Source: Chloroflexota bacterium
GTDB lineage: Bacteria > Chloroflexota > Dehalococcoidia > Lucifugimonadales > Lucifugimonadaceae
Length of the DNA stretch: 33,567 bases
Direction of reading: 5' to 3'
Assembly (NCBI GenBank): GCA_002717385.1
Contig: PBDR01000010.1
Span: forward strand, 1 to 33,567
Shown piece after piece: positions 1-33,567 of the stretch (positions within the stretch are counted from its first letter, which is position 1; each line of letters opens with the position of its first letter). The position numbers were made by a program, and so were the translations under genes. A model generated the notes under the pieces. That model saw only the letters and a program-made list of their open reading frames with translations, was not told the DNA's origin and did not search any database.

Positions 1-438
1 TGCTCCATAGCTGAATTTAATAGAATCAAAAATAAAAAATTCTACTTCAGGTCCCCAGTAAGATATATCTCCTACACCAGAGGATTTTAGGTGCGCAGCA
101 GCTTTTTTTGCAATATTTCTCGGGTCTCTAGAATAATCTTTACCTGTTTTAGGGTCTCTAATATCTGCAATTACTGTAACTGTTCCATCTTGAAAAGGAT
201 CTACAGCAATAGTGTTTGCATCTGGAACTAGTAACATGTCAGATTCTTCAATTGATTGAAATCCTCTTATACTAGATCCGTCAAATCCTGTACCTTTTGT
301 AAATAAATCATCAGTTACCTCACTTTTAGGAACAGCAACATGTTGCCAAGTTCCAGGAAGATCTGTAAATTTTATATCTAAAATATCACAACCGTTTTCT
401 TTCATTAATTCGATAACCGGATCTGATTCGTTAGCCAT
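1..438 (-). CDS. glnA: Glutamine synthetase type I, N-terminal 146 residues (runs off left edge)
   Basis: Makes glutamine from glutamate, ammonia and ATP in the cytoplasm. The visible 146 residues cover the N-terminal beta-grasp domain and the start of the catalytic domain. I see the loop GFDGSSIRGF near residues 55-64 and, near residue 130, WGPEVEFF, whose two glutamates are metal ligands in the family. The start is the ATG at 436-438, preceded by AAGGAG at 445-450. The C-terminal two thirds, including any adenylylation tyrosine, lie outside the window, so regulation by adenylylation cannot be judged. It has its own 153-base upstream gap, so it is probably transcribed separately from the oxidoreductase gene before it. 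Confidence 0.95.
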   Translation of the reverse strand, partial: MANESDPVIELMKENGCDILDIKFTDLPGTWQHVAVPKSEVTDDLFTKGTGFDGSSIRGFQSIEESDMLLVPDANTIAVDPFQDGTVTVIADIRDPKTGKDYSRDPRNIAKKAAAHLKSSGVGDISYWGPEVEFFIFDSIKFSYGA

Positions 439-465
439 ACCATTCTCCTTATAATTTTCAGGTTT

Positions 466-495
466 TATAAACTACTAAACACAAATTATTGTAAA
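466..495 (-). promoter_or_regulatory. Possible sigma-70-type promoter for glnA
   Basis: On the minus strand a TTTACA hexamer (490-495) and TTTATA (466-471) are separated by 18 bases, giving a leader of roughly 20-25 bases before the glnA start. Only partial consensus matches in AT-rich DNA, so this is tentative. Confidence 0.3.
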
Positions 496-591
496 AATTA
501 TCTACTAATACTACTAAGGTTACATTATGAATGTTTCAGTTGTATTTCGCAATAAAATTAGGAATAATCTTCAAATTATTAGTTTCTAATT

Positions 592-1611
592 TTAAAATTG
601 CTCTGGTATCCTTCCTGTGGCTCTTAGTAAAGTTTCTTGAACTAGAAGTTCGTGTGCATACGAACGTAGAGGTTTTGATTCGCCTTTAATATTTCTTATA
701 AATTCTGCAAACGTATCAACGTATCTAGGGGTATCTTTAATTGGGATTATTGACACTCCTTTTTCGAACCCATTTTTTGTTTCATTTAAGCATAGGTGTA
801 TATTTTTTGCTGGTTCAAAAGGTTCCATAATGGCTGAACCTTCTGTTCCATAAACTTCAAATCTTCTCGCGGTTGGTTGAATTTCAATTGCTGAAATATC
901 TATAATAGCCAACGCTTTATCATACTCACAGATCGCAATAGTGTTATCCATGAAATTTTTACTTTCTGAATATGTATTTTGCAAAAAATTTGTAATTTTA
1001 TTTGGTCTGCCTAGAATCCATACGATTTGATCTAGCATATGTCCTGCTAAATCATATAATATGCCACCTTTATGAACAGAAATTCCTTTACGAGAATTAA
1101 CATTATCTGGTTTGTTTTCCGGGATCCAAGTTGACATATGAGCTCGGATTTGAAAAATTTTACCTAGAAGCCCTGATTTTACCCAATCTGAAATCATCAT
1201 AAACCCTTGATGTTTTCTAAACATGTATCCCATTTGCAGATGTAATGAGTTTTTTTGAGCCAAGGCAAGGATTTTTTTAAATTGGATATAATTTTCTCCA
1301 GCTGGTTTATCATAGAAAACATGTTTATTTGCGCTAATCAGTTTTTCTGTATGGGATAAACTTTCAAAATTTCCACCTTCTGAAGTCACGGCAAGAATTG
1401 ATTTATCATCTAGTATTATATTGGGATCTTCAATCCAAGAAATTTGTTTCCATATCAGATCATTACTCTTTTCTAATTTTTTTTGCTGATATGAATCAGG
1501 TTCCCAAACGCCAATGACTCTTACTTCTGGGTGTGCAAGCATTACTTGTAGAACACCTTTGGCATGACCGTGCTTTGTTCCGAATTGGGCTACATTAATT
1601 TTTTCTGACAT
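592..1611 (-). CDS. Gfo/Idh/MocA-family NAD(P)-dependent oxidoreductase
   Basis: 339 residues: an N-terminal Rossmann domain (about 1-125) and a C-terminal alpha/beta domain (about 130-335). The family oxidises or reduces sugars and related polyols. The usual glycine-rich loop GxGxxG is replaced by FGTKHGHA (residues 10-17), and the EKP cofactor/catalytic motif reads DKP (101-103). The later motif GGILYDLAGHMLDQ carries the histidine/aspartate pair typical of the catalytic helix. The ATG at 1609-1611 has no clear ribosome site. The gene begins 28 bases after trpF on the same strand, so it may be the last gene of the trp operon, although no link to tryptophan is evident. Substrate unknown; family assignment is firm. 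Confidence 0.85.
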   Translation of the reverse strand: MSEKINVAQFGTKHGHAKGVLQVMLAHPEVRVIGVWEPDSYQQKKLEKSNDLIWKQISWIEDPNIILDDKSILAVTSEGGNFESLSHTEKLISANKHVFYDKPAGENYIQFKKILALAQKNSLHLQMGYMFRKHQGFMMISDWVKSGLLGKIFQIRAHMSTWIPENKPDNVNSRKGISVHKGGILYDLAGHMLDQIVWILGRPNKITNFLQNTYSESKNFMDNTIAICEYDKALAIIDISAIEIQPTARRFEVYGTEGSAIMEPFEPAKNIHLCLNETKNGFEKGVSIIPIKDTPRYVDTFAEFIRNIKGESKPLRSYAHELLVQETLLRATGRIPEQF

Positions 1612-1639
1612 TTTAGGATAAAAATATAATTTTATTGTT

Positions 1640-2278
1640 TTAGTTTATTGACTTTATTTTTCTTATAAAAGAAGTGATTAGTTTCGAGTTTTTTTCTCCG
1701 TTTGATTCAACTCCACTTGAAACATCAATCCCCCAAGGGCTACAGGTTTTTATTGCTAAATCAATATTGTTATTGTTCAATCCGCCAGCAAGAAAAGTGT
1801 TTTTTCTTTGTGCAATTCCATCAGCTAAATTCCAATCAAAACTGGTTCCAGTTCCACCCAAAGAATTTTTTTCATAAGTATCAAGTAATACACCTATATT
1901 TTCACGTAATAAATCAGAGGTTTTGTTTGCAAGAAATTCTTTTTTTTCATTATTTTTAATTCTAATTTGTTTGAAGATTTTGATAGGAATATTATCAAAA
2001 AAATCCTTATCTTCATTTCCACAAAGTTGTATACAATCAAGATTAAGGTAATCTATAGTTTTTAGTACATATTCCAATTTTTGATTTCTAAACAACCCTA
2101 CAATCTTAGGTCGGTTTTTAATCTTTTTAACATAATCCGTTATTTTTTTAGCTTGAGGAATAGAAATTTTTCTTTTTACCCCATCAACAAAAACCAAACC
2201 AATATAATCAGCTTCTTCTTCTATTACGGTTTTTGAGGCTTCTACAGTTTTTATTCCGCAAATCTTAATCTTGGTCAT
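1640..2278 (-). CDS. trpF: Phosphoribosylanthranilate isomerase
   Basis: Third step of tryptophan synthesis: Amadori rearrangement of phosphoribosylanthranilate to CdRP. A 212-residue (beta-alpha)8 protein. The ATG at 2276-2278 is chosen because it places the catalytic cysteine at residue 7 (KICGIK), as in E. coli TrpF; a TTG four codons upstream (2290) would add only four residues. The catalytic aspartate is D133 (LLDTYEKNSLGGTG). Phosphate-binding motifs LAGGLN and GIDVSSGVES are present. The start overlaps the end of trpC by 14 bases, which suggests translational coupling. Length is normal for a monofunctional TrpF. Confidence 0.95.
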   Translation of the reverse strand: MTKIKICGIKTVEASKTVIEEEADYIGLVFVDGVKRKISIPQAKKITDYVKKIKNRPKIVGLFRNQKLEYVLKTIDYLNLDCIQLCGNEDKDFFDNIPIKIFKQIRIKNNEKKEFLANKTSDLLRENIGVLLDTYEKNSLGGTGTSFDWNLADGIAQRKNTFLAGGLNNNNIDLAIKTCSPWGIDVSSGVESNGEKNSKLITSFIRKIKSIN

Positions 2279-3086
2279 GATTTTTTCCAAGATTTATATT
2301 AGAAATTTTTGAAGTTAGATCAAAAGGAGAACGTGATTTCATTAAAGCTTCACCAACTAATACTGCATCTGCGCCCATTTCGTACATGAGTTTAACGTCT
2401 TCAGAATTTTTCATGCCACTTTCTGCAACTTTTAAACAAGATTTTGGGATTTGTTTTGATAGAGATTCAAAAACAGATAAGTCAGTTTTTAAAGTTTTTA
2501 AATTTCTGTTATTTATACCTATTAATCTGGGAGATAATTTCATTGCAAGTTCTAATTCAGGTTCATCAAAGACTTCTACTAATACATCCATTCCAAGGTC
2601 ATGCGATAAACGATAAAAGAATTTATATGATTTTTCATCTAGTATAGCTATTATTAATAAAATTGCATCAGCCCCAGCACATCTAGCTTCATATATCTGA
2701 TATTCGTCTATTATAAAATCTTTACGAAGCACGGGGATAAAATATTTATGTGCTTTTTCTGCTGCAAATTTCAAGTCTTTGATATCACCATTAAAATAAT
2801 CTTTTTCAGTTAACACAGACAAAGCACTAGCACCAGCGTCACAATATAATTTTGCTTTTTTTGACGGATTTAAATTTGCATCTAATACTCCGGCAGAAGG
2901 TGAAGATCGTTTCATTTCAGCTATTAAAGCTGGTTTATTGCTGTTATAAATTTTTTCTATTAGACTGAAGATTTTAGGCATTTTTTGAGATTTTTTTTGA
3001 AGAAAATCCAGAGGAATATCATCATTAGATTTCTTAATAGAAATTTTTCTTTTATTTACTATTTTTTCAAGGATTGTTTTGTTCAT
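2265..3086 (-). CDS. trpC: Indole-3-glycerol phosphate synthase
   Basis: Fourth step of tryptophan synthesis, converting CdRP to indole-3-glycerol phosphate. 273 residues, a single TIM barrel not fused to TrpF. The catalytic set is visible: K59 in MKRSSPS, K122 in RKDF, E171 in VEVFDE, the asparagine-rich stretch INNRNL (191-196), E222 in VAESG, and the phosphate-binding ADAVLVGEAL near the end. The ATG at 3084-3086 begins seven bases after the trpD stop and has no clear Shine-Dalgarno site, so it probably relies on coupling to trpD. Its 3' end overlaps trpF. Confidence 0.96.
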   Translation of the reverse strand: MNKTILEKIVNKRKISIKKSNDDIPLDFLQKKSQKMPKIFSLIEKIYNSNKPALIAEMKRSSPSAGVLDANLNPSKKAKLYCDAGASALSVLTEKDYFNGDIKDLKFAAEKAHKYFIPVLRKDFIIDEYQIYEARCAGADAILLIIAILDEKSYKFFYRLSHDLGMDVLVEVFDEPELELAMKLSPRLIGINNRNLKTLKTDLSVFESLSKQIPKSCLKVAESGMKNSEDVKLMYEMGADAVLVGEALMKSRSPFDLTSKISNINLGKNHDQD

Positions 3087-3093
3087 TTTTTGA

Positions 3094-4137
3094 TTATTGA
3101 GTTGATGATATTTCTATTAACTTATTGAGTTTATGTTTTGCAGCACCAGAATCAATTGAATCTGCAGCAATAATAGCAGCATCTTGGAATGAATTGGAAA
3201 AACCTGAAATATATATAGCTGAAGCTGCATTTATAATTACACAATTTCTTCTTGAAGTTTCAGGAGAAGAGAGATTGTTTTTTTCTGCTCCAGCTCCATC
3301 AAAAATCTTTTTAATGATTTCCGCGCTTTCTTCTGATGATTTTGTAATTAGATGAGACCTTTTTCCCTCGGGTAATCCAAAATCAGAAGCCCTAGTTCTT
3401 CTTCGTTTAACGTTATTTTTATTTACTTGAAAAAGTGTTGTGTCACCTTCAATATCTATTTCATCTGACCCAGAAATCGAGTTAACCACCAGTGAGTGTT
3501 CTGTTTTTAAAATTTTTAAAGTTTTTGCAATTTTTTCCGCATTATCAATATTTGCAGCTCCTACAACTTGTCTTTTTACGCCTGCAGGATTAGTGAGCGG
3601 TCCTAGAAGATTGAAAATTGTTCTTATTCCTATTTGTGGTCTCAAAGGACCTGCAAATTTCATTGAAGGATGAAATATTTGTGCGAACATAAAACCTATT
3701 CCAATTTCTTCTATACATTTTTTAACATTAATTGCATCCAATGATATTTTTACTCCCAATTTTTCCAATACATCAGCACTACCACTGGATCCTGACATTG
3801 CTCTATTACCGTGTTTGGCAACAGGAATTCCTACTCCTGCAACAACAAATGCTACAGCGGTAGAAATATTGAACCAACCTTTCCCATCTCCACCTGTACC
3901 ACAAGTATCAATAACTGGTAATTTTGTTGTTACATTAAGAGACAATGTCCTCATAGTTTCCGCCATTCCGGCAATTTCTTCGGGTGTTTCACCTTTCATT
4001 CTTAATGCAGTCACAAAAGCTCCAAATTGTGCAGGGGTTATTTCATCATTCATAATTTGATACATTATTTTAGATGTGTCGGTTTTAGAAATGCTATTTT
4101 TGTTGACGAGGAGTTCTATTGCTTCTTTAATATTCAT
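3094..4137 (-). CDS. trpD: Anthranilate phosphoribosyltransferase
   Basis: Second step of tryptophan synthesis: transfers the phosphoribosyl group of PRPP to anthranilate. 347 residues, normal length for a monofunctional TrpD not fused to TrpG. The PRPP-binding loop GTGGD is at 80-84, KHGN at 108-111, SGSAD at 117-121, and the acidic Mg pair D225/E226 sits in GSDEID. The helical N-terminal domain (1-65) precedes the alpha/beta domain. The ATG at 4135-4137 has a good GAGGT ribosome site five bases upstream. It lies 12 bases after trpG in the same operon. Confidence 0.96.
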   Translation of the reverse strand: MNIKEAIELLVNKNSISKTDTSKIMYQIMNDEITPAQFGAFVTALRMKGETPEEIAGMAETMRTLSLNVTTKLPVIDTCGTGGDGKGWFNISTAVAFVVAGVGIPVAKHGNRAMSGSSGSADVLEKLGVKISLDAINVKKCIEEIGIGFMFAQIFHPSMKFAGPLRPQIGIRTIFNLLGPLTNPAGVKRQVVGAANIDNAEKIAKTLKILKTEHSLVVNSISGSDEIDIEGDTTLFQVNKNNVKRRRTRASDFGLPEGKRSHLITKSSEESAEIIKKIFDGAGAEKNNLSSPETSRRNCVIINAASAIYISGFSNSFQDAAIIAADSIDSGAAKHKLNKLIEISSTQ

Positions 4138-4149
4138 TTTTTACCTCTA

Positions 4150-4716
4150 TTATTTAGAATCTAAAAAATTTTTCAAAATTTTTTTTCCTGCTAAAGTGAG
4201 AATTGATTCGGGATGAAATTGGACTCCTTCAATGGAAAATTTTTTATGCCGAATACCCATTATAATTCCATTATTTGTCCATGATGAAATGGTAAAGTCT
4301 TTAGGAATTTGTGATTTTTTTACTGATAAAGAATGATATCTAACGGCCTCAAAAGGGTTATCTATATTTTGATAGACACCTTTTCCATCATGATGAATCA
4401 TTGATGTTTTTCCATGACGAATCTCTCCTGCGTTTTCTATAACGCCACCAAAAGCCTGTGCTATACATTGGTGACCTAGGCAAACTCCTAAAATAGGAAC
4501 TTTACCTGCGAAAGATTTTGCTACACCTACTGATATACCTGCATTATTTGGATTTGATGGTCCAGGAGAAATTACTATTTTTTCTGGTTTTAAGTCAGCT
4601 ACTTGTTCGATTGTTAGAGCATCGTTTCTTACTACTTTAACTTCAGAACCAAGTTCTGATAAGTATTGAAATAAGTTATATGTAAAACTATCGTAATTAT
4701 CTATAAGCAATAACAT
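4150..4716 (-). CDS. trpG: Anthranilate synthase component II, glutamine amidotransferase
   Basis: Class I glutamine amidotransferase that supplies ammonia to a chorismate-using partner. 188 residues. The triad is visible: C79 in GVCLGHQ, H168 and E170 in QFHPES; the oxyanion region PGPSNP is at 51-56. The start ATG overlaps the TAA of the preceding trpE-like gene (TAATG), a classic coupled junction that favours 1:1 synthesis with it. With two component I-like genes upstream and only one amidotransferase here, TrpG may serve both (inference), as amphibolic PabA/TrpG proteins do in other bacteria. Confidence 0.95.
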   Translation of the reverse strand: MLLLIDNYDSFTYNLFQYLSELGSEVKVVRNDALTIEQVADLKPEKIVISPGPSNPNNAGISVGVAKSFAGKVPILGVCLGHQCIAQAFGGVIENAGEIRHGKTSMIHHDGKGVYQNIDNPFEAVRYHSLSVKKSQIPKDFTISSWTNNGIIMGIRHKKFSIEGVQFHPESILTLAGKKILKNFLDSK

Positions 4717-6140
4717 TATTTGTTTTTCCTATATGTATCTGATTTTTTATTAGCAATTTTAATTGCTTCCAAACATGCTTTAATTTTATATTCTGTTTCT
4801 TCATATTCTCTTGAAGGTGAAGATTCTGATACTATTCCAGATCCTCCATGTACATGAGCTTTGTTCTTTTTTATTATTATAGACCTGATCAAGGTTCCTG
4901 TATCTATATTATTAATATTTTCAAACCAACCTACAGCCCCACAGTAAGGTCCTCTGCCTTCAGGTTCTAGTTCCGCGGCCATTTGAATAGCTCTAATTTT
5001 TGGTGCCCCTGTTAAAGTTCCTATTGGAAATCCCGCTTTTAGAGCATCGATTCCAGAAAAATTTTCTTTTAAAATTCCTGAAACCTTCGACACTAAATGC
5101 ATTACGTGAGAATATCTCTCGACAGACATGAAATTTTCTACTTTTACTGTTCCTGGAGTACAAACTTTTCCTAAATCGTTACGAGCTAAATCTACTAGCA
5201 TCAAATGTTCCGAATTTTCTTTTTCAGAAGCCAACATATTTTTTTCATTTATTTTATCTTTTTGAGGAATTAAAGCCCTAGGATATGTTCCTGCAATGGG
5301 ATGAATTTCAGTTTTTTTATTTTTTGTTTTCGACATAAGTTCTGGTGAAGCCCCAATAATTTGGAAATCCCCAAAATTCAAAAAATAAGTATATGGAGAA
5401 AAATTTATCTTTTTTAACTCAAAATAAATTAAATCAGGATTACAATGAATTTTAATTTCACTTCTACGTGAAAGAACAACTTGAATTAATTCTCCATTAT
5501 TAATTTCATTGATAGCGGTAGAAATCATTTTCTTGAATTTTTTATTAGACATATTTGATTTATGAATATATGAATTTGTTTTTTTAGGGTATATTTTTTT
5601 TTGGTTACTATTTAGTATCTTTTTCTTAATTTCCAATTGTCTTTTTTTTAAATATTCTTCTGCACGATTTTCTTCTTTTTTTATTATTAGATATATTATT
5701 TTTTTTTTATCATCAAAAACTAACAATTCTTTAGCAAAAATAAATCCAGATTCAGGAGTGTAGATTTTACTTGTTTTGATATTTTTTATCGAAGGTTCAA
5801 TATATTTAAAACATTCATAACTTAGATATCCAAAAGCTCCAGAAAAATAAATTTCTTTTATACATTCAGGATTAGAAATTGTAGTGGAATTTTTACGTGA
5901 TAAAAGTTCATCATTTATTAATTTAAAAGGATCTATTTCACCTAAATTTTCTCTTTTTCCAGTGCGTAAAATTTTTTCAGTAGATATACATACATATCCC
6001 ATTCTATTTTCTTTATTTATTGATGTGTTTTGTTCAAAAATAAAACTAGGGGTATGTTTTTGATTGAATAAATTATGTGCTTGATATGGTGATATTCCAG
6101 GATTATGGAAACTATCAACATAGAAAACATTTTTTTTCAT
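4716..6140 (-). CDS. Second anthranilate synthase component I-like chorismate-binding enzyme
   Basis: 474 residues. The C-terminal half (about 195-465) is a clear chorismate-binding domain: HPIAGT at 280-285, [18 protein letters not shown] and a final EYEET helix. A283 sits where ADC synthases (PabB) usually carry the lysine of PIKGT, so it looks more like anthranilate synthase than PabB. The N-terminal domain is poorly conserved: where TrpE has the tryptophan-sensing LLES, this protein reads IFEQ (34-37), and the TRPRG after PIAG becomes TYPRA. Residues 140-200 are lysine-rich. The ATG follows the trpE stop with no gap. It could be a feedback-insensitive anthranilate synthase, a divergent PabB, or a partner subunit. 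Catalytic class is likely, exact product uncertain. Confidence 0.8.
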
Positions 6141-7655
6141 TTATGAGTTTTCAGTATGCTCAATTGCTCTCATTAAAGGAGCCATTTTATGTAAAGTTTC
6201 TTCATATTCTGTTTGAGTATTTGAATCGGCAACAATTCCTCCACCTGCTTGTAGATAAGCTATACCATCTTTGAGTACCATAGTTCTCAAAGAAATAGCA
6301 GTATCCATATTTCCTGTGTAACTAAAATAACCTATTGCTCCGCTGTAAGGACCTCTTTTTTCTGGTTCATGTTTAGAAATCAATTGCATTGCTCTTATTT
6401 TTGGTGCACCTGATACTGTACCTGCAGGAAATCCAGATTTTAGAGCATCAAATGCATCATATTTTTCAGACAGATCTCCAGTTACATGAGAAACAATATG
6501 CATTACATGAGAGTATTTTTCTATTTCCATTTTTTGTGTAATATTAACTGTTCCAGGTATTGAAACTTTTCCAATATCATTTCTACCTAAATCAAGCAAC
6601 ATCACATGTTCCGCAACTTCCTTTTCATCATTAAGTAATTCAATTTCTAGGCGATCATCTTCCTTTTTTGTTTTTCCTCTAGGCCTTGTTCCTGCGATAG
6701 GGTGTACAGCTATTTTATTATCAATTACTTGAACTAATAATTCTGGAGAAGCTCCTATAATTTCAAAACCATCCATTTCCAAATAAAACATATATGGGGA
6801 AGGATTGATCATTCTAAGGGACCTATATAAATCAAAAGGTTTAACAGATGTTTTACGTTTAATCCTTTGAGAGAGTACTACTTGAATAATTTCTCCTTCA
6901 TTTATTGATTTTTTACATGATTCAACCATCTGATCATATGATTCGCGCGACATATTTGGAGTGTACGATTTGTTAATAGTGGAATGTTTTTTGTCAAATA
7001 TTGAGGAATCTATTTGGAAATCACTATTACTGCTGATAGGGACAATTTTTTTTCCTTGTAAATTTGTTGGAATATCCAAGGTTAATTTTTTTATAAGATA
7101 TTGGATCTTTTTAGTAGTTTTTTTATAATGATCTTCTTCTGATTTAGTTATATCAGCATGTGCAACCACAAAAATACTATTTCTTACGTGATCAAAAATT
7201 AATAATGAATCCGTTAACATGAATATTGATTCTGGGAGACCTATTCCTGAAGATTCTGGGCTAATTGGAGGAACGCTTTTTTCAAAATAACTGATCACGT
7301 CATATGCTAAATATCCAACTAATCCTCCGTGAAATTTGGGTAAGCCATCTACATTAGCATATTTAATTTTTGACATCCTTTTTTTTAATAAATCTAAAGG
7401 ATTGACTTTTCCAATTTCGGTACCTTCACCAGTTACAATAATCTCAGAAGGTTCAGTTCCAATAAAAGAGTATCTCGCTAAGTTTTCACCTCCCTGTACA
7501 GATTCCAATAAAAATGAATATGGACCTTCAACTGTTTTTAGATAGGCTGATACTGGAGTTTCAAGATCTGCTGAAATTTCTGTATAGACGGGGATTAGAT
7601 TATATGTCTTTTTTAATTTTTCAAACGTCTCTATATTTGGAGTATATTCAATCAT
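6141..7655 (-). CDS. trpE: Anthranilate synthase component I
   Basis: Committed step of tryptophan synthesis: chorismate plus ammonia (from TrpG) gives anthranilate. 504 residues, typical length. The N-terminal domain has the tryptophan-binding LLES at 49-52, so ordinary feedback inhibition is expected. The catalytic domain shows HPIAGTRPRG from 318, YSHVMH, GTVSGAPKIRAMQ, LQAGGGIVADS and the YEET metal/chorismate region near the C-terminus. The ATG at 7653-7655 lies one base from the trpS stop. It is the more canonical of the two component I genes and is read just before its paralogue. Confidence 0.96.
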   Translation of the reverse strand: MIEYTPNIETFEKLKKTYNLIPVYTEISADLETPVSAYLKTVEGPYSFLLESVQGGENLARYSFIGTEPSEIIVTGEGTEIGKVNPLDLLKKRMSKIKYANVDGLPKFHGGLVGYLAYDVISYFEKSVPPISPESSGIGLPESIFMLTDSLLIFDHVRNSIFVVAHADITKSEEDHYKKTTKKIQYLIKKLTLDIPTNLQGKKIVPISSNSDFQIDSSIFDKKHSTINKSYTPNMSRESYDQMVESCKKSINEGEIIQVVLSQRIKRKTSVKPFDLYRSLRMINPSPYMFYLEMDGFEIIGASPELLVQVIDNKIAVHPIAGTRPRGKTKKEDDRLEIELLNDEKEVAEHVMLLDLGRNDIGKVSIPGTVNITQKMEIEKYSHVMHIVSHVTGDLSEKYDAFDALKSGFPAGTVSGAPKIRAMQLISKHEPEKRGPYSGAIGYFSYTGNMDTAISLRTMVLKDGIAYLQAGGGIVADSNTQTEYEETLHKMAPLMRAIEHTENS

Positions 7656-7656
7656 T

Positions 7657-8673
7657 TTATTCTTTAATGTAATCAGCTATTTTCATATGTTCTCTTACCA
7701 TTTTCATAGTTTCAGAAGCAATATTTCTTGTTTTATTAATTCCTGACATTAGCGAATCTTCTACCAAAGGCATATTTGATTTTAATTCTTTTCTTCTATT
7801 ACGTATAGGATCAAGAAATTTATTGATAGATTCTGCTAATGCATTTTTTATTTCTACATCGCCAATTTTCCCTTGCTGATACCTGTTTTTGAAATGATTT
7901 ATCTGGTCTAAATCTGTATTAAAAGCATCATGATATTGGAATACCGGGTTCCCTTCTATTTTTCCAGGAATATCTGCACGAATTCTATTTGGGTCAGTGA
8001 ACATACTTTTAACTTTTTTATTCACGGTATTTTCATCATCGGATAGCATTATGACATTTCCACGTGATTTACTCATTTTACCTTTTCCGTCAGTACCCAT
8101 TAATCTCCCAACTTTTCCAATTAATGTTTCAGGCTCAGGGAAAACATAACCAAACATTCTATTAAATTTTCTTGAAATTTCTCTAGTCATTTCAATATGA
8201 GGAGCCTGATCTTCGCCCACAGGGACTAAATGAGCTCTTGGGAGTAAAATATCAGCAACTTGACTCATTGGGTAATTATAAAAACCTACAGATCTTCTTT
8301 CAATTGGAAGTGATTCAAGTTCACTTTTAAGAGTAGGATTTCTTTCGAGCATACCTATGGGAGTGATAAAACTTAATAACATGGAAAGTTCAGCAAATTC
8401 AGGAACGTAACTTTGAATTACAAAAGAAGATTTATTCGGGTCTAACCCTATAGCCATCCAGTCTAAAGTAACTTCTAGAACGGATTCTCTAATTAATTCA
8501 ATATCATGCAAATGATCTCCCAAAGCTTGATAATCAGCAATTAGGAAATAGCAGTCGTATTTATTTTGTAGTTCTAGCCAATTTTTTAGAGCACCTACAT
8601 AATGTCCCAAATGTAACGCTCCAGTTGGTCTGATTCCTGTTAGGATTCTTTTTTTTTGATTTAAATTTGGCAA
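7657..8673 (-). CDS. trpS: Tryptophanyl-tRNA synthetase
   Basis: Charges tRNA-Trp with tryptophan. A 338-residue class I synthetase with the HIGH-type motif HLGH at 21-24 and KMSKS at 199-203; GEDQAPHIEMTR, typical of bacterial TrpRS, is also present. No ATG precedes the nucleotide-binding region, so the TTG at 8671-8673 is the probable start; it gives PNLNQKKRILTG before the first motif, the usual spacing. It is the first gene of the tryptophan operon, one base from trpE, so charging and synthesis capacity are co-expressed. Confidence 0.94.
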   Translation of the reverse strand: MPNLNQKKRILTGIRPTGALHLGHYVGALKNWLELQNKYDCYFLIADYQALGDHLHDIELIRESVLEVTLDWMAIGLDPNKSSFVIQSYVPEFAELSMLLSFITPIGMLERNPTLKSELESLPIERRSVGFYNYPMSQVADILLPRAHLVPVGEDQAPHIEMTREISRKFNRMFGYVFPEPETLIGKVGRLMGTDGKGKMSKSRGNVIMLSDDENTVNKKVKSMFTDPNRIRADIPGKIEGNPVFQYHDAFNTDLDQINHFKNRYQQGKIGDVEIKNALAESINKFLDPIRNRRKELKSNMPLVEDSLMSGINKTRNIASETMKMVREHMKIADYIKE

Positions 8674-8715
8674 TTTTTCTTTTTTGTATAAATCGATTTA
8701 TATTCAAAGGATATC

Positions 8716-8721
8716 ATTATA
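8716..8721 (-). promoter_or_regulatory. -10 element for the trpS-trp operon
   Basis: A perfect TATAAT on the minus strand, about 42 bases before the trpS TTG, which would give a leader of about 36 bases. No good -35 hexamer is visible at 17 bases. The leader is too short for a T-box or a leader-peptide attenuator. Confidence 0.4.
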
Positions 8722-8775
8722 CGGAAAAAAATTATTTATATATTTGATATTTGATGATATCTTCGAATATTGATC

Positions 8776-10725
8776 ATGGAAAAAAAAATTTCTCAATATG
8801 GGTCTTGGACTTCTCCTGTTTCTCCTAAATCAATTACTTCTGTAGGATTGAAACTTAGTGAAATTCGAGTTGATGGGGATGATATTTATTGGCTCGAATG
8901 TAGACCCGAAGAATCGGGTAGGTATGTGATAGTTAGGTGTGAAAAAACTGGCTTAATTTCCGATGTTTTTCCAGAGACTTTTAATGCTCGTAACTCTGTA
9001 CATGAATATGGAGGAGGAGCTTATGCAGTTAGAGATAAAACGATTTATTTTACAAATTGGGAAGATCAAAGAATTTATAAAATTTCTGGGAATAGTCTTC
9101 CTATCCCAATAACTGATGAACCTTTGATTTCTTCCGGAGAAAGATATGCCGATCTGACTATTTCGTCAGATTCAAACTGGATATTTTGTGTTAGAGAAAG
9201 ACATTTTAAAAATCTCGAACCTGATAATGAACTAATAGCTATAGATACTGAAAATTCAAATAAAGTATATGTACTTAGTAAAGGGTATGATTTTTATTCT
9301 TCTCCTCGTCAAAATTTAGTTAACAGTAAAATTTGTTGGCTTTCGTGGAATCATCCTAATATGCCATGGGATGGGTGCGAATTATGGATTGCTGATTTTG
9401 ATGAAAAAGAGTGTAAAATTTCAAATCAAAAATTTATCACGGGTGGGGAAAATACCAGTATCATTCAACCAGAATGGTCACCTGATGGGACACTAGTTTT
9501 TATTACGGATGAATCAGGTTGGTGGAATGTTACGAAATACGAAGATGAAAAGATTGTACCTATAGTTTCTGAAGAAATAGATCACGGGGGACCATCTTGG
9601 CAATTTGGATTTAGGAACTATTATTTAAATCATGACGGAGATTTAATTTTGCCTGATTCTAATGAAAAAAATGGTAGAATTCGAAAATTTAATTTACGAG
9701 GAGAGCTTCAAAAAGAAATTAATATTTCACATACATCTATTTCTGATTTAACTATATTTCGTTCGAAAGTTTTGTTTGTTGGAGCTTCTCCATGTTCTGT
9801 TTCAGAAATTATTATGATGTCACTGGATAATGGAGAAATAAAATCGTTGAAAATTTCAGGGGAAATAAAGATTAATTCGGATTATATTTCTTTGCCAAAA
9901 AAAATAACTTTTCCTACTACAAAATCTGGTTTTGCTTATGGTTATTATTATCCGCCTACTAACCCTGAATTTAGTGGAATTGAATCAGAAACTCCTCCTC
10001 TTTTAGTCATTAGTCATGGAGGCCCAACTGGTTCTGCAAGTACGGAATTAAATTTATCAATTCAATTTTGGACCACAAGAGGTTTTGCAGTTGTAGATGT
10101 AAACTACAGAGGGTCATCTGGTTACGGTAAGGACTTCAGAGAATCTTTGAAGGGTAATTGGGGAATATATGATACAGATGATTGTGTAGCTGCTGTTGAT
10201 TATCTTGTAGGTAAATCTTTAGTAGATAATAACAGAATTGCAATTAAAGGAAGTTCTGCTGGAGGATATACGACAATAAATGCCCTTACATTTTATGATA
10301 GATTTTCTGTTGGAGCTGCGTATTATGGTATATCAGATTTAAGCGTTTTTGTTGGAGATACCCACAAATTTGAATCCAGATATTTAGATAGTCTAATAGG
10401 TCCATATATTGAAAAAAAACAAGAATATTTTAATCGGTCAGCTATAAATTTCACAGAAAAACTTTCCTGTCCGATGATAATTTTTCAAGGATTAGAGGAT
10501 AAAATTGTTCCTCCATCACAAGCAAAAATAATAGCAGAAGCTCTTCGCGAAAAAAAAATTCCTTTCTGTTTAATGATGTTTCAAGGAGAACAACACGGTT
10601 TCAGGCAATCTAAAAACATAGAATCTTCTTTGGAGGCTGAACTTTATTTTTACGGTAAAATTATGAACTTTATCCCTGCGGATAAGATTAATCCGATAGT
10701 GATAGAAAATGAATTTAATATTTAG
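8776..10725 (+). CDS. S9-family prolyl oligopeptidase / acylaminoacyl-peptidase-like serine peptidase
   Basis: 649 residues from the ATG at 8776; a TTG two codons upstream (8770) is also possible. Residues about 1-385 form a beta-propeller with the VHEYGGGAY signature near 75-85. Residues about 390-640 form an alpha/beta-hydrolase domain. The catalytic triad is S494 (GSSAGG), D575 (GLEDKIVPP) and H607 (GEQHGF); the oxyanion motif SHGGP is near 412-416. There is no signal peptide, so it is cytoplasmic. The family removes blocked or ordinary N-terminal dipeptides or residues from short peptides; exact specificity cannot be read here. It is transcribed divergently from trpS and its stop overlaps that of the convergent GH-like gene. 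Confidence 0.92.
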   Translation: MEKKISQYGSWTSPVSPKSITSVGLKLSEIRVDGDDIYWLECRPEESGRYVIVRCEKTGLISDVFPETFNARNSVHEYGGGAYAVRDKTIYFTNWEDQRIYKISGNSLPIPITDEPLISSGERYADLTISSDSNWIFCVRERHFKNLEPDNELIAIDTENSNKVYVLSKGYDFYSSPRQNLVNSKICWLSWNHPNMPWDGCELWIADFDEKECKISNQKFITGGENTSIIQPEWSPDGTLVFITDESGWWNVTKYEDEKIVPIVSEEIDHGGPSWQFGFRNYYLNHDGDLILPDSNEKNGRIRKFNLRGELQKEINISHTSISDLTIFRSKVLFVGASPCSVSEIIMMSLDNGEIKSLKISGEIKINSDYISLPKKITFPTTKSGFAYGYYYPPTNPEFSGIESETPPLLVISHGGPTGSASTELNLSIQFWTTRGFAVVDVNYRGSSGYGKDFRESLKGNWGIYDTDDCVAAVDYLVGKSLVDNNRIAIKGSSAGGYTTINALTFYDRFSVGAAYYGISDLSVFVGDTHKFESRYLDSLIGPYIEKKQEYFNRSAINFTEKLSCPMIIFQGLEDKIVPPSQAKIIAEALREKKIPFCLMMFQGEQHGFRQSKNIESSLEAELYFYGKIMNFIPADKINPIVIENEFNI

Positions 10726-11876
10726 CTTGAAGTTATTTTATTCATCAGAAGAAAGTATTCTTTTTTTCTTTGAGTATTAATTGTCCAGTTAATGGGTGGG
10801 TTTTGAAATCCATTAATATAATCACCATATGCAGCAGAACCTCCAGCTCCATGACCAGGATCAAAAAAACCCCAACCTGATCTTTGACGTAATGCTTCAG
10901 TAAAATTATTTATTTTTCCATTAAAGTTAAAATGATCATCTTCATTAAAAAAAATTGGTTGTCCTCGATAATATTTTGATTTTCTAGTGTTTTTGATATA
11001 TTTTTTTATCTCATATGGATTATCTATCCCATTACCATGGAGAATGATGAAATCAGAAAAATTAATCACATTATCTGTAGGTACCATACGTTTAGTAAAA
11101 CTTGTTCCCACATAAAGTTTATTATTATTGATTCTTATTTTAGAAACATATTCAATTAATTCATGAATTCGATTTTCTTGTAAAATTTCATGTTCATATT
11201 TAGGAACATCACATTCATTATTAATTTCAATGATTATATTTTTGTATTTTTTTCCTAAAATCCATTTCACAGCATTGTCTACAGCATTAATTACAGCTTT
11301 TTCATCTTCGAGTCTTTCATCTTGTCCAAAATAGAAAAACCCTAAGCAAACTATCATACCTATTCGATCTGCTTCTTCTATAATTTTTGATGCTCTATTT
11401 AAAAATTTTTCCTTTAGTGAACCATCTGGATTAAATGCCCCCGAATCCCATGGTTGAGAATTGGTACTGGGTAGACCATCCCAAATATCTTCTATTTTGG
11501 CATTAGGGAATTTGAATTGAATTTTGCTTATTAGCTTACGTAGATTAATTTTGTCCGATCGATAGTATCCAAGTGGTGATGCCCCTTGAAGATTAATGTT
11601 TATACATTTAAGCCCATTGTTGAGATATGTTTTAAGCATTTGAATTAGTTCATCAGTATTTCGTTCAGGGTTCCATTTTTTTGTGTCTGGGTACACCCAT
11701 AAATGTTTAGTAAAAGGGTTAGCATCATCGAAAATAGCATTTGCCATCCGACTATTCATCAATAAACCTTCGATTGAGATATTATGGAATTTAATTTTTT
11801 CTTGAAGTGGTTTCCCATTAATCAAGAAATTTTCATTTTCTATAGAAACAGAAGTGAGTGAAATAAATTTACCCAT
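10722..11876 (-). CDS. Clan GH-A-like glycoside hydrolase, unknown substrate
   Basis: 384 residues without signal peptide or membrane segment. Residues about 50-380 read like a TIM barrel: alternating hydrophobic strands and helices, a strand ending IIIEINNEC (acid/base candidate E221 after N220, beta-4) and another ending PIFFNEDDH (nucleophile candidate E312, beta-7). That N-E plus later E arrangement is the clan GH-A signature of retaining glycosidases. Residues 1-50 form a short beta-rich lead-in. The ATG overlaps the end of the upstream M48 protease gene by eight bases, so it is translationally coupled to a membrane protease. I do not recognise the family or substrate; a catalytically inactive barrel remains possible. 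Confidence 0.6.
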   Translation of the reverse strand: MGKFISLTSVSIENENFLINGKPLQEKIKFHNISIEGLLMNSRMANAIFDDANPFTKHLWVYPDTKKWNPERNTDELIQMLKTYLNNGLKCININLQGASPLGYYRSDKINLRKLISKIQFKFPNAKIEDIWDGLPSTNSQPWDSGAFNPDGSLKEKFLNRASKIIEEADRIGMIVCLGFFYFGQDERLEDEKAVINAVDNAVKWILGKKYKNIIIEINNECDVPKYEHEILQENRIHELIEYVSKIRINNNKLYVGTSFTKRMVPTDNVINFSDFIILHGNGIDNPYEIKKYIKNTRKSKYYRGQPIFFNEDDHFNFNGKINNFTEALRQRSGWGFFDPGHGAGGSAAYGDYINGFQNPPINWTINTQRKKEYFLLMNKITSS

Positions 11877-13008
11877 TTTTTACCCATTTTTTAGCATTAT
11901 TAATTCTATTATAAATTGATGGATGTGAGTAAAAAATAAATTCTATTATTGAGTTAGGTTGTTTTTCTGATAAGTTTTGTTCTGCTAATTTGTTCATAGC
12001 AGAAATAAATTCATTTTGCATTCCTGTTATTTCTAAAGCATATATGTCTGCATTGGTTTCGTATCTACGGGAGATCCAATTAGAAACAGGTAGTGCTATC
12101 AATGAAATAATAGCCGTAACTATTATTAAAAGTGGCAATCCTGCTATATCGGAGACTGACATTAGATTAAAATATTCAATTGACTTGTACAGAATTAAAT
12201 CTATTATGTAAAAACTGATAAAAACTAAAACTAGGTTAATAAACATCATTTTCCAGATATCTTTATTTACATGGTGACCTAATTCATGGGCCATTACAAC
12301 TTCAATTTCTTTTTCTGTACTAGATTTAATTAAAGTATCTGAGATAATAATTCTACGTGTCTTACCCCAACCTGTGACTGCTGCATTTGATTTAGATGTT
12401 TTTTCACTTAGATGCCAAATATAAACACCTTGTATTTTTGTTCCTATTTTATTAGTGAGTTTAAATAATCGATTTTTTAATCTTCCTTCTTCTATTGGTT
12501 CAAATTTATAGAAAATAGGGAGAATTACTATGGGAATTAAAGCCGAGAGAATTATGATTATAATTACTGCTCCAATTGAAGACCATATCCACCAAAATTG
12601 AGGTTGATTTTTGAGTAGCCAATAAATTCCGGAAATTATTAATATTATAAATGTATTGCCTATTAATGTTCCTTTTATCCAATCTATTAACCAACCATAA
12701 AGAGAAAGTCGACTTAGGTTAAATTTTTTTTCTATTATAAATCCTGAAAAAATATCAAAAGGAAAGTGAAGTATTACTAATCCTAGAGTAAATATAATCA
12801 TATAGATAAGTACTGTGAGATGATAATTATAACCAAAATCTACTGATAAATTTCTTAATTGTTCTGATCCTCCTGAGATTAAAAAAATCACTGGAATGAT
12901 CAAATTTATTATTCCAGAAATTATAGAAAAATATAATTTAATTTTTTGATATTGGGATGATTTTTTTTTATCTGGAGATAACTGGATGATGGATTCATTT
13001 TGATTCAT
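11869..13008 (-). CDS. M48-family (Ste24/CAAX protease-like) integral membrane zinc metalloprotease
   Basis: 379 residues with several membrane segments (about 25-45, 62-85, 110-132, 140-165, 253-275, 285-310). The zinc site is H241-E-L-G-H245 (HELGHH) with the third ligand E317 in YETNAD, the arrangement of Ste24/HtpX proteases. The N-terminal membrane architecture is closer to Ste24/CAAX protease 1 than to HtpX. The active site faces the cytoplasm or the membrane interior in homologues. It probably cleaves membrane or lipidated peptides (inference). It starts 16 bases after the aldo/keto reductase gene and overlaps the GH-like gene. Confidence 0.9.
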   Translation of the reverse strand: MNQNESIIQLSPDKKKSSQYQKIKLYFSIISGIINLIIPVIFLISGGSEQLRNLSVDFGYNYHLTVLIYMIIFTLGLVILHFPFDIFSGFIIEKKFNLSRLSLYGWLIDWIKGTLIGNTFIILIISGIYWLLKNQPQFWWIWSSIGAVIIIIILSALIPIVILPIFYKFEPIEEGRLKNRLFKLTNKIGTKIQGVYIWHLSEKTSKSNAAVTGWGKTRRIIISDTLIKSSTEKEIEVVMAHELGHHVNKDIWKMMFINLVLVFISFYIIDLILYKSIEYFNLMSVSDIAGLPLLIIVTAIISLIALPVSNWISRRYETNADIYALEITGMQNEFISAMNKLAEQNLSEKQPNSIIEFIFYSHPSIYNRINNAKKWVKNG

Positions 13009-13024
13009 AAATTTACATTAGATT

Positions 13025-13942
13025 TTAAGTTTGCTGTACCCAATTATCATCCAGATCATCAAATCTTTTATGAAGTTCCATAAGAACAGATTCTGCTAAT
13101 GGAAAATTTTTATTAACTTGATTGATATTTTCGATTAAGTGTTCAGGATTTTTTGTTCCAATTATTGCAACTGATATATATGGGTTATTTATCGTAAAGG
13201 AAATAGAAGTCGATATCCCATCAGAAGGTTCTAGATCAATATTTCCTATAGATTGCATTTTTATTGCTCGATTAAGATAAATATTATCGTATGTTCTTAA
13301 GTTTTTTGAATTAATTTTTGCTTTTGCCCATGCGCTACCTGCAATAGGTCTTTTAATAATAATCCCCATATTTTTTTTTGATGCCTTTTCTAGTAAATCC
13401 GTACTTCGTGCCCTTTGTTCAACTATATTGTAACTAGTTTGTAAAGTAGAAAATATACCTGAATCTACAGCCCAGTGAGCATCATCATTATCTCCAGAAT
13501 AACCTATAAAACGAGTTTTTCCAGATTTCAGGGCATCTTCTAAAGCTTTGATAGAATTTCCTTTTTTAAGTGTTTCAGCACTGCAAGAATGTAATTGAAC
13601 TAAATCTACATGATCAGTTTTAAGCTTTTTTAAGCTTGTATTTATGGAATGAGTAATTGCTTCATATGACCAATCACTATATGCATTATTTTGTGAATGA
13701 CCTGCTTTTGTAGCCAAAAAATATTCATCTCGTCTATTAGAAACAGTTAAACCAATTAATTCTTCTGAAATACCATAACAAGCTGCAGTATCTAGGAAAT
13801 TAATGCCATTATCTATCGCAGAATTTAATAAATGGGATGCTTGATTTCTTTCATTGAGGTTTAATTCGTAACCTATTTCTGCTAGACCTATCCCAATGAC
13901 ACTAGTTTTAAAACCTGTATTACCAAGTGAATTTTTTTTCAT
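13025..13942 (-). CDS. Aldo/keto reductase
   Basis: 305 residues from the ATG at 13940-13942, an NADPH-dependent TIM-barrel oxidoreductase. The tetrad is visible: D51 and Y56 (DTAACYG), K79 (LATKAG) and H118 (VQLHSC). GNTGFKTSVIGIGLA at the N-terminus and the C-terminal AIIGTKNPEHL match the bacterial L-glyceraldehyde-3-phosphate reductase / YhdN-like group. A TTG nine codons upstream (13969) falls inside the terminator hairpin and is rejected. It heads a run with the M48 protease and GH-like genes. No Shine-Dalgarno site is visible; a TATAAG hexamer (13953-13958) ends only ten bases before the ATG, so a leaderless message is possible. Substrate unknown. Confidence 0.9.
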   Translation of the reverse strand: MKKNSLGNTGFKTSVIGIGLAEIGYELNLNERNQASHLLNSAIDNGINFLDTAACYGISEELIGLTVSNRRDEYFLATKAGHSQNNAYSDWSYEAITHSINTSLKKLKTDHVDLVQLHSCSAETLKKGNSIKALEDALKSGKTRFIGYSGDNDDAHWAVDSGIFSTLQTSYNIVEQRARSTDLLEKASKKNMGIIIKRPIAGSAWAKAKINSKNLRTYDNIYLNRAIKMQSIGNIDLEPSDGISTSISFTINNPYISVAIIGTKNPEHLIENINQVNKNFPLAESVLMELHKRFDDLDDNWVQQT

Positions 13943-13964
13943 TAATTTTACTCTTATACTGTTT

Positions 13965-14003
13965 AACAAAAAAAGGCTCGAGAATCGCGAGCCTTTTTTT
14001 GTT
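13965..14003 (-). terminator. Strong rho-independent terminator after the 46-residue zinc-ribbon gene
   Basis: A GC-rich stem (13975-13980 with 13988-13993, GGCTCG/CGAGCC) and seven-base loop, flanked by seven A and seven T that extend the inverted repeat on both sides. It begins 14 bases after the small gene's stop. The symmetry could make it bidirectional, but no plus-strand gene ends nearby. Confidence 0.92.
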
Positions 14004-14016
14004 ATAAAGAATCAGA

Positions 14017-14157
14017 TCACGACTTCCCTATTTTGAACATTTTCGTACCGCAATTAGGACATACTCCTTGGGTTGCAGGTCGACCATTTTTCATTGTGAT
14101 CTGTTCGGCTGACTGCATTTCCCTCTTTGCCTTGCATTTCATACAGTAGGCTTCCAT
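14017..14157 (-). CDS. 46-residue zinc-ribbon protein (DUF5679-like)
   Basis: 46 residues from the ATG at 14155-14157, chosen because AGGAGG (14162-14167) lies four bases upstream; the longer reading from 14220 has no such site. Two CxxC pairs (YCMKC at residues 4-8 and VCPNC near 33-37) flank a basic, polar middle, which is a zinc ribbon. The pattern of a proline- and glycine-containing middle and a KIGKS end resembles DUF5679 proteins common in Chloroflexota (recognition from memory, unverified). It is monocistronic: a strong terminator follows and a long untranslated region precedes. Function unknown; a nucleic-acid or ribosome-associated role is conceivable. Confidence 0.8.
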   Translation of the reverse strand: MEAYCMKCKAKREMQSAEQITMKNGRPATQGVCPNCGTKMFKIGKS

Positions 14158-14663
14158 GTTGCCTCCTATGGACCTTATATGAGAGAACATAATAAATGTT
14201 ATCTCGTATACTATAAGCATATTTTACATATGCTAAAATTATAACTGACGAAATTCGTTTTATCAGTATTTATATTTACACACTACTACAAAATTTCAAA
14301 TTTGTCTCAACCGTTTTTAATGATTTAGCTTGAAATTGATAATTTTTACGAGAAATCTTTTTTTTGAACATTGATAATTATGCAAACATAATACGATTTT
14401 CGTAATTAATGCACTTTTTTTTTCTAAAATAGTTAAAATAAGTATAAAATTTGTATCATTTTGTAAAGTATATTAAAAGTATATAATTTTTATTAATTTT
14501 CTTAAAAAAAATGCATGTTTTACTAAATATTTGGTATTTCCCATACTTTTTATGGGAATTATAAAAAATAAAATCTAATTTTTTTGTATGTAAAGTCCAT
14601 ATTAATATCCTTATTTTTGTATAAAATTTTATTCAATAAGATTTCATTATAGAAAGAATTAAT
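14158..14663. other. 506-base non-coding region between the zinc-ribbon gene and pheS
   Basis: Extremely AT-rich, with no convincing coding frame. It must hold promoters for both divergent genes. Inverted repeats seen: 14183-14205 (imperfect GAGA-ACAT stem), 14216-14234 (AGCATAT/ATATGCT), 14377-14392 (ATTATG/CATAAT), 14392-14404 (TACGA/TCGTA) and 14538-14558 (TTCCCAT/ATGGGAA). The first two would lie in the leader of the small gene. No T-box or known riboswitch was recognised before pheS. Confidence 0.6.
14538..14558. repeat. Inverted repeat (7-bp stem, 7-base loop)
   Basis: TTCCCAT (14538-14544) and ATGGGAA (14552-14558). It is the most GC-containing hairpin in the region and has no T-run on either side, so it is not an obvious terminator. 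It lies about 105 bases before pheS. Confidence 0.5.
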
Positions 14664-15638
14664 TTGATAGGACAATTAAAAAATAAATCGTTAGCCGATT
14701 TGAAATTGGTAAATTCTCTTGATTCACTCGAAGAATGGCGTGTTAATTATTTGGGTAGGAAAGGTGAACTTACAAAAATTTTAAGAAGCATAGGTTCTTT
14801 ACCTGATGATCAGAGAAAAAAAATAGGCTCTGAATCTAATTTATTAAGAGTTTTATTGGAAGATCAGTATAAAAAAATTAAACCAAAATTAGAGTCTAAT
14901 TTATCTGTATATTCTTCAGTCGATATAACATTACCTGGTAGAAAAGATCATATTGGGAGATTGCATCCTATTACTTCTATAATTAGGGAAATTTCCAGCG
15001 CATTTGCAGATATGGGATTTAATATAGTGGAAGGAACTGAATCTGAAATAGAACATTATAATTTTGATTTATTAAATATCCCTTTTGACCATCCCGCCCG
15101 CGATCAATGGGATACTATTTGGTTAGATCGCCCTAATAGAAAAGATAATCTTTTACGTACTCATACATCTCCAATGCAAGCCAGAATTATGGAAAATACT
15201 GAGCCCCCAATACGGGTTATTACTCCAGGAAAATGTTACAGATATGAAGCAACAGATTCTACTCATGAATGGCATTTTCACCAAATAGAAGGTCTGGTAG
15301 TAGGTGAAAATATCTCTTTTTCCGATTTAAAAGGGACTTTATATGAATTTGCTAAACGAATTTTTGGTTCTGATAGAAAAGTTAGATTTAGATGTGATTT
15401 TTTCCCTTTTGTTGAACCTGGGGTAGATATGTCTATCGATTGGAAAGGTGACTGGATTGAGATATTGGGAGCAGGTATGGTTCATCCTAAAGTTTTTCAG
15501 GGTGTAGGATATGATCCAGATAAATATAAAGGATTTGCTTTTGGTATGGGACCAGAAAGAATAGCAATGTTACGTTATAACATTGAGGATATAAGACAAT
15601 TTTTTTCTAACGATTTGAGATTTTTATCTCAGTTTTAA
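14664..15638 (+). CDS. pheS: Phenylalanyl-tRNA synthetase alpha subunit
   Basis: Catalytic subunit of the alpha2beta2 class II synthetase. 324 residues, close to the 327 of E. coli. A coiled-coil N-terminus (about 1-85) with YLGRKGELT precedes the catalytic core: LHPIT, FDHPARDQWDTIWL, HTSPMQAR, motif 2 region HFHQIEGLVV, and motif 3 GMGPERIAML near the end. The in-frame TTG at 14664-14666 is the best start; upstream codons to the stop at 14637 contain only ATT alternatives, and homologues also begin a few residues before this helix. pheT follows after 17 bases. Confidence 0.96.
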   Translation: MIGQLKNKSLADLKLVNSLDSLEEWRVNYLGRKGELTKILRSIGSLPDDQRKKIGSESNLLRVLLEDQYKKIKPKLESNLSVYSSVDITLPGRKDHIGRLHPITSIIREISSAFADMGFNIVEGTESEIEHYNFDLLNIPFDHPARDQWDTIWLDRPNRKDNLLRTHTSPMQARIMENTEPPIRVITPGKCYRYEATDSTHEWHFHQIEGLVVGENISFSDLKGTLYEFAKRIFGSDRKVRFRCDFFPFVEPGVDMSIDWKGDWIEILGAGMVHPKVFQGVGYDPDKYKGFAFGMGPERIAMLRYNIEDIRQFFSNDLRFLSQF

Positions 15639-15655
15639 TTTATTAGGAATAATCA

Positions 15656-18091
15656 ATGAAAATACCTAAATCCTGGTTAAATGACTATGTAAAATTTAAT
15701 TCATCTATAGAGGATATTTCGCATTCCTTAACAATGGCAGGAAATGAAGTTGAAAATATAAAAAAAATCGGCTATTTGAAGGATGTTGTTGTAGGTGAAA
15801 TTAATGATATACGTTCACATCCTAATGCAGATAATCTTCAATTAGTTTCAGTTGATAATGGCTCAACTATAAAAGAAGTTGTTTGTGGTGCAGAAAATAT
15901 ATATGTGGGACAAAAAATAGCATTTGCATTTATAGGTGCTGAATTATTTAATCCTTATGAAAATGAATTAAAAGAAAAATTTACTTTAAAGCCATCAAAA
16001 ATTAGAGGTGTAATTTCTGAAGGGATGATTTGTTCAGAAAAAGAACTTGGTATAGGGAATGATCATTCTGGTATTTTGAACTTAGATTCAAAAATTGAAG
16101 TGGGAACAGCAATAAGTGAAGTAATTGGAGATTCGATTTTAGAATTATCTTTAACTCCTAACCGTCCAGATTGTTTAGGGGTACTTGGAATAGCCAGAGA
16201 AATTTCAGCAATCACAAAATCTAAATTAATATTACCGAAAGTTGATTATATTTCTAATGATATAAATGTTAATTCTTTAGTTTCTGTAGAAATTCAATCA
16301 GATGATTTATGTGAAAGATATCTTGGAGCTGTTATTAAAGGGGTTAAAATTCAATCTTCTCCCAATTGGCTTCAAAATAGATTGATTGCTATTGGTGAAA
16401 GACCAATAAATAATATCGTTGATGTTACTAACTATGTAATGTTTGAAATTGGTCAACCTTTACACGCTTTTGATTACAGTACAATTTCTGGAAAAAAAAT
16501 ATTGGTAAGAACAGCGAAAAAAAATGAAAAAATTATTACTCTTGATAATCAAAATAGGGAATTAAATTCTACAATGCTAGTCATTTCTGACCCACAAAAA
16601 ATAATTGGTATTGCAGGAGTTATGGGAGGAAAAAACAGTGAAATTACAGATGAAACAACTGCTATTTTTCTAGAATCTGCAACCTTTAACTCTTCAAATA
16701 TTAGAAAGACATCAAAATCATTAAACTTAACTAGTCAGGCAACATTAAGGTTTGAAAAAGGATTAAAACCTGGGCTAGCAGAATTTGCAATTAAAAGAGC
16801 TATTAATATGATTCTTGATATAGCTGGAGGAGAATGTTCTAAAGGTTTTATTGATGAATTTTCTAACAATTTTTCAGAAGAGAAATATGCACGACCAATT
16901 TTTTTAGATAGAAATTTTGCTTGTAAAATTTTAGGTTTTAATACTGAAGACAAAATAATATCTGAAACTTTTGAAAGATTAGGTTTTAATATAAATTTAT
17001 CAAAAAATGGTTGGAATGTTTATGTTCCTTTTTGGCGTACAGATTTAAATATTCCTGAAGATCTTATTGAAGAAATAGCTAGGATTGTCGGATATGATAA
17101 TTTTCCAAGTACAACGATTAGTGATCAACTCCCTGTTTGGAGACCAACTTTGGATTTGGATTTAAAAAGAAATATAACTGACTATCTTGTCGAATTTGGA
17201 ATGCAGGAAATAATTTCATATTCCGCGACAAATATTCAATCAGAAAAAAGGCTAGAATTTATTGACAATTTTCCTCCACCGATAAAAATCTCTAATCCTA
17301 TTTCTAATGAGTTTAATATTTTAAGACGTACACTGAGAGAATCAATATTAAATTGTGTTTCAAAAAATTCTCATACTTGGAAACATCCGATTTCTGTATT
17401 TGAGATTGGGCGTGTCTTTTTTGAAACAAATGAAGATTTACCCCAGGAAAAAACTATGTTAAATGGTGCATTTGCTGGACAACGATTTGATTTACATTGG
17501 GATTTTGATGAGAATAAAAAATTTGATTATTTCGATGCAAAAGGTGCTGTCGAATACATAATGGAAAAATTACGTATTGAAGTAAAATTTAAAATATTTA
17601 ATGAAAGTACATTTATCGATGGACGTTGTGCAAAAATTTTTTCTGGAGAAAATTTCAAAATGGAGATTGGAATTTTAGGGCAAATTGATCCTAAAATTCT
17701 TTCTATGTTTGATAGTCATTTTCAAGAAGTATACTTATTTGAAATTGACATTGATGTATTATTAAAAATTTATTCTATCAATAAGAATTTTGATTTTTAT
17801 ACTCCCTTTTCTAAACACCAAAATTCTTATAGAGATATATCTATAATTGTTAATGATTTTGAAGAGGTAGAAAATGTTCTTGAAATAGTAAGAAAAGAGA
17901 AATTAGTTTCAAATGTTCATCTAACCGATATATATCGTGGTGAAGATATAAAGAAAGATAAAAAAGTTATTACCATTAGGATTGAATATCAATCATCCCA
18001 AAAGACATTAAAATCTACTCAGATATCTAAAATAGAAGGAAAGATTTTATTTAATTTGAATAAATCTCTTGGAGCAGAATTGAGATCATAG
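15656..18091 (+). CDS. pheT: Phenylalanyl-tRNA synthetase beta subunit
   Basis: 811 residues, normal for the bacterial long form. Domains in order: N-terminal B1 (MKIPKSWLNDYV), OB-fold tRNA-binding domain (about 40-150; GEINDIRSHPNADNLQ), B3/B4 editing domain (about 210-385; NIVDVTNYVMFE, IAGVMGG), B5 (about 400-480; EEIARIVGYDNFP), the synthetase-like core (about 485-690; EIGRVFF) and the FDX-ACB anticodon-binding domain (about 715-811). The editing domain suggests removal of mischarged Tyr (family knowledge). The ATG at 15656 has AGGA upstream. Translated with pheS; moeA follows after three bases. Confidence 0.96.
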   Translation: MKIPKSWLNDYVKFNSSIEDISHSLTMAGNEVENIKKIGYLKDVVVGEINDIRSHPNADNLQLVSVDNGSTIKEVVCGAENIYVGQKIAFAFIGAELFNPYENELKEKFTLKPSKIRGVISEGMICSEKELGIGNDHSGILNLDSKIEVGTAISEVIGDSILELSLTPNRPDCLGVLGIAREISAITKSKLILPKVDYISNDINVNSLVSVEIQSDDLCERYLGAVIKGVKIQSSPNWLQNRLIAIGERPINNIVDVTNYVMFEIGQPLHAFDYSTISGKKILVRTAKKNEKIITLDNQNRELNSTMLVISDPQKIIGIAGVMGGKNSEITDETTAIFLESATFNSSNIRKTSKSLNLTSQATLRFEKGLKPGLAEFAIKRAINMILDIAGGECSKGFIDEFSNNFSEEKYARPIFLDRNFACKILGFNTEDKIISETFERLGFNINLSKNGWNVYVPFWRTDLNIPEDLIEEIARIVGYDNFPSTTISDQLPVWRPTLDLDLKRNITDYLVEFGMQEIISYSATNIQSEKRLEFIDNFPPPIKISNPISNEFNILRRTLRESILNCVSKNSHTWKHPISVFEIGRVFFETNEDLPQEKTMLNGAFAGQRFDLHWDFDENKKFDYFDAKGAVEYIMEKLRIEVKFKIFNESTFIDGRCAKIFSGENFKMEIGILGQIDPKILSMFDSHFQEVYLFEIDIDVLLKIYSINKNFDFYTPFSKHQNSYRDISIIVNDFEEVENVLEIVRKEKLVSNVHLTDIYRGEDIKKDKKVITIRIEYQSSQKTLKSTQISKIEGKILFNLNKSLGAELRS

Positions 18092-18094
18092 ATT

Positions 18095-19378
18095 ATGAGA
18101 TTTAAAGGACATTATCATGAAGATATGTTGACTGTAGAAGAAGCAAGAGAGAAAATACTTTTAGAATTTAGGGAACTAGAATTGAGTTATGTTTCAATAG
18201 TTGAATCTTTTGGAATGACTTTAGCAGATGATATTGTATCTACAGTTAATATTCCTCCTCTAGATAATTCTGCTATGGACGGCTATGCATTAGTATCTGG
18301 TAATACTAAAAACAATAACTTTGTTGAAATGGATGTAATTGGATCTATTTCTGCGGGCGAAATTCCCAATAAACAAATTACACCTGGAAAAACTATAAGA
18401 ATAATGACAGGTGCTCCAATTCCTTATGGAGCTGATTCTGTTGTTCCATTTGAGGATACTGATGAAATTGAAAGAAAGAATTCTGGAAAACTTTCAAACA
18501 AAATAACAATTAAAATAAAAGTAAAACCTGGAGAAAATATTCGTTTAAAAGGAGAAGATATTATATCTGGATCTAAAGCTTTATATAAAGGAACAACAGT
18601 TAGATCTTCTGAAATTGGTGTGGCAGCATCTTTAGGACTTACACATTTACCTGTAATAAGACGACCGGTAGTATCAATTATTTCTACTGGGAATGAATTA
18701 CAATCTCCAGGAACCAAATTATCAAAAGGAAAAATATATAATTCTAATGCATTTTCTATAGCTTCTTTGGTTAATTCATATGGAGGTATTCCTAAAATTA
18801 TTGGTATAGCAGGTGACAATATTAATGAATTAGAAAAAGTTTTATATTCTGCCATGGAAGATGCAGATTTAGTTGTTACTTCGGCAGGAGTTTCTAAAGG
18901 GGATTATGATGTTGTAAAGGATGTTTTAGCAAATATTGGAAAGATGTCATTATGGTCAGTAAAAATGCGCCCAGCTAAACCACTAGCTTTTGGGGTGTTA
19001 AAATCTAAATCTAAAAAAGTTCCCCATCTGGGTCTTCCAGGGAATCCTGTTAGTGCCATGGTTGCTTTTATACAATTTGGAAGGCCTGTTATTCAAAAGA
19101 TGATGGGAAAAGAGCTTTTTCCTATTCCTAGAATTAATGCCATATTAGATGATACGATAACTAATTTTGATGGTAGAAGAGTATATTCAAGAGTGAAGGT
19201 TTATAAAACACAAAAGGGTATTTATCGAGCTAAATCTACTGGTAGTCAGAGTTCAGGGGTGCTTACTTCGATGTCTTTAGCAAATGGATTTGCCATATGT
19301 CCTGAATTTACTGATAAAATTAAGAAAGGTCAAACTGTACAAGTAGAAATGTTCGATTGGGCAGAAAATACTTTTTAA
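18095..19378 (+). CDS. moeA: Molybdopterin molybdenumtransferase
   Basis: Inserts molybdate into adenylylated molybdopterin, the last common step of molybdenum-cofactor synthesis. 427 residues, normal for MoeA. Motifs: PPLDNSAMDGYAL (about 54-66), ISAGE, IMTGAPIPYGADSVVPFE, the MoaB/MogA-like domain with STGNEL and GVSKGDYD, GLPGNPVSA, and the C-terminal beta-barrel. An ATG ten codons downstream (18125, MLTVEEA) is an alternative start. It is three bases after pheT, an unusual partner that probably reflects genome compaction. The GphA/MoeA E-domain is single, with no fused MogA. Confidence 0.94.
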   Translation: MRFKGHYHEDMLTVEEAREKILLEFRELELSYVSIVESFGMTLADDIVSTVNIPPLDNSAMDGYALVSGNTKNNNFVEMDVIGSISAGEIPNKQITPGKTIRIMTGAPIPYGADSVVPFEDTDEIERKNSGKLSNKITIKIKVKPGENIRLKGEDIISGSKALYKGTTVRSSEIGVAASLGLTHLPVIRRPVVSIISTGNELQSPGTKLSKGKIYNSNAFSIASLVNSYGGIPKIIGIAGDNINELEKVLYSAMEDADLVVTSAGVSKGDYDVVKDVLANIGKMSLWSVKMRPAKPLAFGVLKSKSKKVPHLGLPGNPVSAMVAFIQFGRPVIQKMMGKELFPIPRINAILDDTITNFDGRRVYSRVKVYKTQKGIYRAKSTGSQSSGVLTSMSLANGFAICPEFTDKIKKGQTVQVEMFDWAENTF

Positions 19379-19396
19379 ATTAAATTGGAGTTGCAG

Positions 19397-19819
19397 ATGA
19401 ATGACGTTGAAAAAGTTGTTACGAATAAATTATATAAAATAAATATTGAAGAATTCGAATCAAGGGGTTCTTCTTTTTCTTACGCAATTTATAACAGAAT
19501 GTCAGAAGAAGGAAAAGGTGAAGCGAATAATCTTTTTGAAGGTATACCGATAGATATTTCATTAGGCAATAAATTAATGAAAATTATTTCTGATATTTGT
19601 TCGAAAAATGATGAATATATTTTACCTGGAACAACTGTTTCTGAAGCGATATTTAGAATTTTAATTGCTAATCAAAATGAACCTTTATCTGTTTTAGATA
19701 TACATTCAAGACTTGCTAATGCATGGTCAAGTGTTATTTATCTGAAAAATCTTTCAGAGAATGTCGTGACGAGGGTTTTAGAAGGTCCTAGCAGTTACTG
19801 TTTTATTCAAACTCAATAA
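19397..19819 (+). CDS. Unknown 140-residue protein, winged-helix-like C-terminus
   Basis: 140 residues from the ATG at 19397, with GGAG six bases upstream; the longer TTG reading from 19385 would run through that ribosome site. I do not recognise the family. Residues 1-60 are charged and helical. Residues 70-140 (ILPGTTVSEAIFRILIANQN, then helices and a short GPSSYCF strand) look like a small helix-turn-helix/winged-helix fold, with one cysteine near the C-terminus. No signal peptide or membrane segment. It is the last gene of the pheS-pheT-moeA run and ends six bases from the convergent ctaG stop. Soluble; possibly nucleic-acid binding (weak inference). Confidence 0.75.
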   Translation: MNDVEKVVTNKLYKINIEEFESRGSSFSYAIYNRMSEEGKGEANNLFEGIPIDISLGNKLMKIISDICSKNDEYILPGTTVSEAIFRILIANQNEPLSVLDIHSRLANAWSSVIYLKNLSENVVTRVLEGPSSYCFIQTQ

Positions 19820-19825
19820 ACGATA

Positions 19826-20674
19826 TTATTTAAATTTTTTTTCTTCAGAAAAGAACCATTTAAAAAAAATTATTGTTATAGAGATAAGGTAAATTAAATT
19901 TCCTGGTATCCACATTAATAAACCTCCAATTCTTTGATCTTCGAAAGTGTTAATTCCAAAGTGATCTGGAGAATTTATATATCCTGTGTAAATTATTGTA
20001 TTTGACAGTGTTATAATCGCTGCTAGAGCTGCAGTTGGGGTGATAATGATCAACAAATATAATAATTTTTGTGGATATGTCATTGACGTTCTAATCGGTG
20101 GGGCCCCAGTAATTGGCCACCAGAAAAACAGACCAGAGATTATCATTGATATGTGCATAATGAAATGAATAAATTCATTATTAAGAGAAGCATTATATGC
20201 ATCTGGAAAATGCCAACCCCACAAAGTGATTATAAATAATGGTAAAGCAATTTTTGGTTTGGTAGCAAAGTTTAAAAAAATTCTAATAATTCCCTTTTTA
20301 TTTAATCCTGTTCCTATTCCGTATCTTATATATTTTGGGAAGGCCCAAAGTATTAGTGGCATTGGATTTGAAATTAGTAGTATTGGTATTGCAACCATAG
20401 CGATAAAAATATGTTGTAGCATATGTGCACTGAAAATTTCTGAGGAATAATAATCTAAAGGTCCTGACAGAGCAATTACCATGATGCTACATCCTAGTAA
20501 ACCACTGAAAATTTTTTTAAAATAACATGATTTGTTTTTACTTTTCGAGTAAAATTTAATTGATCCTATAACAAAAACGGATAAATATATTATAAATATC
20601 GTTGATTGAATTCCAGTGAAATCCCATCCCATTAAAAATTCTATGAAAGAATTTATAGGAACATTTTGATGCAT
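19826..20674 (-). CDS. ctaG: CtaG-type cytochrome c oxidase assembly membrane protein (Caa3_CtaG)
   Basis: 282 residues with about seven membrane segments and very few soluble loops. Conserved features fit the caa3 CtaG family: HMLQHIFIAMVAIP near residues 85-98, GWHFPDAYNASL, IHFIMHISMIISGLFFWWPI, and a C-terminal GGLLMWIPGNLIYL. The histidines in these helices are candidate metal or haem ligands. This is the membrane assembly factor of caa3 oxidases and not the Cox11-like copper chaperone sometimes also called CtaG. It is the last gene of the oxidase cluster, 21 bases after cox4. The ATG at 20672-20674 lacks a clear ribosome site. Confidence 0.88.
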   Translation of the reverse strand: MHQNVPINSFIEFLMGWDFTGIQSTIFIIYLSVFVIGSIKFYSKSKNKSCYFKKIFSGLLGCSIMVIALSGPLDYYSSEIFSAHMLQHIFIAMVAIPILLISNPMPLILWAFPKYIRYGIGTGLNKKGIIRIFLNFATKPKIALPLFIITLWGWHFPDAYNASLNNEFIHFIMHISMIISGLFFWWPITGAPPIRTSMTYPQKLLYLLIIITPTAALAAIITLSNTIIYTGYINSPDHFGINTFEDQRIGGLLMWIPGNLIYLISITIIFFKWFFSEEKKFK

Positions 20675-20695
20675 TGATTTTTATTAGGGGAAAAA

Positions 20696-21133
20696 TTAAG
20701 GTTTAAGACCTGCAAAAGACCATAAAAGTAGTAAAGATATAAACACACTAATTCCTAAAATCATACAAAATGTGAAAATAATTGTAAAATACTTATGATC
20801 AAATCTTAGGTGCATAAAAAAAGCTACTACACCTATAAATTTTAGAGCTGAAAGTAAAAACAATAATGGGTTCAACCATGCTCCAAGAGTTTTGACAGTA
20901 TATATCCATAATTCTAAAAGAGTGACTATAGCTAAAAATACAGCAACTATTGTATAAAACGTAGGTCCTGCGTGATCAACTCCACCGTGAGATAATAAAT
21001 TCCATAATTTTTTTAACCAGGAAATACTTATTGGACCTTCATTTTTTGGATTAGTGTTAGATTGTGGAGTTTCAGGCAGATTCCACCAACCATTACCTTT
21101 ATGAGTGGTTAGAATTTTCCATAGGTTTGACAT
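20696..21133 (-). CDS. ctaF: Cytochrome c oxidase subunit IV (caa3 type)
   Basis: 145 residues. Three membrane segments (about 60-80, 88-108, 115-138) with the conserved ALKFIGVVAFFMHLRFD between segments two and three, the signature of prokaryotic Cox4/CtaF. An N-terminal soluble stretch of about 55 residues (tryptophan- and proline-rich) is longer than in most small subunit IV proteins. The ATG at 21131-21133 has an excellent AAGGAG site (AAGGAGTAAAA). It is a small accessory subunit of the membrane complex; its gene follows cox3 by 21 bases. Confidence 0.88.
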   Translation of the reverse strand: MSNLWKILTTHKGNGWWNLPETPQSNTNPKNEGPISISWLKKLWNLLSHGGVDHAGPTFYTIVAVFLAIVTLLELWIYTVKTLGAWLNPLLFLLSALKFIGVVAFFMHLRFDHKYFTIIFTFCMILGISVFISLLLLWSFAGLKP

Positions 21134-21154
21134 TTTTACTCCTTATTAAAATAA

Positions 21155-21799
21155 CTAGTGGGTAATACTTGGTATACCCGGTGGAGGTCCATCAGTTGCT
21201 GAAACAAGATAAATAACTGTGAAAATAACAATCCAAACAATATCCACAAAATGCCAATATAAACCAGCTAGTTCTAGATCTTCAGAATTATCTGAACGAA
21301 GCGCACCTTTTTTATGAGCATATCCCATTATCGCTAACCAAATTATTCCAATAGTGACGTGCCCACCATGTAGACCTGTAAGAATGAAAAATGTTGTCCC
21401 GAATAAATTTGTTCTTGGTGTGAGTCCATGTATTGCAAATTCAGTAAATTCTACTACTTGAAATCCCATAAAAATAGCACCTAAAACTACTACAGACCAA
21501 ATCCAAAATTGTGTAATCCCTCTTCTGTTTTCATTAAGATAGTGAAGTGCTAACACCATAGCAAAAGAGCTCATAAGTAATACAAAAGTACTAATTGATG
21601 TAATAGGTATGTTCAATATTTCATTTGGATAAGGACCATTTAAACTTTTACCTCTGTATACGAGGTATGTTGCAATAAAAGCTCCAAAAAACATTACATC
21701 AGATCCCAAAAAAGTCCACATGAGCAATTTTCTATTACTAAGACCGGTTGAGGTTATATGTTCTTCTGTATGATGATTATCAACTATTGTCTGACTCAA
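21155..21799 (-). CDS. ctaE: Cytochrome c oxidase subunit III
   Basis: 214 residues with about five membrane segments, the short bacterial form. Recognised by FLGSDVMFFGAFIATYLV near 31-48, TGLHGGHVTIG and the final YWHFVDIVWIVIFTVIYL. Subunit III stabilises the oxidase and its proton uptake (family knowledge). The start is the TTG at 21797-21799, nine bases after AGGAGA (21809-21814), which itself overlaps the cox1 stop. No ATG lies upstream in frame before the cox1 end, so this non-ATG start is well supported. Confidence 0.95.
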   Translation of the reverse strand: MSQTIVDNHHTEEHITSTGLSNRKLLMWTFLGSDVMFFGAFIATYLVYRGKSLNGPYPNEILNIPITSISTFVLLMSSFAMVLALHYLNENRRGITQFWIWSVVVLGAIFMGFQVVEFTEFAIHGLTPRTNLFGTTFFILTGLHGGHVTIGIIWLAIMGYAHKKGALRSDNSEDLELAGLYWHFVDIVWIVIFTVIYLVSATDGPPPGIPSITH

Positions 21800-21812
21800 T
21801 TAGTATTTTCTC

Positions 21813-23705
21813 CTAATGTGATTCCGGGTCGTTTACTGGTTCAAGGGACCATCCTATAGCACCCCAAAAGATTCCGATCCCACCTAGTACTATAACTGAG
21901 AAATGGGTCATCATTCCTACAGCTAAAATTGTTACACCAGCTGCAAGAATTAATGGATAATAAGATAAATCTGGTAGGTGTATACCGTGATTTTCTCCTA
22001 GATCTTTTTCATCAGGTTTTATTGGTTTCATATTCTTAATTTCTTCTTCATCAAAGTCGTGATAGTATTCTTTAATTGTTTGTGGATACTTTTTGAACCA
22101 AAAGTCATCTCTAAATTTCACTTCTGGTACTTCCCTAAAGTTATATACAGGCACTGGAGAAGGTATTGACCATTCTAGGGTTCTTCCATCCCAAGGATCA
22201 CTTGAGGCTATGTTATTTTGTTTTTTACTTACAAAAATATTTATGATAAATACCAAGACTCCAAGAGCTAAAATGAACCCTCCCACAGAAGCAACCATAT
22301 TTGAAGGTTCCCAACCCATATTTTCTGCATAAGTATATATTCTCCGAGGCATTCCATTCATACCTAGCCAATGTTGCGGTCCGAATTGTAAATTCATACC
22401 AATAAACATTAACCAAAAATTTATTTTACCTAATTTTTCGTTCAGGAAATGTCCATAAGCCTTAGGCCACCAAAAATATATTCCACTAAAAATTCCCATC
22501 AATGCACCACCTACCAAAACATAATGAAAATGAGCAACAACAAAATACGTATCCTGTTGTTGGGTATCTGAAGGTACTGATGCGTGCATAACACCACTTA
22601 AACCACCAATTGTAAATAAAGCTATAAACGAAACAGAGAACCACATTGCGGTGGTAAATTTAATAGAACCTCCCCATAATGTTGCCATCCAGTTGAAAAT
22701 TTTAACTCCTGTAGGTAGTCCAATTAACATTGTCGATATGGCAAAAGCTGAATTTGCTGCAGGCCCCAAACCTACGGTAAACATATGATGACTCCAAACA
22801 AACCATCCTAAAAATCCTATAACAATTCCAGCAAATACAACAAATGCGTATCCGAAAAGTGGTTTTCTTGCAAATGTAGGTAAAACCTCAGATACTATTC
22901 CCATAGCTGGAAGGATTAGGATATATACCTCGGGGTGTCCAAACAACCAAAACATATGTTGCCATAGTACAGGATCTCCACCGGCTAATGAATTATAGAA
23001 ATGTGTACCAAATAATCTATCGGCCTGTAATTGTATTCCTGCAACAGCTAAAACAGGTAAAGCCAAAACTATTAATATTGATGTAATTAAAGTCATCCAA
23101 GTAAAAATAGGCAGTTTAAAAAAGGTCATTCCAGGCGCTCTCATGTTTACGATAGTCACAACAAAATTAAGCCCTGCAGCTATTGAGGCTACACCTAAAA
23201 TATTAAGTCCAACAATCCAAAAAGTCATTCCTGAACCAGGACTGAATGTAGCGGAAGAATTAGGAGCATACCCAAACCAACCACCATCAGGAGCTTGTCC
23301 AATTAACCAGCTAAAATTCATTAGCAATGATCCAAAAAGAAAAATCCAATAACTTAGAGCATTAAGTCGCGGAAAAGCAACATCTCTAGCTCCTATTTGA
23401 AGAGGTATTATCCAATTGAAAAATGCCGCAGAAAGCGGCATTATTACTAAAAATACCATTGAGGTTCCATGCATAGTGAATAATTGGTTATATAAATCTG
23501 GTGATATGATATCCAACTCGGCATCAGATAATTGAATTCTCATTAAAAGTGCTTCTATACCAGCTATAAGGAACCATATAAAAGAAGTAATTCCATATAA
23601 TGTACCTATTCTTTTATGATCTACTGTGCCTATCCAGCCCCATAGACCTTTACCAGATTTAGGTCTTGGGAAGATTCTAGCTAATGTTAGTGAGTTTGTT
23701 GTCAT
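21813..23705 (-). CDS. ctaD: Cytochrome c oxidase subunit I, A1-type haem-copper oxidase
   Basis: 630 residues. Twelve core helices with all metal ligands: H79 (MHGTSM) and H394 for low-spin haem, H257 (GHPEVY), H306 and H307 (WSHHMF) for CuB, H392 for haem a3 (AHFHYV), and Y261 positioned to crosslink to H257. E259 in GHPEVY marks the A1 subfamily with a D-type proton channel. After residue about 500 there is a charged linker of about 75 residues and then two extra membrane segments (about 583-620), as in long caa3 CtaD proteins. The ATG at 23703-23705 follows cox2 by 22 bases. Confidence 0.97.
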   Translation of the reverse strand: MTTNSLTLARIFPRPKSGKGLWGWIGTVDHKRIGTLYGITSFIWFLIAGIEALLMRIQLSDAELDIISPDLYNQLFTMHGTSMVFLVIMPLSAAFFNWIIPLQIGARDVAFPRLNALSYWIFLFGSLLMNFSWLIGQAPDGGWFGYAPNSSATFSPGSGMTFWIVGLNILGVASIAAGLNFVVTIVNMRAPGMTFFKLPIFTWMTLITSILIVLALPVLAVAGIQLQADRLFGTHFYNSLAGGDPVLWQHMFWLFGHPEVYILILPAMGIVSEVLPTFARKPLFGYAFVVFAGIVIGFLGWFVWSHHMFTVGLGPAANSAFAISTMLIGLPTGVKIFNWMATLWGGSIKFTTAMWFSVSFIALFTIGGLSGVMHASVPSDTQQQDTYFVVAHFHYVLVGGALMGIFSGIYFWWPKAYGHFLNEKLGKINFWLMFIGMNLQFGPQHWLGMNGMPRRIYTYAENMGWEPSNMVASVGGFILALGVLVFIINIFVSKKQNNIASSDPWDGRTLEWSIPSPVPVYNFREVPEVKFRDDFWFKKYPQTIKEYYHDFDEEEIKNMKPIKPDEKDLGENHGIHLPDLSYYPLILAAGVTILAVGMMTHFSVIVLGGIGIFWGAIGWSLEPVNDPESH

Positions 23706-23727
23706 AAATTCTCTATTCTAGATTTTC

Positions 23728-24879
23728 CTATTTGATATTTGGTTTTAATGATAATAAATAATTAGAGATATCTTTTATCTCAGAATCTGTTAGTCTATTT
23801 TCTTCTGTTTTATAGATTGACGCATGTTTTTCCATTCGAGTACCAATTTTTATTGAAGATGGATCTTTTATCCATTTAATTAAATTATCAGGGTTTTCTT
23901 TAGAAAACTCCTTAATACCTGCTCCAACTGTATGCCTTGTTCCAAAATGAGTTAAATTTGGTGCTGATACTTGAGGAGAATTTTCAATGTCATTTAACCA
24001 AGCATCCCATCTGCTTTTTTGTGAGTTTATTTCTCTAATATAACTACCAGAAGTATAAGAATTATTCGTGTGACACATGCTGCACTGAGCCATGAATAAA
24101 TTTCTTCCATTTATTTCTGATTCAGATTGAGGAGGTATAGGCTCTGTTCTCATATCTTCTACCCAAGTTTCAAAATCTTGTTCAGTTTGAGCTATGGCTC
24201 TGAACCTCATTAATGCATGAGCTACACCACAGAATTCAGCACATTGACCATAATATATACCGGTTTCTTCTGCTAATAACCACATATAATTATCATTTAA
24301 AGGAACCATATCTAACTTTCCTCCAAGCTTTGGGATCCAAAATGAGTGGATTACATCCTCTGATTGAAGTTTAATGTTTATAGGTCTATTAATTGGAATG
24401 TGCAATTCATTCGCAGTGATAATTTCCAAGTCTGGATATCTAAATTCAAACCACCATTGATGTCCAATTGCCTCTACTCGTAAAGGTTCACCAAGGTCAT
24501 CAGGTACACCATTTTGTTGATCCCAAATTACCTGTATAGTCGGAACGGCGACAAATGTTAAAACTATTGCTGGAACTATTGTCCAAATAATTTCTAATTT
24601 TGTATTTCCATGACTTTGATACGGGAGTTTATTATTTTTATATCTATATTTCACTAGAAGGTAAATAAGAGCGCTTTCAACTGCTATAAAAACAAATGCT
24701 GCAACCCAAAAAATCAGTATAAAAAGGTCTTTTTGTTGTTTTGCAATAGGGCCTTTGTCACCAAATGTTGATTGTGGATCCTCAGGATTGCATCCTATCA
24801 AGAACATAAAGGAGATTACTATAAAAGGCATAGTAAGTAGAAGATGTTTTAGGGGTAATTTTTTCCTAAGGAATTTCAT
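23728..24879 (-). CDS. ctaC: Cytochrome c oxidase subunit II with fused cytochrome c (caa3 type), lipoprotein
   Basis: 383 residues from the ATG at 24877-24879; the TTG 23 codons upstream (24948) would bury the signal sequence. The signal ends in the lipobox LIGC (C30), so the N-terminus is probably lipid-anchored. Two membrane helices (about 50-77, 93-118) lead into a periplasmic cupredoxin domain with CuA ligands H178, C213, E215, C217, H221 and M224, and the aromatic QWWFEFRYP. A C-terminal cytochrome c domain has CSMCH (C266, C269, H270) and a likely methionine ligand M349 (GTRM). It takes electrons from cytochrome c and passes them via CuA to subunit I. It is the first gene of the oxidase cluster. 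Confidence 0.96.
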   Translation of the reverse strand: MKFLRKKLPLKHLLLTMPFIVISFMFLIGCNPEDPQSTFGDKGPIAKQQKDLFILIFWVAAFVFIAVESALIYLLVKYRYKNNKLPYQSHGNTKLEIIWTIVPAIVLTFVAVPTIQVIWDQQNGVPDDLGEPLRVEAIGHQWWFEFRYPDLEIITANELHIPINRPINIKLQSEDVIHSFWIPKLGGKLDMVPLNDNYMWLLAEETGIYYGQCAEFCGVAHALMRFRAIAQTEQDFETWVEDMRTEPIPPQSESEINGRNLFMAQCSMCHTNNSYTSGSYIREINSQKSRWDAWLNDIENSPQVSAPNLTHFGTRHTVGAGIKEFSKENPDNLIKWIKDPSSIKIGTRMEKHASIYKTEENRLTDSEIKDISNYLLSLKPNIK

Positions 24880-25223
24880 ATATTTTTTACAAAAAGAGAT
24901 TATATGATTATTTAATGGGTTTTTAGCTTTATTAAATAAATACTTCAATAATTAATATTTACTATATATCAAAACAAAAGAATAGCATTATAAATTACTA
25001 TTCTGCAATTAGAAAAACTGAAATTTATTTCAATTACAATTTTTTTAATCATGATATTAACAAAAAATTAAAATTAATTTGTATTGTAACTTTTTTATAA
25101 AACTATACGAAAATTTTTATATTGGTAAAATTTAAGTCCAATGTCTACTATCAGAGACTTAACAAAATACCGTAAAATATAAACAACTTATTTAAATATT
25201 CCATTCGATTACTAATATTTCAG
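24880..25223. other. 344-base non-coding divergent promoter region (oxidase cluster / rdgB)
   Basis: Very AT-rich, with no convincing reading frame. It must carry promoters in both directions. Two inverted repeats stand out: GAATAG/CTATTC (24980-25003, 12-base loop) and TTAAGTC/GACTTAA (25132-25162, 17-base spacer, centred about 77 bases before rdgB). Hexamers resembling -10 boxes are too many in this composition to choose one. Confidence 0.6.
25132..25162. repeat. Inverted repeat TTAAGTC / GACTTAA
   Basis: Seven-base arms at 25132-25138 and 25156-25162. Part of the right arm can also pair with GTCT at 25143-25146, giving two alternative hairpins. Could be an operator or a leader structure for rdgB, or chance. 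Confidence 0.4.
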
Positions 25224-25829
25224 ATGAAAAGATTATTAGTTGCTACCCATAACTTTCACAAGGTAAAAGAAATTGAATTGTTTCTGTCAGATATTCCTAT
25301 ACAAATAATATCTTTAGTTGATCTAGATATTAATTTGAAAGTTGAAGAGACAGCTGAATCATTTAAGTCAAATGCCTTAAAAAAGGCTAAAGAATATCAA
25401 AGGTTATCAGGTGAGATTACTTTAGCTGAAGATTCTGGTCTTGAGGTTTTCTCATTAGGTGGACAACCGGGGGTCATCTCTGCAAGATATGGAGGAGAAG
25501 AATTAAATGATTCAGAGAGGGTAAATTTTTTGTTAAAAGAGATGGAAAATATTGATGGATGGAACCGTGCAGCAAGATTTGTATCAGTGGTTGTATTAAT
25601 AAATAATAACGGTGAATTAATGAATGTTTCTCAAGGATATTTAAATGGTTTTATTTCTCATCAAAAAATTGGTTCAAATGGATTTGGTTATGATCCCATT
25701 TTTTGGTTGCCTGAAAAATCTACCACAACGGCTAAGTTATCTTTGATAGAAAAAAACAAAATAAGTCATCGAGGGAAAGCTTTGAAAGCAATCAAGCCTA
25801 CACTAAAAAGTTTGTATAGAATAGTGTGA
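25224..25829 (+). CDS. rdgB: XTP/dITP diphosphatase (RdgB/HAM1)
   Basis: House-cleaning enzyme that hydrolyses dITP, XTP and dXTP to monophosphates, so deaminated purines stay out of DNA and RNA. 201 residues, normal length. Motifs: VATHNFHKVKEI (residues 6-17; usually TxNxxKxxE), TLAEDSGLEV with the catalytic aspartate near residue 71, PGVISARYGGE, GFGYDPIFW and SHRGKALKA near the C-terminus. The ATG at 25224 follows a long AT-rich gap, and moaA begins 18 bases after the stop, so it leads a four-gene run with molybdenum-cofactor and RNase H genes. Confidence 0.95.
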   Translation: MKRLLVATHNFHKVKEIELFLSDIPIQIISLVDLDINLKVEETAESFKSNALKKAKEYQRLSGEITLAEDSGLEVFSLGGQPGVISARYGGEELNDSERVNFLLKEMENIDGWNRAARFVSVVVLINNNGELMNVSQGYLNGFISHQKIGSNGFGYDPIFWLPEKSTTTAKLSLIEKNKISHRGKALKAIKPTLKSLYRIV

Positions 25830-25847
25830 GAGTAATTCAAATCGGAT

Positions 25848-26882
25848 ATGAAAATTAAATTAGGAAAAATAGAAGATATATATTCTAGACAACTTAAGGA
25901 TATAAGAATTTCAGTTACTGATAGGTGTAATTATAGATGTCCATATTGTATGCCTTTAGAAATTTTTGGTGAAAAATATGCTTTTTTAGGACGTAAAGAC
26001 ATATTGTCATTTGAAGAAATAGAAAGATTAGTTAGATTATTTGTAAATTTGGGTGTTGAAAAAATAAGAATTACAGGTGGAGAACCTCTTGTAAGAAAGG
26101 ATATTGAAAAATTAATTGGAAATATTAGGTCTATTAGCGATAAACTAGATATAGCACTTACTACAAATGGATACTTACTTTTTGAAAAAGCTTTAGCACT
26201 TAAAAATGCTGGTCTTTCACGTCTAACTGTGTCTTTAGATTCTGTCGATAAAGATACTTATATCAAAATGAATGGTGGAAAATATGGACCTAGTAGAACT
26301 TTGCAGGGAATTGAAGAAGCGGAGAGAGTTGGATTTTCAAATATAAAAATCAATGTGGTTGTTCAAAAAGGGTTAAATGATCATAATTTTGTTGATGTTG
26401 CTGAGTTTTACAGAGATTCAAAAAAGATAGTTCGTTTTATAGAATTCATGGATGTGGGAAACAAAAATAATTGGAAATTAAAAGATGTTATATCATCTTC
26501 TAAAATTTTAGAAATCATCAATAAAAAATTTCCAGTAGAACCTATAGACAAACAATATAATGGAGAAGTTGCAAATAGATATCGTTATATTGATGGAAAA
26601 GGTGAAATAGGTATTATTTCATCTATTTCTCAACCTTTTTGTGGTGATTGTACTCGAGGGCGGTTATCTACAGATGGTAAATTTATCACCTGTTTATTTG
26701 CATCTGATGGTATAGATTTAAAAAAACCGTTAAGATCTAATGCTAGCGATGAGCATTTAATTTCACAAATTAAATCGGTTTGGTCTTCGAGAAACGATAA
26801 ATATTCTCAAGATAGATTTAACTTTCCTAAGGATGCTGATGCCCAAAAAAATAAAGTTGAGATGTATTATATTGGAGGGTAA
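25848..26882 (+). CDS. moaA: GTP 3',8-cyclase (molybdenum cofactor synthesis, radical SAM)
   Basis: First step of molybdenum-cofactor synthesis, cyclising GTP. 344 residues. The radical-SAM cluster is C27-x3-C31-x2-C34 in DRCNYRCPYC; the SAM-binding TGGEPLVRKD follows near 76-85. The second, GTP-binding cluster is C265, C268 and C282 (FCGDC then FITCLF). The protein ends in the double glycine YYIGG, needed for activity in MoaA homologues (family knowledge). The ATG is at 25848. The last bases overlap rnhA. Confidence 0.96.
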   Translation: MKIKLGKIEDIYSRQLKDIRISVTDRCNYRCPYCMPLEIFGEKYAFLGRKDILSFEEIERLVRLFVNLGVEKIRITGGEPLVRKDIEKLIGNIRSISDKLDIALTTNGYLLFEKALALKNAGLSRLTVSLDSVDKDTYIKMNGGKYGPSRTLQGIEEAERVGFSNIKINVVVQKGLNDHNFVDVAEFYRDSKKIVRFIEFMDVGNKNNWKLKDVISSSKILEIINKKFPVEPIDKQYNGEVANRYRYIDGKGEIGIISSISQPFCGDCTRGRLSTDGKFITCLFASDGIDLKKPLRSNASDEHLISQIKSVWSSRNDKYSQDRFNFPKDADAQKNKVEMYYIGG

Positions 26883-27345
26883 AGACTTAGTTTATATTTT
26901 TTCTGATGGTTCATCATTGGGTAATCCTGGACCTGGAGGATACGGAGTTTTATTAAGGTTTAAAAAATATGAAAAAGAAATAAAAAAAGGATACATATTA
27001 ACTACTAATAATAGAATGGAACTTTTAGGTGCAATTACTGGACTTGAATTATTAAAAAAAAGTTATAAGGTAATTTTAATCACAGACTCACGATATGTAG
27101 TTGATGGTATTAATCTTGGATGGGCACGTAAATGGCAATCAAATAATTGGATGAAAAACAATAAAGATAAAGCTAAAAATGTTGATTTATGGGAAAGATT
27201 GTTAAAACAAACTAATCGGCATGATATAACTTTTCAATGGACGGCTGGTCATTCTGGACATGAAGAAAATGAACGTTCAGATCAATTGGCCACTTCAGCA
27301 GCTAATGGATCAAATTTAATTGAGGATACAGGATTTGAAAAATAA
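26872..27345 (+). CDS. rnhA: Ribonuclease HI
   Basis: Degrades RNA in RNA-DNA hybrids. 157 residues from the TTG at 26872, close to E. coli RNase HI (155) and with FSDGS placed as in homologues; an ATG at 26833 would add 13 residues and lengthen the overlap with moaA to 50 bases, so either start is possible. The active-site carboxylates D12 (FSDGS), E50 (NNRMELLGA), D72 (ITDSRY) and D137 (ERSDQLA) are all present, as are SLGNPGPGGYG and the handle-like WARKWQSNNW region. It sits between two cofactor genes, overlapping moaA by 11 bases and moaC by 11 bases. Confidence 0.93.
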   Translation: MEGKDLVYIFSDGSSLGNPGPGGYGVLLRFKKYEKEIKKGYILTTNNRMELLGAITGLELLKKSYKVILITDSRYVVDGINLGWARKWQSNNWMKNNKDKAKNVDLWERLLKQTNRHDITFQWTAGHSGHEENERSDQLATSAANGSNLIEDTGFEK

Positions 27346-27820
27346 AAAGAATTTTACTCATATAGATAATGAAGGTGAAATAATTATGGTCGATGTTGGG
27401 GATAAAAAAAATTCTGAAAGAATAGCTATAGCAAAATGTGAAATTATATTATCTCCTGAAACTATAAATTTAATTTTAGAAAACAAATTACAAAAAGGTG
27501 ATGTTATCCTAACTTCAAAAATTGCTGGAATAATGTCAGCAAAAAATACTCATAACATAATACCTTTATGTCATCAAATACCTTTATCAAAAATAGATTT
27601 GAATATTAAAATCATAAAGGATGAAAATAAATTAACAATTCAATCTACAGTCAAAGCTAATTGGAATACAGGTGTAGAAATGGAAGCCTTAACAGCTGTT
27701 AGTATTGCTGCTCTAACCATTTATGACATGTGTAAATCTATTGATAAAGCAATAGAAATTAGAACGATTAAACTTATTAAGAAATCTGGAGGAAATAGCG
27801 GAGATTTTATTAACAAATAA
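27335..27820 (+). CDS. moaC: Cyclic pyranopterin monophosphate synthase
   Basis: Second step of molybdenum-cofactor synthesis, acting on the MoaA product. 161 residues from the TTG at 27335, the same length as E. coli MoaC; AGGA lies eight bases upstream. The alternative TTG at 27320 adds five residues. Active-site residues H80 (PLCHQIPL), D131 and K134 (IYDMCK) match the family, and the FTHIDNEGE and VEMEALTAVS motifs are clear. It ends about 48 bases before the tRNA gene. No MoaB, MoaD or MoaE is visible in the window. Confidence 0.94.
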   Translation: MKNKKNFTHIDNEGEIIMVDVGDKKNSERIAIAKCEIILSPETINLILENKLQKGDVILTSKIAGIMSAKNTHNIIPLCHQIPLSKIDLNIKIIKDENKLTIQSTVKANWNTGVEMEALTAVSIAALTIYDMCKSIDKAIEIRTIKLIKKSGGNSGDFINK

Positions 27821-27824
27821 AATC

Positions 27825-27855
27825 TTTATAAACAATTATTATAATTATTTATAAA
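27825..27855. repeat. 31-base AT-only inverted repeat between moaC and the tRNA
   Basis: Eight-base TTTATAAA arms at both ends, one C/A mismatch, then AATTAT/ATAATT around a central T. It can form a stem of about 12-14 pairs. It lies five bases after the moaC stop and about 13 bases before the tRNA, so it could end the moa transcript weakly or mark tRNA leader processing. Confidence 0.5.
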
Positions 27856-27868
27856 TAAAATTAATTTT

Positions 27869-27944
27869 GGCGACGTAGCTCAGCGGTTAGAGCGGGCGCT
27901 TCATAAGCGCTAGGCCGGAGGTTCAATTCCTCCCGTCGCCACCA
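27869..27944 (+). tRNA. tRNA-Met (CAU), elongator type most likely
   Basis: A 76-base cloverleaf including an encoded CCA (27942-27944). The seven acceptor pairs (27869-27875 with 27934-27940) are all Watson-Crick. D arm 27878-27893; anticodon stem 27895-27899/27907-27911 with loop TTCATAA, anticodon CAT at 27902-27904; T arm 27917-27933 with loop TTCAATT. The first pair is G-C, so it is not an initiator tRNA. A CAU tRNA could also be tRNA-Ile2 read with lysidine; sequence alone does not decide this. Confidence 0.95.
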
Positions 27945-27964
27945 CCTACTTTATTTAATTAACA

Positions 27965-29755
27965 ATGAAATCAATATTTTTTTATCCAAAATTACTGCCC
28001 AAAGGTCTTTTAATTCCTCTTATATTATTGTCGGTTTTAGGAATATTAGTGGGTTTTATGGATAGCCTCGCTTTGGCTATGATAGTTCCTTTATCTGAAA
28101 TGATAGTAAATGTCGATATAGATTATAGTACTATTCCACTAATATCTACTACAAAGAACTTAGTGGAAGATAGTAGTATTTCATTCAATTTAACATCCAT
28201 TGTTATTATGATTTTAGTATTTCAAATTATTCGAATATTTAGTTTGTATTTACAGGGATGGTTTAGTGCTAAATATTCTGCTGCTTATGAACATAATTCA
28301 AGAACTAATCTACTAAATTCATATTCTTATATGCCGTGGGAAAAATATGTAATTCAAGATTCTGGGGATGTTTATTTTAATATATGTAGAGTTACTAGTA
28401 TTGCCAGTGTCACTTATGGTCTTTATTGTCGAATGGTTTCATTAGTATTAACTATTATAGTGTATTTAGTTACTGCTATATATGCTACTTGGCAATTAAC
28501 TTTAGTTGCGATGATTTATTCTGTAATTGCTGCAGCCTCATTATATTTTCTAATAATGTATGCGAAAAAATTAGGTGATAAAAGATTATCAGCTGATGAA
28601 TTGATATATGGTATGGTAAATCAATTGACACAGGGGATGAAATATATCAGAGTTTCGGGTCTTATTGAGCGACAAAGACAAACCATAATTACTCACTCAA
28701 AAAAACTCGCTAAAATTAATGAATCTTTGGGGATAAATTTGGCTTTATTTAAATCTTTATCTGAAACGTTATTTTTTATTGCTTTAATTCTCCTACTTGT
28801 GATTTCAACTCAGCTATCTGTTTTATCTTCAGGTGGGTTATTGCTTTTTTCTTTATTATTTTTTCGTATTTTCCAACATGTTAGAACCTTGCAATCATCC
28901 ATACAAACTTTTTTACAAATTGAACCATATGTTTCAAATATGAATAATATTTTTGACGACAATAAAAAATATATTGATGATTTAAGCGATTCAAAATCGT
29001 ATAGAAAGATAAAGATTTCTAAAGATATAGTAGTTCAAGATTTAAATTATTCTTATGTTGACGGTATAAAAATATTGAAGAATGTTAGTATGAAAATTGA
29101 AGCTAAACGCCATACCGCCATAGTGGGATTATCTGGTGTAGGAAAAACAACTTTATTAGATTTATTGATTGGATTAATAAATCCAAAATTAGGAACTATA
29201 AAATATGACAATAAAGAATTGTCAAACGAAGAATTAAAGAATTTAAGAAGATCAATTAGTTATGTCCCACAAGGAGGGGTACTTTTTTCAGGGACACTTT
29301 TACAGAATATTGTTTTTGGGGAAGAAAAATTTAGTGAAAAGAACTTAAAAAAATCTTTAGAAGTTTCTAATGTTAATGAATTTTTACGGGATATTCCGAA
29401 TGGTCTTGAAACGAAAGTTGGAGATGGAGGATATACACTTTCTGGTGGACAAAGACAAAGAGTAATATTGGCTCGGGCAATATACAGAAATCCTAGTTTA
29501 CTTATTTTGGATGAAGCTACAAGTGAATTAGACGCAATTGCTCAGAATCAATTTATTAAGTCTGTAAATCTCCTAGATGGAGATATTACTGTAATAACAG
29601 TAGCTCATAGATTATCAAATATAATCGATGCAAATATTATATATGTTATGAAAGATGGCGAAGTTATAGAGTCAGGAAATTTTAGTCAGCTTATATCATC
29701 TGATAGTGAATTTTCAAAAATGTACAAAGCTGAAGGAAATATAAATAATATATAG
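27965..29755 (+). CDS. ABC exporter with fused membrane and ATPase domains (MsbA/PglK-like)
   Basis: 596 residues: six membrane helices (about 15-325), then an ATPase domain (about 350-590). Walker A is GLSGVGKTT (388-396, K394), the signature LSGGQ is at 492-496, Walker B is LLILDEAT (D516, E517) and the switch histidine is H548. It is a half-transporter expected to dimerise. Such exporters move lipids, lipid-linked oligosaccharides or peptides; given the facing sugar genes, a lipid-linked glycan flippase is plausible (inference). It starts 20 bases after the tRNA and ends 42 bases from the convergent NeuA gene. No terminator is seen between them. Confidence 0.9.
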   Translation: MKSIFFYPKLLPKGLLIPLILLSVLGILVGFMDSLALAMIVPLSEMIVNVDIDYSTIPLISTTKNLVEDSSISFNLTSIVIMILVFQIIRIFSLYLQGWFSAKYSAAYEHNSRTNLLNSYSYMPWEKYVIQDSGDVYFNICRVTSIASVTYGLYCRMVSLVLTIIVYLVTAIYATWQLTLVAMIYSVIAAASLYFLIMYAKKLGDKRLSADELIYGMVNQLTQGMKYIRVSGLIERQRQTIITHSKKLAKINESLGINLALFKSLSETLFFIALILLLVISTQLSVLSSGGLLLFSLLFFRIFQHVRTLQSSIQTFLQIEPYVSNMNNIFDDNKKYIDDLSDSKSYRKIKISKDIVVQDLNYSYVDGIKILKNVSMKIEAKRHTAIVGLSGVGKTTLLDLLIGLINPKLGTIKYDNKELSNEELKNLRRSISYVPQGGVLFSGTLLQNIVFGEEKFSEKNLKKSLEVSNVNEFLRDIPNGLETKVGDGGYTLSGGQRQRVILARAIYRNPSLLILDEATSELDAIAQNQFIKSVNLLDGDITVITVAHRLSNIIDANIIYVMKDGEVIESGNFSQLISSDSEFSKMYKAEGNINNI

Positions 29756-29797
29756 TATACATCCTATGTTAAATAGAGTATTAATCTGAATGAATTA

Positions 29798-30538
29798 TTA
29801 ACTTTGTATGTATTCTTCAATAGATGAATATTTTTTTTTAATTTTATTTTCTGTCATAATGAAATCTTCTTCATTATCAATACTGATCATTGATTCAGTA
29901 ATTATATAACTAGTATTTAATCCAATCGGTGTTGCTTGTTTATCACAATTTATTAGGAATTCAGAATTAATAGCGTAACAGGCTCCATTTTTATGATAAA
30001 CAGGAGATAAATCTTGTCTTGAAACAATTTCATCTCCAATAGATTCATCAAACCATTTCAGATTTTCATTTTCTATTATCAATTGTTTAAAAGGATGATA
30101 TTTTAAATCACTTTCAGATACAGTAATTACTGAATCATAATTACCAATAATTTGTTTTTTTAAACATTCTCTAATATGTTTAATTTTTCTCATTGGAGAT
30201 GTAGGTTGAATCATTAGTATTACATCAATTGTTTCTTTTTTTTCTTTTATAATCCATTTCAATGCATGTTCTAGTACAGGAATATCTCCTACTCTATCTC
30301 CTGATAAATTTTTTGGTCTAATAAATGGAGAATCCAGTCCATATTCGTTTGCGATAGAAGCTATTTCATTATCATCAGTACTAACAATTTTATAATCAAT
30401 TTCATCTATAAGGTTTAGAATCTTTCCAGCGATACCAACTATAGGAATACCCATTATAGGTTTAATGTTTTTTTTATGGACTCCTTTCGAACCTCCTCGT
30501 GCTGGAACAACAGCCATTATTTTCTTACCATTAATCAA
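29798..30538 (-). CDS. neuA: CMP-nonulosonate cytidylyltransferase (NeuA family)
   Basis: 246 residues, activating an acidic nine-carbon sugar (sialic, legionaminic or similar) as CMP-sugar. The signature AVVPARGGSKGVHKKNI (about 9-25) is the CTP-binding loop, followed by STDDNEI, RPKNLSGD, LMIQPTSPMR and a C-terminal motif ending MIENE-like acidic residues. The start is the TTG at 30536-30538, giving MINGKKIMAVVPARGG, the usual N-terminus; an ATG seven codons later (30517) is an alternative. It is the last gene of the minus-strand sugar run, 14 bases after the NeuB-like gene. The sugar cannot be told from sequence; KdsB (Kdo) is less likely given the adjacent NeuB. Confidence 0.82.
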   Translation of the reverse strand: MINGKKIMAVVPARGGSKGVHKKNIKPIMGIPIVGIAGKILNLIDEIDYKIVSTDDNEIASIANEYGLDSPFIRPKNLSGDRVGDIPVLEHALKWIIKEKKETIDVILMIQPTSPMRKIKHIRECLKKQIIGNYDSVITVSESDLKYHPFKQLIIENENLKWFDESIGDEIVSRQDLSPVYHKNGACYAINSEFLINCDKQATPIGLNTSYIITESMISIDNEEDFIMTENKIKKKYSSIEEYIQS

Positions 30539-30552
30539 TTATTTTTCCGAAT

Positions 30553-32100
30553 TTAGTTCGAGATTTTTTCATCTAATAAAAACCTTCCCCAATGATCTAC
30601 GTAAGTTTTACGAGAAGATTTATGCATTTTGTTAATTTTTTTATCTTTATAAAAGGAATCATCATTATAGTGGGTGGTTGAAAGTTCTTCGAAAATAACT
30701 CCTGTTTTAGTATTGAACGAATGCCATACTCCGGGTAGAACTAATACTTGTTCTCCAGCAGAAATCTTTCTTTTTACTCCATCAATTTCAGTATTTAATT
30801 CACCAGATAAAACATAGAATGTTTCTTCTTTTTTCTTATGGAAATGTGAAGGATGTTCTTGTCCAGGAGTCTGGATAATAATTTTTTTGCAATATAATCT
30901 ATTGACCAAAGTAATTAAAACTGCCCCATATTCCTGAAATTTTTCTAATCCATAATGATGAGAAAATTCTACTTGAAAATCTGATCCAAGTTGTATTTTT
31001 GCTTCATTTAACATGGCTTTAATTTTATGAGTATGGTGTTGTAGAATTAATCTTTTTTTATCATGAGGTATTATCAGATCATCCATCATTAAGGCTTCAT
31101 TAGTTTTTAGTTTCTTTTTCGTTACTAATCCTTCTTTCCAAATCCCTGAGAAAAATTGATTGTCATTATATGGCATTGCAAAAAAAACATCATTAAGATT
31201 AATTTCAGCACCTTTTTTTATGGTTTTTTTTGCATACACACCTCGTCGAAGTTCATTTATAGATTTAACTTCTTCACTTGTTCTAATGATGTGATTTTTT
31301 GATCCAGATGCTGATTTAGCTTTTTTATATTTTTCTATCCAATTATCCAGTTGTTTTAAGGTTGCTGAATAAGCATTCAATTTTTTTAATTCTTTATTAG
31401 TAACGCCAACATGTTTTTCAAAAATTCGTGCACCTTTGGCATGAGCTAACATTACAATATCAGAGTCATTTGGATCTTCATGTGTAGACCATCCTATTGT
31501 GATGTTAGGATATCTAGACTTAAAGATTTCAATTTGATTGAGTTCCAATAATTCAGTTGGTGTTGGATACATTGAAACACAGTGCATAATTGCAAAATCA
31601 ATACCTTTATGATCAAAAAAACTAACTATTTTATCTACATCATTTATTTCCAATCCTCCAGTAGAAATTATTACAGGATAATTATATTCAGAAACTTTTT
31701 CTAAAAGTGGCCAATCGATAGCGGAACAACTTCCAATTTTTATAATATCGAATCCGATTTCATCAATAACATCTACCGAATCTTCATCAAAAGGAGTACA
31801 CATCGTTATTAAACCTTTTGATTTAGCATATTCTGCCATTTCTTTAAATTCTTTTTTAGAAAGTTTTGTAGATAAAAATCTTTTAATATGGGTAGGTTCA
31901 TCCGCATTAATGTAATCGGGATGTATAAAACTTTTTAATTGCCTAAACTGGAACTTAATGGCGGATCGAATTTTGTGTTTTTTGGATAATTCAGAACACA
32001 TCTCAATTATCGATTTACCTAAATCTATTGATCCTTGATGGTTATTAGCCATTTCAAAAACAAACAGATCATTGAAATTATATCCTTCACTATTATTCAT
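30553..32100 (-). CDS. NeuB-type nonulosonate synthase with C-terminal SAF and cupin domains
   Basis: 515 residues in three parts. About 5-265 is a NeuB TIM barrel (FEMANNHQGS, KFQFRQ, CTPFDEDSV, IKIGSCSA, EKHVGV) that would condense a sugar with phosphoenolpyruvate. About 285-342 is an antifreeze-like SAF domain (RRGVYAKKTIKKGAEIN). About 385-490 is a cupin with likely metal ligands H419, H421, E425 and H460 (PSHFHKKKEE, GVWHSF). The usual GYSDH loop reads GWSTHEDP. The cupin fusion is not in ordinary NeuB and may supply isomerase or binding activity. Start ATG 32098-32100. The condensation role is well supported, the substrate is not. Confidence 0.83.
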   Translation of the reverse strand: MNNSEGYNFNDLFVFEMANNHQGSIDLGKSIIEMCSELSKKHKIRSAIKFQFRQLKSFIHPDYINADEPTHIKRFLSTKLSKKEFKEMAEYAKSKGLITMCTPFDEDSVDVIDEIGFDIIKIGSCSAIDWPLLEKVSEYNYPVIISTGGLEINDVDKIVSFFDHKGIDFAIMHCVSMYPTPTELLELNQIEIFKSRYPNITIGWSTHEDPNDSDIVMLAHAKGARIFEKHVGVTNKELKKLNAYSATLKQLDNWIEKYKKAKSASGSKNHIIRTSEEVKSINELRRGVYAKKTIKKGAEINLNDVFFAMPYNDNQFFSGIWKEGLVTKKKLKTNEALMMDDLIIPHDKKRLILQHHTHKIKAMLNEAKIQLGSDFQVEFSHHYGLEKFQEYGAVLITLVNRLYCKKIIIQTPGQEHPSHFHKKKEETFYVLSGELNTEIDGVKRKISAGEQVLVLPGVWHSFNTKTGVIFEELSTTHYNDDSFYKDKKINKMHKSSRKTYVDHWGRFLLDEKISN

Positions 32101-32110
32101 ATCTTACTTT

Positions 32111-33214
32111 CTATGTACTTAATCTTAATGATTTATTTGTATAACCTTTTGAATAATCAATATTAACATTTCTACTTGAATTATTGCCTGACATATGTGA
32201 TGCAGATATAACAAGCATAGTTTCAAGGCCGTTTATTAATGATATAGGGCTTTTTTCGGAATTTAACCCAAGCATTTCTATATGATTTATTTCTTGGATG
32301 AAATCATCGACTCTATTTTTTTTATATTTAAAATTTTCATTAGAATTATTATCCGATAAATATAATTCATCTGATAATGAATTTTTATTTATTTCTATCT
32401 CAATTTTGCCTCTTTCAAATTCTACGACGATTTTTTTTTCTGGAGGCATAGTAATAACGTCTTGAAAAACCACACCTTTTAGATTTTTTTCAGTAGTTAC
32501 ATGAATTTTTGAATCAGAATCATATGAAATATTATTTTTATCAACATAATTTACTTGTGCAGATACTTGAGTAATTTTACCCATTTCAAATAATTTTGCT
32601 ATTACTAACCACAGGTTAAGTCCATGAGAATGTTCACCTATTGCACCTCCTCCCATTTTCCATTGACCTAAATACGAATCTTCAGGTCCGCTTAACCATG
32701 GATGAGCATTAAAAATTCCTTCCCAATGTTCTTTCCAATTAACTGTTAATTTTTTTATTTTACCTAATGAGGGATTATTTAATTTTATTTCAAATAATTT
32801 TGATATTACTTTAGAAACTGCATGTGTATAACCTACAAAACATTGTATTTTTCTATGACTAATGATTTTATAAAATTCTTCTGCTAAATACATTTCTGGA
32901 GTAGTTAGTGGTTTCTCAATCATCATCACATTTGAATTTGTATATTTTAGAGATTCAATTGCAACAAATAAATGAGTATTAGGTGGTGTTCCAACAAAAA
33001 TATAATCGTAAAATTTTTTTATATATTTTTTATTATTAATTAGTTTTATTTTTTCGTCCCATTTCCCATATCTAGAAGGATAAATATTATCCTTCATACG
33101 ATTTAAGGCTTTTTCATCAATATCCATAACGCTAACATCCCATTTTTTTATCAGTGCTGCGTGCGTAAGATGATTTCCTATAGAACCAGCTCCAAAAATT
33201 AATACACTAGGCAT
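32111..33214 (-). CDS. Gfo/Idh/MocA-family sugar dehydrogenase
   Basis: 367 residues. The Rossmann loop FGAGSIGNH (7-15) is canonical, unlike the family member at 592-1611. The EKP motif is at 100-102, and a later GGGAIGEHSHGLNLW carries the catalytic histidines. The C-terminal domain is long and beta-rich. It sits ten bases before the NeuB-like gene and one base after the partial gene at the edge, so it belongs to the sugar pathway, perhaps oxidising an amino- or deoxy-sugar precursor (inference). Start ATG 33212-33214. Confidence 0.85.
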   Translation of the reverse strand: MPSVLIFGAGSIGNHLTHAALIKKWDVSVMDIDEKALNRMKDNIYPSRYGKWDEKIKLINNKKYIKKFYDYIFVGTPPNTHLFVAIESLKYTNSNVMMIEKPLTTPEMYLAEEFYKIISHRKIQCFVGYTHAVSKVISKLFEIKLNNPSLGKIKKLTVNWKEHWEGIFNAHPWLSGPEDSYLGQWKMGGGAIGEHSHGLNLWLVIAKLFEMGKITQVSAQVNYVDKNNISYDSDSKIHVTTEKNLKGVVFQDVITMPPEKKIVVEFERGKIEIEINKNSLSDELYLSDNNSNENFKYKKNRVDDFIQEINHIEMLGLNSEKSPISLINGLETMLVISASHMSGNNSSRNVNIDYSKGYTNKSLRLST

Positions 33215-33215
33215 G

Positions 33216-33567
33216 TTATGACTTAATTTCCTTAATTGATTTAATTATTTCTGATTCGACCCGTAGTGATGAATTTCCTTTTAATGTGTGGATTAAATTT
33301 GAAAGTCCTTTGTGTTTTTTAATGGAAGGTGTTTTTATTTCAGAACTGAAGTATTTAGAAAAAAATCCAAAATCTTTCCAAAAAGATGTTTGATCGTCTA
33401 TTGATAAAAGTATCTTATCCTGAAGATTTGTGATGTTTTCTACAGATAAAGTTATTATTGGTTTTTCCATCAGTATTGCTTCTATTAAAGTTGTAGAATT
33501 AAATCCACAAATTGTCTCTGATTCATTCATTAACTTTTGAGAATTTATGTGATTAGAAATAATTAAA
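33216..33567 (-). CDS. Carbohydrate-biosynthesis protein, C-terminal part (runs off right edge)
   Basis: The frame is open to the window end, so at least 116 residues of the C-terminus are visible; the ATG at 33530 is internal. The motif GFNSTTLIEAILMEKPIITL resembles the C-terminal donor-binding site of GT-B glycosyltransferases and capsule/teichoic-type polymerases (an S-T-T-x-x-E-A pattern before KP). It ends one base before the Gfo/Idh start. The upstream part and any second domain lie outside, so the exact enzyme is open. Confidence 0.6.
   Translation of the reverse strand, partial: LIISNHINSQKLMNESETICGFNSTTLIEAILMEKPIITLSVENITNLQDKILLSIDDQTSFWKDFGFFSKYFSSEIKTPSIKKHKGLSNLIHTLKGNSSLRVESEIIKSIKEIKS

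Follow-up and report, generated by a model that had tools for sequence, protein, structure and literature searches.

A NeuB-like synthase fused to a sugar isomerase-type cupin: a candidate isomerase-synthase for a non-aminated ulosonic acid

We analyzed a window comprising a whole 33,567-nucleotide stretch of contig PBDR01000010.1, from a Chloroflexota bacterium. Towards its end lies a tightly packed run of minus-strand genes encoding a glycosyltransferase fragment, a Gfo/Idh enzyme, a NeuB-SAF-cupin fusion, and a CMP-sugar transferase. The initial annotation had placed three open reading frames here, and we found them at exactly 29798-30538, 30553-32100, and 32111-33214 of the minus strand (246, 515, and 367 residues), separated by 14 and 10 bases. 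The features are:

27965..29755, plus strand: ABC exporter, MsbA/PglK-like, convergent neighbour (all matches below NCBIfam cut-offs)
29798..30538, minus strand: CMP-sugar cytidylyltransferase, NeuA/PseF-like, 246 aa (Pfam CTP_transf_3; NeuA family profile)
30553..32100, minus strand: three-domain protein of 515 aa with NeuB barrel, SAF-like domain, and D-lyxose/mannose-isomerase-type cupin (Pfam; predicted structure; alignment)
31303..32100, minus strand: NeuB (alpha/beta)8 barrel, about residues 1-266 (Pfam NeuB 47-268; alignment to 1xuu and 3g8r)
31471..31494, minus strand: GWSTHEDP loop, residues 203-210 (alignment; S205/H207 correspond to Ser213/His215 of Neisseria NeuB)
31066..31248, minus strand: SAF/antifreeze-like domain, about residues 285-345, with Met309 at the place of Arg314 of Neisseria NeuB (alignment)
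30583..31068, minus strand: cupin domain of D-lyxose/D-mannose isomerase type, about residues 345-506 (profile and fold)
30823..30894, minus strand: predicted cupin metal/catalytic core, residues 403-426, Tyr-Cys-Lys-Lys to HxHxxKEE (alignment)
32111..33214, minus strand: Gfo/Idh/MocA-type oxidoreductase of a subfamily without a name, 367 aa (Pfam; neighbour cluster)
33216..33566, minus strand: C-terminal part of a glycosyltransferase-like gene that runs off the contig (weak NF046086 match; 40% identity to the L030 gene)

The central protein had been described as a NeuB enzyme carrying SAF and cupin domains, and the profiles agree. It matches Pfam NeuB (PF03102) with 153 bits (Pfam cut-off 22.1; E 1.2e-44), Cupin_2 (E 9e-13), and D-lyxose isomerase (PF07385; 35.6 bits, gathering cut-off 20.8, E 7.3e-9). 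Pfam SAF gave no match in the 515 residues at E 0.001, and the SAF part is supported by a profile alignment running through the antifreeze-like domain of PDB entries 1xuu and 3g8r. The predicted structure of the fusion has a pLDDT of 92.5 and a pTM of 0.83. The neighbours were also correctly named as a cytidylyltransferase (CTP_transf_3, E 3.6e-15) and a Gfo/Idh enzyme (GFO_IDH_MocA, PF01408, 24.8 bits for a Pfam cut-off of 24).

Full-length fused homologues (45-61% identity) occur in all 80 genome loci kept out of 332, hence the fusion is more than a chance event. It is also present in 48 of the 80 viral loci kept out of 104, and its carriers are genomes titled to many phyla and viral contigs. 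Within the same phylum, the cupin profile matches one of 301 genomes at E 1e-12, which is the genome studied here; in a sample of the class, 3 of 393 match at E 1e-45, the own genome included. Of 60 relatives searched, the two congeners and one further member of the family show a match along the full length. The matches in 94 plasmid records and 6 phage records all fall short of 80% query coverage. Two phage hits consist of a cupin on its own, and PHROGs returned cupin matches only, the best being 'cysteine dioxygenase' (E 1.2e-9). The initial annotation had raised the option of a common, characterized synthase: the fusion is indeed common in the kept genome loci, but no characterization was found among the matches listed in CC-licensed PMC full text. 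For the comparisons below we aligned 121 fused proteins (the window protein and 120 others), after leaving out 8 of 128 candidates with an internal stop or X.

A split form, with a free cupin next to a separate NeuB of the subfamily, was rejected: the loci examined hold no adjacent pair, so there is no Rosetta-stone case. The search yielded ten cupin-only ORFs, six of them in loci without a match to this NeuB profile. The other four are in viral loci (L128, L131, L135, L141) that encode, besides the fusion, an additional short NeuB-like ORF of 277-288 aa at a distance of 5-9 kb from the cupin. The protein of L172, classed as unfused, stops at the end of its own contig and may be a cut fusion.

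A prediction of the cupin structure against sugar isomerases, proposed initially as a check, placed D-lyxose isomerases on top: their chains occupy Foldseek ranks 1 to 10, and the fold Z against 7nzp is 19.4 (1.7 A over 146 residues), compared with 15.1-16.1 for L-ribose isomerases and 12.8 for archaeal phosphomannose isomerases, the next cupin class. At E 0.01, PF07385 matches every one of the 69 cupin domains scanned. A profile of these 69 domains, taken from the 121 fused proteins, retrieved D-lyxose isomerases first among PDB sequences (2y0o, E 1.8e-18; 7nzo, 1.4e-17), with quercetin dioxygenases close behind (E 6e-15), though not by fold. The match to the NCBIfam D-lyxose/D-mannose isomerase equivalog NF051472 (27.6 bits) does not reach its cut-off of 350.

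In the passages of PMC8378251 on the Thermofilum lyxose isomerase (TsLI), residues K62, H75, H77, K86, E88, H143, and E156 bind sugar or metal. With the Thermofilum numbers placed on the alignment by manual count, they correspond to K406, H419, H421, K424, E426, H460, and E472. The window protein has the predicted metal ligands HxH...E...H (H419, H421, E426, H460) and the catalytic Lys/Glu (K424, E472). Among the 121 fused proteins, K406 is kept in 120 and H419 in 106, the latter being replaced by Gln in 15 proteins, all viral (and in the genome homologue L007, outside this set). The required D163 of TsLI aligns with N479, a variable position (N in 56, K in 12, P in 12, and D in 9 of 121); D481, two places further, is invariant and may take its place, judging from the alignment. 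By profile, modelled fold, and active-site residues, the cupin is thus of the D-lyxose/D-mannose isomerase type, and its likeness to a working sugar isomerase suggests a catalytic domain. Fold matches alone do not prove catalysis, and a quick tree of 74 sampled sequences (50 of the 121 fused, 16 of the 32 unfused viral, and 8 of the 19 ordinary NeuB proteins) contains a viral clade without the cupin, as might be expected of a non-catalytic sugar-sensing or assembly module. However, H421, K424, E426, H460, and E472 are invariant in 121/121 proteins, a constraint not expected of a simple scaffold, and we regard a module of this kind as very improbable.

The NeuB-SAF part retains the equivalents of eleven residues compared for PEP, metal, and ligand contacts, namely K53, Q55, T110, K129, S132, S154, Y186, S213, H215, E234, and H236 of Neisseria NeuB in all 121 fused proteins. 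We take K53, S132, S154, and H236 to be active-site residues of the Neisseria enzyme, and His215 presumably binds its metal. The GWSTHEDP loop had been regarded as altered and odd. This did not stand: 3g8r has GYSTHEDP, S205, H207, and E208 are invariant in the 121 fused proteins, and T206 is a threonine in 109. The loop is a trait of the subfamily, and we rejected it as a sign of new chemistry. In a ligand-lining comparison covering places other than N74 and F288, two further sites differ from Neisseria NeuB: E25 is replaced by D in 62 proteins and kept in 58, and N184 is replaced by S, A, or G in every one of the 121, a change shared by many ordinary NeuB proteins. Another change concerns Arg314, which, according to the relevant part of PMC6795526, positions the N-acetyl group of ManNAc. 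This place is hydrophobic (M/F/I/W/V) in the 118 fused proteins with a residue there. Among 19 ordinary NeuB rows, 9 cover the position (4 are cut in the wrong frame and 6 are short or gapped there), and these have Arg in 5 cases and C, S, or K in 4, which makes Arg314 a weak discriminator.

The absence of a NeuC-type epimerase, noted initially in the window, extends to the draft genome (1.38 Mb, 86.5% complete), where TIGR03568 has no match; the same profile matches in 10 of 14 control genomes, in 2 above cut-off. This bears on whether the NeuB part could be a classical 5-N-acyl synthase of the sialate, legionaminate, or pseudaminate type, with the cupin doing, e.g., an epimerisation or ring opening. 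The NeuB family match, the ordinary NeuB proteins that share the loss of Arg314, and the neighbouring NeuA would fit. The NeuA family profile retrieves CMP-Neu5Ac synthetases from the PDB (6ifd, 1.8e-55; 1eyr, 4.2e-51), and the window protein is PseF-like without reaching the PseF equivalog cut-off (121.4 for 205.7). Epimerase/dehydratase genes, which could supply another precursor, are found in 22 of the 80 loci. However, the fusion scores far below the cut-offs of N-acetylneuraminate synthase NeuB_NnaB (TIGR03569; 154.6 vs 399.65 bits) and pseudaminate synthase PseI (TIGR03586; 131 vs 340.25), and with no NeuC match in the draft genome and the uniformly hydrophobic Arg314 place, this reading appears improbable.

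The other partner genes recur across loci. Considering the 55 loci with more than 5 kb on both sides and 7 ORFs each way, NeuA is found in 43, Gfo/Idh in 38, a HAD phosphatase in 29, all three in 17, and none in 1. All three partners are present, for example, in the locus of Salinisphaera hydrothermalis C41B8 (L036). In the 80-locus set, the Gfo/Idh cluster occupies position -1 relative to the fusion 42 times, and a HAD-IA phosphatase occurs in 38, at +1 in 31. Counts in both sets are probably underestimates, since the simple longest-ORF caller misidentified the ORF at position 0 in 7 of the 80 loci (L033, from Niveispirillum irakense DSM 11586, L046, L059, L062, L082, L092, L094). In the Gfo/Idh proteins, E100-K101-P102 is invariant (31/31), presumably the EKP motif of these oxidoreductases; their PDB relatives are all distant (best E 1.1e-10) and no functional assignment follows. 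No Gfo/Idh was found near the fusion in the same-genus locus L031. The contig-end piece has a weak match to NF046086 (E 5e-6, 25.9 bits for a cut-off of 200) and is 40% identical to the C-terminus of a 444-aa gene at the same place in L030, also of the same genus. By eye, an ABC exporter-like gene also adjoins the fusion in both same-genus relatives.

The phosphatases raise the question of a phosphorylated route, in which the cupin would convert Fru-6-P to Man-6-P (or produce an aldopentose phosphate), the NeuB part would form a Kdn-9-phosphate-type product, and the HAD enzyme would dephosphorylate it before the CMP step, as in the Kdn pathway of Bacteroides thetaiotaomicron. The frequency of HAD genes and the place of phosphomannose isomerases as next cupin class by fold are consistent with it. 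So are passages of PMC6200933, by which the algal Kdn-9-P synthetase takes Man-6-P in preference to free Man, which it does not use, and sugar phosphatases show redundancy. However, the cupin is nearer to lyxose/mannose isomerases, enzymes with free sugars as substrates. In addition, the shared-cluster HAD gene was found neither near the window gene, which is close to the contig end, nor in L030 and L031; elsewhere in the genome studied here there is just a distant HAD (23% identity, contig C31). Overall, we find the phosphorylated route unlikely.

The reading we favour, and hold to be probable, is a bifunctional isomerase-synthase making a non-aminated ulosonic acid, with its partners acting as follows. 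The metal-dependent C-terminal cupin would convert a ketose, most simply D-fructose, to an aldose, D-mannose. The NeuB-SAF part would join the aldose to PEP, giving a 3-deoxy-2-ulosonic acid whose C5 bears oxygen and no N-acyl group; this irreversible step would pull the isomerisation. The product would resemble Kdn, or, with a pentose substrate (e.g., D-lyxose), would be a C8 acid. NeuA would turn it into a CMP-sugar, to be used by a transferase of the BFO_1060/surface-polysaccharide type. The Gfo/Idh enzyme would carry out a redox modification of the sugar or its precursor, and in many relatives the HAD phosphatase would remove a phosphate, before or after. Sequence and fold show the domain make-up, the conserved active sites, and the operon neighbours; we infer the activity, the substrate, the order of steps, and the Gfo/Idh role. 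C1-C2 aldose-ketose isomerisation requires a C2 hydroxyl, in agreement with the lost Arg314. Mannose is not a sure substrate, since the Thermofilum enzyme has, by the figure in an abstract, under 2% activity on it.

The isomerase built into the synthase would explain the missing NeuC. The initial annotation had proposed a nonulosonic acid made by an unusual or modified route: its NeuC-free route is favoured, whereas 'nonulosonic' applies only in a broad sense that takes in Kdn-like acids, as the product is predicted without a 5-N-acyl group and could be a C8 acid. These results suggest that a single protein generates its starting sugar and then consumes it, and that the surface sugar acid is unusual and probably nitrogen-free. 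Predictions of sialic-acid-like sugars from bacterial genes rely on the classical NeuB/NeuC/PseI/LegI pathways, and a NeuB subfamily that brings an isomerase along would be mis-called sialate synthase from its name alone. The predicted reaction is a one-pot conversion of free ketose and PEP to a 5-hydroxy ulosonic acid. More tentatively, and at somewhat less than an even chance, this could be a widespread, undescribed ulosonic-acid route, in which one polypeptide isomerises a central-metabolism ketose and condenses it with PEP to a non-aminated acid, either Kdn or a novel C8/C9 compound, with no UDP-sugar epimerase involved, a dedicated Gfo/Idh then alters the acid, and viral contigs carry the same enzyme.

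Among known systems, the NeuB-SAF part is most readily compared with PDB 3g8r, a 'probable spore coat polysaccharide biosynthesis protein E' of Chromobacterium violaceum for which there is a structure only, with a title calling the function putative. The two are 38% identical (TM 0.95 by target), share the STHEDP loop, and lack Arg at the 314 place, but 3g8r has 350 residues and no cupin. Neisseria NeuB (NANAS, 1xuu) shares the barrel, the SAF-like domain, and the eleven compared residues; it differs at Arg314 and Asn184, lacks the cupin, and is 22% identical. The D-lyxose/D-mannose isomerases (2y0o, 7nzo/7nzp/7nzq, 3kmh/3mpb) have the same cupin fold, including the N-terminal helix, and the metal and most catalytic residues. 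However, they are free-standing whereas the cupin here is a domain of a synthase, identity is 20-24%, and the D163 place differs. We know of no Gfo/Idh in the Kdn-9-phosphate pathway of Bacteroides thetaiotaomicron or Prymnesium parvum. As described in part of PMC6200933, this pathway comprises a synthase, a phosphatase, and a CMP-synthetase and uses a non-aminated acceptor; the passages considered mention neither 'cupin' nor 'isomerase'. The locus studied here likewise has a synthase and a CMP-synthetase, with the HAD phosphatase present in about half of the two-flank loci and not beside the window gene.

Four close-set genes on the minus strand reach the end of the contig, and an ABC exporter is convergent to them:

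27965-29755, ABC exporter, convergent to the four-gene run
29798-30538, minus strand, NeuA-type cytidylyltransferase
30553-32100, minus strand, 515-residue NeuB-type protein with a SAF-like domain and a C-terminal cupin
32111-33214, minus strand, Gfo/Idh enzyme
33216-33566, minus strand, glycosyltransferase-like fragment

Two genomes of the same genus, L030 and L031, also have the fusion and a similar exporter adjoining, neighbours being judged by eye. L030 has the same gene order as the window (glycosyltransferase, Gfo/Idh, fusion, NeuA), with a complete glycosyltransferase. L031 keeps the fusion and exporter, has no Gfo/Idh nearby, and carries NeuA at -2 on the opposite strand; upstream are genes that by eye resemble those of the heptose pathway (GmhA/HldE/GmhB-like). 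In the window, a tRNA gene (27869-27941) separates a moaC-like gene from the exporter; it borders the glycan region and is a possible insertion site.

The nearest structure to the NeuB-SAF part of the full-length model, which is a confident one (pLDDT 92.5, pTM 0.83), is 3g8r. The residues of Neisseria NeuB that we compared across 121 fused proteins are ligand-lining ones together with the active-site residues K53, S132, S154, and H236. The equivalents of K53, Q55, T110, K129, S132, S154, Y186, S213, H215, E234, and H236 are invariant (121/121) and F112 is retained in 120/121. The N184 place holds S, A, or G in 121/121; at the E25 place, 62 of the 121 have D and 58 have E. The ligand-lining residues were taken from PMC6795526, where Arg314 is the SAF residue positioning the N-acetyl group of ManNAc. 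This place is hydrophobic in all the 118 fused-set rows with a residue there, and the viral members labelled unfused have no Arg either (32/32). Since Arg is also missing from four of the nine controls, ordinary NeuB proteins covering this place (present in five), its loss from these sequences supports a non-acylated acceptor but falls short of proof.

When a profile of 69 cupin domains was searched against all PDB sequences, the top matches were the D-lyxose isomerases of B. subtilis (E 1.8e-18) and Thermofilum (1.4e-17), followed by quercetin dioxygenases (6e-15). All 69 domains match the Pfam D-lyxose isomerase family at an E threshold of 0.01. For the predicted domain (pLDDT 92.3), the ten best Foldseek matches are all chains of D-lyxose isomerases. 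Compared by VIA, it scores Z 19.4 against 7nzp, 15.1-16.1 against L-ribose isomerases, and 12.8 against the class that follows. Eight residues of the Thermofilum enzyme contact the sugar or the metal, according to PMC8378251. Seven have equivalents in the alignment, namely K406 (120/121 fused proteins), H419 (106/121), and H421, K424, E426, H460, and E472 (each 121/121); opposite the eighth, D163, the residue varies, and the invariant D481 follows two residues later. The metal ligand H419 is replaced by Gln in the remaining 15/121, every one viral (15 of the 47 aligned viral fusions), and likewise in the genome homologue L007, outside the set of 121.

Aldose-ketose isomerisation shifts a hydrogen between C1 and C2 and depends on C2 carrying oxygen. 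Should the acceptor sugar of the NeuB part be made by the cupin, it would bear a C2 hydroxyl, with which the loss of Arg314 in the synthase part agrees, and the product would carry oxygen at C5, being Kdn-like from a hexose and C8 from a pentose. In the simplest case, D-fructose would give D-mannose, then Kdn, and finally CMP-Kdn. A pentose substrate is also possible, since the Thermofilum enzyme is described as strongly preferring lyxose. The main rival to this route is its phosphorylated variant, because there are known Kdn pathways that pass through Man-6-P and employ a phosphatase (PMC6200933).

No NeuC was found in a search of the own genome, a 1.38 Mb draft, 86.5% complete, of which the window is the entire contig C11 (33,567 bases). 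A distant HAD relative is present on a different contig. A second sugar cluster (C31:12000-31999), its genes named by eye, has two ordinary NeuB genes, one of them short (272 aa), two DegT-type aminotransferases, several epimerases, and one HAD gene.

One scan of genome contigs revealed 332 stretches encoding relatives, and both halves are matched in all of the best 80 that were kept (query residues <=31 to >=502, 45-61% identity). The record titles name Proteobacteria, Bacteroidetes, Planctomycetota, Acidobacteria, Gemmatimonadales, Nitrospirales, Bacillota, and candidate phyla, but for the most part these records are metagenome bins and could be misnamed. In its own phylum the fusion is rare: the only one of 301 sampled genomes with it is the own genome. 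Seven ORFs were read on each side of the 80 loci, of which 55 have more than 5 kb on both sides. NeuA, a CMP-nulosonate synthetase type by profile, occurs in 58 of all loci (43 of the 55), Gfo/Idh in 53 (38), a HAD-IA phosphatase in 38 (29), and all three in 22 (17); one of the 55 has none. Their positions are constant, with Gfo/Idh at -1 in 42/80 loci and HAD at +1 in 31/80. An epimerase/dehydratase cluster and an ABC transporter cluster each occur in 22/80, and another cluster (16 loci) holds transferase-like genes of the surface-polysaccharide kind (TIGR04396). In two clostridial loci (L095 and L109), the sugar product may go onto flagellin, since MptE-like genes near the fusion resemble the flagellin-modification PseD, below its cut-off.

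Among viral contigs, the 80 relatives kept of 104 comprise 48 fused proteins and 32 matching the NeuB-SAF part only, counting L172, which its contig end cuts short. A quick tree built from 74 sampled rows (fused, unfused viral, and ordinary NeuB) separates the whole subfamily, fused and unfused, from ordinary NeuB with support 100. The unfused viral proteins except L172 form one group (support 100). This group is nested within the fused proteins (support 83 and 91, unstarred), as though its members had lost the cupin. Near the viral fusions, one on a contig of 547,943 bases (L137), a thiamine diphosphate enzyme is found in 18/48 and a NeuA-like gene in 13/48. Of the unfused loci, 31/32 contain a thiamine diphosphate enzyme resembling acetolactate synthase, usually at +1. 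Roughly half (15-16/32) have an SDR, an AroB-related phospholyase-like gene that scores below its cut-off, and a 305-aa gene with no assignment. Together these may make up a viral pathway leading to a branched or cyclic sugar.

Searches of CC-licensed PMC full text for NeuB, sialic acid synthase, or N-acetylneuraminate synthase together with cupin gave nothing on the fusion: of the two papers found, PMC9684190 names neuB and a cupin gene separately, and PMC9740008 concerns barley miRNAs. Protein databases may already display this architecture. The combination is one that we did not find described, of a NeuB type and a cupin type that are each known.
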